Source of the DNA: Tubiluchus corallicola
Taxonomy: Eukaryota > Priapulida > Priapulimorpha > Priapulimorphida > Tubiluchidae
Assembly: GCA_030141605.1 (NCBI GenBank)
Contig: JAQGDQ010000336.1
Span: forward strand, 124,001 to 188,000
Length of the DNA: 64,000 nt
Direction: 5' to 3'
A program made the position numbers and the translations under genes. The stretch's first letter is position 1; every line of letters begins with the position of its first letter. This document shows positions 1 to 64,000 of this stretch, piece by piece. The notes under the pieces are model-generated. The model had not been told where the DNA came from and did no database searches. It saw only the letters and a program-made list of their open reading frames with translations.

Positions 1-411
1 AATAGTGGAGATGAAGAATCACATGTGATTAAAGTCAGAGGTGGTATGTCTCTTTAGGGAAGGTGTGTTACGTTAATAGATTCGTTTAAAGGTGTAATAA
101 ATTTGCAAGTTTTGGAGATGCCTAATATTTTTTGTTACGTTTTTCTTATTTACGATTGATTGCAGTAACATCACATCAGGTACACAATAATGCAGAGATT
201 CAATTCAAACTGTTGTTCCAGTAGCTAAGACCATATAAAATAGAAATGCTAAAATGAAATAAAATACAATGCTATACAAAATCACAATATATATAAATAA
301 ATAAATAAAATAAATAAATTCGATGGATGTGTTATATCAAAAACACTTGAATTCAACACTACCCTTTGCTCGCTGATTTATAATCTTTTGGTTTTTGAAC
401 TAAGTATGCAA

Positions 412-450
<39 letters not shown>

Positions 451-790
451 TGTAAGTGTTTCTGATATTAATCATCCATTGAATTTATTTATCACTAGTT
501 TTCTTTTCGCTAGTATTCGCTAGTACTCGAAATTCAAGTTGTTAGCTATGGTATCTCACATGGTCATAACGTTTCTTCGTCACAACCTGCATGTCTGCCT
601 CTTATTCTGTCAATCTTCCACCTTGTCTAACAGATTGAAATATTGAACAAATCATTTAAAAGCCTGAAGCCATTATAGACCTTTATCATCTTCAAGTTGC
701 AAAATGATGAAAAATCATAATACGAAAATAAACGAACACGTTTGAAGGATTGTTGTACTTTAGGCAACTAGTTTGACAATCCTTGATCTA
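1..790. other. Non-coding flank with possible 3' UTR
   Basis: No convincing exon is seen here. A TTTATT at 484-489 would be an AATAAA signal on the minus strand, about 300 nt past the stop of the small candidate gene at 791-1103. An AT microsatellite lies at 411-447. Confidence 0.4.
411..447. repeat. (AT)n microsatellite
   Basis: A nearly pure run of alternating T and A of about 37 bases, seen directly. Confidence 0.9.
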
Positions 791-1103
791 TTAGGTTTTA
801 AGTGTGGCTTTTGAGTTACGCCTCGAATTAGTATGCATGCAGGGAAATTTGGATCTTCCTCTTGTGTGAAATTTCTCTAGAATGGTATTTTGCTTCTGAA
901 TAATGCACGTGTACCAACGATCAAGCTGCACCATAAAGATAGAAGCTAGCGCTTCATTTGCAGCTTGAACACCACTAACATTATGCAAAAAAAAACAAGA
1001 GACTTGTAAGAGTTTAGATAGGTTGTGCAACTTACCTAGAAGCTGTCATTACTAGTAAAGTTAATAATAGGAATGCTGCAGGCAACCATTGTCTAGCATC
1101 CAT
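791..1103 (-). CDS. Candidate two-exon small secreted peptide (83 aa)
   Basis: The minus strand has an ATG at 1103 followed by a short open exon (1103-1036). It encodes a hydrophobic signal-peptide-like start (MDARQWLPAAFLLLTLLVM) and ends at a clean AG|GTAAGT donor. An acceptor with a long pyrimidine tract (ending TTAG at 976-975) begins an exon at 974 in the matching phase. That frame runs to a stop at 791. The predicted product is 83 residues with a likely signal cleavage near GVQA|A and a polar mature part with two cysteines and basic sites. An AATAAA follows on the minus strand at 489-484. No family is recognised. The second exon could instead be spliced again at a GTAACT near 819 and continue beyond the window. 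Transcript support is absent, so this remains a candidate. Confidence 0.35.
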
Positions 1104-2750
1104 TATGAAGACGTAATAACAAATCCACTACATCAAATCAACACAGAGATTCAATCGCTAGTTATTACAGCTCTTGCGTCCACAATTTTTTACACTCTAT
1201 CCACAGATGAGATTAAGGTCTTTCGCAATAGCTATTAGAAATCTATAGTCGATTAAATAATTGTACTTTCACAAACTTCGAGTTTGGAGCAGTCTTCAAC
1301 AAACGTCTGTAACCGGTTTCACTGAACAATAATTAACACGTTGTGACCGTTGCGTCTTTGGCTACAAATGAAACCATGCTCTCTTGCATTCGCATTGTGC
1401 TTGCATGAAGGGCGGGCGGGATTCACGCAATATTAACACTTGCAGGCTGCGCACGATTTTATATAAGTTTTACCATCGTAAACGAAGTAATCAACGTTGT
1501 CTGTCTCTGTGTATAGCTATAACACGCGTTTTACTGCTATAGTTTATAACATTTGCCAGTAAGCTTGTCCGGACGCTTGCCAAGTCTCACCGAAATTTAT
1601 TTCTAACTAATGTTTGCTTTGTTGCACGCAGGGTTGCAGCACTGAGCTCTAAATATAAACGGCTTGCTACATGCTTTGTGGCTTTCGTTGTTGAATCTTA
1701 CAAAAAGACTTTCCGGGCGATTATTGTCATAATCTAACTTTCCATATCCACAACTTTTCATAATTAATTATAAAAAAACTTACAGTCAAGTTCAAAATTT
1801 CAACGTCATTTTACAAGACCATCGTTTCATGTCCATTTGACCTAATCCACGATCTTTGTTTATTTTCTCTCTCCCAGAATACCAATTGTCTGTCTGTGAA
1901 GTGAAACCTCGGTTTCCTCGTTGTTTAACCCGCTGTGTCTCCACTAAACTGGTCAATTGGTTTCTTAACCAGTTATCTCAGTTTCGAGCCACTAATACTT
2001 TAGCCTTTAAGTCCAGAAGTTACTCAATCAAACATAAATCATTTTGACTAATACAAAAAGGGTAGTATGCTAGGCAACTAAGCCCAAAGTAGGCATGTAA
2101 TGTGACGAATGATCAATAATAAAGATACACTTAACGAGCTAAGTCACCAAAGGATAGAGGTAACAACGATTACTGCTAGTATGTAATAGTTTTGAGTTAC
2201 ACTAGTTTCAATATACCTCCTGGTAAAATCATCCTAGGTTCAATATACGATATACCACAAGGATAATTTAAACCTAGGTTTAAATCACCTCTACCATGTT
2301 CAAATTACCCCAATTTTTGTCCATGACCGCGGTGTACTGTATATAAAAAAGTGTGCGCCACAACTGCACGTGGCGTACTAAAAGTACACAAGCGGTAAAA
2401 AGCCTCAAATTGCCAATGCATTTTAGAATGAGGGGTAACGTGGTACTCTTTTGTGTGCTCTGTGTTGCCTCAGAACAAGTACACAAAATTTCGTCCTTTA
2501 CTTCTGTTCAGCTGAAAATATCTGTAATTCATCGTTCTTTGTAAGAGCCTCTTGTTAACATTTTATTTAAAAATTCCGTATTCTCATAATCAATGACATT
2601 AATAAGTCTAAAATGCATGTTTTGTACAGATTTCTTAAATAATTTTATTGCCTTGTTTCTAAAAGGATGACTAAAGTATTGAATGTTTTAATCCGATATA
2701 ATGGTAGTATCGAATAAAATAAATAGTATTCCATTAAGTAATACTAGTAA
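1104..2750. other. No firm gene
   Basis: A TATA-like word on the minus strand (TATATAAAA at 1465-1457) lies upstream of the candidate peptide gene. On the plus strand a TATATAAAAAA at 2340-2350 precedes a 42-codon ORF (2416-2544) with a hydrophobic start. Neither is strong enough to call a gene. Confidence 0.3.
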
Positions 2751-2992
2751 TAGTCCAAGAACCCGTGACGAAATACTATCCTCATCAGGAACATGATTTT
2801 GGATCAAGTGTGATTGTGACATTACCCAAATGACTATTCGTTTGTCATGGAAGCGGGGTTTTTAGGGTGTGCGTCATAAAATAGGTACCCCAAAAGGCCT
2901 ATAACCTCCTCATTACGAACGTGATTCGTTATGCAGAGGTCCAAAATCATATTCTTGATAAGGAAGTTGTTTCGTCACGGGTTCTTGGACTA
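2751..2992. mobile_element. MITE with about 53-bp terminal inverted repeats (TA-flanked, Tc1/mariner type)
   Basis: The left end begins TAGTCCAAGAACCCGTGACG. The right end is its inverse complement, and the match continues imperfectly for about 53 bp on each side, to a shared TGATTTTGGA. The ends lie on TA dinucleotides, as expected for Tc1/mariner target duplications. The 242-bp element has no ORF, so it is non-autonomous. The TIR pairing is seen directly. The superfamily assignment is inferred from the TA flanks. Confidence 0.8.
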
Positions 2993-5900
2993 TAAATATA
3001 ATAAATAATAAAATAATAATGCTGTAAAGACCCCAGAATGTACTACATTTTATACCTAAAAGCTTTTTAAGCTTTTAGAGCTGTAATACACTATTTAGTA
3101 TTCATTAAAGGTGATTTTAATTTAGTGTACATATAAATATTTGTATGTGATATGTTTTTAGTTACCATTTGGGTCACTCCAATTTTTTTTGTTCGCATGA
3201 ACTTCATAACTTATATTCAGTTTCGCGAAGTTGTGATAAAACTCAATCATACTCTACTTCTGTAACACTCGAGAAATGAGTTTTAATTGCACCGAGTTTA
3301 CCTTTCAGGAAACTGTTATTACCTAGAACTAAAAAAATAATTCAACGGCATTAAAACTGGGCTTGCATTACTCGAAGATCGTATATTGAATGGGGGGAGG
3401 GAGCATATTTCAATTGGGACAACGATACGCATAGCGAAATGTCATGTCATGTTCTGTTGTGTTGTTTTGCAAATGTACTTGTCCAAAGTTCTTATATACA
3501 TGCACGTGAATGAATCATGTACAATTTGACGTTTCTGGGTGTTGAGATGACACCATCATGACGGACGCTGAGGTTATGCTGGTCGGTATCAGGTGCTGAG
3601 TTTACACTCAGCGAATGAGGAGGCGTGAGCAATTTTAAATATTGCCATCAAGTAGTTTATGATTATGATCAAGTAGTTTTTGTACAGTGTTTTATCTAAA
3701 TACACAAAAATACAATATACATCCCAGATTCCTTTGTGTTCTTTCGTTACAACTAATAAGAAGCAACTTTAAAGGACCGTCGTGCGTGGGATAAACCTGA
3801 TAGAAATGTATGCGGATGCAAAAGTTTATACAAAGTTTGGTAAACTTTCTTGGTTTTTCCATTAAGTAAAGCCCACGCCTTACGTTGAGCTTCGTTCACG
3901 TTGTAGCGATGTAGGCCTATATGTAATTATGTGAAGAATACACGTTTTACCATACAAGTGAAATTATACTCACAGCAAAAGTACACATATGGGGGGACAA
4001 AAATCCACGCTTCAATCGTGTTATCATGTATAGGCATGTAGATGGTAAAAGTCACTAATTATCTATACTGAAGCTATGTAAAGTTAACAAAATTGTTCAC
4101 GTTTCATTCATGCTATTAAAAGTTCTTTTAAGCTACTAATTTACGTTAAATTGAGACTTATGGGGCAATTTATATTGTTTGCGGGATATGACAAAAATAT
4201 AGCTTTGTAATTATAATTATTCAAACGTGTCACATTCTACGCCGGTGATCGATAACTTTTCTGAATTAGTTATTCTTGACCGTAGCTCAGCTGCACGTAA
4301 TTACTCGTAATTAGAAAACTAATTACATAATCTAGAAAAGGTTTAAAAGAGTAATATTAGAAAAATGAAATCATGTGAACTGAAGCGAAACTAAAGCAAA
4401 ACCGAATAAAAAAACTAGTGGATAGATCTTATGTATTAATATATACATATATCCAAACCAAAATAACCCGAAAATGTATTCATTTATGATAGTGATTTAT
4501 GATGGGCCGTGACATTTGAATATTTTTTTCAATACATTTCGCGCTACTGTACAGCTAAATTTGTTATCGATTTTGATTAGCAATACAAAGATTATTTGTC
4601 GATAAAATAGTTGCATTATTTACACCCAAAGGGCAAATATAATGTTTTGCATGTTTTGCGTGTGTTGTTGATTCATTGCTCCTGCACATACAGAATGCAT
4701 AATGCATGCAAAACATCAATCATCTAATAGGCGGGTGTTTATAAATTCATGGTGTATAGTAAACTCACAACAGCAAAGTCTGAACAGGATAACATGAAGA
4801 TTAAATTGATTAGGGTCTTGTCAGTATTAATTACGTTAGACGCCAAACAAAATAATTAAATTCCTAGGCAATGTAAATTACTATAAGATATATATGTAGT
4901 GATAATTACTTAATTGGATCTAATAAGGACTTTTAATTTCCACTCCATATAGCACTTGTTTTAATCAAATACATTGCTTCACTTTGGAGGGAACTGGTTG
5001 AATTGGAGACCGTCCTATTTGCTAATAATCTTAGCATTTTTGCGTCATTATCAGGCTAAGCTTGCGAAAGCGATATGATTATGAAGTTAATTTCATTTTC
5101 GTTGTCATGAAGTTTTACTTGATAATTGTGACCCTATGGCTACAAAACTATGGACTTACTTGAGCTTTTAACAGTGATTCCCAATTTTTGTCATATTTTC
5201 TTGTAACAGCAGGGCATCATTATAATGAACCATTTGCGACACGACCTAACTACTGCAAAATACTGTCTACAATTATTGTACATAAACTGCTGATCTTGTA
5301 CAATATACATTACTAAAAACGTAATAACTGAAACTACACATAAAGGACAGTTCTAAATTCAGAAATCTAATTAAATGGGACGCGAAATTAATTAGCTGCC
5401 AAATTGCAGTTGCGGGTGTATTTGCCGTTACATCGTCTGTTATAGCTTCGCAATCTGTATTGAGTTCATTAAAAATAATAGGTATGTTGCAGCGCCATAG
5501 ATGGCACCACGTGCAAGTTTTGTACAAGCAAATTTACGTACAAAAATGATAATAAGGACTATGAAGACGAATTTGATTTGCTTAAAGCATGCTTAGCCTG
5601 GATTGTTAACTCAGATTACATATATAACTCAGATTCTATAATTTTTTATTAACAACATTAATTCTTATTACTTTAAAATTTCGAAAAACATTTTTCGTAA
5701 TAGATTAACGGAAAGTGATTCCCTTCGCAAAAAGTGACGCCTTCTGGGCAGCCTCTTGGCTAGTTTCTCGTTAATGAAATGCGCATCTGGCGAGTCAAAG
5801 ACATCCTGAAAATCCCTGTAGAAAACTGCTTTTGGCAGTCAGCTAGATTCCTGCACAGGTGCAAAATTAATGCACGTTAACTAGGTAAACTTCTAAATAG

Positions 5901-8471
5901 TTTCATAAAGTAAAGTGATATCAATATGACAAACTCATATTTATTTTGGTTGTTTCATTGTTATAATGATGGTTATAAAAATCTGTTTTTTCGTTACGGC
6001 TGTGTTGAAGTACGTGCTAGTTTGGTTTGCAATAAATAGTAAAATAGAGGTATTTCTTAAAAAAATTTACTGACAAACAAAAGATGTCTATTCTAGTTTA
6101 TTTAAGAAATTTGAAGTAAGTTTACTTCAAGCTGTGTAAATGTCGCTAAAAAATATCACGAGTAAAAAATATTTAAGGCGGATGCGAAAGAGTTAGAGTG
6201 TGGCTCCCACAATTTCGTTAGCTTAGGGATCTCAAAAAATCGTAATCAGGCCTTGCCAACAAGTGTGTAACAACAGTTCTTGTTACGGTTGTACGTAAAG
6301 ATAACTGACAATGTCAACTTAGCGGCATCTATAGTTGTACATAACGTCTTTCTAGATAGTCTTAAATAGGAAACTGATTTGTGGGTGCTAAGTTCATAAG
6401 CACCGAGTCTCGGGATGCAAGCGCCAAGTTTGGTTAAACTGAGCCAAAATATGTCCACACAGTGTTTCAGTGCGTTAATGATGTTAATACGTTGTTCAAT
6501 AAAGTCGCCACACTTTTATGCTGTTTTCTTAATTTTTGTAGTTGCTTAATAACGAGCATAAATCGTTTCAATTCACTTTCACTGACCACTGCAACGTTTA
6601 CACCACTCACAATCCAGCAACAAACTCACGTTACACATACCCGTTGAAGTGACAGTTGTGGCGATGGCTTTTATACTGAATTTTAAGATCCTGACATCCT
6701 TACGAATTTCTTGCCACAATCAAATGACTTTGCTTAACAACAGTACCTATTTAGAGAAGTTCTATTGTTGTAGTTCAGGATTTACAGTTGTCCTGAAATC
6801 GCAATGTAAAAAAACTAAAAGAATGGTTTCCTGCATCACCAAGAATCTTTACTTCGATGTGCTGCACCATTAAAAATTATTACTGATAAATAATAGAGTT
6901 TTTAACGAACTATCATGTAATTTACTTTAGCTGTTTATAGAGTAAAAATTACAAATAAACTTTTCTATTCTGTCTTAGATTTGGAGCATTTTAGAAATTA
7001 CTATTATTACTATTACGGTATTACTATTTTAGAAATTGTCTGCAGATCGTTGCTTTCGCTGAATAAACCGTCCACACGATCCTTCAAAACATTGTCATTC
7101 TCGAGTTTGTCAATGTTGAAGACCGTGTGGACGAGGCGTAAATTGGTCTAAGAAGCAAGTACAAGTCACAAGGGGCTCACTTGTCGTCAGCTGTAGTGTT
7201 TGGTAGATTCATGTAAAATATTTATTAAATTTATATACATAATTTTATAAAAACTTTGTTTGCACTTGCAATATCGTTTTTAAAAAGTCAATGTTTTAAA
7301 TGTTTATGTCAATGTTTATTATGGAGTCTCCCTACATGCACGATTTTCCATTTAATAATTAATGAATCTACTTCAGACATAACTATGTTGCCACACCTGG
7401 TTTATGAATAACTAACTTACATTGAGCGAGAGAAATTACTGCCTATTACAGCGAGCAAAAACCTATAATTATGCACCATAGATTATAATTCAGCCTGTCA
7501 TGAACGGCGAGGACTTTATAGCTGTAGCTTTTGTGTAGCTTGCGATGCACATCACGACTTGATGGAATTTTAGGTACTGAGGAAAATTTTGATTCTTGAA
7601 CCTTTGCAAGAGATGGAGAAAAAACGAAAGAATGAGCTCTCATTAAACAAATAATACTGTTGAGCCGGTTGCTCTGTACACATGTTATAGTTATATAGGT
7701 GCACTTATATACGTGTGTTACAAGCCCAATTATCAATTTGATTTTTAAATATGGCAGTTTGTAATACAGAAACTTAATTCCTGATTTTTTCGCAAGGCCT
7801 GATCATACAGGCTGGATTCGGGCCGAAATTTACACTTACCTAGATGATAAAAATGGGCAAAATCGGTAACTGCTGCTCGTCAAAACTTAGCGAAAACCAG
7901 TTCAGTTTTGTTATTATCTACATTGATATCGTTTGCATATGTCAAACTTAATAAATAATTATTTAAATCTGTTTTAATGAATGTTAACTGGTGGGAATGC
8001 AATATATCTAAGCCAGAGAGGATTATACTCCAAAAATAACTGCAATTCATAGCGACTTTGATAGCATGAAAATGAGGCGATGGTATTTTAATCCAGCTAT
8101 ACAGAATACAATTTCATCTGTGACGAGGTTTCTGTGATTTACCTTGGCATGAATTTGTTTTATCGACACGTTTTGAGAGTAATCAGACCTTAATGGAACG
8201 ATAAACTTAACTGAAGAATAAAATGGAGTGACTGAAATGTAAAGGTTTACGTGTGATTATATCGCTCAAGCCAAACTTTGCTATTCGTATGTTTATTAAA
8301 CAGGTATTCAGCAATCTGTTTCTTTGAAAACGATTCAGTGTAAGAAAAATCATGACAAACCTAATTGAATTGTATATGTTAACGAAGTGTTGTTTAAATA
8401 TAATCATTATGGAGACGTCATTGTGGTAAGTGTAATGCATACTGACGTACGTGGGATAGTTACTCCGTGAT
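2993..8471. other. AT-rich sequence without recognised gene
   Basis: Only short ORFs, mostly without a real ATG or splice context, occur here. Minus-strand frames near 5273-5527 and 7446-7736 have patches of protein-like composition but no matching splice signals that I could defend. No repeats of note were seen. Confidence 0.4.
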
Positions 8472-8556
8472 ATGATGATGCTGATGATGATGACAATGAT
8501 GATGATGACGATTGATGATGATGGTGACAACAATAATGATGATGATGATGGTGATG
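8472..8556. repeat. Imperfect (GAT)n microsatellite
   Basis: A run of GAT/GATGAC/GGT trinucleotides. It generates a spurious serine-rich minus-strand ORF, which is rejected. Confidence 0.85.
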
Positions 8557-11500
8557 AACTTAACTTACGATGAGAAGGAAGCATGTTGTATTTCTCAAAA
8601 GTTGTTGAAAAATGTAGGTTCCTAAATTGAAATTGTTGTTGATGATGATAGGTCTTTATTAGCCTCTTTTTGCACGCTAATAAATTGAAAGAAAATTGGC
8701 TTAATCAAAATTATGCAAATTATGCGACTAACTGTAAAAATATGTCTTTTGTATGTAATGTAATTTAAATATGTGAGATAAGTTTTCTGTTATTTTTTTA
8801 TTTTGTTTAGTTTTTAATAATTGAAATATTCACATAAACCAGTAAATCAATAAAAACAGACCCCATGGTTTATCAGATACGAAAACAATTTTTATGTTAA
8901 TATGCAGAAGAAATCATTTCATTAAATTTTAATATTTGTTTTGGTACACAAGAATGGTGTAGCGGGCTTCCTAAAATTAAATGGGTAAATGAATGTATTA
9001 TCTTGCAGGAGATATGCATAGTTTTTAAATGTAGTTTTAGAGCTTGTCCAGAAACTTTGGAAATTGAACCGATTAACTTTAATCGCAGTTAATTAATTCT
9101 ACCAAACTTACCCAAGAAATTATTTTACATAAAAAGACAGGATTGGTTTAAAGGGCAAATTAGAATTAGGCATAAAACTGGTGTAGGTCACCAAAGGTCG
9201 CATTTTCCCGAAGTACTCGTATGTATATATACCTAAAGCCTAAAGGATACTCATAAGCGTACGTTGTATTTATGTACATTAAATTTACATGAATACATCT
9301 GGAGCTTGGGCAAATACGCTCAATAAATGGGTAGTGACCTCTGACTAAGCAAGCACAGCTAGGGTATATGAGAGGGAGGTATCCCTAGGTAACAACTGGT
9401 TTATAGTGTTCAGTGAACCCGTCAGAATGATGGGTCTATAATATCTACACTAGAATAGCGTCAATACGAGTATGCTTTATTTCTCCAGCTGTTTTAATGC
9501 AATCAGGCACTGGAGCGGTGCGTGTAAAAACATATTTTAATCACGCTCACTGTACAAGTTGACAATGGGAAGGCATGGACTGGAATACCGAAAACAGCTT
9601 GATGAAGCGAACCATGATTTGATCAATTTCACCCAAACATCCGGCGGGATTTCTGGGATCAGTTTGGACGCAGATAATTATGACGACATTTGGGCCGGCA
9701 GTTTTATTAATTTCAAATTGAAATAAGTTGCCAAATCATTGAGCGACTTTACAGCAAGTTGTATTTTAAGCAGGCGCACCACATTAAATCGTCATTTGGG
9801 TTAGTGACTCATTAGTTCATACATACTGATTACAAAAGATGGCTGACTAAGTTTCTAGTGATTTTGCCGTTAATAGGTAATTTTTAACCAGACGAAGAGA
9901 TAAATTAGTCGGAATGCGAAGCATTGTGTTATTCGCTTATTGAGTTTTTCTGCCCATCTGCCAGGTTATGTCGTTTTCAGCTCCACTTATTGTTGTTATT
10001 TAAGCTTGCTTTTTACAAAAAATAGTTCCTTGTTGTTTTGTCTTGTCGACTATTCTTCATGCGTTTGAAACCTTGACATTAAAGAAGTTTTGAGGATGGC
10101 TGACGAAAACAGATCTTTAATTTTTGTTTTTAAACAACGCAAAGTTCAATATTTTGGCTACCAAGTTCGTACCAATGGGATACAATCATTGTTGTTGTAA
10201 AGTACCATCGATGGTAAGCTTAAGGGAGGAAGAAAATGGTTTATAGATGTAATGGGTTACATGGAAACGACGTATCCTGAATGTGAGAAGTTAGTAGAGA
10301 GGATATGCGACTGGGAAGCCAGACAATCCACTTCATTTGGAGAGGACACCAAAAGAAGAAGATTATTGCCATGGAATCAGTTTTTCTCGTGACAATGCTA
10401 GTTAGAACACGATTTAGCGTGGTTCTTGAATTCGTTTATCATAAATATTTAGAATGCAAAATAGCTATTGTGACGCCACAATGGGAGCATTGAACCATAC
10501 ACAACTAGAGCAACGAGAATGGCTTCACTTCTGTTTACATTGCATGATCGCAAGCGATTAAACCAAAAACTGTTTGAGAAAAACAAGAACCGCTCAGTTT
10601 TATTTAGTTATAACTAACCAATGCTTTCACATTCAAATTTAATTTGTGATACTTAATTTAAAAAAAAGTACAACTCAAATGCTAAAACTTTCCACAGAAA
10701 GTAAAGTATGACAAAAAAGCAATGTGATAATGCATTGCATGTATGTGCACATAGTATTATTCTTATAACTGCATCTTCCCCATCTTTGTTTTAGCGACAA
10801 TGATAACTTGAGGCTGTTAATTATCGACCTATCGGACAGATATGTCTGGTCTTTCGAAGTTACACATTCGCCCCTGTATTTTTTATCCTCAAGTTAATGA
10901 CATCTTCCATTCGATTTCACTAGTTTTGTTCAACGGAATTTATGGCAGTTTTTGCCAGCATAGTTTTTTCTCACTTCTGCACTGGCACTTTACAACAAAA
11001 GTCAATTGAACGCACATTAGCGTGTGAATCCTTCGTAGTTGAAATTATTGGTTAATCGAAAGCCGAACTTTTTTGACTCGCATAAGTGGTTCACAGTTGT
11101 CTTGTGTGTCCGTTTCAGCTATTCTGTGGACTTAGGCTACAGCTTTGCTGCAGGCAAAAATAATAACTGAGTCATTGAATCATTAATTTCTCAATCACAA
11201 ACGTAGACTAGACTTCAGTTATTGTTCCCCCTCTTTTCTATTTCGGTATTTGAAGTTTTGCTGTAGAGAAAAATTCACGCAATTTTGTTGCTTGGATAAG
11301 TATTTTTTTATTTGGTATAAGGTTTACGAAAACACTTTTTTAGGAAAGTAAAAATCTCGTTTTGTATCCAAAGTTGTGACGTTAAGACCATTGCATATTA
11401 GATATGTACAACTACTGGAAATAATAATTTCACCAACAATAAAATAAAAGCTAACATTCAACAGGAAATACCATGTTGAATTTATATATCAGTAAAGTTG

Positions 11501-12088
11501 TTTTTGAACTACTGATAAAGAGCCTCAAGTAAATGTACCAGTCAAAGTTTTTGAGATGTTTTAAGATCAAATTAAACTTGACTTTAATTACTAAAAAAAT
11601 ACAAAGACAAGTAACGAACATAGTTAATAACTTAGCTTTATAGAAGCCTTTTTAACTGCATGCATTTACTCAATATTGATAAGGTTCTGACAAAACTTGT
11701 ATTATTGGTTTAACGCCAGGCGGGTTTAACGTTGCATGCCTCCTGAGCAAATTGTCCCATATCACGTCAGGTTCTGCAGCATGTTATTAGGTCTAAAGAT
11801 TAAACAGTGTGAACAGAACATGACCAGAATCTCTTAATGCTGATAAAATACTAAATTACACCTGCCTCGCTAAGTCAATCATCTTACCTGTTGATGAAGC
11901 GTCGCACAGGCGCATGCGCTGTAGAAAGCAAACTTGAACCTGTGTTTGAAGTGAGCGACCAGTGAATGATGCAGTGCATTGTAACGTGCGAAGGATAATA
12001 GCACCACATAAGGTGAAAATGAGTGGCTCAAGTAAGTGAGAAAAATAACAGATCGTTTGTTCATGCGCATGTTTTACGTGGATTTTAC
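8557..12088. other. No firm gene; two short unexplained plus-strand ORFs
   Basis: An ATG-initiated 53-codon frame lies at 9565-9726. A stop-bounded 63-codon frame at 10201-10392 is rich in W, C, E, K and R (it includes YMETTYPECEKLVERICDWE). Both look more protein-like than the surrounding AT-rich frames, but no homolog is recognised and no donor/acceptor pair joins them convincingly. A minus-strand CAACAG|GTAAGA donor at about 11888 follows a GCGCATGCGC palindrome (NRF1-like). Confidence 0.3.
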
Positions 12089-13633
12089 CTAAGACTTAAA
12101 GAAGGATAATTTTTGTCCACGTGGCTGACTTTGTGTAAAAATTGTGCAGAAAAATTCTGAGCTGTATTGGTTTGTATAAGATAATTTGTTTGCTAACTTA
12201 TTCTGCTCAAAATTTTCGTTCGTAGAATTGGCACCATAAAATATAGTCACTGTATTATATGCTTTATTTATTTGAAATCTCTTAACCCTCAGAAAAGGGG
12301 TGGATTTTATAAGTTGCACCAAACGGGCTCGCGTGGTAGATAAAATCCCAAAAGCCGCATATTCATTTCTAGCCTGTGGCTTTGGGCGAGGTCGTTCTGC
12401 TGTTGTGTAAAAATTAGCCCTGTTTGCACGAAACACATGCAATGTATCATGCAACACCAAAATATCACGCATTGCTCAAGTGCCCGTGAAATTTTTATTA
12501 AAATAATTTAATTCTAATGCGAAAATGATGAAGATATTAAAGTAAGTAGTTATAGTTGACATGCATTAGTTAGTCAGCGCATTATTCTTGCAAGCAGGCT
12601 TCTGTCATTTCATAAAGGAGTTCGTAAATGACATCTGATTTTGAGTAGGTGTACCTGAAATATGTTTACTTGTTTATCAATAAAATATAAAAAGCGGGAC
12701 CACCTATGTTTGGCTGAAATAAATTGCTATTGTACCATACCCATTACATAATAAAAATTTTTATTGAACTTCCTTTAGTAAATTATCCTCTTAGTTCATG
12801 GCTGATTCCAAAATATTCGAACCACAGAGGCCCTGTAAATAAAAAAAATCAATACTCGTAATTAATACGTTTATGTGATATGATACATACATACACCCAC
12901 GCGCGCTTGCACTCATCTTTACGAGTAGTTTAAATTACTTTGCTTGCATTTCCATTTCTGGTAAAAAGGGTAAATGAATTTGTTAGAGAAAAACTTCTAA
13001 ATGCATTGTTTTCAGTCATCACTGCATGTCTTAAGCAGCATGATTCTAATCAAAGCTTGTTAGTGCCTAAAATTTAAATGCCCCCTGCTTTCCTGATTGA
13101 CAAGGTTTAGATAAGAAAATAAGATAAGAGTAAATCGTCGTTTTGTTGAAAAGACCCGATTCATTGCGATAAATATGTATTTAAACAGTGTCTAATTACT
13201 TCCGCTTCACATCTTTTGAAGAACTGGTAATTTATGAGTAGTTTAAATTTTTAATGGTTTATGTAGTGCAGAAACTATGCATGATTTTGTCTGGTAAATT
13301 TTTAGTGTAGAGACTAAATGTATAGTGTACAGACCTGGTTTAAATTTATCGTATGAGCTAAATCACACATCGATTTTTCTTACATTTCTGTGAGATTACT
13401 ACTTGTATCTTCTCGTATGCTAAATAGTAACTTTTGCCATACTGTATAGAGAGTCTACGTTAGCACTAAGGCAATAAATCCATGCAGCATTTTATTGCCG
13501 TGCCTAAATCTCATAATATATAATACAGAAATAAATGTTTTTTCGTGATTCACCGAATACGATTTATAAAGCTCTATAAAATCATGATTGAAACAAGGAA
13601 GATGTTATCCTGACATGTTCTTTATTATTATAC

Positions 13634-13788
13634 CTGAAAGACCAGTGTATGTAATCGCCTTGCCCTTCAGATTTGTTATGTATGCCCATTTTTCCATTTT
13701 CAGAGCGCTTCCATTGCAAGCAAGCTGTTACAAACCCTGCAATGTGTATCAGCACTGATAGAGCGTAAAGATAAAACAAGTGACTCAT
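13634..13788 (-). CDS. Candidate signal-peptide exon of a small secreted protein
   Basis: The minus-strand ATG at 13788 opens a frame starting MSHLFYLYALSVLIHIAGFV, a typical signal peptide. A short hydrophilic stretch follows, and the exon ends at TTTCAG|GTATAA with two bases of the next codon. A possible second exon starts at 12419 after GTGCAAACAG| in the compatible phase and stays open to a stop at 12089, which would give about 161 residues in all. The downstream part has no recognisable domain, and an AATAAA inside it (about 12265) argues against the full model. The signal exon is plausible; the rest is weak. The product is unknown. Confidence 0.28.
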
Positions 13789-15082
13789 TGTTCTCAAACC
13801 GTTTGTTTAGAAGCGGCTTTTCAACACCTGGTTTAGCCGGATCACAGGTGAGACCTGAAATTGGGTCCTAGTTTTAGCCGTCTTAATAAGCTATAGTCAG
13901 TATTCTCAAAATCGTCCAGCACAAAAGCCGTTGAAAGGCTTAAGTTGCAAATCCTCGTCGTAGCCTACTTCTAGTTTACTGCATTTTAAAAAGTTCAACT
14001 TTTCGAAATTGGTTGTATCCATATCGTTTGCCAAGCTATGTTTCAATGTGCACCAAAGTATATTTAAACTGCGGATTAACCAAACTCACAAGAGAAAGCC
14101 TAATTGCATAAGTTACCCAAAAAGTCGAAAATAAGAAAAAAGGTCAACGTTACGATAACGAGTTGACTTTCAAGTTAAAATTGTTCTAAACGACGTAATG
14201 GAGGCAATTATCTTGCAAAACACCTTAGCTTTTCATGTTTAAATGCTACAAAGTTGTAAAATTAGTGGCGTTTCTCATGTACCGCACACACACAGTAGGG
14301 AAAGTGGGCAGTTACGAAATTTTAACAAAGTGTAAACTGCGTTTATAGTAAAAAAATGCTGTGAAGTTGCTGCAGAAAGATTTTTGTAATTGGTAACAGC
14401 CTGACAGGTAACAGGTAATTGGTAACAAGCTGATTCACGCATATCAGATTGTACATCTTAGATCAGCCAAATTTCTCTTGCAAATACACTCAACAAATTA
14501 TACACTCAACATAATATGTAAACAGATATGTAAACAGAATGATGCAAATCATATTATCATAATAATAAGCAGTATGAAAAAATTGCATACTAACTGTTTT
14601 TATGAAGGTTTAAGAGTATTTGGTGGCTTTCTTCCGTTCTGGCAAGTTTAAAGTTTTATTTGCTCTCTATTCTTTAGTTGCAGCTTCTAAAAACAGCAAG
14701 TAGAAGTCCACAGAACATTACAAAAATTAGATAGATAAACTATATGAAGGAAATAGCAATTTCAGGTATCACGGGTGCACATCCATAAGATAAAAATTAC
14801 GCTTATTTTCAAAAGGAACCTGACATATAATACAATACATTAATACACAGATAAAAGCTCACATTTCAGCAAAATTGTGACAGCAATGAAGTGAGCAAGA
14901 AAATGAAGCGAGCAACAAACCAAAGCAGGTCGTTTATGAAGTAAGAATTAGAGTCATGGGTGTCACTGGTTAACAGGTGTCAACAAGTGTGTTTATATAA
15001 TATATTGAAAAATTCACTTAGTACAAAATTTGACTAGACACGAATGGCAAGACCAGATGAGCCGTAATTTTTTAAAATATAT
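13789..15082. other. No recognised gene
   Basis: AT-rich, with short ORFs only. Nothing structured was noticed. Confidence 0.4.
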
Positions 15083-15661
15083 CAGGTGGCGCAAAAAATT
15101 ACGGTAACAAAAGAGTAACCGAATAAATTGAAAATTGCTGCATTGATATTACAGATGCTTTTGTATAAACAGCAAAAAATTTGTCATTCCCTTAGACGTT
15201 TTCAAAGATTCAGGAAGTTTAAAGAGCTACTAAAAAATAAATGCATAAATGCTGGAAATAACTTTGTGTCTCCATTGCTGTAATTTATAAGTGCTCTATG
15301 TGCCCACGTTTTCTCGCTTCTTTAAGGTGGTTGATTCCAGCACTCAACAGTTTTTGCCTTTAGTTCCTCTGTATCAAGTAGATTTGTGCGGCCATTGTAC
15401 ACTTTCTCTTTAAGGGAATTCAAGATAACATAATCCAGAGGATTAAGCCGCATTTTTTGGCAACAAATCTTTCTTAACGCTTTTTTTCTCTGGTGATGAC
15501 CATGATGTAAACTGGTTGATTCTTTTATTGTTTTGCTCCACGTATTGAGTGCTATAGATGTCACTGAACGTGGCTGTTTTCCCGTTGATGATTAGCTGAC
15601 ATTGTTCCGCTCTAATCTTTTATTCTAGTCTAAACTTCGTCACATTTTTTTGCACCACGCG
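15083..15661 (-). mobile_element. Decayed Tc1/mariner-like DNA transposon, copy 1
   Basis: The left end reads CAGGTGGCGCAAAAAATTAC. The inverse complement of the right end reads CGCGTGGTGCAAAAAAATG, so the ends are related inverted repeats. Inside, a minus-strand frame (15564-15322) contains a C-terminal transposase signature with NPLDY and a downstream EELK-type helix, as in the DDE/D transposases of mariner/maT elements. The acidic residue expected two positions before NPLDY (SPDLNPLDY type) is replaced by arginine, and most of the protein is missing. The copy is therefore inactive. A related relic lies at about 24.9-25.9 kb. Confidence 0.6.
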
Positions 15662-17854
15662 ATACATACACGCTTTCTTTATATAGGTTGACCAGAACAG
15701 AAAGATATTTTTCAGAGTAGATTTGAATCTCGTTTCACTTCTAATTGTGGACCCCTGTTGTAAAAGATGTTATGCACTAAGGTCAGTGTTAAAAGGTTCG
15801 CATTTAAAAGGTTGTCAGGTTTCTTTTGTCTGACATGTTTTCTAGGTTCCGCTTGACAGAATCATCTTACTAGTTTATTTTGGATAACTTGAAGATTTTG
15901 CACAGACGTATTATCAAAACTGTAATACAAGATGGAACTTCTTAATTGAACTGTGGATTTGAAGTATATAAAGAGAAACCAACTGTCCCCTTCAGATAAG
16001 TGGAAAAATATTTTGAATGGTTGATTGCTTGTGTAAAAATTGAAATCTGGAGTTAATCTGAACTCTGAACCATTTTTTGCACAAGATAAGAGCTATTCAT
16101 CGTCTGATCGTCACTCAAAGATACCTTATGGAGTTGCTTCCACAATTCACATATCGTTTTAAAAACCATTTAAATTCACTAAAATAGATTTATCATTTTA
16201 CACTAGACGCTAATAAGCTAGTCTCACACTTTCCAGTATGTAAAGCAAGATTATTTTGAATAAGACAGCTATTACAAGACCAATTCTTCTGTTATTTTCT
16301 TATAAGCTTATCATTTTCAAACATTTCACTTGTTAAACCAAATATATGAAAGTGATGTGTCACCTCCTGTCCAGATGATTATTTGTTTGGGTGTCCGCGT
16401 GTTTGTAAATTATTCATGTTTTAAATAGAACTTCTAGCAACTACAGGTAAGCTTAGATTAAAGCTTGCGATTTTTAACAACTAATTCGGGTAGCAATGGG
16501 ATCTGCCTCATAAAATTATAAAATCTGTTAGGTCTGCATTTCAGATCCTATAATAATAATTTAATTGTATTAAAAGTTAGCGTAATAATGATGCATGTAC
16601 TTTAATTTCTAAACTTGAATCAGCTTTCCAAAATATCATGTAGCTGATATATGTTGCAAAAACCATCACATCTAATGACTATATGGGAAGACCTAATTAA
16701 CTTGAATTAAAGGCGAGTATAAAATTAAATCGCAACTCGTTCTTTATACCTACTAAAATGAAAACAAAACTTGTGAATTTGTCTTTTTCTTTATGGCTGC
16801 TAGGAAAATATTTTTAATCCGGTATTTCTGTTTCAACCCGTTTTATCGATCTCGGTTTTCATTCATTGTATAACTGATTAGTAAGTAAGCCAGTAGTGGT
16901 TTCCTTAATGAAGAATTGCGTAACAGGTCTCTTGTACTGAACAGCACCCTAATTAATGTTGTCTAATGGGTAACTCGTGTTGAAATACATTATTGACGAA
17001 CCGTGTTTAATGGCGGTTGCAAAATATAGAAACTTGGCGTGTTCTTCAAATTTACCCGTGCTTATTGCGCAACATGAGCTTTAAAAACTACTCGAGTTAA
17101 GCAAGGCTATTATGTGTTAATCGCTTTTTGGCTAATCTGAGGAAAAGTGTACAAATACAGTTAATGAGAAAAAGCTAGGCGCATATATAATCACTTAGTA
17201 ACTTGCACTTGTGCAGTGAGGTTAATATCGTATTTCGTGTCACGAGATCTGACAAGAAGCAGTTATACAATGTGTGTGTAAAATCTCCAGCACGGAAACT
17301 GTTTAACGTTACATCAGAAATGACTTTCAAAAGCAAACACATTTTTTTGCAAAAAAAAATCAATTTAAAAATTTCAGTTAAAATTACAAGCCATCCCATT
17401 TTGATCTCGAGTAAAATTTTTGTTTGTTTGGCTTGCCATTGATGTTATTGAAGATTGCTAAGTAGGTTATATGCACATTGGTTGACAGTTGTGCTATACG
17501 AAATCCCTTACATGTAACTAAAATGCACTTACATCCCAAATGGCTTCGTTTAGGTAAAGCAATTAGCAATAAAATTTAAAAATATGTAACGTTTAACATA
17601 TGGAATAAAAAATGAACTACTAATTAATACTATTATATATCTAAGTCATGTACAGACTATAGACCCAGCTTTGAGTTGACGGTTGACATAAAAGATTAAA
17701 GTTTATGGAATAGCTCTCGTTGATTGACACTTTGATGTTTCAATTTGATGTTTTCTGTGGTAGATGAAGATTAAAACATGCGCGCTGTTATTTTGTATCA
17801 CGTGAATTAAGACTCGTCATTGGCGATCAGCCAAATTCAACCAAGACTATGAGG
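15662..17854. other. No recognised gene
   Basis: AT-rich sequence with short ORFs lacking real starts and without recognisable repeats. Confidence 0.4.
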
Positions 17855-18127
17855 TCAGAACACCAGACGTGAGGGATTGTTTTTTATTACGAGTTCCTCT
17901 GTAATAATTACGAGTTCATTGTAGACGAACCAGACCCTAATTATTACCTTGCTTAATTTGACAATTTTTCTGAATAAACAGCTAAACTGACAAGAGTCTT
18001 TCGTTTTTCTCTCTCGATAATAACTCTCGTTTTCATCAATTAACTTTGCGTTTTGCTTTCCTTTACATGATGGTCTGTGGTCACCTTCTTTCATGATCTT
18101 ATATGCCACTTTTTCGCTTGCCTTCAT
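17855..18127 (-). CDS. Weak candidate first exon behind a TATA box
   Basis: The minus-strand ATG at 18127 opens a 90-codon frame rich in K, E and S. A TTATATAGA word lies at 18250-18241, about 115 bp upstream, a reasonable promoter distance. The frame contains AGCAAG|GTAATA after about 60 codons, a possible donor, so the true exon may be shorter than the ORF. No domain, signal peptide or homolog is recognised. It could be a chance frame in AT-rich DNA. Confidence 0.2.
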   Translation of the reverse strand: MKASEKVAYKIMKEGDHRPSCKGKQNAKLIDENESYYRERKTKDSCQFSCLFRKIVKLSKVIIRVWFVYNELVIITEELVIKNNPSRLVF

Positions 18128-18240
18128 GCTACGTCAAGTCTTTTTAAGTCAACTTAAGTTTCAAGTGCCCTTTCAGAACATCTTTAAATCGCTGTTTTTT
18201 TAACTCCGACTCTTCGAGATTCTTGAGCAATTTCTAGCTT

Positions 18241-18250
18241 TCTATATAAG
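18241..18250 (-). promoter_or_regulatory. TATA-like box
   Basis: CTTATATAGA on the minus strand, about 115 bp upstream of the ATG at 18127. Position and match are seen; function is inferred. Confidence 0.25.
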
Positions 18251-20341
18251 CAATCGGCGCCCTTTATTAGAGATATAATTAACACTATATTGAGAACGCT
18301 GGATGCGGTTATCTACTCAATCTCAAAGCTTTGCTGTTTTGCCGCTGTTTTTATACTCGATACGTGAGCACGTTTAAGAACTTCTGCATTTGGAGCATGG
18401 TCCTTATAGGAGATATTTAGAATTTAACTGAAAAGCCTTAGTTTATAAATTAGGCTCTGGTGTTAGGCTATGATTAAGTAAGTCAGCCATTTACTTCTGC
18501 TGCCCTGTAAACTCTGGACTTCATTGTGAGTGTTGAGTCACGTGATGTCCCAGGTCCTTTTTTGCATAAATTAATTTTTTCCTTTATTAATTTATTTCAT
18601 TTAATATATTTGGTCATAAATTTAGCACAAAAATGCAACTCGAATTTAACCTACTTTACATTATAATCCATGTGTTTGTTAGGTAATTGGGTGCAGAGAC
18701 CTTGCTATAGCAGTAAGTATAAATGGAACTATAAATCATAATCAGCATGCACAGCTAAAGGTCATAGAAGCGTAAATCCCATCTACCTGTTTTTGATTTA
18801 TGTTCATATTTAAATTTAACAATTGAATTTGCTATATTTGTGAATTTTAACATGTTGTGGAAATCAAAATTAACAGTTGCTGTTTAAATAAGACTCTTCT
18901 GAAACTTATACAAAAGTTTTTTTTCCTAATGGTTCTTTCTGCAGTCTTCGCTTAATAAACATTGTGTGTACTACTAATTTATGCTAAGAACAAATCATGC
19001 TGTTTTTCTTTAGAAATGTCCATGCAGAGTCCAGGATTGTCCACTCAAATTTGAATAGATGATATTGGATCGGTTAATTTCTTATTTAGTTTGGCATTTT
19101 ACTGGCTGTGATTTAGCACTCAAGGTAGTTTGTTATGGCCGATCTAACTCATTATCAAGAATAATTCGTTAATTCGAAGATGAGGCACTAGACCAGCAGA
19201 TGTTTGAGGACCGGGTGTTTTAACACGCTCATGGCTTGTATGTTTCATTCTATACCGTTATGCACTCAAACAAATCAAAATGAAAGATTTTTGTTGAGAT
19301 TTTACATAAAAGCGATGCCCAGCAACAACCTCCTGTTCACCAGTTCACGTTTAACATCTCTATGCTGCTTTTGGAAATTCTAAACAGTTTACTTCTTCGG
19401 AAATTTTCCGTCATTTGCTGGTACCTCACAGCGTGTGATTCAATTAAAGTTCGTCTGCAAGCGCTCATGGGGTAAAGGACAGCAAAAAGAATTCCATACG
19501 CGCATTTTCCCACAAAGAATCACTAATATTTCCATTATGTGTCTTCAAGTGGCATAATTAACGTCTTTAAAGCTCCAACCTGTATTGTGTTCCTTCAATT
19601 CTGTGCTATGCAGTGTCATACTATTATACAGACATAATGATCTCTCCCATTATCTTGCAGCTGTACGTATGGTCAAGCCATTTGCAATATTATAGAGGTG
19701 TAATATACCTGGTACTAGTGCAAAGTTGAAAGGTCATTCTACAACATGGAGATCGCTATAGGACTGTAAATACAGAAAAAAGAGAACGCGTACAGCCCAT
19801 CTAATCCAGAGAAATAATTATAAAAATCTACTTTGTTCATTAAATTTTTGCTGCATCTATGCTTGGGTTTTATTAATGCAGTGCAATAGTAGGTATTTAT
19901 TTTTTATTCTCATCGCAGCAACTGTTTGCATAACCACCCTTGAAAACTTTGTGAAAATTATAGAGAATACCTGCCGGTATAAAGGTTGCCATGACACCGG
20001 ATAACAGGCTAAAGGCCAATGAAATGGCAATGAAATTTTACAGATATTCTATAATAACACCGTTAATTTGTAATAATAATAGTGGTTTACTGAATATACT
20101 GTGTGTTTTACAACTTCGCGGCTGTTTTCAGTAAGAAGGAAGTGTAATAATTTGTCCTTTAAAATATTACGTGAATTAGCTTCTGTCAGAGAAAAACCAT
20201 GTAGGTGAACGTGTTTGCTTGACATTTTCTCGGCACTTATTACTTCGGTGCTTACAATTTTAGCGAACAACCGGGCATTTACTTCAAAAGCGGGAGTTGC
20301 CGCAGTGGTGCAATGAAGATTTACTAGGCGTCGCCATCGTC
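18251..20341. other. No recognised gene
   Basis: AT-rich; no supported exon or repeat was seen. Confidence 0.4.
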
Positions 20342-20480
20342 GACCTTGCTGTTGCTGTCTCATAACCATTGTTATTGCTGTTTGTTGTGGTTGCTGTAAT
20401 TGCTTTGTTATTGTCATTGTTGTTGTAGTTATTGTTGCCGTAGTCGTCGTTGTCATCGCCACTACTGCGGTTGCTGTTGT
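20342..20480. repeat. Imperfect trinucleotide repeat (TTG/GTT/CTG)
   Basis: A degenerate run dominated by TTG, GTT and CTG triplets. It creates overlapping threonine- and asparagine-rich minus-strand frames (20049-20634) that I reject as coding. Confidence 0.75.
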
Positions 20481-20562
20481 GGATGCCGATTTTTGTCATG
20501 CAGCAAACTAGGCTGTAATGCGAGGCATTGGGTACTCGCTTATTGAATTGTTTCTGTTCAAT

Positions 20563-20597
20563 TGACGTCAAACATATTGGTCTATCGCCCCGCCCCC
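20563..20597. promoter_or_regulatory. CRE palindrome plus GC box
   Basis: A perfect TGACGTCA lies at 20563-20570, and CGCCCCGCCCCC (an Sp1-type GC box in inverse) at 20586-20597. This is a GC-rich island in otherwise AT-rich DNA. It could be a core promoter or enhancer for a minus-strand transcript, or a distal element of the cadherin gene that starts 1.6 kb downstream. The motifs are seen; the role is inferred. Confidence 0.35.
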
Positions 20598-20660
20598 GCT
20601 GCAACGCAAGCACGCTCAGCAGCATTCGGGACAACAGCTCACGCAGGACAATTGTCTAAG

Positions 20661-20800
20661 CTAAACTAAACTAAACTAAACTAAACTAAACTAAACTAAA
20701 CTAAACTAAACTAAACTAAACTAAACTAAACTAAACTAAACTAAACTAAACTAAACTAAACTAAACTAAACTAAACTAAACTAAACTAAACTAAACTAAA
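20661..20800. repeat. (CTAAA)28 pentanucleotide array
   Basis: Exactly 140 bases of perfect CTAAA (TTTAG on the other strand), preceded by a single CTAAG. The perfection indicates recent expansion. It is interstitial and not the usual TTAGGG telomere unit. Confidence 0.97.
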
Positions 20801-22185
20801 CAACATGACAGTCACAATTAATGTCTGATCAGCAGGCAACTGATTGCTCTTTTTCATTCTTTTTCAGAGCAGCAGCTATTTTAACACGAAACTAACACTT
20901 CAAGTAGCCAAAAAATGAGTTTCAATTTAAACAGAATGTTGCGACGAAGTTTCAAAGCATTGCAAAATACAGAGACATAAATGTAATAAAGAAACTAAGC
21001 CAGTTAGCCTTGCCTTACAATAAATGAGTAACAAAAATATTAAGTCTTTCTTGCCTTTAAACATACGAACATCTAGCCTGCGATGTAGTTTTCTATATTA
21101 ATTAGCCATGTGCTCGTCTGCCAGATTTATTAAGTTTTTGTATTTTGCCGTTTGTCAGGCTACGGAAATCGAATAAATTTGACTGTTCCATTCCATAGAT
21201 GACTCTTATATTGAATGCCCGAGTCACATAAGTGCCAATGGTAGCTTTTACCATGATTATAACCAGAAAAATAGCGTAAAATTAGCTAATATTACATTGA
21301 TGCATATTATAAGTTTTGGCCATATTTGAATTAATTTTGACTGTGAAGATCTCATTGAGGTTTATAAAAACTGGCCAGAAAAGAAAACACTTTGTTTTGT
21401 CATTATTTAAAGTTAATCAAATAGTTATTTTTATTTAACTTACAAAGCCATAAACTAAACTAAATTGCGTATTTTCTTTTATTGCAAAACGGTTTAATCA
21501 GCAACTCATAGACGTAAGCGTTGTGAATTTCTCCCTATAAACGAAACTAGACTATATATTTCCACCAATTCAGTTGCAATTTCAATTGACAATAATAAAA
21601 TCTAGAATCAGGTTAATATTTCTCCCGCTAACTAATGAAAAGTTGAGCATCTTTCATAACAGTGTTAGACGGAGCTGTAGCTGAATGTCCCGAACGTATC
21701 TGCTGCATGGGTGTATGAAATGACCCTGCAACCTGAATGGGCAGTCAATTGCCTAGATATATCACTTAAAACGATACTTACCCAGTTGCCAAGGAAACCG
21801 TGTTTTCGTAAAAATTAGAATACAGAATAACTCTATTGTGACGTTACGGTATAAAAATTAGCTAAGAGTTGAACAACAACGAGAACGAAAACGAGACCGA
21901 CCGTTTCTTGGGCTTATACTGGTGCAAACACCTACTGCCCGTTTTATATTCATTATTTTTAGAAAGCTTCACTTTAATTTATAAGCTCAGTTGCTGTTAA
22001 TGAACTTTCTGCCTAATTTATGTTTTAATGAAAAAGCTTGCAAGGTTTTTTGCTGAAAATAATTGACAGGTCCGTCCATCGTGTAACTGAAGTTATGGCA
22101 AGAAATACTGGATAAAGCAGAACAATGTTGGCGGCAATGTAGCTACAACAATGGTTCGGGAAAAGGTTCAGCTTCACCAATTGTC
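20801..22185. other. Upstream region of the cadherin gene
   Basis: No ORF of note. A TATAAAAA at 21850-21857 on the plus strand lies about 330 bp before the cadherin ATG and could position transcription start near 21880. An upstream in-frame ATG (22151) meets a stop before the chosen start. Confidence 0.35.
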
Positions 22186-22252
22186 ATGACACATAATCAT
22201 ATATTTTTCATCGTTTCTGTGGCTATTATAGCTTCAGCAACCCGTAGTCAAG
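22186..22252 (+). CDS. Cadherin exon 1 (signal peptide)
   Basis: The exon encodes [20 protein letters not shown] and ends CAAG|GTAAGA in phase 1. This ATG is chosen because the upstream ATG at 22151 runs into TGA and because the frame gives an ideal signal peptide. Confidence 0.85.
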
Positions 22253-25200
22253 GTAAGAATTAATTAATCAGTTGTTCAGCTTCTTGGCAATTGAAGCGAA
22301 ACGATGTTTTCATACCTTTATAAGCATTGTATATTACATGTTCTGATATATGGAAAATTTAACTATATAAATAATATGTAGCGATAATGTAGCTATGGTT
22401 AGATATGTGTGTATTCACAATTGTCACATTTGTGTGAAAAAAGTAAATTTACAACCTGTTGTAGCAGCAGGTAAAAGCGGAACTCCAGCGGGTTGTCAAG
22501 TAAATTGGTTAATTAAAAAGCTATTCACCAGAAGTAGTTACTTTTTCTTTGTATCTGTGTAAGTGTATACGTGCCTGTTCGTTTTTCAGATTTGTGTGAC
22601 CACAAGGGACCTCCTGGGCCTGTTTTCTTTGAAGCGTTAGAAACAGAAACAGTTGGTAATTACGAATTTTTACTTGCTGTTTATTTTTCGCGTACTTAGC
22701 TTAAAGTAAGCTTATTTTTTGGAACTGAGAATTAAAATTACTTTTAATTTTCCATAGGCCGATGTTAGTTTAAATTTGTAAAAGCGCCAACTCTCACATT
22801 TATTGTTTATCATAAATTTTTCTTGTGTAAATGAAAATAATTGCGTGGAATACGAAATCAGGTCAGTTATTTTATAATTGTTATAGAATATTCTACCCAT
22901 GAATTATTGGACGAATAGGCCTATTATTTTGTATGATTATCGCAATCCTATTGTGGCTATATGAGTGGCATAAGAGCTATAAGTGAATATAATAGATTAT
23001 TATATTAAGGTTCCATGTATATTATTAGTTAGTGATATTTATTTTAGTGTTATGCATTTTTTGGCATTCTAGGTCACGTGGTGGGAAAATTAGACATACA
23101 TGGTTCTAAAACAGAGATTGAACTGGAACAAGTGAACCAGCATGATTTAATTGCGCTCGATCCAGCCACAAGAGAAATCAAACTTATATCGGATTTGCAC
23201 ACTTTTGTGAGTCAGCTGAAAAGGCGTTTCGCACGTTTGCTAACAGTTTGAACGTTTATTTAATCACACTTGTATTTTTGCTGGTCACATTTTTGTAATC
23301 TTTTTGCATGTATATAATATTCTTGAAATTTTTGAATGGATGAACATAAAATTTTCTATTTTTTTAGTCTTTTCATGCATTGGTGAGTATTGCAGTTACT
23401 TTAGGATACAGGATCGTTAGGCTTAGCCCAGTGGTCACTCAAAATAATTAAACTTTCAAAAAATCTTCAGTGTTTGGAGTTTCGCTTGTTTTGCCAGTTG
23501 ATTATTCTCTCAAAGTATTTTAATTCAATAGTGAAACTATTTTAAAAAAGAATTATCCCCAACACTATTCCTACTTATAACCAAAACAGTAATGTTAATT
23601 CAAATCATAACCCTGACATAACCAGCCTTAACTGTTAGTTAAAGGCAGGTTAATCCTAAAACAGAAACATTGGGCTGAGGAACTACTGGGTGGAGACTGA
23701 GACTATAATATAAAACGCCCTGGCCGATCAACAAAGTTAAAAACGCAATATCCTGGTTATGCCATAAAGTTATTAAAGATAAACTTTTTTTATCCAGTAT
23801 GGGTGTGACGCCCAATAATTCTGATCATGAGACAGAATTAAAGGCTAAACTTCATGTTCATTGTTCACACTTAGCAGGTTTATTTTGATGGTGTTCCACT
23901 GTCTTTATTATATAAAGACGCTGACGCAGAGCAATAACTAGGGTCTTTTTTGTTATTCAGATGCAAAATGTGAGTGATCCTGTCAATAATCCCCCAGTTA
24001 TTGCACTGAACATTCGCTGTATTGTGAAAGCTTCTAATAAGGTAAATAAGTATTGATTTGCTCTCTGCTGCATAGTAAACATTTAAAAACGTTGTTTGTG
24101 CTTGCTTGATGTAAACGGCAATAATTGGCTGGCTGCCAGCCTTAGTAATTATTAACATCATTTTATTTCGAATATACTTTACATAAGTAATTCATAAAAA
24201 AGTGTTATCGTTCAAGATTATTTACACAGTTAGTAATAAAACAACATAACGATAGTAAAAATAATTAATGGCCCAGTATTTCTGACAAAATATATAAGCA
24301 GTACAGTTTCTTGCAAATTAACATGTTACAATGTAATCTAGAATTGATTGCAGCTATGCTGTGTTTAAAAAAATGAAATCATTACATTCTAAGCATTCGA
24401 CGCAGTCTCTAGCCATATTAACAATTACCGTTGGTTTCTTATTAAAGCTTTTTTCCTCACAGATCACCTTGCCAAAATATTATATCCATTATCTAACTGA
24501 TAACTATTATAGTTCAGATAACTACTACATACTATAATTATATCTACTTCGGCACTTGTTTACTCAAAAATCTAATAAAATTTAGCGTGAATAGCACAAA
24601 TCAACGTGGTCCAAAATTTTGAAACGTGTTAGTACCGCAATTACAGTTATAATTTTCAAATTCACTTTACTTTTTGCAGCAACAAATAATACCGGTGAAA
24701 GTGGAAATCTTAGACGTAAATGACAACGCTCCGTACTTTCTGAATACACCGTACTTCAGCAATATTAGCGAGGTAAATATAAGAGAAATGTTGTGTTTTG
24801 CGTGCAATAAAATACACTATGAGAAATACGCTATGTTACGAAGTTTTGGTCACGATATTATAAGAAGAAAATAGCGAAATGGCTTGAAAATTGCCACACT
24901 GATGTCTGATGTTATAGACGCTTGTGAATAAACACGAAAGATTTTAGGTCATTTCCTTGGACGTTCCCAAAGATAAAGAAGTTTTAAAACAACGAGTCAG
25001 AAAATTAATGCTGTAAAAATGCTTGTATTAATACTGTTACAGCGAATGCTACTCGCAATTGTAATAAATTAGTCATGCCTAAAATTCGAATAGAACACAA
25101 ACGTTCAGCAATGCCTGTTGTAATTAGAACCATAAATAGTAATGCCTTACTTCTTTCTAAATTGTAGTAATAGACATATTGCTACAGTTGGTCGTTTTTT

Positions 25201-28200
25201 TTTTCTTGCAAGTTTTTTTTTTGCAAGTAATGACTCTTGTGCAATTTTGTGTTTACTCCTTAAGTGTTTTTATTACTCTTTTTTCTATATTTTTGTTGTA
25301 TTCACACCTTTGATGTCAGTTGTTGCTGCTATGGTGTGGTTATTTAATAAAACCTATTGGTTTATTTATGAAGTGCTCTATGCGTTTTCCATTTTCATTG
25401 CAAGCTAGACGAAGGCATTTCTTCCAACATAGAGTTGACATAGTTTATCACCTCTTTAAGTGGTATTTAGTCCCAGCACTCACTAAGTTTTGCTTTTATT
25501 TCCTTTGCATCAAACGGTTCTACGTGGCATCCGTACACTTTCTCTTTAAGGGAATTTCAGATACCATAGTCCAGTAGATATAGACAAATCCTTATCATCG
25601 CTTTTTCTGAGGTCAAGACCATGATGTAAACTGTAAAATTTCTTTATTGTTTTGTAGCTATGTAGTGAGTGCTTTATGCGTCTACAATCTCTGAATTGCT
25701 GGCATTGTTCCTGCTTTTAATTTTTTAACGTGTAAAAGTTTTTCGACCTTAACTTAAAAACTCTTAAAACTGTAAACTTGTAACTTTCGCAGCCCAAAGC
25801 CAACTGTACTGTAATATCATGCTGCGAAATTTCTGTTTTGCTTCTAATATTACTTTAGTCTAAACTTCGATCTCAATTTTTTGAGCCAACAGATAGATAG
25901 CGCAAGAAACGGAACCTTTTGCCAAATTTCTTCTATTTTGTGTTTTTCATTGCTTTGTTTCGCGGTTTTTCGGCGCTTAGTCCCTTAGTGATTCTGTTTT
26001 ATTTGTGTTACAGTAAAAGACAAAAATTTTGCACATTTTGTGTACTTTTCTGATTTTTTTTTATCTATTTCCACTTTTCTTTGTTGAAATCAGCTTTGGA
26101 AAACATGATTTTCAAGAATATTACGTGGTTAATATAAATAATATACAAACCCTACATCTATACTTGGTGTGGGGGGAACTTACCCTATTTATATTTAGGC
26201 GAATATTTCCTACTTATGTTTAATGATCGTGGAATAATTTACGACTCGTGTAAACTTGTTTAGTCTACTTCCTGATTATAGTGTTACCAGGTAAAGGTAT
26301 TCTTAGTGCACTCTTAACCTATTATCCCCATCATGATGACTAGTTCGTATTTTTAAATTTGTTTTGGAGTCACATTCGTTAATAATGGACGAATTTTTAA
26401 GAATGCTTTATAGGCCTTTCATGTAAGTGAGTAGTGACAGAATTAAGACAAATTTTGTGCTCCATTTGTGACATTTAGCTAATTAGCATATTAATACAAG
26501 TAGCAGGTTTAACTCTGGGAACAAATAATGTATAAAGAGGGGGAAAATTTATAAGTGTACAGGGTGTTAGAAAATTTCTACTCGTTGCACTTAAAAGTAA
26601 TCACAAATAGATATAAACCTTTTTAATGTTTTAATCATTGTAATAATTTTCGTTTAATATGTTTTTTAAATTCTTCCCACTCTTTATTGTCACAAATCAA
26701 ACATCGACGTGCTAAGTTCTTGAAGAAATGACTCGCGTACCTTCTTTGAGAAATCAACACAAACTACTTCTCTGTCCATTACCTTGCGAATTACTTTATA
26801 CTCAAAATTGAATGCTTTTTCTTATGTTTTTTACGCTTATCCCGATACCCTTTATTGTTAAGTGGCTTGTTGCTCTTAATATTTTGGAATTTATTTGTAT
26901 GGTTCTGAAGAATTTTTTTTTAAATTTATTTTTCAGATGACTCTGGTCGGCTACACAATTTTTGATATCCACGCTGCTGATAATGACTTTAGTTATCCAA
27001 ACAACTTTATTTATTTTGAAATTGAACAAGGACCATTTTCTGTGAGTGACTCATGTTTGAATTTGTTATTTTACTTAAAAACAATGGAAATTGAGAAGTA
27101 AATGAACATTAAGTTTTATTTTAATTACAACGTGAACTATTTTTAGCTGAACTTCTGTGTCTTTTTATATAATGAAATGATTAAAATTACTCAGTTAAAC
27201 CACTTCGTTAAACTATAAGTTTTTAATCCCCACTCATTTAAATCACCAGCATTGTATAATTAGCTTTTTAATAATTACATAGGACTATGTAGCCCTTCCC
27301 AACGAATACGAGGGGAAAATTGTTTTACGAAAACAGCTGGACTTTCGAGAATTTTCTTTTTTCTTCGTGACTGTCAAAGTCTTGGTAAGTTGTTGAATGA
27401 GAATTTGACAAGTTATGTAATTTTTATCTCACATAAATGCAATCTAAGAAGACAGTGGCTTTTGTTATTACATTCGAAGGTGTTTTATGTTGCTAAAGAT
27501 CAAGCATGTTAGATTGTGATAAAATATTGTCTGGCAATTTAGATAAAGCGTGCGCGCAGTAAGAGATTGCTAGCTTACGTATAACAATACATCAGAAGTG
27601 TGTCGCTCAAGGGCGCCGTTTTTGCTTAAAGCCCAAGAAAACCCTCCACTTATATAAAGCTTAAAAAATTCGTCTTGAAATTTTATATCATTTACTTACT
27701 GCCTTTTGCCGTGCAGGATTTGCATCGGCCGTAACGTCGTATAAAACTTGTAAATTTAAACTCCCGCCATGACCGTTAGGCGCAGTCATTTTAATGGTAG
27801 GTCGTTTGAATTAAGCTTAGAGAACATTGCGTGAAATTTGAACAAATAATCGGAACATTCGTAGCACACACGTCACTAACTAAATAAAATATTAAATTAC
27901 TGTATCGTGTCAATAAGATTAAAAATACGTTTTTGGTTAGTGAGTGGCGCACCCTGGAGGGTGAGTCAGCGACATTTTACCAATTGGTACGAACATTTTA
28001 AATTATTATTCTTAGTTACATAAGTCTTTTCAGCAGGTAAGCGAAATGTTAAGTAATATAGATTTGCATGGAAATTTTTTTTCGGACATAATTTAACATT
28101 GCCTTTCCTTTCCCTGATTTATGTTTGCACAGTGACGTCATGTAATGGCGTCATCGGAACAGTAATGCGGGAAATTTAAAATGAAAACACAAAAATTCCT

Positions 28201-31200
28201 TTCAACGCGTGTACGATATATGCATAAAATTGCTATGAAGTAGTATGAAGTAGAGAATTTTCCGAAACCTACTTCAGGTAACACTTTTCTTGGCCTTTAA
28301 CAGTCGAATGCAGTTTTGCCCAACAACATGGCGCTCATTGTTTGCCCAGCAGCAGAGCGTAGAAATTGTATTAGAAAATGTCGCCCATTGTTTGCTTCAT
28401 TTGCCTCACTTTCTGAGCGAGCCTAGTAAATTCTCTCTCTGAAGACGCATCTTATCTGTGCCACAAATACTGTTTATCATGCAGCGATCCAAGTTTCATA
28501 ATTGTTCAATGATTGTTACATTGTTGCTGTTTCATGTCTCACAACCCAAAATAGAATACATGTAAATGTATGTGTGGTTATATTGACCAAATTACACTTG
28601 CTGTGGTTTATCAGATGAACATCAAAACTCATGAAAACCACGTTAATATGGTAGCTAAATTTTGAACGAATTGGATATTGCAAATGTGTAACGCATCGAA
28701 ACATCTAAACTTTATTATAGGACTCAGGGAATCCAAGTTTATTTGACTCAGAGAATATCACCGTCTGGATCGTTGACGAGGATAATCTGAATCCCGTTTT
28801 CAGGGATACTGGTTATACGGCTGAGATGCTCCATACTTCTAATCCTGTAAGTTTGCGTTCAGTTCTGTAAACTGCAAAGAGTTGTTAGAAGATTAACTGA
28901 TCAAAGTTTCATGAATTGCAGAGTGTAGAGAAAACGTCTAACATTTAAGTATTGAGTTTTGAACCTACTTTGCAGAATATGGATTATAGATGTCGCCACT
29001 AGTACGGGTATATTGCTTTATAGTTTAGTGACTTTAATGGATAACAGTTCCGCACAGTATAGGCCTTATTACGAAGAATGGCACTAAATATCAATAATCG
29101 TAGTAAAAGCTCATATATGTTGTCTCTGATCTTGAATTGATTTCATTTTGTTATTATTATTTTTTACTATTATTTTTCTTTTTTGTTTTCTGTGAGTGTA
29201 AGATTTTAGTACAATTTAGCAAGCCGGTCCTCAGCACACAAACAGTGAGACCTTATGTAATAATAAAATTAATATCTAATTACTTTAATTTAGTACTTGT
29301 TTGTCACATAGAAAGTTAATTTTTTTTAAACAATTTTAACTTTAAATAAACTTGATTTTGTTTTAAGGGTATGCAATTGTTGGTGAAACCTAGACCAATA
29401 TTAGCTGAAGACCAGGACAAAGGCGTCATGAGCCCCATTACGTATACTATCGAATACGGTAATTAATATGATTAGCCAAATTCTAATTCTAATAAATTCT
29501 ATTATAAAGATTAACATATATTTAAGAATAATGTTGTCTTAATAAGATTATCAAAAAAATAAAAATAAAACGAAAAGCATAAATATATAGACGGCGCTGC
29601 TTATTATTCATTGCAAATTATTTTTTGGTGGCTTTAACGTATTTTCTCGCAGGTTTACTTGTTCTGTATAATACCCACTGTCTTTCTATTAATCTAACCG
29701 CTTCAAAAAATCAAAATATGCGATTCCATACATTTATAAATTTAATAGGTTTATTTAAAAAAATTCGAAGCACCAGATTTCAGACAAGACCACGAGAATT
29801 TTACAGACGCATACAAAACCACAGGAAGCTTAAGAAGACGGTATGGTGTTGAGCTCTTAATTACAATTATGGAGATAGTGTGGCTTGATTTCAAGTGAAG
29901 AAAACCTAAAGCACAGGAAAACCCTCCACTTACATAAAGCTTTAAAAAATTCTCTCGAAATTTTACACCATTTACATACTGCTTTTTTGCGTGTAAAAAT
30001 GTAAATTTGAACTCCCGCGATGACCGTTAGGCGCAGCCATTTTCATGGTAGTTTAGACAACACTGCATGAAGTTTGGAAATATAATTAGAACATTCGTAG
30101 CATACATGTTGCTAACTAAGTAAAATTTTAATTACTGTATCTCAACAAGATTAAAAATACGTTTTTGGCTAGTGAGGGGCGCACCATGGAGAGTGAGTCA
30201 GCGACATTTTATCATTTGGCTCAAACTTTTTAAATTATTATTTCTAATTACCTAAATCTTTCCAGCAGGTAAGCGAAATGCTAAGTAATATAGATTTGCA
30301 TGGAATGTTTTTTTGGGACGTAATTTAATATTGATTTACGTTTGCGTAGATGACATCATGTTATGGCGAGGTCCGAACAGTCTTGCAGGCATTTAAAATG
30401 GAAACAAACAAAAATTCCTTTCAACGCGAGTACAATATATGCATAAAATTGCTGTAAAATAGTATAATTTTTTTAAGGCGATTTTTCTGAAACCTACTTC
30501 AGGTAACCCTTTTCTTGTCCTTTAAGAACACATGTAGGAAACAGCAGAATATGGCATTATAGACAAAGCATTAATACTTCTAGGCGATGCTGGTTACTTC
30601 ATAATAAACAACAGTACAGCTGATGTGTTCTTGAGCAAACCAGTGAAAATAGGAATGCAGTTTGCGATGCTAATCAAGGCAACAGAATTGTACAACGGAG
30701 ACCACTACGCCAGCACGTCACTGACGGTCAAAGTTAGACGGCAAAACGAAAATAAACCTCAGTTTGATCAGTTGCATTATAAAGTCAGCGTGATGGAGAA
30801 TGTACCAATAGGAAGTACAGTATTACGAGTATCAGCTCATGATGCTGATCAGGTATGTATTCAATTTGAACAGGTAAAAAAGTAACAGGTAAAAATTCAC
30901 AGGAAAAAAGTCACAGGGAAATCGGCACAGGAAACAAAGAAATTTCCCTAACCCTACTATAATGCTGACCGTAATATTCCGATCATATTGTACTAAGTTC
31001 TACTGTTCTTGTCTACGGAAGAAATTTAATCTGTACAATATTCGTAAACTTAGATCTACGTATAATACTGCTGTTAAAATTTTTTTAATTATGAATATGG
31101 CACTAGGACTTCGTATTCTACATTTTACTGTAATAAGAAGAAAACCTGCACATAGTATCAGATGTATCGGGTCAAGAATCAACGAAAAAAGTGATAATTT

Positions 31201-34200
31201 CATTAATAATGGTTTTATTAATGTATCTGACGTACGATGTAAGCCAAACATCCTGTTGCACTGGTCGCAGGTGCTTTTATCAAGCTCAATTATATAACCT
31301 CTGCGTATACAATAACTTTTACTTTGTATATAATGTTTTACCCTAATATTTAATTTTATGTAATTTTTTTAGTTATAGGTTTTTAACATTGTGTGCTATA
31401 GTTTAAATTTTATTGTATGTGTGTATGTGGCTTTTAGCTGAAATAAACTGATAAGTCAATCAATCAACCTAACCCCTAACCCTAACACTAACCCTAGTCA
31501 AAATTAATTGTAACTTTTTACTGTAACATTTTCCTAGCCGAAATGGTGACTTTTTTCCTGCAATTTTTATCATAACCAAATCATATTCACAGTGTTTAAT
31601 AAGATTTTATGCTACATGGAGTGATCTACAAGTTTTAGACCAATGTCTGCATGAATTATATGAGTAAATCAGCACGGGCACGCACTCGCACATATGTAAG
31701 CCTGTTAAATGTCAGCCCAATATTAATTTGTTGTATGTTGGCATGTCCGACTGTTCTTGTCTTTAAAATGATAACTAAAATGTTCTTAACTTCTTATTTA
31801 TTCTATACAGCTTTAAATATTTCCGCAAGCTTGCATCACAAATTATTTTTCGCGTTTCTTTCTTAGTTTATTCATGCACGTGGTGTCTTGCATTTGACCT
31901 TTCTAAAGCTTTAAAGGCCGTTAATCTTGCTTTTACTTTATAGGACCCTACGATGAAATTGATGTACAGCATAATTGAGGGGAATCAAGCGGACGATTTC
32001 AAAATGAACGATGAGTACGGCTAAACAATAGCATTTCTAAATGTTGTTATTTAAAATCCATGCATTCTATGTGACTTAGTAGTTTCAGCGAGTTTGTAAA
32101 TAGCCTAGAACTAGTTCCACACGAATGCAACCACGCACGCATATCAAATTTGAAAAAATGTATTAGTGTCAACGATTATAGGACATTTTTCAGTAATAAA
32201 GAAACTGTTGTTGAATTAAGAAAATTCAAGTACAGATTTTTTTTAAGGAAGTAACTTATGAAATTGTAATTATTTTTAACAGGAATTTTGTTTTTATTTT
32301 ACAGTGGGTTGCTTTTGATAAATCACAAACTACAATATACCAGGACTTCAGAATATTGGCTGACAGCTCGTGTCACCGATGGAAAATTTGTGAGTATTCG
32401 GCATTTCTTTTCTTTATTTTGATAGCATTAGTGAGGACAACAATGACGCCATTGTGTGGCTAAGGTGCATACGCATGCATCTCAGGTAAACTACTCATAG
32501 ACCATAGACAAAGCAGATTGACTACTTAATCGATCAGATTCAGAACTTATAATAAGTATTATAATAAGTAATAAATATGATTTATTGATCAAACATTGGC
32601 ACTATAATTGGTAGTTTTTTGATGTATTGTGGTCAGTAACCTTTAGCTATTTTCTTACATGAGTTTCATTTATTTTAACTCATAGCTAGTAGTTCACTAA
32701 TAGGAGCTGTTAATTTGATTTAATTAGTTCCTCCCGCAACATTTCTCTTCCAGACTGATTAGGAGTTGAAAAAAGTTATTTCAGAATCGTGTACCAAATG
32801 CTGTTAATTTTTATACTTTCAGAGCGATGAAGCCACAGTGAGAGTAGTAGTTGTCAACACGAATAACCAGAATCCCGTCTTTCAAGCAGCTGCATTTAAT
32901 TTTGAGGCAGAGAGATATGAGGACACTTTTGTTGGTCAAATAATGGCGTCTGATCCTTCTGGACAACGTTTAACGTATAAAGTTTTAGGATATGATAAGT
33001 AAGTTAAAACTTAACTTTAGGATTCTGTTGATAATTTTATCAGTTAATATAGGCCTAAGTTCATAATCACGTAGGCATAATCTGCCGTTTTGGAGCATGC
33101 GGCAGATACCGTACCGATACGCCAGGAGGTACGTTTTATGTGGCAGTGTACGGACTACGAAGTGTTTCTAGTGGCGTTTGCTTAAGAAGGAGGTGTCGCA
33201 AAAATCTCACATTTAATGCCACGCATTACTCGCATGTACCGGTCCCGCTTATTCTGGATGCATGTGTATGCGCCATAAAAATGAGTATGGATTATTTATG
33301 TGTCTCATGCAATTGTAACTAATAACCCTAAGAATAAGATGCCAAACTAAAAGAGGCTTTGTTTTTGGTGACAGATGTAAAATTATATCTTAATTATCCA
33401 AGTGTATCTAGCCAAGGTATTTTTTAGTTTTATATCACTATTGACTCTTATTTTGCATGTGTTCCTTGTAACATCCTGGAATTATAGCTTTGTCTTTTCT
33501 GATGGTTAAGTTTTTCGAATTTTCTGTCTTCTGCAATAAATTGTAACACTATATAGTACGCTATTACTCTTTTGTAATGTTAAGTTGAAGTTACTTTAAA
33601 CTAATAACAAGCAGAGGAGAGGTTTACATTACAAAGTACATTAGTCACAGTAAAGGGTGGTGCATAATCTCATGCTAGAGGGTAGAAAAACAACAGGAAA
33701 CAGCATTAATTTATTTATTACATCAATGTATTGCTGAATTTGTATTCTGTAAAGAATTTGTCATGCCTTCGAAATTTAGTGTGAGGTTTTTGCACAGTGG
33801 CAACCTGAAGGGTGACTTGAAAATTCTGAAATTATTTTTTGGATTGAATTAAATGGCTTGGAAATTCACTAGATCCCCATCTGCCAATACATTGTAGCTA
33901 CCCCAAAATACAGAAAGAATGCTAAAATGATAAATCACCTATGTTTGAGTAATATTTTGATGTAATAAATTGTCCTCTACTACTCGTTGTTTTTGTACCC
34001 CCTCCCCCAGCAAAATGTGCCAGCCTGTACCTTGGCGTAATGATGTCTTCTGTGCTAAATTGTACAATAATTGTCGGCATTATAATCTTGTTTTTTTGTT
34101 TAAGATATTTCACAATAACAAACAAAGGACAGTTGTACACTACAAAGTACACTAAAGAGTTAAAGCACAGTGAATATCATTTGACCGTGAAAGCGTGTAA

Positions 34201-37200
34201 TGAGGAGGTGCTAGAACTAGCAGAGGAGCAGCGGTGTTCAGTTGCCCTTGTCACTGTTAATCTACCTCAAATTTTACCAAGTAAGTAAGGAGTACCAAAG
34301 AAAGTCGTGGGTGATGTCTGATAATTAATGCGCAAGAGTAGTTTTATGTATTGTTGTTTTAAAGCCAATTCAGTTCTACATTTCAAGCCGTATAAAAATA
34401 ATCATCTAAGCAGTTTACCGATAATTATATTAACTGATAAAAAGTAATAGCATCTATTAATTTTTTCAGTTTTTGAGTGGTCACAAACTAGCTCCATTTA
34501 GACATGCGGCAATTGTAAGCACTTAGGAAACAGCTTACCTTTTATTAGGTTCAGAGAAGTTTTATAAAGTTGATGTTTTCAGGACAACTAACAACAACAA
34601 TCCGCCAATTTAAGATGACAGAGAAAAATAGAAACTGAAATGAAGTGAATGATGTACTATATGTTGTATATAGCTAATTATGTTGTATTCGCTCCCCTAA
34701 TTCTAACAAGGTGCACTAAAAATAATTCAATATACAATAAAGAATGTATTTCTTAAAAAATTATTTGAACATTTTAAAGTAATATATATAATGGTCGTAA
34801 ATAATTATTGTTTTAAGGTGCAATTATTGTACGATGAGTCTCATACCTATTAAATATTATAGATTATCTTTATTATTATATTACGAAAACCAAAACGGCA
34901 TAGTCATAATTGTATTGATAGCGGTATCGAAAGCACGCAATAATAGACAATTAACATAATAGTGATGGCACTTCTGTAAAATTGTAATGAAGATGAATTT
35001 TCATTAAAATACGTTTCACTAACATAATTTTTCAATGGACCTACTTCAGAGTTCTAATAAAATGTCACAAGAAATAGTATTGAACTACATTATTGTTTAC
35101 ACTCAATTTATACTATTACGTAATTATTTAAGAATTGTATCTTGGATAAAGATGAGAAAAGCTTGAATTCTAGTGTAGAAACTGTACTTATCGCGCGCGC
35201 ATAACGATCCACCTCCACTCACAATCCCATACTGCACATATCGTTTTCCTTCTGCCCGTACTAGTGGACCACCACTGTCACCTCTACAAGCGTCAGCACG
35301 TCTGTCATCAAATCCTGCACACATTTGCGTATCACCCATAATCTCGTATGGTTTAAATACTCGTTGGCATTCTGAGTGTTCCACTATTGGTAAATTGGCT
35401 TCCAGTAATTCCGGAGATGGTGGTTGTTTGCCGTTGGCAGTGACACCCCATCCCGTGACTGTTAACTGCTCACCTGGGCTTGGAGGCCTACTCCTGCCTG
35501 AAGGAAGACAAATTGTTCTTGCGCATTTTCCAATTTCCACCAAGCCATTAAGTTTTATCAACGCTAAGTCATTGTATAATTGTTCATCAAATGAGGGATT
35601 TGAGACAAGCCTTTCAACATTGAAAAACTGAGCATTAGCTTCGTTTGCATCTCTTGCACTCTTATGTTTTCCAATGCCAACTTCAAGATCTGAAGCCAGA
35701 AGAAGACGACCCGTGGAACGCACCACCACACAGTGTGCTGCCGTCAACACCCAGTTTTCAGAAATTAATGAGCCACCACATCTAAATGCACCTCTATGAT
35801 AAAGTGCCACTTGCCAAGGCCATTCACAAGGAACTGTAAAATTGCCACCAAGAATTGTCCTCCTAATTGAAGGATCTTTTGTTCCACACTCTGGGACACA
35901 ACGTGGGACTTGGTTAACATTGCTCCATTGTCCGTCTGAACCACATGAGGCTGTAGAGCTTCCTTGGATTATATATCCAAATTCACAGCTATATTGTGCT
36001 TGTGTGCCAGGCGGGTACCAACCAGCCGGTAAGCTGCTGGGATTTACACCAGGACCAAAAGCAATTGAAGTACTCGAGGCTTTTCTTACTAAACGTGGGG
36101 GTTCCCCACAGGCAATTTCTGAAGCCGGTTCTTCACATGCATCTCCTTTGTATGCTCCCACACAGAAACAATCAAATTTCCCTTGCAATAACTGTCTGCA
36201 TATTCCTCCATTTTTGCAAGGATTTTGAATGCAAGGGTTAAGCTCTTTGCTTTCACAATTATTTCCAATGTACCCTTTTGGGCACAGGCATGTATAAGAT
36301 GAGACGGAAGCTTCGCACAGGCCTCCATTCTTGCATGGAGCACTTAGACAAGGACTTATCTGTCTGTCACAGTTACGACCAGTAAAGCCATTTTCACACT
36401 GACATTCATAATTTTGAACAAGGTTTCTGCATGTTCCTCCATTCCTACAAGGCTCGCTAGAACAAAAATCTGATTCACAGTTGTCTCCAGTAAATCCAGG
36501 TCTGCAAAGACAGATGTAGGTAGACTCAGAAATTGTCAGACACAAGCCCTGATTCAAGCATGGATTATTCTTAGGGGAGCAAATGGCTTCGTCAACAACT
36601 TGCATTTCAGTTTGACACCTTTCTCCCACAAACTTGTCTGTACATTCACATAACAATTGGGCATCTTCTGATCGGCATATTCCGCCGTTCAAACACGGTG
36701 ACGAATCACAAACATTTGCCTGAGGCATTTCCGTCTCACATTCTGTTCCTGTGTACATAGCAGGACAAGAGCACTTAAAGTTATCTCCAAAATTTTGACA
36801 CGAGCCGCCATTTTGGCAAGGGAGACTGGCACAGAAGTCACGGCCATTTTCACAGAGACTACCAGTGTGTGTGACGGTGCAAATACAGATGAAGCTATTC
36901 GTGAGGGTTATACAGGATCCACCATTTCTACAAGGAGACGAGGCACAAAAATCTTTTGTTTGGTCACAGCGAGGACCACTAAAAGAAGATAGACAGTTAC
37001 AAATGAAGCTACTATTACCATTTACGCACGATCCACCATTTCTGCAAGGAAAAGAGGCACAGAAGTTTGGCAGTTGACGCCGCACCTCACAAAGACCTCC
37101 TGCATAATCCAAAGGACAGTCACACGTAAAACTTGATCCAGAATTTTTGCAGGATCCTCCATTTTGGCATGGTGCAGATTGGCAAGGATCCTGTCGTCTC

Positions 37201-40200
37201 TTTTGACAGATGGCCCCAGAGTATGGTGAAGGACAGTCACAAGCAAAGCCCAGAGCTGAACTAGGAGCTTCTAGACAAGTTCCACCATTCAAACATGGTG
37301 CTAGTCGGCACAAGTTTTGCTGGTCGTTCATTTCACAGTTAGTTCCTGTATAAAAGGATGGACAATTACAGACGAAACTTTCATCTACCGATATGCACGT
37401 ACCTCCATTCAAACATGGGTTCCCACCACATGGATCGAAAGGTTTGATTTCACATGTACTACCTGCGTAACCTCCAACACAACTGCACGTGAAAAACCTC
37501 CCATTAGAAAAACATTCTCCTCCATTTTTACAAGGGGCCGAAGCACATGCTGAAATTTCCTGACATCGACGACCTGAATAGAGTCCTGAGCACAAGCATC
37601 TGTACCGCCCAGGTGCTGTTTCTCTGCACGTACCCCCATTGAGACAAGGCGAACTTGAACACACATCATTTATTTCACACAGTGTTCCAGTAAGTCCAGG
37701 TAGACAAGAACACGTGTAAACGGTTGTATCGCCAATCTGGGAACATGTTGCGCCGTTTTTGCATGGATTTGGTGCACAGGCATCTTTCTTGTCACATGTG
37801 TTACCTGTATATCCACTGGGACAAAAACATGAATAAGTCCCTGAAGCCAGATCAATACATGTTCCCCCATTCAAACAAGGCGATGACTCGCATCCTATTA
37901 TTTGAACAGTAGCTGCAAACGAATTGCATTCAATTCCCAGAAGAAATTCAAGTTGCTTGCACAGTTCTGGATCGTTCCTAATTTGTTCTTGGATGTCTAT
38001 TTGCGCTGAGACTCCACAAGCGAAAAGTAAAAGAATTTGGCACGCGGTGAACATACTGCCAGCAACAGCGACACGCCACTCCTTGCACTGCAGAGCCGGA
38101 AAATAGGTTGTATAGGCAAGACAGCAACAAATAATCCAAATGTACAGGCTGTGAAAGTCGTGATGATGAAGTTACTGCAATGTACGGCACCCATTCAAGC
38201 CTAACGAATTGGAAAATGCTTTCCGGGAAAAACTGTAATCACTTGTTAACTAGACGGCCTAATGGCCTTTTTGTGATGTAAATTCGGTGACCACTGTCCA
38301 GTTTCAATAACCTGCAGATTTTGTCCCTAATAAAACTTTACTACGTGAATATAATAAAATATGTACAGTTAGCACTAGTGTAAGAAGGAAAGTTATTTTT
38401 AATATTAATACAGGATATAACACTACCGGATAAATATGCTATTTGTGTTTAAAATCAAACTTACGGAGTAATGGGTGAACGCCAATATCTCTAAACTTAC
38501 GATACATTGTATTGTCAGCTTTTTCTATTTCTAGTCGGAGCTCAAGTTCAGTTAAATAGTTAGTGATACAAATAGTCTTAATAACTGCATACACGTGCAA
38601 AGAGCTTTGATTTTTAACCCTGGGACGTGATTGAAAAAGTTTTTTTCGTGTTAATTTTGCCCATTTATCAATAAAATATAGACGCAGTATGGTATATAAA
38701 GAGCAAAGTTGCACCAAACATGAAAGAAATTGGCGGAATAAACCCGAATGGAATGAAATGTTGGGATTGAAATTAGATAAAACTAGACGCTTCCAATTGC
38801 CTGTCGAATGAATTGACCATGACCATGACAAAATAAATGGGGTTGAGCAGTATAGTGGTCATGCAATTCGATTTATAAGCAAAAGGTTCTAACCAGGCTC
38901 AGTCTCGAGTTTTTCACCTGTCCTTCTTTTCGGAAAGTTTGGATTCAAAATCCAATAACTGTGAGTTAATCCCATTATTAATCAGTAATTTTGAAATTAA
39001 GATTGTGAATAATAAGCTGAGGGAATTACAAAAGTCAAATTAACATTTATTTTTCAAATGCGTGATAGTTGATACCAATTTTTTGTTGCTACTGTTGGTA
39101 CCAATGGCGACTGTTCTATGTCACAATTGTCGCCATAGTTGTTGTCTTCACCAATTAACTCTTTGTATTATTTTATTTTAGATACGGTGAAAGCTGATGG
39201 TGTTGAACAGACGAGCCTGATTATTGCTTTAGCTGTCATTGCCAGTATTATGCTAATTACGATAATAATTATGGCAGTTATGTTACTTAAGCAGTAAGTA
39301 TAAGCAGAGAGGTGTCATTGTCTACAGTAATACCTCTCTGGTATAAGTCATAAATATCGAAAATTTGTTTTATAGTATGTGATTTTTACGTTAATAAAAC
39401 TCACGGGAGAAACCTATGGTACACTAACCTGGTAATCTATTTGTAACAGGACTGAAACTGTCAGAAATCTTTATATGATTGTCGTTAATATAAGGTTATG
39501 CGATTATCCATTTTTAAAGTAAACCTCGATATGTATTTCTTTAATTGTTTGTGTCTCACTCAGGGCCTATTTCAGGGGGGGAAGTGGGGATACTTCCCCG
39601 GGACCTCACCCTCCGGGGGGCTGGCGCCGAGGTAACATTTTTTTTGCTTTATGCGAACATTCAATTGTTCTTTTTCTTTCCTTTAACAGCTGTATAACTC
39701 CATATTTTCTCTTCGAAAATGCTTCTCCAGCATTCGAGCAGTTCAAAAATTTTCTGGGCGCCAACCATGGTGGCACCCGACCCACCCCCCGAGGGGGCCT
39801 CACACGCCCCACTTCCCCGGGCCTCGCTTTGGCTGACATAGGCCCTGGTCTCACTACTTTGAACATTTAATCATTTTCATTTAGTCATTTGTACTTCCTA
39901 TTTCAAAAGAGCACAAACCAACAATAAAAAGCAGACAAGATTTGATTAAAATGTGGCCACAATAAATACATCATTATTTCATTCAAGGAACACTCATCAC
40001 AAATTTCACAAATATAAAGCGTTAGTTTAATAAATGTTTACTTACATACTACCACTTACACGAATAGCATAATTATTACAAGTAGCACTATGCACTAAAG
40101 CACAATAATCACCTTATGAAGCAAAATAGGTGCACCATCATATTAACTATAATTCAGCACTACAGGCCTATATAGGGGGACTTGCTCTATTAACCAGTGA

Positions 40201-43200
40201 AAGCTAAGAGAGTCGTTCTCGTTGCTCATGTCGAGCGGCCTTATATAAACTTTTCCTTCATAAATTAGTCTAAATAGTGGGCTTCATGCAAGTCGTTCTC
40301 GTTGCTCATGTCGAGCGGCCTTATATAAACTTTTCCTTCATAAATTAGTCTAAATAGTGGGCTTCATGCAATGCATACATGCATACTTGTATGGTCTGAA
40401 ACTACCTACAGACCTATTCTAAGGGCAAATCTAAGTTTAACATTCAAGGCTATATTATAAGACTGTAGTTAAAGGAAAATTCACTAAGTAAGAAAAAAAT
40501 ACTAGAGAATTTAGGGGGAATTTTATAGACACATAAAATTAAATTTATCTTCGGGAAATATATATGCGATTTCCCGACACTCCCGAAATCAAAAAGAGAA
40601 AGTGATCATAGGGATGCTAAAAATTTCTGCAAGTACAGACAAAAATTCTTATTTCCAATACTAGATGCAACTAGAGATTAAAGTATGTGATCAATTGCAA
40701 ACAGTAGTAATCAACTAAATTGTCATACAAATCAAATAAATCATCAACAAGACAAATCAAATGACAATGCACGGGCATAATTGGGTTAGTAGCATAAAAG
40801 TGTAAACAAGTAACAAATGGTGTATAATACGATGAGGATACATGGTGATATTTTTGAGTTTCCTGTTGTAATCGTTTTCTTTATGTTTTCTTCTTTCATG
40901 GACCGTTTTAAATCTCCAGTAAAAAGTATTTTATCAGGAACATAGTCCGTCCACTAAACGCTTGAGTACTGGATCAAGTTAAGAAAGTATAAACCGTAAA
41001 CTTGGTGAACCAACAACCAGCAAACCGTTAGATGGAAAATGTGCGCACAATGAACGGTACTTGGAGGTGAAGAAACTGCTGGAACCATATGAGGAATATA
41101 TCACCCTTTGATTAGATGACATCTTCATCAATCATCTGCTGCAATAACTGGCGAGCCTTCTTTGCTGACTGACGCTGAGGTCGTGAAGTACTGGTGCTAG
41201 GAGTGTCACATGACTTGATGACATCATCGGTTGATTTATTTGCACCTACAAATGAAGCAGCATTACTGTTCGTGGAAGAACAAGAAGGGTCATGCACAGT
41301 TTTAGATGTTAAGTCTACGTTATTGCATTGATGATTGTTATGATCAATGTACTCTAAAGGATAAAGATGATTTATGTTTCTGATTAGTTTAGTACCATTA
41401 ACTAAAACACAAACAGAACGAATATGTCCATCAGCACTAGGTTTTAGCTCTAATATTTTCCTGTATCGCCATTGTCCACGGGTAACGTTGTCGTCCACAA
41501 GGACAACATCGCCTACATGGGGAATGACTGATAGAGTTACCTTCTCTTGTTTAATAAAAGTTTGATGACGCTCATGAAGACTAGAAAGGTATTCTGATCG
41601 CCAGATGTCCCAAAAACGTCCGAGGTAAAATTGACCTTTCTTCCAAACATTGAGTAAATTCCTTGCTGAAACTTTCTTACCAGTAAGGAAGTCCTGAACG
41701 TCATAATCGAAATCAGGTATAGATTCAATAACCTGCAAGTTGATAAGATGGGATGGTGTAAGAGCAACAGATGAATTAATATCTGTATCCACATAGACAA
41801 TGGGACTATTATTAATCATAGACTCTACCTGTGTAATTAAAGTAGTTAGCTGCACAGGTGTTAAGGGGCGACTAGCTATAGTCTTTCTAAGCGCCTTTTT
41901 AACCAAACTGTTCAGACGTTCATACACTCCACCTGTCCAAGCTGCCTTTGGTGTTATAAAATGCCATTCTACCCCTTTAGAAGTAACTGAGTCTACTACA
42001 GCATTCTCAAAGATGTAATTAATAGTTTCATGAGCTAGTTTAAATGATGAAAAATTATCAGAGAGAATAAACTTTGGAAGCTCACGCCTAGCAAAAAATC
42101 TTTGCAGACAAAGTAAAAATGTTCTGCTGTCAGATTGTGGACTAACTCTAAGTGGACTCCACGGGTGACAAAACATGTAAAGAGACAAATCCATGCCTTC
42201 TCGAACACGGTGTTACCCTCTCTAAAAATCTTTACCCTTACTGGCCCGAGGTAGTCGAGTCCACAACACAAAAAGGGTTTAGTGACTTTTATCCGTAATA
42301 AAGGAAGGTCCGCCATTTTAGGTAAGGCGTAAGGACTTCCATCAATTCTACGACATGATTGACATTCAGACAAAACCCGGCGGGTGACAACACGCCCACT
42401 GGGAATCCAATATTTTTGACGCACTAACGCGAGTGTCTGAGATGGGCCAGTATGTAAATTAATAACATGAACATGTCTTACCACTAATTTTGTGAATTCA
42501 TGATCCTTAGGTAAGAGGATAGGCCTCTGAGAACCATAAGTAACTAGGTTACCTAAGCGTCCTGTACATCGAATAATACCATCCTCATCTATGATGAGAC
42601 CTAAATTTTTCATATTCCTCAGCTGCTCAGGAGTGAAAGAGCGCTGTGCCTGCCTCACCCATGATAAAGTTGACTCTTCCAAGTCAGCAGCAGAGACACG
42701 TGCCCTAACGGGAAGATTACGAAACCGTTTCACAGCTTTAAAGACGTAACACGTCGTTCGAAGCAACCTGAGAAGAGAAGAGAACTTATTAACTGATATG
42801 ACAGTAAGATCACATGTTACATTATCTGTAGCACTAAGAACAGATTCAAAAGCAATCATTTCTTTGGACTCTTTAGTTTTGACCTCTGCCTCTATCTGCT
42901 CTAATTGCAAAGATGTAAGAGGAGGCAAATCACAAGTAGGCCATTCCGTTTTTTCAGAAAGCGAAAATTCAGGCCCATGAAACCAACTTTCAGATAACGG
43001 ACCAGAATTTGGCCTGGTAGCACAATCAGCAATGTTCTGCTCAGCTGGTACATAGCGTAAGGAAAAATTGTCAAAACTACGTATTTCTACTACTCTGTTG
43101 TGCACAAACGTAGTAAGAGGTTTACTAGACTTTAACCAGTATAATACGCACAAAGAGTCAGTAAACAGTGTACATGCTACAGTATTTAACTTAAGTTCTT

Positions 43201-46200
43201 GACGAGCATAGTTAACAGCCCGAGCGCCAACTAAAACTCCAAGAAGTTCTAAGCGTGGAATGCTGACATTCTTAGGAACGAGGCGAGTCTTTGAAAAGAC
43301 CAAATCCACTCTAACTTGCCCATCATGAAGTACCTGGCGTAGAAAGACAACACAAGCATAAGCATACATAGAAGCATTAGTAAAACACAACAGATCAAAT
43401 AAAATATCATCATCCACATTAGTACAAATACAAAGGGGTATATGCAAAGAAAAATGGTATACGAACGATCAGCAATCAATTTCCATTGTTCTAAATGATG
43501 CTCACTAAGTGGCTGGTCCCAGCCATACTTTTCTACCCAAAGTTGAGCTAAAAACAACTTTGCATCAAGGGTAAGCGGAGATACATAACCACAGGGGTCA
43601 AACAGACTCGTAACTTGTTTTAATATCTCACGTTTAGTGGAACAATTGTGCATACTTACATCAATCTTGTGCGAAATAGACAATGTGTCATCCTTGGTGT
43701 TCCATTTTAATCCTAATACTTTAATTTCTGAGGATGCAATTTTATCTTCCTCAGGAAGAGAAGCAACAAACTCTAGGTTATTAGAACCCCATTCCCTCAA
43801 ATTCACAGATGCCGTGGAAAACAGATCTTTAGCTAATTTGTAGAAGGAAATGGCTTCATCAGTTGTGGCAACACCAGTTATGATGTTGTCAACATACATG
43901 TTAGCTAGAATGCGACTCGCAATGGGTATCTTACCAGACATTTTACTAAGATGATGCTGGACAGTACCTGCTAGCATCCATGGGCTACTCAGAATGCCAA
44001 ACGGACAGCGAGTAAAGCGAAATATTTGCAAGTTACCAGTAGGATCAGTGTTACCTATATCCTTTAACCAAAGAAAACGTGTGACGTCTCGATCAGGCTC
44101 ATGTAAACCAACTGCAAGGAAGGCCTTCTCAATGTCACAAACTAATCCGTACTCGTGCATCCTGGAACGAAGTAGTACACCACATAAGTCGGGCATTAGA
44201 ACAGGACCGCGGTATAAGCAGTCATTTAGGGATGGACTAGATTTATTCACCTTAGCAGAGGCATTATAAACTATTCTTAATTTAGTGCTAGCTCTCTGGG
44301 GGGTGATAACTGGGTGATGAGGAATATAATGAATAGTTTTACCTGTAACGGTATCTTCGGTAACAGGCTCAATGATACCTTTTTCTAACTGATCCTGTAT
44401 GACACTGTCATATTTCTCCAAGAGCTGTGGTTGTTTAACTAAACGACGCAAACAAGATTTTAATTGGCCTAGTGAAAGTGCAAAAATATCAGGAAGTATA
44501 TCTTGTTTACATTGCCAAGGCCATGATACGTAATAGCGGCCGTCACGATACTCAACAGTATTATCAAAATTCTTTTTGGCTTCTAAATCTCCAGCACTTG
44601 TTGGGCAGTCAGAAATTCCCAACAAGTCTAAACCGCAAAATCGGTTTACATCCAAATTAATGTCATGTTTATTTACTTGATACAGATGATCAAAGGCTGC
44701 TAATGATGTTTCTAAGGTGTGTTTCTCCAAAGTAACTAAACCATCAGTTGTAATACCTGGTTCTATGCAAAGTAATCCAGCTCTGTGCTCAGGGGCTATT
44801 CTTGAAATTTGGATATGTTCCTCCTAAGACGTATCCTAAACATGTTGCAAAAAGATATAAACCAGGTCTAATTTCTTCTTTAAATGGCAAAAGAGTTTGG
44901 AAGTAGTAATCATTACCAATTAACAAATCTGTGGTATTGACATGATGGTTTGGATTACAATAGTCATCGGCTAAGCTATAGCCGTAAGTACATTCTAGGA
45001 AATCAGCTATTTCACGTGGCAAAGGTTCACGCAATGTAGGGGAAGATATGCATTCAGCCACGCGGACTACTAACGGTAGATACAAATTTTCTTTAGTAAT
45101 CAAATTAACACGTGTTGTAAAGCACGGTACCCTAGATAAGGTATGACTGCCAAAAGTAGCAAATTGTAAAAACTCACATTTAGTTGGCTTAATGCCTAAT
45201 TGTATAGCTAAACGTGTAGTTATATAAGAACAAGCACTTCCTGAATCAAGCGTTGCATTAACTTGAACCCGTTGATTAGTAACAGGATTACTTACAATAC
45301 AAGAAGCAGTTTGCATACATACGCTCTCCGAGTTTGAATACAGAGCCTTTTCTGAAATAGCTTATGTAGTTGGAAATCAAAGAGAAACTTCTTTAAACAA
45401 AGACTTCGGTGATGACCTGATCGGCTACAATGGACACAAACACGTGAAGACTTACAGTTAAGTGCATAATGGTTAATGCTTAAACACTTAAGGCACCTAC
45501 CAGCTAAAAGTGCTTTACGAGCAGCAAGAGTAGAATGAACAGTACATTCATCGCTATAATGCTGGTTTGATTTACAAAATGTGCAAAGAATTTTCCTACC
45601 AGAAGCGTTATTGGGCTTTTGCCGTGACTGAGGTGCTACCTTCTTAGGCTGATCCACAGCTTGCAGTACACTCTCACCTCGAGAAACACTCTGTGATTTG
45701 GAATAATCAGGCTTACGGTTGAAATGATCTGGCTTCCGAAGAGGACGAAGTGAAGAAGCTTCTTCTTCAACAGCTTCCAAGTTACCAACATAATTCTGCA
45801 AACGGTCACGAAGCTCTTCGGTGGTCCAAATAGCGGAATCGAATAGCTGCAAGCACAGATTTAGGTAAGCGGCTAGTTATTAGTGGAACTGCCATATAAT
45901 CATCTATTTTTCTACCAGCACATTCTATAAAACGCAAATGGACTTCAAGCCTATCTAGAAAACTGCACAAGTTTTTAGCACCTTCACCAACACGTTCTAA
46001 AGAAGACAGAGCTTTGTAATGTCTATCAAGCAAAACATCTTTATTACCAAAGCGCTGTTGAAGCACTGACAAAACAGTAGGATAATTCTCTTTTGCAAAT
46101 TACGTAACCATCTATAGAACGAGCTGCTGCACCAGTAAGTTTCAACTTAAGATGCTGAAATTTTTCCACGTCACTTAAATCTGGGTTGTTATGGATAGCG

Positions 46201-49200
46201 CTACAAAAAATCTGCCAAAAAGATGGCCACTGCAAAGCATCCCCACTAAAACTTTTGATTTCTAATTTAGGGACTTTACAATGTACTTTACCGTGTGCAT
46301 GTGTGCAAGAATTTTGAAACATTACCTGTGATACATTAGAGGCTGTAGGTGTGGAAGCAGGAGGTGAATGATGTGAATGAGATGATTCGTCAAGTCCATG
46401 AAGTTCCGTCATAACATCTAACTGTGCTATAAGTCGGTTGACTTCATCAGCCAAGTAAAGATTCTCATCAATATACTCATTAGTTTTTTGCATAAGTTCA
46501 GCAGGGTCATGAGACTGCAAGGCTTGGTCATTAAGTGTTTCAACACGGCGAAGTTTCTCAGATAAAGAAGATTTTATTGCCCGCACTTTGCTGGTAATAG
46601 ATAGAGGGTCTTTGTTAATGGCCTGAGAAGATAATTTGGAAAGATCTTCAGCTGTTTTTAAGTCTTTGCGCATCGCGCTACATGTTTTACTCGAACAAGA
46701 ATGGTAGAAGCCAAACGAGTAGCCGCAGCTGAGATTTAGTCTGTTTGAGAATTTTTGGACTGGCACCTTTCTGTTCGCCATATTTAAAAGAATCGACCTC
46801 AAGTTTGCCATAGGAAATTGGCTGAAGAGCAGGAAGGCCAATATCATCATCTGAATCAGTTGCATTGGAAGAAACTGCATCATGCTCCGGCTGGTTTGTT
46901 GGCTTAACTGGCTGAGCCGCATCGCCACAGTTCTTAGCAGTTTTAACGTCAAGGTCAACTATCTGAGTCTCTTCGTCTGCCGAGGTATCAGATTCAACGC
47001 GTTTTGCATACCCAGGGGATTTCATGATTTTCTTGGCCTGGCTACGGGTTCGAATAGGTGATTGCTCTGACATTCTGAAAAAAGGCTGTTCGTCAACATG
47101 CAAAAATTCTGTAAATCAATATCAAATATACAAATCAGCATCAACACAACAAACTGTTAGCAAACAAGCAAAACTTCCGAAAAACTGAGCAACAACAGTT
47201 CTTCAGGCTTAGCTAATCTAAATCCAGACCATACGGATAACAAATCTTTGTACTATTATCAAACTTCTAATTTAGAAACAAGTGATTTACAGGAAGCACA
47301 AAAAAGTAAATTAGAACAATTTGCAAAATTGCAGAGCCGACACTTTCAGCACCATATCGAAAATTTGTTTTATAGTATGTGATTTTTACGTTAATAAAAC
47401 TCAGGGGAAAAACCTATGGTACACTAACCTGGTAATCTATTTGTAACAGGACTGAAACTGTCAGAAATCTTTTTATGATTGTCGTTAATATAGGGTTATG
47501 CGATTATCCTTTTAAAGTAAACCTTGATATGCATTTCTTTAATTGTTTGTGTCTCACTCAGGGCCTATTTCAGGGGGGGGGAAGTGGGGATACTTCCCCG
47601 GGACCTCACCCTCGGGGGGGGGGGGGGGGCTGGCGCCGAGGTAACATTTTTTTGCTTTATGCGAACATTCAATTGTTCTTTTTCTTTCCTTTAACAGCTG
47701 TATAACTCCATATTTTCTCTTCGAAAATGCTTCTCCGGCATTCGAGCAGTTCAAAAATTTTCTGGCCGCCAACCATGGTGGCGCCAGCCCCACCCCCCAA
47801 GGGGGCCTCACACGCCCCACTTCCCCGGGCCTCACTTAGGCTGAAATAGGCCCTGGTCTCACTACTTTGAACATTTAATCATTTCCATTTAGTCATTCGT
47901 ACTTCCTACTTCAAAAGAGCACAAACCAACAATAAAAAGCAGACAAGATTTGATTAAAATGTGGCCACAATAAAATACATCATTATTTCATTCAAGGAAC
48001 ACTCATCACAAATTTCACAAATATAAAGCGTTAGTTTAATAAATGTTTACTTACATACTACCATTTACACGAACAGCATAATTATTACAAGTAGTACAAT
48101 AATCACCTTATGAAGCACAATATAAATTCAATTTAGGTGCACCATAATATTAACTATAATTTAGCACTATAGGCCTATATAGGGGACTTGCTCTATTAGC
48201 CAGTGAAAGCTAATAAGAGAGTCGTTCTCGTTGCTCATGTCGAGCGGCCTTATATAAACTTTTCCTTCATAAATTAGTCTAAATAGTGGGCTTCATGCAA
48301 TGCATACATGCATACTTGTATGGTCTGAAACTACCTACAGGCCTATTCTATGGGCAAATCTAAGTTTAACATTCAAGGCTATATTATAAGACTGTAGTTA
48401 AGAAAAAATGCTAGAGAATTTAGGCGTGGGGACTTTATAGACACATGAAATTAAATTTATCTTCGGGAAATATATATGCGATTTCCCGACAATAAATATT
48501 TTATAAACTTTTCCTAAATATTTCATAAGTATTATCTAAACAAAAACAACGTCATTAAAATAGTGTCAAGTAATGTTGATTGAATGTTATGTTGAAGAAT
48601 GTATACTAACTATGTCATGAAATTAGCCAATTTCTTTCATCTTGATGAAGTATGTGCAGGCGTATAACACCAAGTTTTGTTCATAATTCAGTCAGCTGCA
48701 AGTGTTGACAAGTGTTTCACAATGAACACAATATCTAAAATATTGTTCTGCTGCATAGAAAAGCTTTTGTGTGAGCTGTATAATCATTGTGAGTACTGGT
48801 TTTTGAGCTGGATGTTGCACGGTGCTGCCATCTGGCAACGAAAATACTACGAAAACAATTTACAATTCCTTTAAGGCCAAATAGGTAGAATTAATAAAAA
48901 TATCCAAAGACAGTGACTGCCCGACCTTAAAATTTTTTTGAATTTGAATTCGCGCAGTTCCATACTGGACAGAGGTTTCTAATAGAAGTTTTTAGTAACA
49001 ACTGATTTATTTTGTGTCAACTCTCTCGCTGGTATAGCTTAAATCTGGGCCGGGTTTCAGCCTAATGGTCCCTGGTTCAAATCCTGTCCCAACAGCTTCA
49101 CTATTCCATTTTTTTCGGTTATTTAGGCCTCTAAGTTTCGTATAATAGTCCTGTGTATGTAACCTCCTTTGTATGATCCTGCTTATTGAGACTACTGAGG

Positions 49201-51657
49201 AAATGCTAATTTAATTTTCATATTCCTGTATAATTATATAGGAATATAGCTGATTTGTCTCATTTGTGTTTTTTATACGCAAATTTCAATTTAAAGGACC
49301 ATTAAACCTCAATAACTTTACAGATGAAACATAAAAGTCCAATGCATTTGCTATATGAGAAATACTCATTGTAGATAAAAATGCATTGTGTCGTGAATTC
49401 CGAGAGCCAATATAGCTATTTTTTGCCTACTGTATGTGATATTAATTGGTAAATTTAAAGTTTCACATTTAAAGAAAAATCCCCAGGCTCCACAAAGCTG
49501 CTATACTATAACATTAATTTATGTTCAAAATGTTGATGTGCCATTTCGTTTTCTGCTACCAGATTAATCGAGTCACATCTCTGTGAAGTTTTTGTTTCGT
49601 TTTAAAATTACAAATCATGCTAACAGTAGTTTATTATCCAGGAATAGAGCGCTTGTGAAAAAGGAAGCTTCCAGACCTCCTGAACCATACAGCAGCGACA
49701 GTGAGTCTATATTAGAATGCAGACCAGGAAAAGAGCAGCCATCTGGTAATTTTTAAGTTTTCTTGTCATGTTTCTCCTCTATATTTTTACGGCGAACTTG
49801 TACAGAAATTGCAACCATGACTAGCTGGTTCTAAAGCTTATTATCTTAATCCATTTAACGTATTGTAAAATAACGTTGTCACTCTTGAAATGAAAAGTAT
49901 GAGACTGTATATGATAAAAAAATGTTCTCTATTGGGACTCTTTAATTGCCTGGCCTCTGTAGTATAAAACACTATTGCAATTCTACGATAACTGTACTTG
50001 GGTGGACTTGGTTCGAGAAACAGTGGAGTCGATTTTTTTAAAAAAAATTCTGTCTGATTGCTGAGAAGTACAGAATTTATTTACATACTAGTGCTTAGTG
50101 GAGTTTTCCAATAAATGATTGTTCTTATAGGTTTGCCAAATGCGTTCTATCCTAGTGGCGTTTACAACAACGTTGTTCTAGCTGATGCCGAGTCCTCAGA
50201 TCAAAGTGAACGATCATTACAAAACAGCAGCACGGAACATTTGTACAAGAACACGCAACGTAACCGCAATAATCTCTCACCTAATGGCATCTCTGTCAGC
50301 AGAGAGAAACTCCGAAAAGATGACAGCCCAACTGACCCGAAGAAAAAGAAACATGTGACGATAGGTGGGACAGAAGAAGTTGATGACTGGGGCGGGGAGC
50401 ATCCTCAGACAGATTCACAAGTGGAGGTAATTTGTCCACATTGCGGGCGCGTTTGCAATTATGCATCGTATATATTAATTTCGGTGGTATGTATGTATAT
50501 ATATTTTTGGACGCTTTTCGCCCCCCCCCCGTTCGTCCCGGTGGGCCCGATTCGAAAAATTAAGAATACAAGAATCGGGCCCCACCATTTGCGGTGATAT
50601 CAAATGAAGGGTCTCGATCTAGTGTCGTGCCATTGGGGTTTATTTTTCGAATCGGGCCCACCGGGAGGAACGGGGGGCGAAAAACCTCCAAAAATGGCCA
50701 TTTTTCGGCCGTTTTAGCAAAACTTATACCTCTTATTTCTGGAGAACGGGAACCGTGCCGGGGGCGGTGCCAGACATGGGATAGATAGCCCGTTCAGCGG
50801 TGGGTGTAGTAGGCCTATTTAGAAATCGCGAGAGGGCCACGGCGTCCCGTAATGGACGTTTTCCCGGACCCAACTCGCGATTTTTTCGAAATTTTGGTCA
50901 AACGGCCCGTAGAAAAACGTTCTAGCGGCGCTTAGTGTGACTCTCGAAAGGAGATATATAGCTCCTTAGAAAGAGGAAGAACAGGGCTACGCGATGATGT
51001 GGGCCATATTTTAGGACACGTCTATCAAGAGGAGTGACGACGAGTTAATTGGATGTTCCATTTTTGGCAAATTTCGCTTGGAAAACTGCTGACGCAAAGC
51101 CGTTGTTCTGACGTCATCCATTATATTCTGCCTATGACTTTTAATCAGCTGCTGCTGCTGTCTTTGTGTTAGGTAAATAAACGAACACTAGGTAGGATGT
51201 TCACGCATTGTTGATTATAAGTGGATTTATACGCAAATTTTTTTGCGGGGCCTTTGCTAGTCTATATGGTTGTGGTTCAGTTAGTTTAAAGTATTTTTAA
51301 GGGGTGAAGATATAAATCACGGTTATTAAGAAACAGAACAAACAGCATGTATGTGACTCACACTAGGCCTTACAATATGGCATAAGCGTGATAGAGATTA
51401 CTGAGTCTTAGGCAAATCACATAATTCAAGACGCAGTCCAGTAAACTGCAACAAGTGCCGATTTGCTTATATATTTTCTTAGGTCAGTATATTTTTACAG
51501 AACATAATAATTATGCACATAATTCTCATAATTCTGTGAAAAACAAATCTTCTTTTTGTTTCAGACAATTTTAGACCCTAACGTAAGCGTGGAACCACTT
51601 TACGATTATGATGATACACCAGTGTCTTCCAAACCAGATTTGACTATTTATTTCTGA
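22186..51657 (+). CDS. Single-pass cadherin, five EC repeats, protocadherin-15/CDHR-like (760 aa, 18 exons)
   Basis: I joined 18 exons: 22186-22252, 22590-22655, 23073-23206, 23961-24041, 24680-24772, 26937-27041, 27283-27384, 28721-28846, 29368-29458, 30548-30852, 31944-32014, 32305-32389, 32823-32998, 34105-34280, 39182-39293, 49642-49745, 50131-50426 and 51565-51657. All 17 introns are GT-AG and every phase matches. They sum to 2283 nt. Residues 1-22 form a signal peptide. EC repeats span about 24-133, 134-243, 244-361, 362-462 and 463-563, with calcium-linker motifs DVNDNAP (128-134), DEDNLNP (235-241) and NTNNQNP (454-460). The membrane segment is about 572-594, and a 164-residue cytoplasmic tail follows. 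C25 and C109 match the EC1 disulfide plan of protocadherin-15/Cad99C. The family has 11 EC repeats in PCDH15, so this is a short relative. Such proteins mediate calcium-dependent contacts of microvilli, stereocilia or photoreceptors. The subfamily call is inference; the cadherin call is firm. Confidence 0.92.
24680..24772 (+). CDS. Cadherin exon 5 (EC1-EC2 linker)
   Basis: It begins after TTTTTGCAG and carries the diagnostic [10 protein letters not shown] motif, which coordinates calcium between repeats 1 and 2. It ends GAG|GTAAAT in phase 0. Confidence 0.95.
24880..25892 (-). mobile_element. Decayed Tc1/mariner-like DNA transposon, copy 2 (cadherin intron 5)
   Basis: Several stretches align with the relic at 15.1 kb. 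The subterminal TTGAAAATTGC region (24887 onward), the CACTTTCTCTTTAAGGGAAT block (about 25540) and the right end (TCTAAACTTCG followed by a T-rich terminus at 25892) match in the same order. Small insertions and stops break the minus-strand frame. The left boundary is uncertain. Confidence 0.5.
27626..28300. mobile_element. TIR element copy A in cadherin intron 7
   Basis: The 675-bp element starts TTAAAGCCCAAGAAAA and ends with the inverse complement of TTAAAGGCCAAGAAAA, a 16-bp TIR with one mismatch. It has no ORF. It aligns over most of its length with copy B (29906-30525). The terminal TTAA could be a piggyBac-type target duplication or part of the TIR; the superfamily is unresolved. Confidence 0.75.
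29906..30525. mobile_element. TIR element copy B in cadherin intron 9
   Basis: It is homologous to copy A in the same orientation. Shared blocks include GATGACCGTTAGGCGCAG-like text (CCCGCGATGACCGTTAGGCG here) and AAAAATACGTTTTTGG. Its right TIR, rich in pyrimidines, ends 22 bp before exon 10 of the cadherin and appears to supply the acceptor pyrimidine tract. Confidence 0.75.
30548..30852 (+). CDS. Cadherin exon 10 (EC3-EC4)
   Basis: The largest exon, 305 nt, spans residues 289-390. It carries the end of EC3 (QNENKPQF linker) and the start of EC4 with canonical MEN and HDAD calcium-binding motifs. The acceptor is a tandem CAGCAG. Use of the upstream site would add one alanine without shifting frame. 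Confidence 0.9.
30960..31466 (+). mobile_element. LINE 3' end fragment (ORF2 C-terminus and tail)
   Basis: The plus frame from 30962 to 31297 contains [13 protein letters not shown] followed by [13 protein letters not shown] and, later, NNGF. This order is typical of the region after the reverse transcriptase in CR1/L2-type LINE proteins. An AT-rich tail ends GAAATAAACTGATAAGTCAA with ATCA repeats, like LINE tails. It is 5'-truncated, as usual for dead copies, and sits inside CCCTAA-like sequence. Confidence 0.55.
31467..31497. repeat. Degenerate telomere-like (CCCTAA)n
   Basis: Reads CCTAACCCCTAACCCTAACA with one further unit; a matching CCCTAACCCTA lies at 30947-30957 on the other side of the LINE fragment. 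Confidence 0.7.
33603..33660 (+). pseudogene. Relic similar to part of cadherin exon 14
   Basis: ATAACAAGCAGAGGAGAGGT followed by TTACATTACAAAGTACATTA resembles exon 14 at 34121-34165 (ATAACAAACAAAGGACAGTT and TACACTACAAAGTACACTAA). The translations are similar ([12 protein letters not shown] versus [12 protein letters not shown]). It lies in intron 13 with no clean splice sites and a stop just upstream, so it looks like a decayed partial exon duplication. A short chance match is possible. Confidence 0.4.
34105..34280 (+). CDS. Cadherin exon 14 (end of EC5)
   Basis: Encodes residues 501-559, with cysteines C532 and C545 near the membrane-proximal end of EC5. The following intron 14 (34281-39181) hosts a whole antisense gene. 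Confidence 0.88.
34281..35123. other. Cadherin intron 14, left part; 3' flank of nested gene
   Basis: AT-rich with no ORF. A TTTATT near 34870 is an AATAAA on the minus strand, about 250 nt past the stop of the nested protease gene, and may end its transcript. Confidence 0.35.
35124..38054 (-). CDS. Secreted 15x EGF - CCP - trypsin-like serine protease, intronless (976 aa)
   Basis: This is one uninterrupted frame from ATG (38054) to TAA (35124). Residues 1-17 are a signal peptide ([17 protein letters not shown]). About residues 54-635 hold 15 EGF domains of the six-cysteine PCxNGGxC type. One CCP/sushi domain with four cysteines follows, then a chymotrypsin-fold protease whose ILGG starts at 734. 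The catalytic residues are present: H774 (TAAHC), D829 (NDLALI) and S927 (GDSGGP). D921, six residues before the serine, predicts cleavage after Arg/Lys. The activation site reads RRTILGG rather than R-IVGG. EGF-CCP-protease layouts occur in secreted proteases of invertebrate immunity, development or matrix. No exact ortholog is recognised. The absence of introns in a protein whose domains are usually split over exons suggests a retrocopy that stayed intact. It lies antisense in cadherin intron 14. A TTTTCCGGCTCTGCAG| acceptor-like site about 45 nt upstream of the ATG could mark a 5' UTR intron or a trans-splice site. Confidence 0.95.
38055..39181. other. 5' flank of nested protease gene; rest of cadherin intron 14
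   Basis: Presumed promoter of the minus-strand protease gene. No clear TATA box lies at the expected distance. A minus-strand frame at 38831-38439 has no ATG and no domain and is not called. Confidence 0.3.
39182..39293 (+). CDS. Cadherin exon 15 (transmembrane segment)
   Basis: Encodes [13 protein letters not shown] followed by about 23 hydrophobic residues rich in I, A, V, L and M, then LLK at the cytoplasmic side. It ends GCA|GTAAGT. The next exon lies 10.3 kb away, across the retrotransposon. Confidence 0.9.
39350..39354. repeat. Left target site duplication ATAAA
   Basis: ATAAA directly precedes the left LTR. The same five bases follow the right LTR at 48492-48496. Confidence 0.85.
39561..39847. 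mobile_element. hAT-type MITE nested in the 3' LTR
   Basis: It starts CAGGGCCTATTTCAG and ends CTGACATAGGCCCTG, a 15-bp TIR with one mismatch here. GTCTCACT is duplicated exactly on both sides (39553-39560 and 39848-39855). An 8-bp duplication and CAGGG termini are hallmarks of hAT elements. It is GC-rich with no ORF of its own. Confidence 0.85.
40211..40370. repeat. 80-bp tandem duplication carrying the LTR TATA box
   Basis: Two adjacent copies of the same 80-bp unit (40211-40290 and 40291-40370), apparently identical. Each contains TTATATAAAC (40241-40250 and 40321-40330), which reads GTTTATATAA on the element's sense strand. The other LTR has one copy. Confidence 0.93.
41112..42194 (-). 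pseudogene. BEL/Pao integrase, catalytic core part and C-terminal domain
   Basis: The frame includes LSDNFSSF, with the second catalytic Asp, and [17 protein letters not shown], with the catalytic Glu. It ends with the DUF5641-type domain ([24 protein letters not shown]). It is joined to the upstream frame only through a shift near 42.1 kb, so it is a broken part of the pol polyprotein. Confidence 0.88.
42035..43447 (-). pseudogene. BEL/Pao RNase H and integrase N-terminal region
   Basis: Contains an RNase H segment ([13 protein letters not shown]), then the integrase zinc-binding H2C2 region ([10 protein letters not shown] and CQSC), and LDYLGPV with the first catalytic Asp of the integrase core. 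Frames change at both ends (about 43.44 and 42.1 kb). Confidence 0.88.
43249..44730 (-). pseudogene. BEL/Pao reverse transcriptase
   Basis: Contains the reverse transcriptase core, with VCDIEKAF (first catalytic Asp, about residue 199 of this frame), [10 protein letters not shown] and MYVDNIITG (about 278-286). The catalytic box reads YVDN where YVDD is the general form. The frame runs on into the Peptidase_A17/RNase H linker and then goes out of frame near 43.45 kb. Confidence 0.9.
44789..45316 (-). pseudogene. BEL/Pao aspartic protease region (DUF1758)
   Basis: The frame contains [14 protein letters not shown], with the DSG active-site motif of retroelement aspartic proteases. It ends at a stop (44789), while the adjacent frame continues into the reverse transcriptase, indicating a small indel nearby. 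Confidence 0.85.
45292..45852 (-). pseudogene. BEL/Pao gag C-terminal part with zinc knuckles
   Basis: Cysteine/histidine motifs at about 45585-45396 ([28 protein letters not shown] and [14 protein letters not shown]) are CCHC-type nucleic-acid-binding knuckles. The frame is shifted relative to both neighbours. Confidence 0.85.
45806..47073 (-). pseudogene. BEL/Pao gag N-terminal and DUF1759 region
   Basis: The probable gag start is the ATG at 47073 ([15 protein letters not shown]). Three frames are needed to cover the region (breaks near 46.7 and 46.06 kb). The middle frame has [17 protein letters not shown] and DVEKFQHLK, characteristic of the DUF1759 domain of BEL/Pao gag. Confidence 0.85.
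47337..47354 (-). other. Primer binding site
   Basis: On the minus strand, directly after the 5' LTR end CGATA, the sequence reads TGGTGCTGAAAGTGTCGG. It begins with TGG, the complement of a tRNA CCA end. The tRNA species was not identified. Confidence 0.65.
47355..48491 (-). repeat. 5' LTR of the BEL/Pao element
   Basis: 1137 bp with a single TATA box (TATATAAAC, about 48250-48259 on the plus strand), which on the minus strand would start transcription near 48.22 kb. It also carries the hAT MITE (47559-47855). Confidence 0.93.
47559..47855. mobile_element. hAT-type MITE nested in the 5' LTR
   Basis: Perfect 15-bp TIRs (CAGGGCCTATTTCAG and CTGAAATAGGCCCTG) and a perfect GTCTCACT duplication at 47551-47558 and 47856-47863. 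It matches the copy in the other LTR at the same relative site. A longer G run (47612-47629) accounts for most of the length difference. Confidence 0.87.
48492..48496. repeat. Right target site duplication ATAAA
   Basis: Matches 39350-39354 exactly. Confidence 0.85.
49025..49120 (+). repeat. Possible tRNA-derived SINE head
   Basis: An A-box-like TATAGCTTAAATCTGG (from 49033) and a perfect B box GGTTCAAATCC (49074-49084) lie at pol III promoter spacing. The T-stem and acceptor do not pair well, so it is not a functional tRNA gene. It lies in cadherin intron 15. Confidence 0.35.
49642..49745 (+). CDS. Cadherin exon 16 (start of cytoplasmic tail)
   Basis: Follows TTATTATCCAG| and completes the split CAG codon from exon 15. 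It encodes basic, then Pro/Ser-rich tail residues ([20 protein letters not shown]). Phase agreement across a 10.3-kb intron containing a retrotransposon supports the join. Confidence 0.85.
50131..50426 (+). CDS. Cadherin exon 17 (cytoplasmic tail)
   Basis: Encodes residues 632-730, a polar, unstructured-looking region with [10 protein letters not shown] and an acidic VDDWGGE stretch. It ends GTGGAG|GTAATT in phase 0. Confidence 0.85.
50501..50696. repeat. GC-rich palindromic repeat (cadherin intron 17)
   Basis: The left arm (about 50501-50560) contains GTGGGCCCGATTCGAAAAAT. The right arm (50641-50696) is its inverse complement, with ATTTTTCGAATCGGGCCCAC and then the C/G run. Arms of about 50 bp enclose an 80-bp loop. 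CpG-rich sequence continues to about 51.05 kb. It is probably part of a repeat family, but I could not classify it. Confidence 0.6.
51565..51657 (+). CDS. Cadherin exon 18 (C-terminus)
   Basis: Encodes the last 30 residues after TTTTTGTTTCAG| and ends LTIYF-stop. The hydrophobic I-Y-F terminus fits a class II PDZ-binding motif. An ATTAAA at 51769-51774 is the nearest poly(A)-signal variant. Confidence 0.88.
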   Translation, partial: TILDPNVSVEPLYDYDDTPVSSKPDLTIYF

Positions 51658-54600
51658 TCGATAGATATTTGATTAGATAACTGTGAATCATGTTGTGTAA
51701 TGAAACAGCTACGAAGCTGATTCAATCGACGGGCAGCTGACTATTTATGAAGTATGTAACGATACAGAATTAAAGTGCCTTGTCATTTATAATATGAAAC
51801 AAAGTGTTTTCTGCAAAAGTGAAAGCTGAACTGATTTTGGTGTTACACAATTTTGTATGACAGATGTGGTATGGACATTCATTGTAGACAGAAAGTTTTG
51901 GAGAAACTGAGCTAATAATGTCTTCTTATAAATATTAGTTCAAGTGTGGCATTTTAAAAACTTATTGTCTCGTAACTTGTAAAAATTATAAATTGTAAAT
52001 GATTACAATGTGTTTTATTGTATATAGTTGTAAATAATTATGACATGTATTGAGTAAAATGTTAGAATTGAAGCTTTCACGCAACTTTATGTTTTACACA
52101 GCGAATTTACATTTCTTGTTTGAAATTAACTGTTACAGAAGGCAGTACAGTAGGCCACAGAATAGCTGTACTGTCTAGATACCAAAAGTTTTTAGCAATT
52201 CTATTTTTTCTGACTGGGCGTCTCAACTATCCACTTTTGACTTTTAGTCTGCGGGGCTGTGACTTGTGGTTGAACTTCCCAGAGCTTTCGAGATGCAACC
52301 AGAAAACTTGTTCTAATGGTGGTGGTCTGCTCGGTGGTGTTTGTTGCGTGAAAACGGTGACAGTAGGTGTGTGCAACAAAAATTTTGATGGCACCGAAAT
52401 AACATGTTTGCTACCCAAAGGTATTGTAATATATCATGCTTGAGATAATGCGGATTGCGCTGGGTTAGTAGAGCTAAGATGAAAGTCAACTGAAGGTCAC
52501 GAGAAATCGTATAGACTTATAACGCTGTAGGCCTGCGTTTGCTTTCTAGCTACATTCACTGCCGTCTCTATACGTGAACCGTTTTGGAGCATTGGCTGAT
52601 TATATGAAATAGCCAACGACAAGGGCTGAAGGCTGCGTATTATACCTAGCTTTTGTCATTGCTTTAGCTGTCCAGAAGAAAATAACAGATGAAAGAGGTG
52701 AAAATCCGATTATAAGCAGAATAACACTAGAAGATGGAAAAGTGAAAAATTTTTGGGTATAATTAAAAGTTTTTACATTAAATACAAATTAAAAACAATA
52801 GCAGACACGTTCGATGCGAATAGGGCTATTTTATGCTTTTTATATAAAACTTAAACGACTGTGGTGCTTGATTTGATACAATGACCATGGCTGTTGACCA
52901 TAAAAGTAGTGCCCGATTTTTTTCGATCCGCAAACAAAGTGTGGGTCAGTCTGTAATAATTATTACTACAAAAATAATTGATACTAGACATACAGTATAA
53001 GGAGCATCGTGTTTATTTTTCATTTTCTTTCAAATTACTTTTTTTCCGTAAACGAAAATTATCTTCCGCACCCAATAGGCTCGCATTTATTACGTGTTTC
53101 GCCCACTATAGGCTAACGATTAAGAATTTCAAGGTTTTAATAATTTGTAAGCTTATGCACAGAGAAACGTTATCACCTATTATAAACACGATTTTGTTTG
53201 CAAGCTGAATTACTGTTCTTGTAAATTCTGTAAACGTTAGCTTGTATTTAAATAACTGAAGTAACGATTGTTTTCGTATCTTTGCGAAAGAATAATAAAC
53301 ATTTATTCGTGTACAGTGTGTACTTTGTTTTGTTTTTGAGGTTGTGGCGAGTTTACAACATATGGCTTTTAGAAAACTTACTTATTTTTTGTAATTTCTT
53401 GATTTGAGATGTGACACATTTGCACACAGTATGTGAATGTTGCAAATTTCGAAAATCTGTGTGTTGTAATTTGAGCACCGTTAAGAAGTAATTAAGAATC
53501 AGGCGTCTAAAAATAACACCCGGATGCGGACCTACGCAAACACAAGACAGTCAGGACGCTAGACCATTATAATGTTGTTTCAGAGTCACTCCGTCTAGAG
53601 CAAGAGACACTTAATCCTGATTTCATCGAAATGGATAAACGTTCTTTCAGCATACTGTTTTCCACAAACAACTCTCAAAAATGAAGTTAAAAAGAAACTT
53701 AGGAAAACAAAAAGCAATATCACGCAAAACGACATCCGCGAGTGCACCTCACTGAGAAAGGAACAAATGAGGACAGTTTGCGAAAGGGAAGGTTGTCAGT
53801 TTAATTTCTTCAAAGTTTCTTGTAAGTGTAAATTCATTTTCCCCGAAACGTCTTTATAATTATTTCCAAAGTAATTAAACACAAAGTCCAAATCGTTCAA
53901 CCTGCCAAATGAAAGGTCTTGGTGAGCTGATTTGAATAGTATAAGTTGATAGGAGATTCGTTGACCTTTAGCCACGGGTCACTTGTTGAAAAATTACGAT
54001 TTCATTGTGAAGTGCAATTCTTAGTTAATCAAGCAATGCGAATTCAATAAAATGATGATAACGAAAGCAAAAATTATGACCTTCAAACAAAAGGCTGTTG
54101 TCATTTCAAAGTCGATTTCTGTAACAATTGTTTGCAGAATCTTCAGTTTCTGACCACGTCACAAACATTGTCAATTAGTTTATGTTTTTGCATTTTAATT
54201 GCGTGTTTGTAGCACGAAAGTATAATAAACAAATATCATAAAAGAGCAACAGTGAAAAATTGTGACAGATTTTGTCCGCACTATGGACAATATTTGACGA
54301 GAAGACCTTAGTTATTCACTGTATCAGTGGTCAACCTTTTTGGTCAACCAGTTGGCTTTCAGAAGAAAACGTCGGGACCCCTCTACATTCTACGGACATC
54401 TATTTGGCATTTGAGTAGGTGTGCATGTTGTTCCTGGTGTTTTTCCAAATATTAAATAGAGGACGAGAAAAGACAATTCTGTTGAAATCGCTTTTTTAAA
54501 TCATTTCCCACTCTTTGACAGAACTTTCTCCTAATTCACAAAAAGGATATATAAAGCATTTCAGAAGTCACTGTCTTGTGGTAAACTTTTGTTCAGTAAT

Positions 54601-55089
54601 TAAGAACTATTTTAGTCGACATTTGAGGTCTTGCGTCGTGTTACCACTGATAATGTACTAATTGTCTGATATTGTAATACAGAAAAAATGCATAATGTAA
54701 TAAAAATCAACTCATGATATAATAAAAAAACTAACGCATAATGTAGTAATTGAAGTTTGTGGCATATTGTGACGCCACATTACAACCACCCAACACATCT
54801 CCCACACACCCGCACGCACACACAATGAACAGACCAATATTCAAAAGTATATAAAAAAATTCTAAATTCTTTAGCGTATTTCATCTTTTATCTCTGTAAA
54901 TACTGTGCAGGTCAGCTAACTCCTAGTCCTATCGCACCTTCACGGCTGTTGAATATATACCTAAATGAGTAAAACAGGAGATGCAGGCTCCGCAAGGACA
55001 AGCGGCGTGTTGTGTTAAATTAAGGTATTTCAGAAATACATTAAAATTATAGTGCAGTGCAGTAAACGAATAAACGAATGCTAAAGGCA

Positions 55090-55098
<9 letters not shown>
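51658..55098. other. Cadherin 3' UTR and downstream non-coding DNA
   Basis: A Cys-rich plus-strand frame at about 52139-52443 follows an acceptor-like TTACAG but has no ATG. AATAAA occurs near 53292. A short frame after TTGTTTCAG| at about 53583 stays open for some 33 codons. None forms a defensible gene. Confidence 0.35.
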
Positions 55099-55182
<84 letters not shown>

Positions 55183-55197
55183 AGAAGAGAGAGAGAG

Positions 55198-55271
<74 letters not shown>

Positions 55272-55276
55272 AGAGA
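55099..55276. repeat. (GA)n microsatellite
   Basis: About 178 bases of GA with a few G insertions. The Arg-Glu and Leu-Ser ORFs on the two strands are artefacts of it. Confidence 0.97.
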
Positions 55277-55877
55277 ATTATATTGAGAAAAAATAGAAAC
55301 AGAACAATAGCAATATAACATTAAAGGAGCAGGTTAGTTGAGTAATTGAGCTGATATTACTATATCTCATATTATATAGTATACTATTATATCTCAATTA
55401 TATTACTATTACTCATCACACATGAACAGCGTTGTGATGCCAAAGAATCGAGTAGCTAACTTGTATCACCTTTAGATTTCAACAAATAAAAAATATTTTA
55501 TTATACGTAAGAAAATTGTATCTATTTAATATTTAAATTAATTTTGCTAGTTGTTATACATCATCGGTTAGAATTTTTGTTATTACATAATGCGTTTTGT
55601 GGTGTTAACGATGTATGTTAAACTTCCGGTTATTACATTTTGCGTTTTGGTGGCATTATATTATGCGTTTGTTTTTTTTGTTATATTATCAGATTTCTAT
55701 TACATTATCGGCTATTTATTTACTACGTAGACGTAGACTCCAAAATTGTTAACAGTTTCTTGAAACACACTATATTTGGCAATATAGAAAGAAAAGCTAT
55801 CTTGAATAGGTTAGTGAATCAGCGACTGAAAACACTTTCTATGCATGGCAGGGTTGACCACTTAGTTAGCTATCTAG

Positions 55878-55973
55878 TCATTCATTCATTCATTCATTCA
55901 TTCATTCATTCATTCATTCATTCATTCATTCATTCATTCATTCATTCTGTCAGTCAGTCAGTCGGTCAGTCAG
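55878..55973. repeat. (ATTC)n followed by (AGTC)n
   Basis: A perfect tetranucleotide run of ATTC to about 55947, then AGTC units to 55973. Confidence 0.95.
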
Positions 55974-56184
55974 CAACCATTTAATTAGAACTATTTGTGA
56001 ACTTTATTTACTTAATTTTATAGGTAGCAAGGTACATAACTTGTCTACATGGTAATGCTGTGAACTAAAATGTAATTGCGTTTTAGCTAACTGTAACTTT
56101 ATAATAACACGAAGTTATTTAATTGTCTATTTAGGCATTTATTTATGCAAATATTTGTGTGAAATTGCGTGTGTTTGCGAAGAT

Positions 56185-56238
56185 AGGAACTTATTTGTTC
56201 GAAATAAAGTAAATCAGTCAATCGTTCAATCAGTCATA
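56185..56238 (+). mobile_element. Possible LINE 3' tail
   Basis: GAAATAAAGTAAATCAGTCA followed by ATCG/ATCA units resembles the end of the LINE fragment at about 31440-31466 (GAAATAAACTGATAAGTCAA). No coding part is recognisable upstream. Confidence 0.3.
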
Positions 56239-56893
56239 GGTGATTACAAAATTGACAATTATATCGATCAGTCGGCTGAAAAACCGTTGAACCTAGTAAG
56301 AACAGTTTTTCTAGCACTCTCTTTTTAGCACCGTGAGATTTTTATGTTAATATTATTTTTTTGTTGAAAGTTAAGCGTTATGTATGAACGACGTGTAAGA
56401 GCCAAAAAATTCAGTGTGTCTGCTGGCAGGAATGGATAAATGACCAACCTTCAGGAAGAATTAATATAGCAGATGAGTTTCTAAGATAAATGAAGATGGT
56501 TTCCAAAATGTTGAAGGAAGAACAAGCATGTAATATTACTTTATGTGTGCTACTGGTGTGTTCTTTCGGAATGTTGGAATCATTTAAGATACGCGAATTT
56601 AACCTCAAAGCAGAGGAAACCGCGTGACACATATAAACCAAAGAAAAACATTCAACTGATTGAAGTTTCCTTTTCCTTAAATCAACACCCAGCTTTGCAA
56701 CGCATCTGTACAACCTAAACCACGCAGCGAGCCTCGTGGCACCTTCATTAAATTAACAATTAATGTATTCGGACAATAATACAGACAGGAATAGGGTGTA
56801 TTTGCTCAGTCTCGGCAGCACAATGTATCAAATCAACAATATTTACAAACGCTGAAAACACGGCTTGTGTACACTGCAGTCCGGCGTGATTTT

Positions 56894-57163
56894 CTAGTCG
56901 AAAAGCGACGGAAAGGCGAAATTTCGGGATTGTTTAGCAAAGTTCAGATACCTCTGCATGTAATTATCTATACGCGTGCATTTGTGTGCCCTGCCATTCC
57001 AAAGACAATAGGTATGTGACCGCCAATAATATTTACACTGCCCGTCTATCAGATTCCTTCTCGTACAAATAAACACGAGCTCGTCACTATTCTTTACTAA
57101 TGAGATAATCGCTTGTTTTTCCAAGTTGTCAGTAAGCATCCACCACCGACCAATATCGGCCAT
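56894..57163 (-). CDS. Unassigned small ORF, candidate only
   Basis: The minus-strand ATG at 57163 opens an 89-codon frame with balanced composition, including many W, C and R residues (MADIGRWWMLTDNLEKQAII). A CAGAG|GTATCT donor inside it would join in phase to a GTTTAG|GTTGTA acceptor near 56720, whose frame stays open to 56411. No family is recognised and no poly(A) signal is clear, so it may be chance. Confidence 0.22.
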   Translation of the reverse strand: MADIGRWWMLTDNLEKQAIISLVKNSDELVFICTRRNLIDGQCKYYWRSHTYCLWNGRAHKCTRIDNYMQRYLNFAKQSRNFAFPSLFD

Positions 57164-58830
57164 CGACCTGTCTGTATCTATTATTACTGTTAATAATATT
57201 CTTCACTTATTATTTTTTTGATATGGCGACTTCCGTACTCCAGTTTCCCGTTGTGTAAAACGGTTTTTACGCCACATGAATGCAATTGACTTTCTGGAAA
57301 GGGAAAACGTATGACTCTCAGAACATTGCTATACGCAATTATAAAATTGTTTAGTGTCGTTGCACTATCTAAAATTGATCATCTAAGTTACTAATTTGCT
57401 GTTTGATAGCAAACGTTTTTCTTCATCTTAAACAACTCCTAAGCCAATAATGCCATAATTCCGTGATTAGGAGCAAAAATACTTTTCGTGAACAGCGTAT
57501 AAACTTTACACAAAAGAACAACGCATTATAGGCTTAACTTATTAAGCAAAAAAGCTGAGCAATCCGAGAGAAAATTTGCCACTTATCGCTTACACAGGAA
57601 CAGCTGATGCGTGAAACTATCACAAATGAGTTAAGTGGTAGAACTACGTCAAAACTACATTTTGCAAGAGAGAATGGAAGTTCACAAATGTCTTTGCTCT
57701 TGTAGGAGAGGTCAGACTATTAATCAACTGATACTAGCTCTAAAATTGATGGCAAAAAACAAACAATGCAGCAATGTCCAATGGAACATTAAAAAGAAAA
57801 CTTATATTGATTTAATTAAATACCATTTTAAGGAAGAAATTTTTCATAAACTCGCAATAGTGCAATGCGTTGCGATATGTCTATATGCTTAGGTTACATT
57901 ACAATGCAAGATATAAACGATATCAGCAAGAGAATTTCTGCATCTTGTGTGATAACTCTTAATTATTGAACTCTTACAAAGAAGTGATATTTGCAGAAGA
58001 TAAGTGATGTAATGCTAGCTGCTCGACCACTAGATGGCGGTAGTATAGTATAATCAAACGCTCCAAAAGGGCCAAGTTTTCAAACCTAGAGCGGCGTGCA
58101 CTGTAGGAACTGGGTTTAAGCAGTACACGTTATACATGGCAGATCAGGCGTTTAGTGACAACCGAATCAACGAAAAGCATGATGGCACAAAAAACTCGGT
58201 CGGTGGATTAATGTGGTCGTCCACGATTGATCGTATTTGAGATGAAGCTTTGAAGCCCCGTCTATCACGTGACAAAAACCTACTGCCTTTTCAGAAGAGA
58301 GATCGTTCCCAATTATTTCTGTATGGTCTATACCGAAATGCAATATGTGCATTGAAATTTACGTGTTTCTTTCAATATTTTTAGTTGAAATTAGTTTAGA
58401 GGGGCACATTTTTAGGCGACACAAAGTTTCAAATCTATGACTAAATTCACGCCGTTGAGTCACTTTCACTAAGAACATGCTTAATGTTCATTTATCAACC
58501 ACCATTTTTTCACTTTAAGTCATTTGCAGTCTCCTAACAGGTCTAATTTTTAAATTGGTATAAATTTTGCGTACTCTATAACGGCTTGTAGACACATGGT
58601 CCTCTGTTCTGGTTTAGCAACAGGTGCATTAATTATATGTAGGTTGCAAAAAAACAATAAGATGTAATAAGGTATTTCTTAAAGTTAAATATACTCCTAC
58701 TTTAATTTAATATTTCAACCGTTCCATTCCTCAAATAGCATATAGCTCAGTCTAAAACCTTTGTATTCGTTCACAACAGTTTTGAACTGCATACTTGCTT
58801 TGATTACACACTGATAAGCAGCCCTTGGTG

Positions 58831-59540
58831 ACTTTAGTACTAGTAAGTTTAGTACTAGTAAATTTAGTACAGGTAAGTTTGGTAGTGGTAATTTTGGTAC
58901 TAGAAATTTTTAGTATGCGGTAATTTGATACAGAGAAAATATGGTACTAACGAGGAATTTTGGTGCAAGTAAAAATGGTAGTTATGATAGTTAAAAATCT
59001 TGGTACTAGGAAAGTTTAGTGCTGGGAAAGTTTGGTGCTAGGAAGATTCGATGCAGAAAATGTTTGGTGCTAGGAAAGTTTGGTACTACGAAAATATATT
59101 TTATATAACCTACTTGAGCAAGTTAGAGGCTCATAGTGTTGCATCCTTTGTTTGTTTTTTGTTCGCTTCCTTTTATTTGCTTGTCTGTTATTTGTTATTT
59201 GTCATATGTGTTTTTTGCTTGTCATGTTTGTTATTTGTCATTGTTGTTGTTTATCTCTTTCTTGTTCGCTCCTTTGTTGTGATTATTACAACCACTACTA
59301 CCGCCACTACCACCATCGTCATCTTCATCATTGCTGTCATCATGTCACCATTGTTAATTTTGTCGGTTTGTTCCTGTTGTTAATGTTTCTTGTTATTATT
59401 ATATGTCGTCGTCGTTACTGTTGTTGTTGTTGTTGTTGCTGCGGCTGCTGTTGTTGTTGTTGCTGCTGCGGCTGCTGTTGTTGTTTATTTTTGTTGTATG
59501 TCAGTTTCTTGCTTGCTGTTTTTGCTGTCATCATAATCAT

Positions 59541-59572
<32 letters not shown>

Positions 59573-60385
59573 GCAGCATTGTCAATATTACCAACACGCG
59601 TCTCTATCTATTACCATGTTAATAACAGCTGCCAACACCAACATCATGATAACATTACACCATCACCGTCACTACTGCCAGCAGCAGCAGTAGTAGGAGT
59701 ATCGAGAAGAACGGTTCTCACTCCATACTGTGGGCCTCGCGGAAAACCAAACTGCGCTAAGACGTTTTTCCAGTGATATCATCTGCCATCACTGCCTTGT
59801 TCTTATATAAGTTTGATATTTTGTAAAAAAGCGCAGAGAAAATGATCCATTTTTTCCGAAGAAAGAAAAACAAATTGACCGAACTTTTCGAAAATTTGCT
59901 TGGTGAGTTGGAGACCTTTCATTTTTTGTTGAAAGAATTCTCAAATTTACCTACATGGGTGGAATAATCACGGATAAACTTTAAGTGCGACGCATTATTA
60001 GTTACAGTATAATGTTTTATGAACTTTTTAATAAACCAGACTTTTCTAGTACCAAATTCCTCCCTACTGTATAAACTTCTTTATTTTCTAGTTGAAACAA
60101 TTATTTTATGCTGTGATATAGAAATGCTTTCTTTTTCGTTTAGTAACAAATTTTCCAGTACCAAGCTTTCCTAATTCCAAAATTTTCGTGTACTAATATT
60201 TCTTAGTACTAAACAATTTCAGTACCATATTTTCCTCATACCAAACATTTCCCGTACCACATTTTCTTAGTACCAAAAATTCCAAGTACCTAAAGATGAT
60301 AGTACCAAATTTATTTGTACCAAAATTACCGCATGCTAAAAATTTGTAGTACCAAATTTACCTGCGCCAAACTTACTTGTTCCCA
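58831..60385. mobile_element. Foldback-like element with 15-bp-repeat inverted arms
   Basis: The left arm (58831-59097) is built of degenerate units of about 15 bp such as TTTAGTACTAGTAAG and TTTGGTGCTAGGAAAG. The right arm (about 60041-60385) is the inverse complement of the same family. A longer shared segment reads AAATTTTTAGTATGCGGTAA in the left arm and AAATTTTTAGCATGCGGTAA when the right arm is inverted. The 0.95-kb centre holds microsatellites and no transposase. This is the architecture of FB/Galileo-type foldback transposons. The arms are seen directly; the class is inferred. Confidence 0.6.
59405..59578. repeat. Compound trinucleotide repeats (TTG/CTG, ATC, AGC)
   Basis: TTG/CTG blocks, then ATC, then a pure run of AGC (about 59551-59577). 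Overlapping Cys-, Leu- and Gln-rich ORFs on both strands come from these repeats. Confidence 0.9.
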
Positions 60386-63300
60386 CATTGCCACATTCTC
60401 CCTTATTCCCACAATGTGGAAAACTTTCCCACATTCCTTGCACTGAGTTAAACAGAGATCATTTGAAGTTTCTACCGCCACCAGTTACAAACGATGCGAT
60501 TGAGAATGAGGCTTCCAAGCCAGGAAAAGAAATTAAGGAAAGAACGATATGAAATCGCTTGCATGGGAGAGTTGACTTTTGCATAAAACCTGCTGTAGAT
60601 TTCACCAAATTACCATGCAAAAATATATTTCTACAGAAAGCAATGAGTTATAACTGTACGGCCGTTGCCATTATTTTTAGAAAAAGAAAGCTTTCAAAAA
60701 AATGTGGCATACGTAGGAATTATAGCACTATGACGCCACTTTCCAAACAGGTTTGGAACAAGCTAGAAAATTTCGATTCACCCTCTATAAGCTTTCACTC
60801 CGTATAATTTTCGTAAGATATGACACAGGTACGCCGATATAAACCTCTTAACATCAAGTACACCTGATTCAAACCGCCAAGCATTTATAGTAAGAAGCTG
60901 TTTCTGGCATTTAGATTTGATCGTATAGAAGAAAAACTTACATAACATTTACAGATGTACCATACGATTTCTATAGAGCAGCTCAAGAAACGTATTTTGC
61001 TAGCAGACAGAAAGAAGTGCACGTTAAACTTAAACGGCTCAGTAAAAATTAAGCTTCAAGCATCAAGCCCCAAAATAGATAAATTTAACGTCTATGTTGT
61101 TTTTCAGGGTACGATAGTCTGACTAAGAAAACTGTGTCTATCGAATATTTCTTAAAACACTCACTCAAGTGGCAACCAAAATAAGGAATCCCATTAGCAT
61201 TAAAGATATTACAATTCATTAAATTACTGTGCCGTAATTATAGATAACACTATATAACTAGAGTTTTTGCCAATAAATCTGAATGAATTTGCAAAGAAAC
61301 TGTCTATAAAAGAAGAACAAGTACAAAGCATAACTGGCATGTACTTGAGTATCAGAAAGGTTTCACGCGGCGTATATCTCTTTCCTGTATAATCATAGAG
61401 CTTAACTAAACCTGGAAATTATGCACACCTGTCCTGCCTACTATACAGGTGAGTTTAAAAGGCGAAGGCCGCTTACATTGTGAAAATTCGGCAGTTAAAA
61501 CAAAAATGTTAGAAAAACTGGTTTCGGTTGAAGAGTGAAAACTTTTCGCAAGGCAAAAACTTGTTCTGAGCATCAGAAAAACTTGACATATTTAGAAAAT
61601 TGATTATGAGAGAAACAACAATTATGATCTTTCAGAACAGGAGCTTCAAAGCTGATTGCAGACTGTACCACATGGGCAGATTATTGTTAAGTTGAAGACC
61701 TGTGTTCATACTAAGTAGTCACCCATCTGTTTTTATAATATGTATGTTTGATTTTGATTGTTAACTTTTGTGTAATGATTATTTATAATCTTTTTAATTA
61801 TATTCTTATTGAAGGAATTTATTCTGTGTAAATAATTTATGTATTTTTCATAACATGTAGGCTAAATGAAGTTCTTAGCCTAATTACTAAAATATTTGGT
61901 TAATGGTTTAAGTTTATCATTGTAAAATAAATTTTATTTATATATTAAATGAAACGTTTATTAATATTGAAATGATTTTAAGGTAGTATTAACGTGAGAA
62001 TTAGAGAGTCGTATATGTCGTAATAGGCTGTATATCATGTGTGTCATGTGTCATATAACTCTAAAGAATCTAAAGGTATAAAGAATTATAATTCAAAGGG
62101 GAGAAAAAGGAATTTAAATTATATCATTAAGTAAGAACCTTCCATACATACAATTGTGTTACCTAGCAGTACCATTACCTGTCTGAAAACTTTATGTAAC
62201 TGGAAAAGAAAGTATGTTCGCGTCAGCTGGTAAAACATCAGGCATCACCGTCCCAGTGTGCACCATTGGTTCACCCAAAATACACCATTGACCTTATTTG
62301 ACAATCTATAAAGTAATTTACACTTTTGCTTAATTAGCGAAGAGTGTGTTACAAACGCTCTGATTATTTTTTCAAGCTTCACACAATGTTATCTAAACTG
62401 TTTCAAACGATTAGCCGGTTAAAAAACTGCGCTTAACGGTCATGGCGAGACTTTGTTGCCAACGCAATCTCTGTATGCAATAAAATAGCTCATATATAAG
62501 TGAATTTCAAGGCGAATTATTTAAGCTTTACATTATCATTATTTATGAAGAGCGTTTTTGTCTTTTAAGAGCAAAATAAACAGCACAAAACTTTACTTCT
62601 ATAGCGGCTAAGTTCGCTGTATGTACACCTCAAATCGTAAACAAGAGCGTTATCGTATCGGTGCTAGTAGCATGATTGCCCTGAGAGTTTAACCATTACG
62701 TTGTACTTGATGACGCTGTAATGCTAAATTTTTTGGGCATATTTGCTACCGAATTATGAAATCATTCGTAAAGCACGAACGTGGCTTTACTTGGAGTGAA
62801 ACGAAGTTTTCATAATACAGTGCCTTTTATTTTAGCGAGCACCCCCCCCCCGTTGGTCCAAGATTTAAAATAAGAACTGCAATTTATGAGTAATTTATAA
62901 GATGGCCTATATCATTCGTGTTATTGAACCACAAAGTTTAATTGTTGAAAAATTAAGACAGGAACGCTAAAAACTAATTAATACTGTTCTTTCTTGTATT
63001 TTGCATGAATTTTACTTTGCAACTTACTATTGTTGGTTGAAATTGTGTGCTATAGATTTTAGCTAGTTGTTCTGGTCCTCTAGACTAGTGCTTCTAAAAA
63101 TACATTAAAAAGAGACTAGACCACTAGGCAGATATTTGGTTTTCAAGTGAAGCTATAGTTTTCTTCCACATACATTGGGCAGCTTACAGCGCTTATTTCT
63201 AGTTTCAGATATAGTTTCTCTTTTTCATATCTATTTCACATTATAATTCCATTTTCATTGTAAGTGTCTGTTGTCACCATTCTACTGCTTGGAATTTCAC

Positions 63301-64000
63301 AGGTGTCTTCCCCCATTTAAGGCACTGCATGAGCTGCAGGATTTCATAATTGTCTGTTTCCTCTGTATCCATTTTATGAGCTGTCATTTTACGACTCATT
63401 CTATAGCAAGCCAAATATCCAATAATTAAAAATATTTATTCTTTTTGGGCAAAACTCAACAGTTTCTCTATAGAAAACCCTAGGTTTTGCTACCAAACAA
63501 AATACTACCAAAATTTTAAACAAGCAAAGAAAATGTTTGAAAAATTGTACAAAGCAACTAAGAATTTTAGTATGTAATTCTTTGAGTCAAATTACACGAA
63601 AGCCTTAGAAGAACTATTGCACTTTCTGATGAACTTGAGTTGATAACCGAAGGATTTCTTACGAAGGTGAACTTGCACTTCATTTTTTGACGTTAGTGTC
63701 TACGTCATGGCAATGGGATTCCAGTCATAAAATAATTAAAATGAAAAGCTAAGACCCTCTTTTGATTCGTGTAAGAACTTGTTGGGATTAGAAAAAAATT
63801 TGGAAAGAAAAATTAGAAATCAAAGTTTTCAAACAACCTATATATATTTCATAATATAACAACTCATTTCATTTGAATATAATGTAATAATATAGATTAA
63901 TTAATGAATGTTGAAGGACAATGAATGTTTTATTATTTATCAATTAACGAACAATCCGTATTTTTGAATTAACAGTAGGGAATGATGTACCATTCAATTA
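60386..64000. other. No recognised gene
   Basis: AT-rich DNA with one ATG-started 82-codon plus-strand frame (60559-60807) of no recognisable family. No repeat structure was noticed beyond short homopolymers such as the C run near 62845. Confidence 0.35.

Follow-up and report, generated by a model that had tools for sequence, protein, structure and literature searches.

Within the window, the stretch of 64,000 nucleotides of Tubiluchus corallicola DNA analyzed here, we identified on the minus strand (35124..38054) a single coding exon of 976 codons, encoding a signal-peptide-like start, 15 EGF-like domains, one CCP domain and a trypsin-type protease. This is probably an old, functional member of a small group of CCP-protease genes with single coding exons, and it would encode a secreted zymogen. 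The age of the gene is relative only, as judged within one assembly.

The coding frame and the encoded protein

The ATG-to-TAA ORF (35124-38054, minus strand; 976 aa) lies in a stop-to-stop frame of 1015 aa (35124-38171), and the other five frames over the same DNA contain 25-81 stops each; at the mean stop rate of those five frames, the chance of 976 open codons is ~2e-20. The frame is unbroken through all domains, and splice-like sites occur inside it at the rate of the window (2 donors versus 1.6 expected and 11 acceptors versus 10.0 expected). Its third-position GC is 0.32, compared with a flank GC of 0.323, and the correlation of its codon usage with that of 229 host codons, 0.32, is uninformative. 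A candidate poly-A signal, AATAAA (34869..34874, minus strand), is located 250 nt past the stop codon. No Rfam match was obtained at the gathering threshold, tblastn matches to further copies within the 64-kb window all had E values of 1.4 or worse, no viral contig matched the gene, and the 8 pattern hits in prokaryote genomes included no relative of it.

The encoded protein begins with residues that resemble a signal peptide when judged by eye (residues 1-17; 38004..38054, minus strand), followed by the 15 EGF-like domains recognized by their cysteine pattern (residues 55-640; 36135..37892, minus strand). The patterns CXSX(P/A)C and C2-XXXX-(S/T)-C3, the consensus motifs for O-glucose and O-fucose, were each observed in 10 of the 15 domains. 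The whole-protein Pfam scan listed seven families, with EGF and Trypsin far above the cut-off and Sushi/CCP absent at E <= 1e-3; when the segment comprising residues 649-719 (35898..36110, minus strand) was scanned alone, however, the CCP/Sushi domain, which contains an insert ahead of its second cysteine, scored 34.6 bits (cut-off 20.7). The C-terminal domain (residues 734-976; 35127..35855, minus strand) was assigned to the S1 (trypsin-type) peptidases by Pfam (E 1.6e-53), motifs and structure alignment. Its catalytic triad is intact (His774, Asp829 and Ser927, by motif position), and its specificity residue is Asp921. A single-sequence structure prediction of the CCP-protease part had a mean pLDDT of 33, too low for use. 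The frame, the domain scans and the catalytic triad thus bear out the original prediction of an intact 976-codon frame with 15 EGF domains, a CCP and an intact serine protease.

The zymogen, once secreted, would consist of a rod formed by the 15 EGF domains, followed by the CCP domain and the protease. The rod, with each of the two O-glycosylation motifs in two thirds of its domains, may act together with the CCP domain to keep the enzyme at a target or dock it there. Cleavage would occur before Ile734, with the light part probably remaining disulfide-linked through a cysteine just ahead of the protease domain, and the active enzyme, with Asp at the position called 189, would be expected to cleave after Arg or Lys.

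At the predicted activation site, RRT^IL (35850..35864, minus strand), Thr733 precedes the new N-terminus, and the Arg or Lys that is usual for activation of trypsin-like proteases is absent. Thr was found before the predicted cut in all four CCP-protease genes (the window gene, its paralog on contig C177, and the genes on contigs C540 and C76), whereas Arg was found in 12 of 12 other places with a site recognized by our script; in further frames the script recognized none. With Thr in this position, neither a trypsin-like enzyme nor the protease itself is probably the activator. More likely routes are cleavage by a protease of the elastase or chymotrypsin type, or a cut at RR and subsequent trimming. 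The conserved Thr is a concrete biochemical oddity that is open to test.

Selection and single-frame relatives

We searched the assembly (343.5 Mb) and found that the closest relative, among the matches listed, was a full-length paralog on contig C177, which consists of one open frame of 975 aa and shares 74.4% amino-acid identity with the window gene over 936 codons. Over these aligned codons, dN and dS were 0.159 and 0.659 by NG86, 0.166 and 0.578 by YN00, 0.158 and 0.532 by LWL85, and 0.153 and 0.636 by maximum likelihood. The resulting dN/dS ratio of 0.24-0.30 indicates that the pair is under purifying selection, as had been proposed for the window gene, and a pseudogene or functionless open frame is extremely improbable given this ratio, the intact cysteine patterns of all 15 EGF domains and the intact triad. 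In one tract (37530..37793, minus strand; residues 88-175), only 5 of 80 codons showed synonymous differences from the paralog, a value as low as which was obtained in none of 5000 shuffles; the tract is gene-conversion-like. Synonymous differences among the EGF repeats of the window gene were saturated when used as a clock (mean pS 0.78, pN 0.42).

The homology between the two copies spans the ATG to the last codon. Outside the coding part, only AT-rich-looking stretches matched, chiefly positions 33654-34018 of the window, in the preceding host intron, which aligned, in both orientations, with a part of contig C177 located 3.6-4.1 kb past the paralog and appear repeat-like. The flanks are uninformative on copying through DNA or RNA, because neutral flanks would be unreadable at a dS of 0.5-0.7. 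An exon of INTS15 lies 2.3 kb beyond the 3' end of the paralog on the other strand, and a tblastn search for host exons in the 36 kb around the paralog (best E 0.89) revealed no nesting.

The other two CCP-protease genes, on C540 (756 aa) and C76 (758 aa), are also single frames; they encode three Ig domains ahead of the CCP and protease and no EGF domains, whereas the EGF pair contains 14 or 15. In a tree with 23 other proteases from the same genome, the four CCP-proteases fell on one side of a branch with support of 100/99, although the tree tool flagged long branches at this join. When the long-branch protease gene on contig C1399, an example of a split gene in the same genome, was added, it fell within the four-gene group, which may therefore not consist of single-exon genes alone.

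Unbroken frames were also found elsewhere in this genome. With the trypsin model, 41 of the 150 rows listed started at profile position 1-3 and extended, without a change of frame, over 176 or more of the 220 positions, and 38 of these were stop-free by hand count; there are thus at least 38 such places beside many split ones, where places are not equivalent to genes, given that uncollapsed haplotypes and a few contigs of bacterial type may be present in the assembly. The genome searches scored 47 of 998, 119 of 163 and 150 of 363 candidates, and both the trypsin and the EGF lists are biased toward unbroken domains, as longer matches score higher. The EGF-array matches listed (47 of 998 candidates scored) lay in open frames whose lengths ranged from 680 to 7,414 aa. 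The original premise, that most EGF-rich genes are heavily interrupted by introns, does not apply to these matches, among which long arrays score best.

Nesting and origin of the gene

The coding part of the window gene lies wholly within one intron of a gene on the plus strand (34281..39181; 4,901 bp, phase 1, GTAAGT..TTTTAG). The preceding cadherin-like exon (34105..34280) and the following exon (39182..39293), which contains a stretch that appears transmembrane-like by eye, stay in frame across this GT..AG intron. The predicted antisense position within a cadherin-like gene was accordingly confirmed. The cadherin assignment is based on Pfam scores of 28.2 and 24.2 bits, just under the cut-off of 28.8, and on an exon encoding DVNDNAP, although individual scans of several other host exons returned no match to cadherin. 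Nested genes usually sit on the strand opposite to the host, and the window gene probably entered the intron by insertion in this orientation. Capture by a neighboring LTR element was considered and rejected: the repeats, at 39354-40579 and 47354-48491, lie outside the gene in the next host intron.

The original prediction offered two origins, an mRNA-derived retrogene under selection or an unusual intron-poor gene; the second fits our results, whereas a retrogene of a split parent is not supported. The intron-free coding frame and its antisense placement in an intron would be expected if a multi-exon EGF-CCP-protease gene had recently supplied a spliced mRNA that was reverse-transcribed into the host intron, and there are precedents: nested single-coding-exon genes have been presumed retrotransposed (PMC3933685), and 2 of 72 Nematostella trypsin genes are intronless and were called likely retrotransposed (PMC6767649). 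However, the multi-exon parental paralog sought elsewhere in the genome was not found, as the closest relative is itself one frame and no split EGF-CCP-protease gene was present among the rows shown of 154 matches or among 59 matches. A poly-A tract and a target-site duplication are described as retrogene hallmarks (PMC7692494); here, the longest downstream A-run was 6 nt and no 11-mer was common to both flanks. The synonymous divergence from the paralog, about 0.53-0.66, also argues against a recent event. Because its nearest relatives in the genome are likewise unbroken by introns, the window gene does not have the appearance of a fresh copy of a spliced gene, and we set this explanation aside as very improbable.

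The same process may instead have acted long ago, with the ancestor of the single-exon CCP-proteases derived from a spliced mRNA and later copies arising by DNA or RNA duplication. This proposal overlaps with the favored explanation, which it extends by an origin. The genome contains protease genes of both kinds, split and unbroken, each of the four CCP-protease members identified is a single frame, and poly-A and target-site marks fade in old insertions; however, such an event has left no direct trace, the modules ahead of the CCP-protease unit differ between the EGF and Ig members, such that a single event would require later module exchange, and the acceptor-like sites just upstream of the ATG in both EGF copies are more readily reconciled with a retained 5' intron than with a clean retrocopy. 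We regard this origin as possible but somewhat doubtful. These sites score 5.27 in the window gene (38088..38107, minus strand; the exon would begin at 38087, with 33 nt separating the site from the first ATG downstream) and 5.16 in the C177 paralog (28 nt upstream), and each is followed by TGCA. Because both EGF copies carry such a site, a 5' UTR intron or a trans-splice site is plausible in the transcript, and the original claim that the gene lacks any intron, which holds for the coding frame, is qualified for the 5' part. The sites and the conversion-like tract are also consistent with in-place loss of coding introns through recombination with cDNA, the 5' intron being kept and the loss perhaps spread between copies by gene conversion. 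This appears rather unlikely, however: the site scoring was home-made and post hoc, the low synonymous change in the tract could also reflect constraint, and neither C540 nor C76 has a site over 3 within 150 nt, although in C540 two lie at greater distances upstream (216 and 299 nt). A site scoring at least 5.16 was present within 60 nt of 3.7% of 3,517 ATGs and of 3 of 28 other listed single frames, all three in the C2247 cluster at 3 nt from the ATG.

We further suggest, as an unlikely reading, an exchange of modules without introns. In this lineage, a single-exon CCP-protease unit would have been joined to differing arrays (14 or 15 EGF domains, or three Ig domains), with arrays changing in number within one exon, gene conversion between copies and a Thr activation site conserved throughout. 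If true, domains would have been shuffled here by a mechanism distinct from exon shuffling, and the four proteases would form a group that is activated by a chemistry of its own.

Comparison with known systems

Neither nested genes without introns nor modular EGF/CCP proteases are new, and a single-frame gene such as this one is ordinary for this genome; our literature search found no paper joining the terms EGF, CCP, protease and intronless. What the genome offers is a large number of complete protease domains, together with EGF arrays of great length, kept in single open frames beside split ones, and it is therefore a good place to test intron-free module reshuffling and the spread of single-exon secreted genes. 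Intronless trypsin-domain genes also occur in Nematostella, where the two, of 72, were called likely retrotransposed (PMC6767649), compared with the at least 38 whole-domain, stop-free places (not genes) observed here. The LRRTM genes in alpha-catenin introns likewise encode extracellular modules in one or nearly one coding exon, antisense to an adhesion-related gene, and are presumed retrotransposed; those nested pairs are described as conserved in most jawed vertebrates (PMC3933685), whereas no nesting was seen for the C177 paralog.

With respect to the protein, MASP-1/MASP-2 gave the best match among solved structures over the CCP and protease, whereas the protease alone scored about equally against enteropeptidase, chymotrypsin and matriptase. 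Like MASP-1/MASP-2 and C1r/C1s, the window protein has a CCP domain followed by a trypsin-type protease. The domain order of the MASP/C1r/C1s proteins is CUB-EGF-CUB-CCP-CCP-protease; the window protein differs in having 15 EGF domains, one CCP domain, no CUB among the seven Pfam families listed, and an activation cut preceded by Thr in place of Arg. MASP-related molecules (MReM) have been named as stand-ins for MASP in invertebrates (PMC9835746). Horseshoe-crab factor C, described as comprising a Cys-rich region, one EGF, five CCP, an LCCL, a C-type lectin and a protease domain, is similar in being a secreted protease of an invertebrate in which EGF and CCP modules precede the catalytic domain (PMC10672452), whereas the window protein shows only EGF domains, one CCP and the protease, with neither LCCL nor lectin among the seven families listed.

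Frame, domains and host of the nested gene

The EGF-CCP-protease gene occupies positions 35124-38054 of the reverse strand as a single reading frame that starts with ATG, stops at TAA and spans 976 codons, and a further 39 codons are open 5' of the ATG. Because the other five frames of the same DNA contain 25-81 stops each, the probability that this openness arose by chance is about 2e-20. A signal-peptide-like stretch was recognised by eye at the N-terminus of the protein, 15 EGF domains were counted by cysteine pattern, and Pfam located a trypsin-type protease domain. The CCP did not reach E 1e-3 in the whole-protein Pfam scan, and it scored 34.6 bits (cut-off 20.7) when its segment was scanned alone. 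The frame, the cysteine pattern and Pfam together confirm the predicted intact combination of 15 EGF domains, a CCP and a protease. Each of two Notch-type O-glycosylation consensus motifs occurs in 10 of the 15 EGF domains.

The predicted antisense nesting was borne out by host exons on the forward strand (34105-34280 and 39182-39293), which join in frame over a 4,901-bp intron with GT..AG ends. When both exons and the preceding one were joined, Cadherin scored 24.2 bits, under the cut-off of 28.8; among seven host-strand open stretches scanned singly, it scored 28.2 bits in one and 13.5 bits in another and was absent from five. We therefore call the host cadherin-like. A 41-bp piece of exon 34105-34280 (34114-34154) has an 83%-alike copy in the preceding intron (33603-33643), which is a partial exon duplicate. 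That intron, at 33654-34018, is also about 60-79% alike, in both orientations, to contig C177 at about 1999674-2000186, 3.6-4.1 kb beyond the paralog described below, and the match is probably a repeat.

Paralog B, splice signals and marks of retroposition

With the whole window protein as query, the 343.5-Mb assembly yielded another full-length copy, termed B, which occupies one frame of 975 aa on contig C177. B has 14 EGF domains, and in the alignment it lacks EGF8 of the window copy; no Sushi domain was listed by Pfam for whole B at E 0.01. Over 936 codons, the two copies share 74.4% residue identity, and dN and dS were 0.159 and 0.659 (NG86), 0.166 and 0.578 (YN00), 0.158 and 0.532 (LWL85) and 0.153 and 0.636 (ML). 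Since dN was lower than dS by all four methods, and in all six regions tested (NG86, ratio 0.18 to 0.35), the claim that the gene is under selection is upheld. Synonymous change at residues 88-175 was found in 5 of 80 codons, compared with 0.283 overall (0/5000 shuffles as low); this tract looks like gene conversion between the copies, and constraint is possible.

The original prediction described a gene without a single intron. This holds for the coding frame, in which splice-like sites occur at the window rate by our home-made scoring (donors, 2 versus 1.6; acceptors, 11 versus 10.0), and may not hold for the transcript. An acceptor-like site lies 33 nt 5' of the ATG (score 5.27; the host acceptor at 39182 scores 5.22), another lies 28 nt 5' of the first ATG of B (5.16), and TGCA follows in both. 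Sites scoring at least 5.16 within 60 nt accompany 3.7% of 3,517 ATGs and 3 of the 28 other single frames listed, and none was found within 60 nt of the ATG in the Ig-bearing CCP-protease genes on contigs C540 and C76. These signals make a 5' UTR intron or trans-splice site sufficiently likely that we avoid describing the transcript as intronless.

No A-run longer than 6 nt was found 3' of the stop codon, no 11-mer was common to both flanks of the gene within the host intron, and common 9-mers and 10-mers were not above shuffles. A BEL/Pao-type LTR element lies on the reverse strand (39354-48491) in the host intron that follows the transmembrane-like exon; its repeats (39354-40579 and 47354-48491) are 91-93% alike in two pieces and 85% alike as one gapped alignment, and it has an apparent 5-bp target duplication, judged by eye. 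The left LTR contains a perfect 80-bp tandem duplication (40211-40371). As the element bears such marks and the window gene does not, any insertion of the latter by reverse transcriptase is probably older than that of the element.

Unbroken and split genes in the assembly and the origin of the window gene

With the CCP-protease part as query, 119 of 163 candidates were scored and gave 59 matches; in 39 of these a single frame spanned 80% or more of the protease domain, with no stop inside in 37 (hand count). With the Pfam Trypsin model, 150 of 363 candidates were scored; in 53 of the 150 rows reported, a single frame spanned 176 or more of the 220 positions (hand count), and the other 97 were shorter, many of them exon-sized. 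Split and unbroken protease genes therefore coexist, and single exons are common among the protease genes of this assembly, as judged from match lists that, like the EGF list, are biased towards long unbroken matches. Among the 53 rows, 41 begin at position 1-3 (38 without a stop), four at position 20-43 and eight at position 16-28; these last eight, in frames of 420-496 aa, look HtrA-like, and their contigs (C151, C755, C1597, C2335, C652, C918, C2000 and C31) may be bacterial sequence within the assembly. The protease gene on contig C1399 looks split, and three parts of it were recognised by eye: a TSP1-like stretch, an exon that carries the activation site, and an exon for the protease. At ten loci (L032-L041, each about 10 kb) picked for unbroken domains, GC contents are 0.34-0.42; most of the protease frames there have a signal-peptide-like start (by eye), and frames of at least 150 aa cover 0.10-0.29 of seven loci and 0.54-0.68 of three. 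We regard these protease frames as the animal's own genes, with less certainty at the latter three loci.

EGF-array matches listed (47 of 998 candidates scored) fall in frames that range from 680 to 7,414 aa. Three EGF arrays, in open frames reported as 4,706 (L028, C2307), 6,684 (L029, C2138) and 2,932 aa (L031, C448), would be extremely long exons for animal genes. Identical match scores across C1787, C2264 and C2138, and likewise across C156, C1309 and C1753, suggest uncollapsed haplotypes or recent copies. The window gene contains 80 CpG, versus 107 in synonymous shuffles; such depletion, seen in six single-frame EGF genes (z –4.3 to –14.0; window gene, L010, L027, L028, L030 and L031) and weak in C540 (z –2.5) and C76 (z –2.2), may reflect germline gene-body methylation.

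The genes on C540 (756 aa) and C76 (758 aa) each consist of a single frame that encodes three Ig domains and a protease; a CCP-like stretch before the protease, with an insert similar to that of the window gene, was recognised by eye, and Pfam listed no Sushi in either at E 0.01. Of 31 protease frames gathered from loci of the assembly and the one of the window gene, 28 were different; a tree built from 27 of these, with C1399 omitted, placed the window copy, B, C540 and C76 on one side of a branch with support 100/99. C1399 joins these four on a very long branch when included, and in both trees long branches were flagged at the four-gene join.

Because the full-length relative B is a single frame and poly-A or flank-repeat marks are missing, the proposed retrogene from a split parent is unlikely. 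We consider the best explanation to be an old gene with a single coding exon that belongs to a small group, is under selection and became nested in its host by insertion, a reading that rests on one assembly, home-made splice scoring, hand counts, lists biased towards unbroken matches and a tree with long deep branches. An ancient RNA-mediated origin of the whole single-exon CCP-protease group overlaps with this explanation; we regard it as conceivable, if somewhat doubtful.

Predicted activation and specificity

No description of the gene or its architecture was recognised in those portions of the open-access literature that the search covered. Asp921 suggests trypsin-like cleavage, after Arg or Lys, by the window protease. 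At the residue called 189, the window copy and B have Asp, and C540 and C76 have Gly; the EGF and Ig pairs should therefore differ in specificity, as far as can be predicted from sequence. All four have Tyr or Phe at the position assigned by eye to residue 225, a residue that governs Na+ activation. Thr precedes the predicted activation cut in 4/4 of these genes, and Arg does so in 12/12 other places where our script recognised a site, with no site recognised in the remaining frames; this unusual Thr points to putative activation by another protease class. As a member of its family, the protein would be a secreted zymogen with a possible immune, coagulation-like, matrix or developmental role, and a cut before Ile734 would create a new N-terminus able to pair with the Asp that adjoins the active serine, a mechanism described in PMC6889508.
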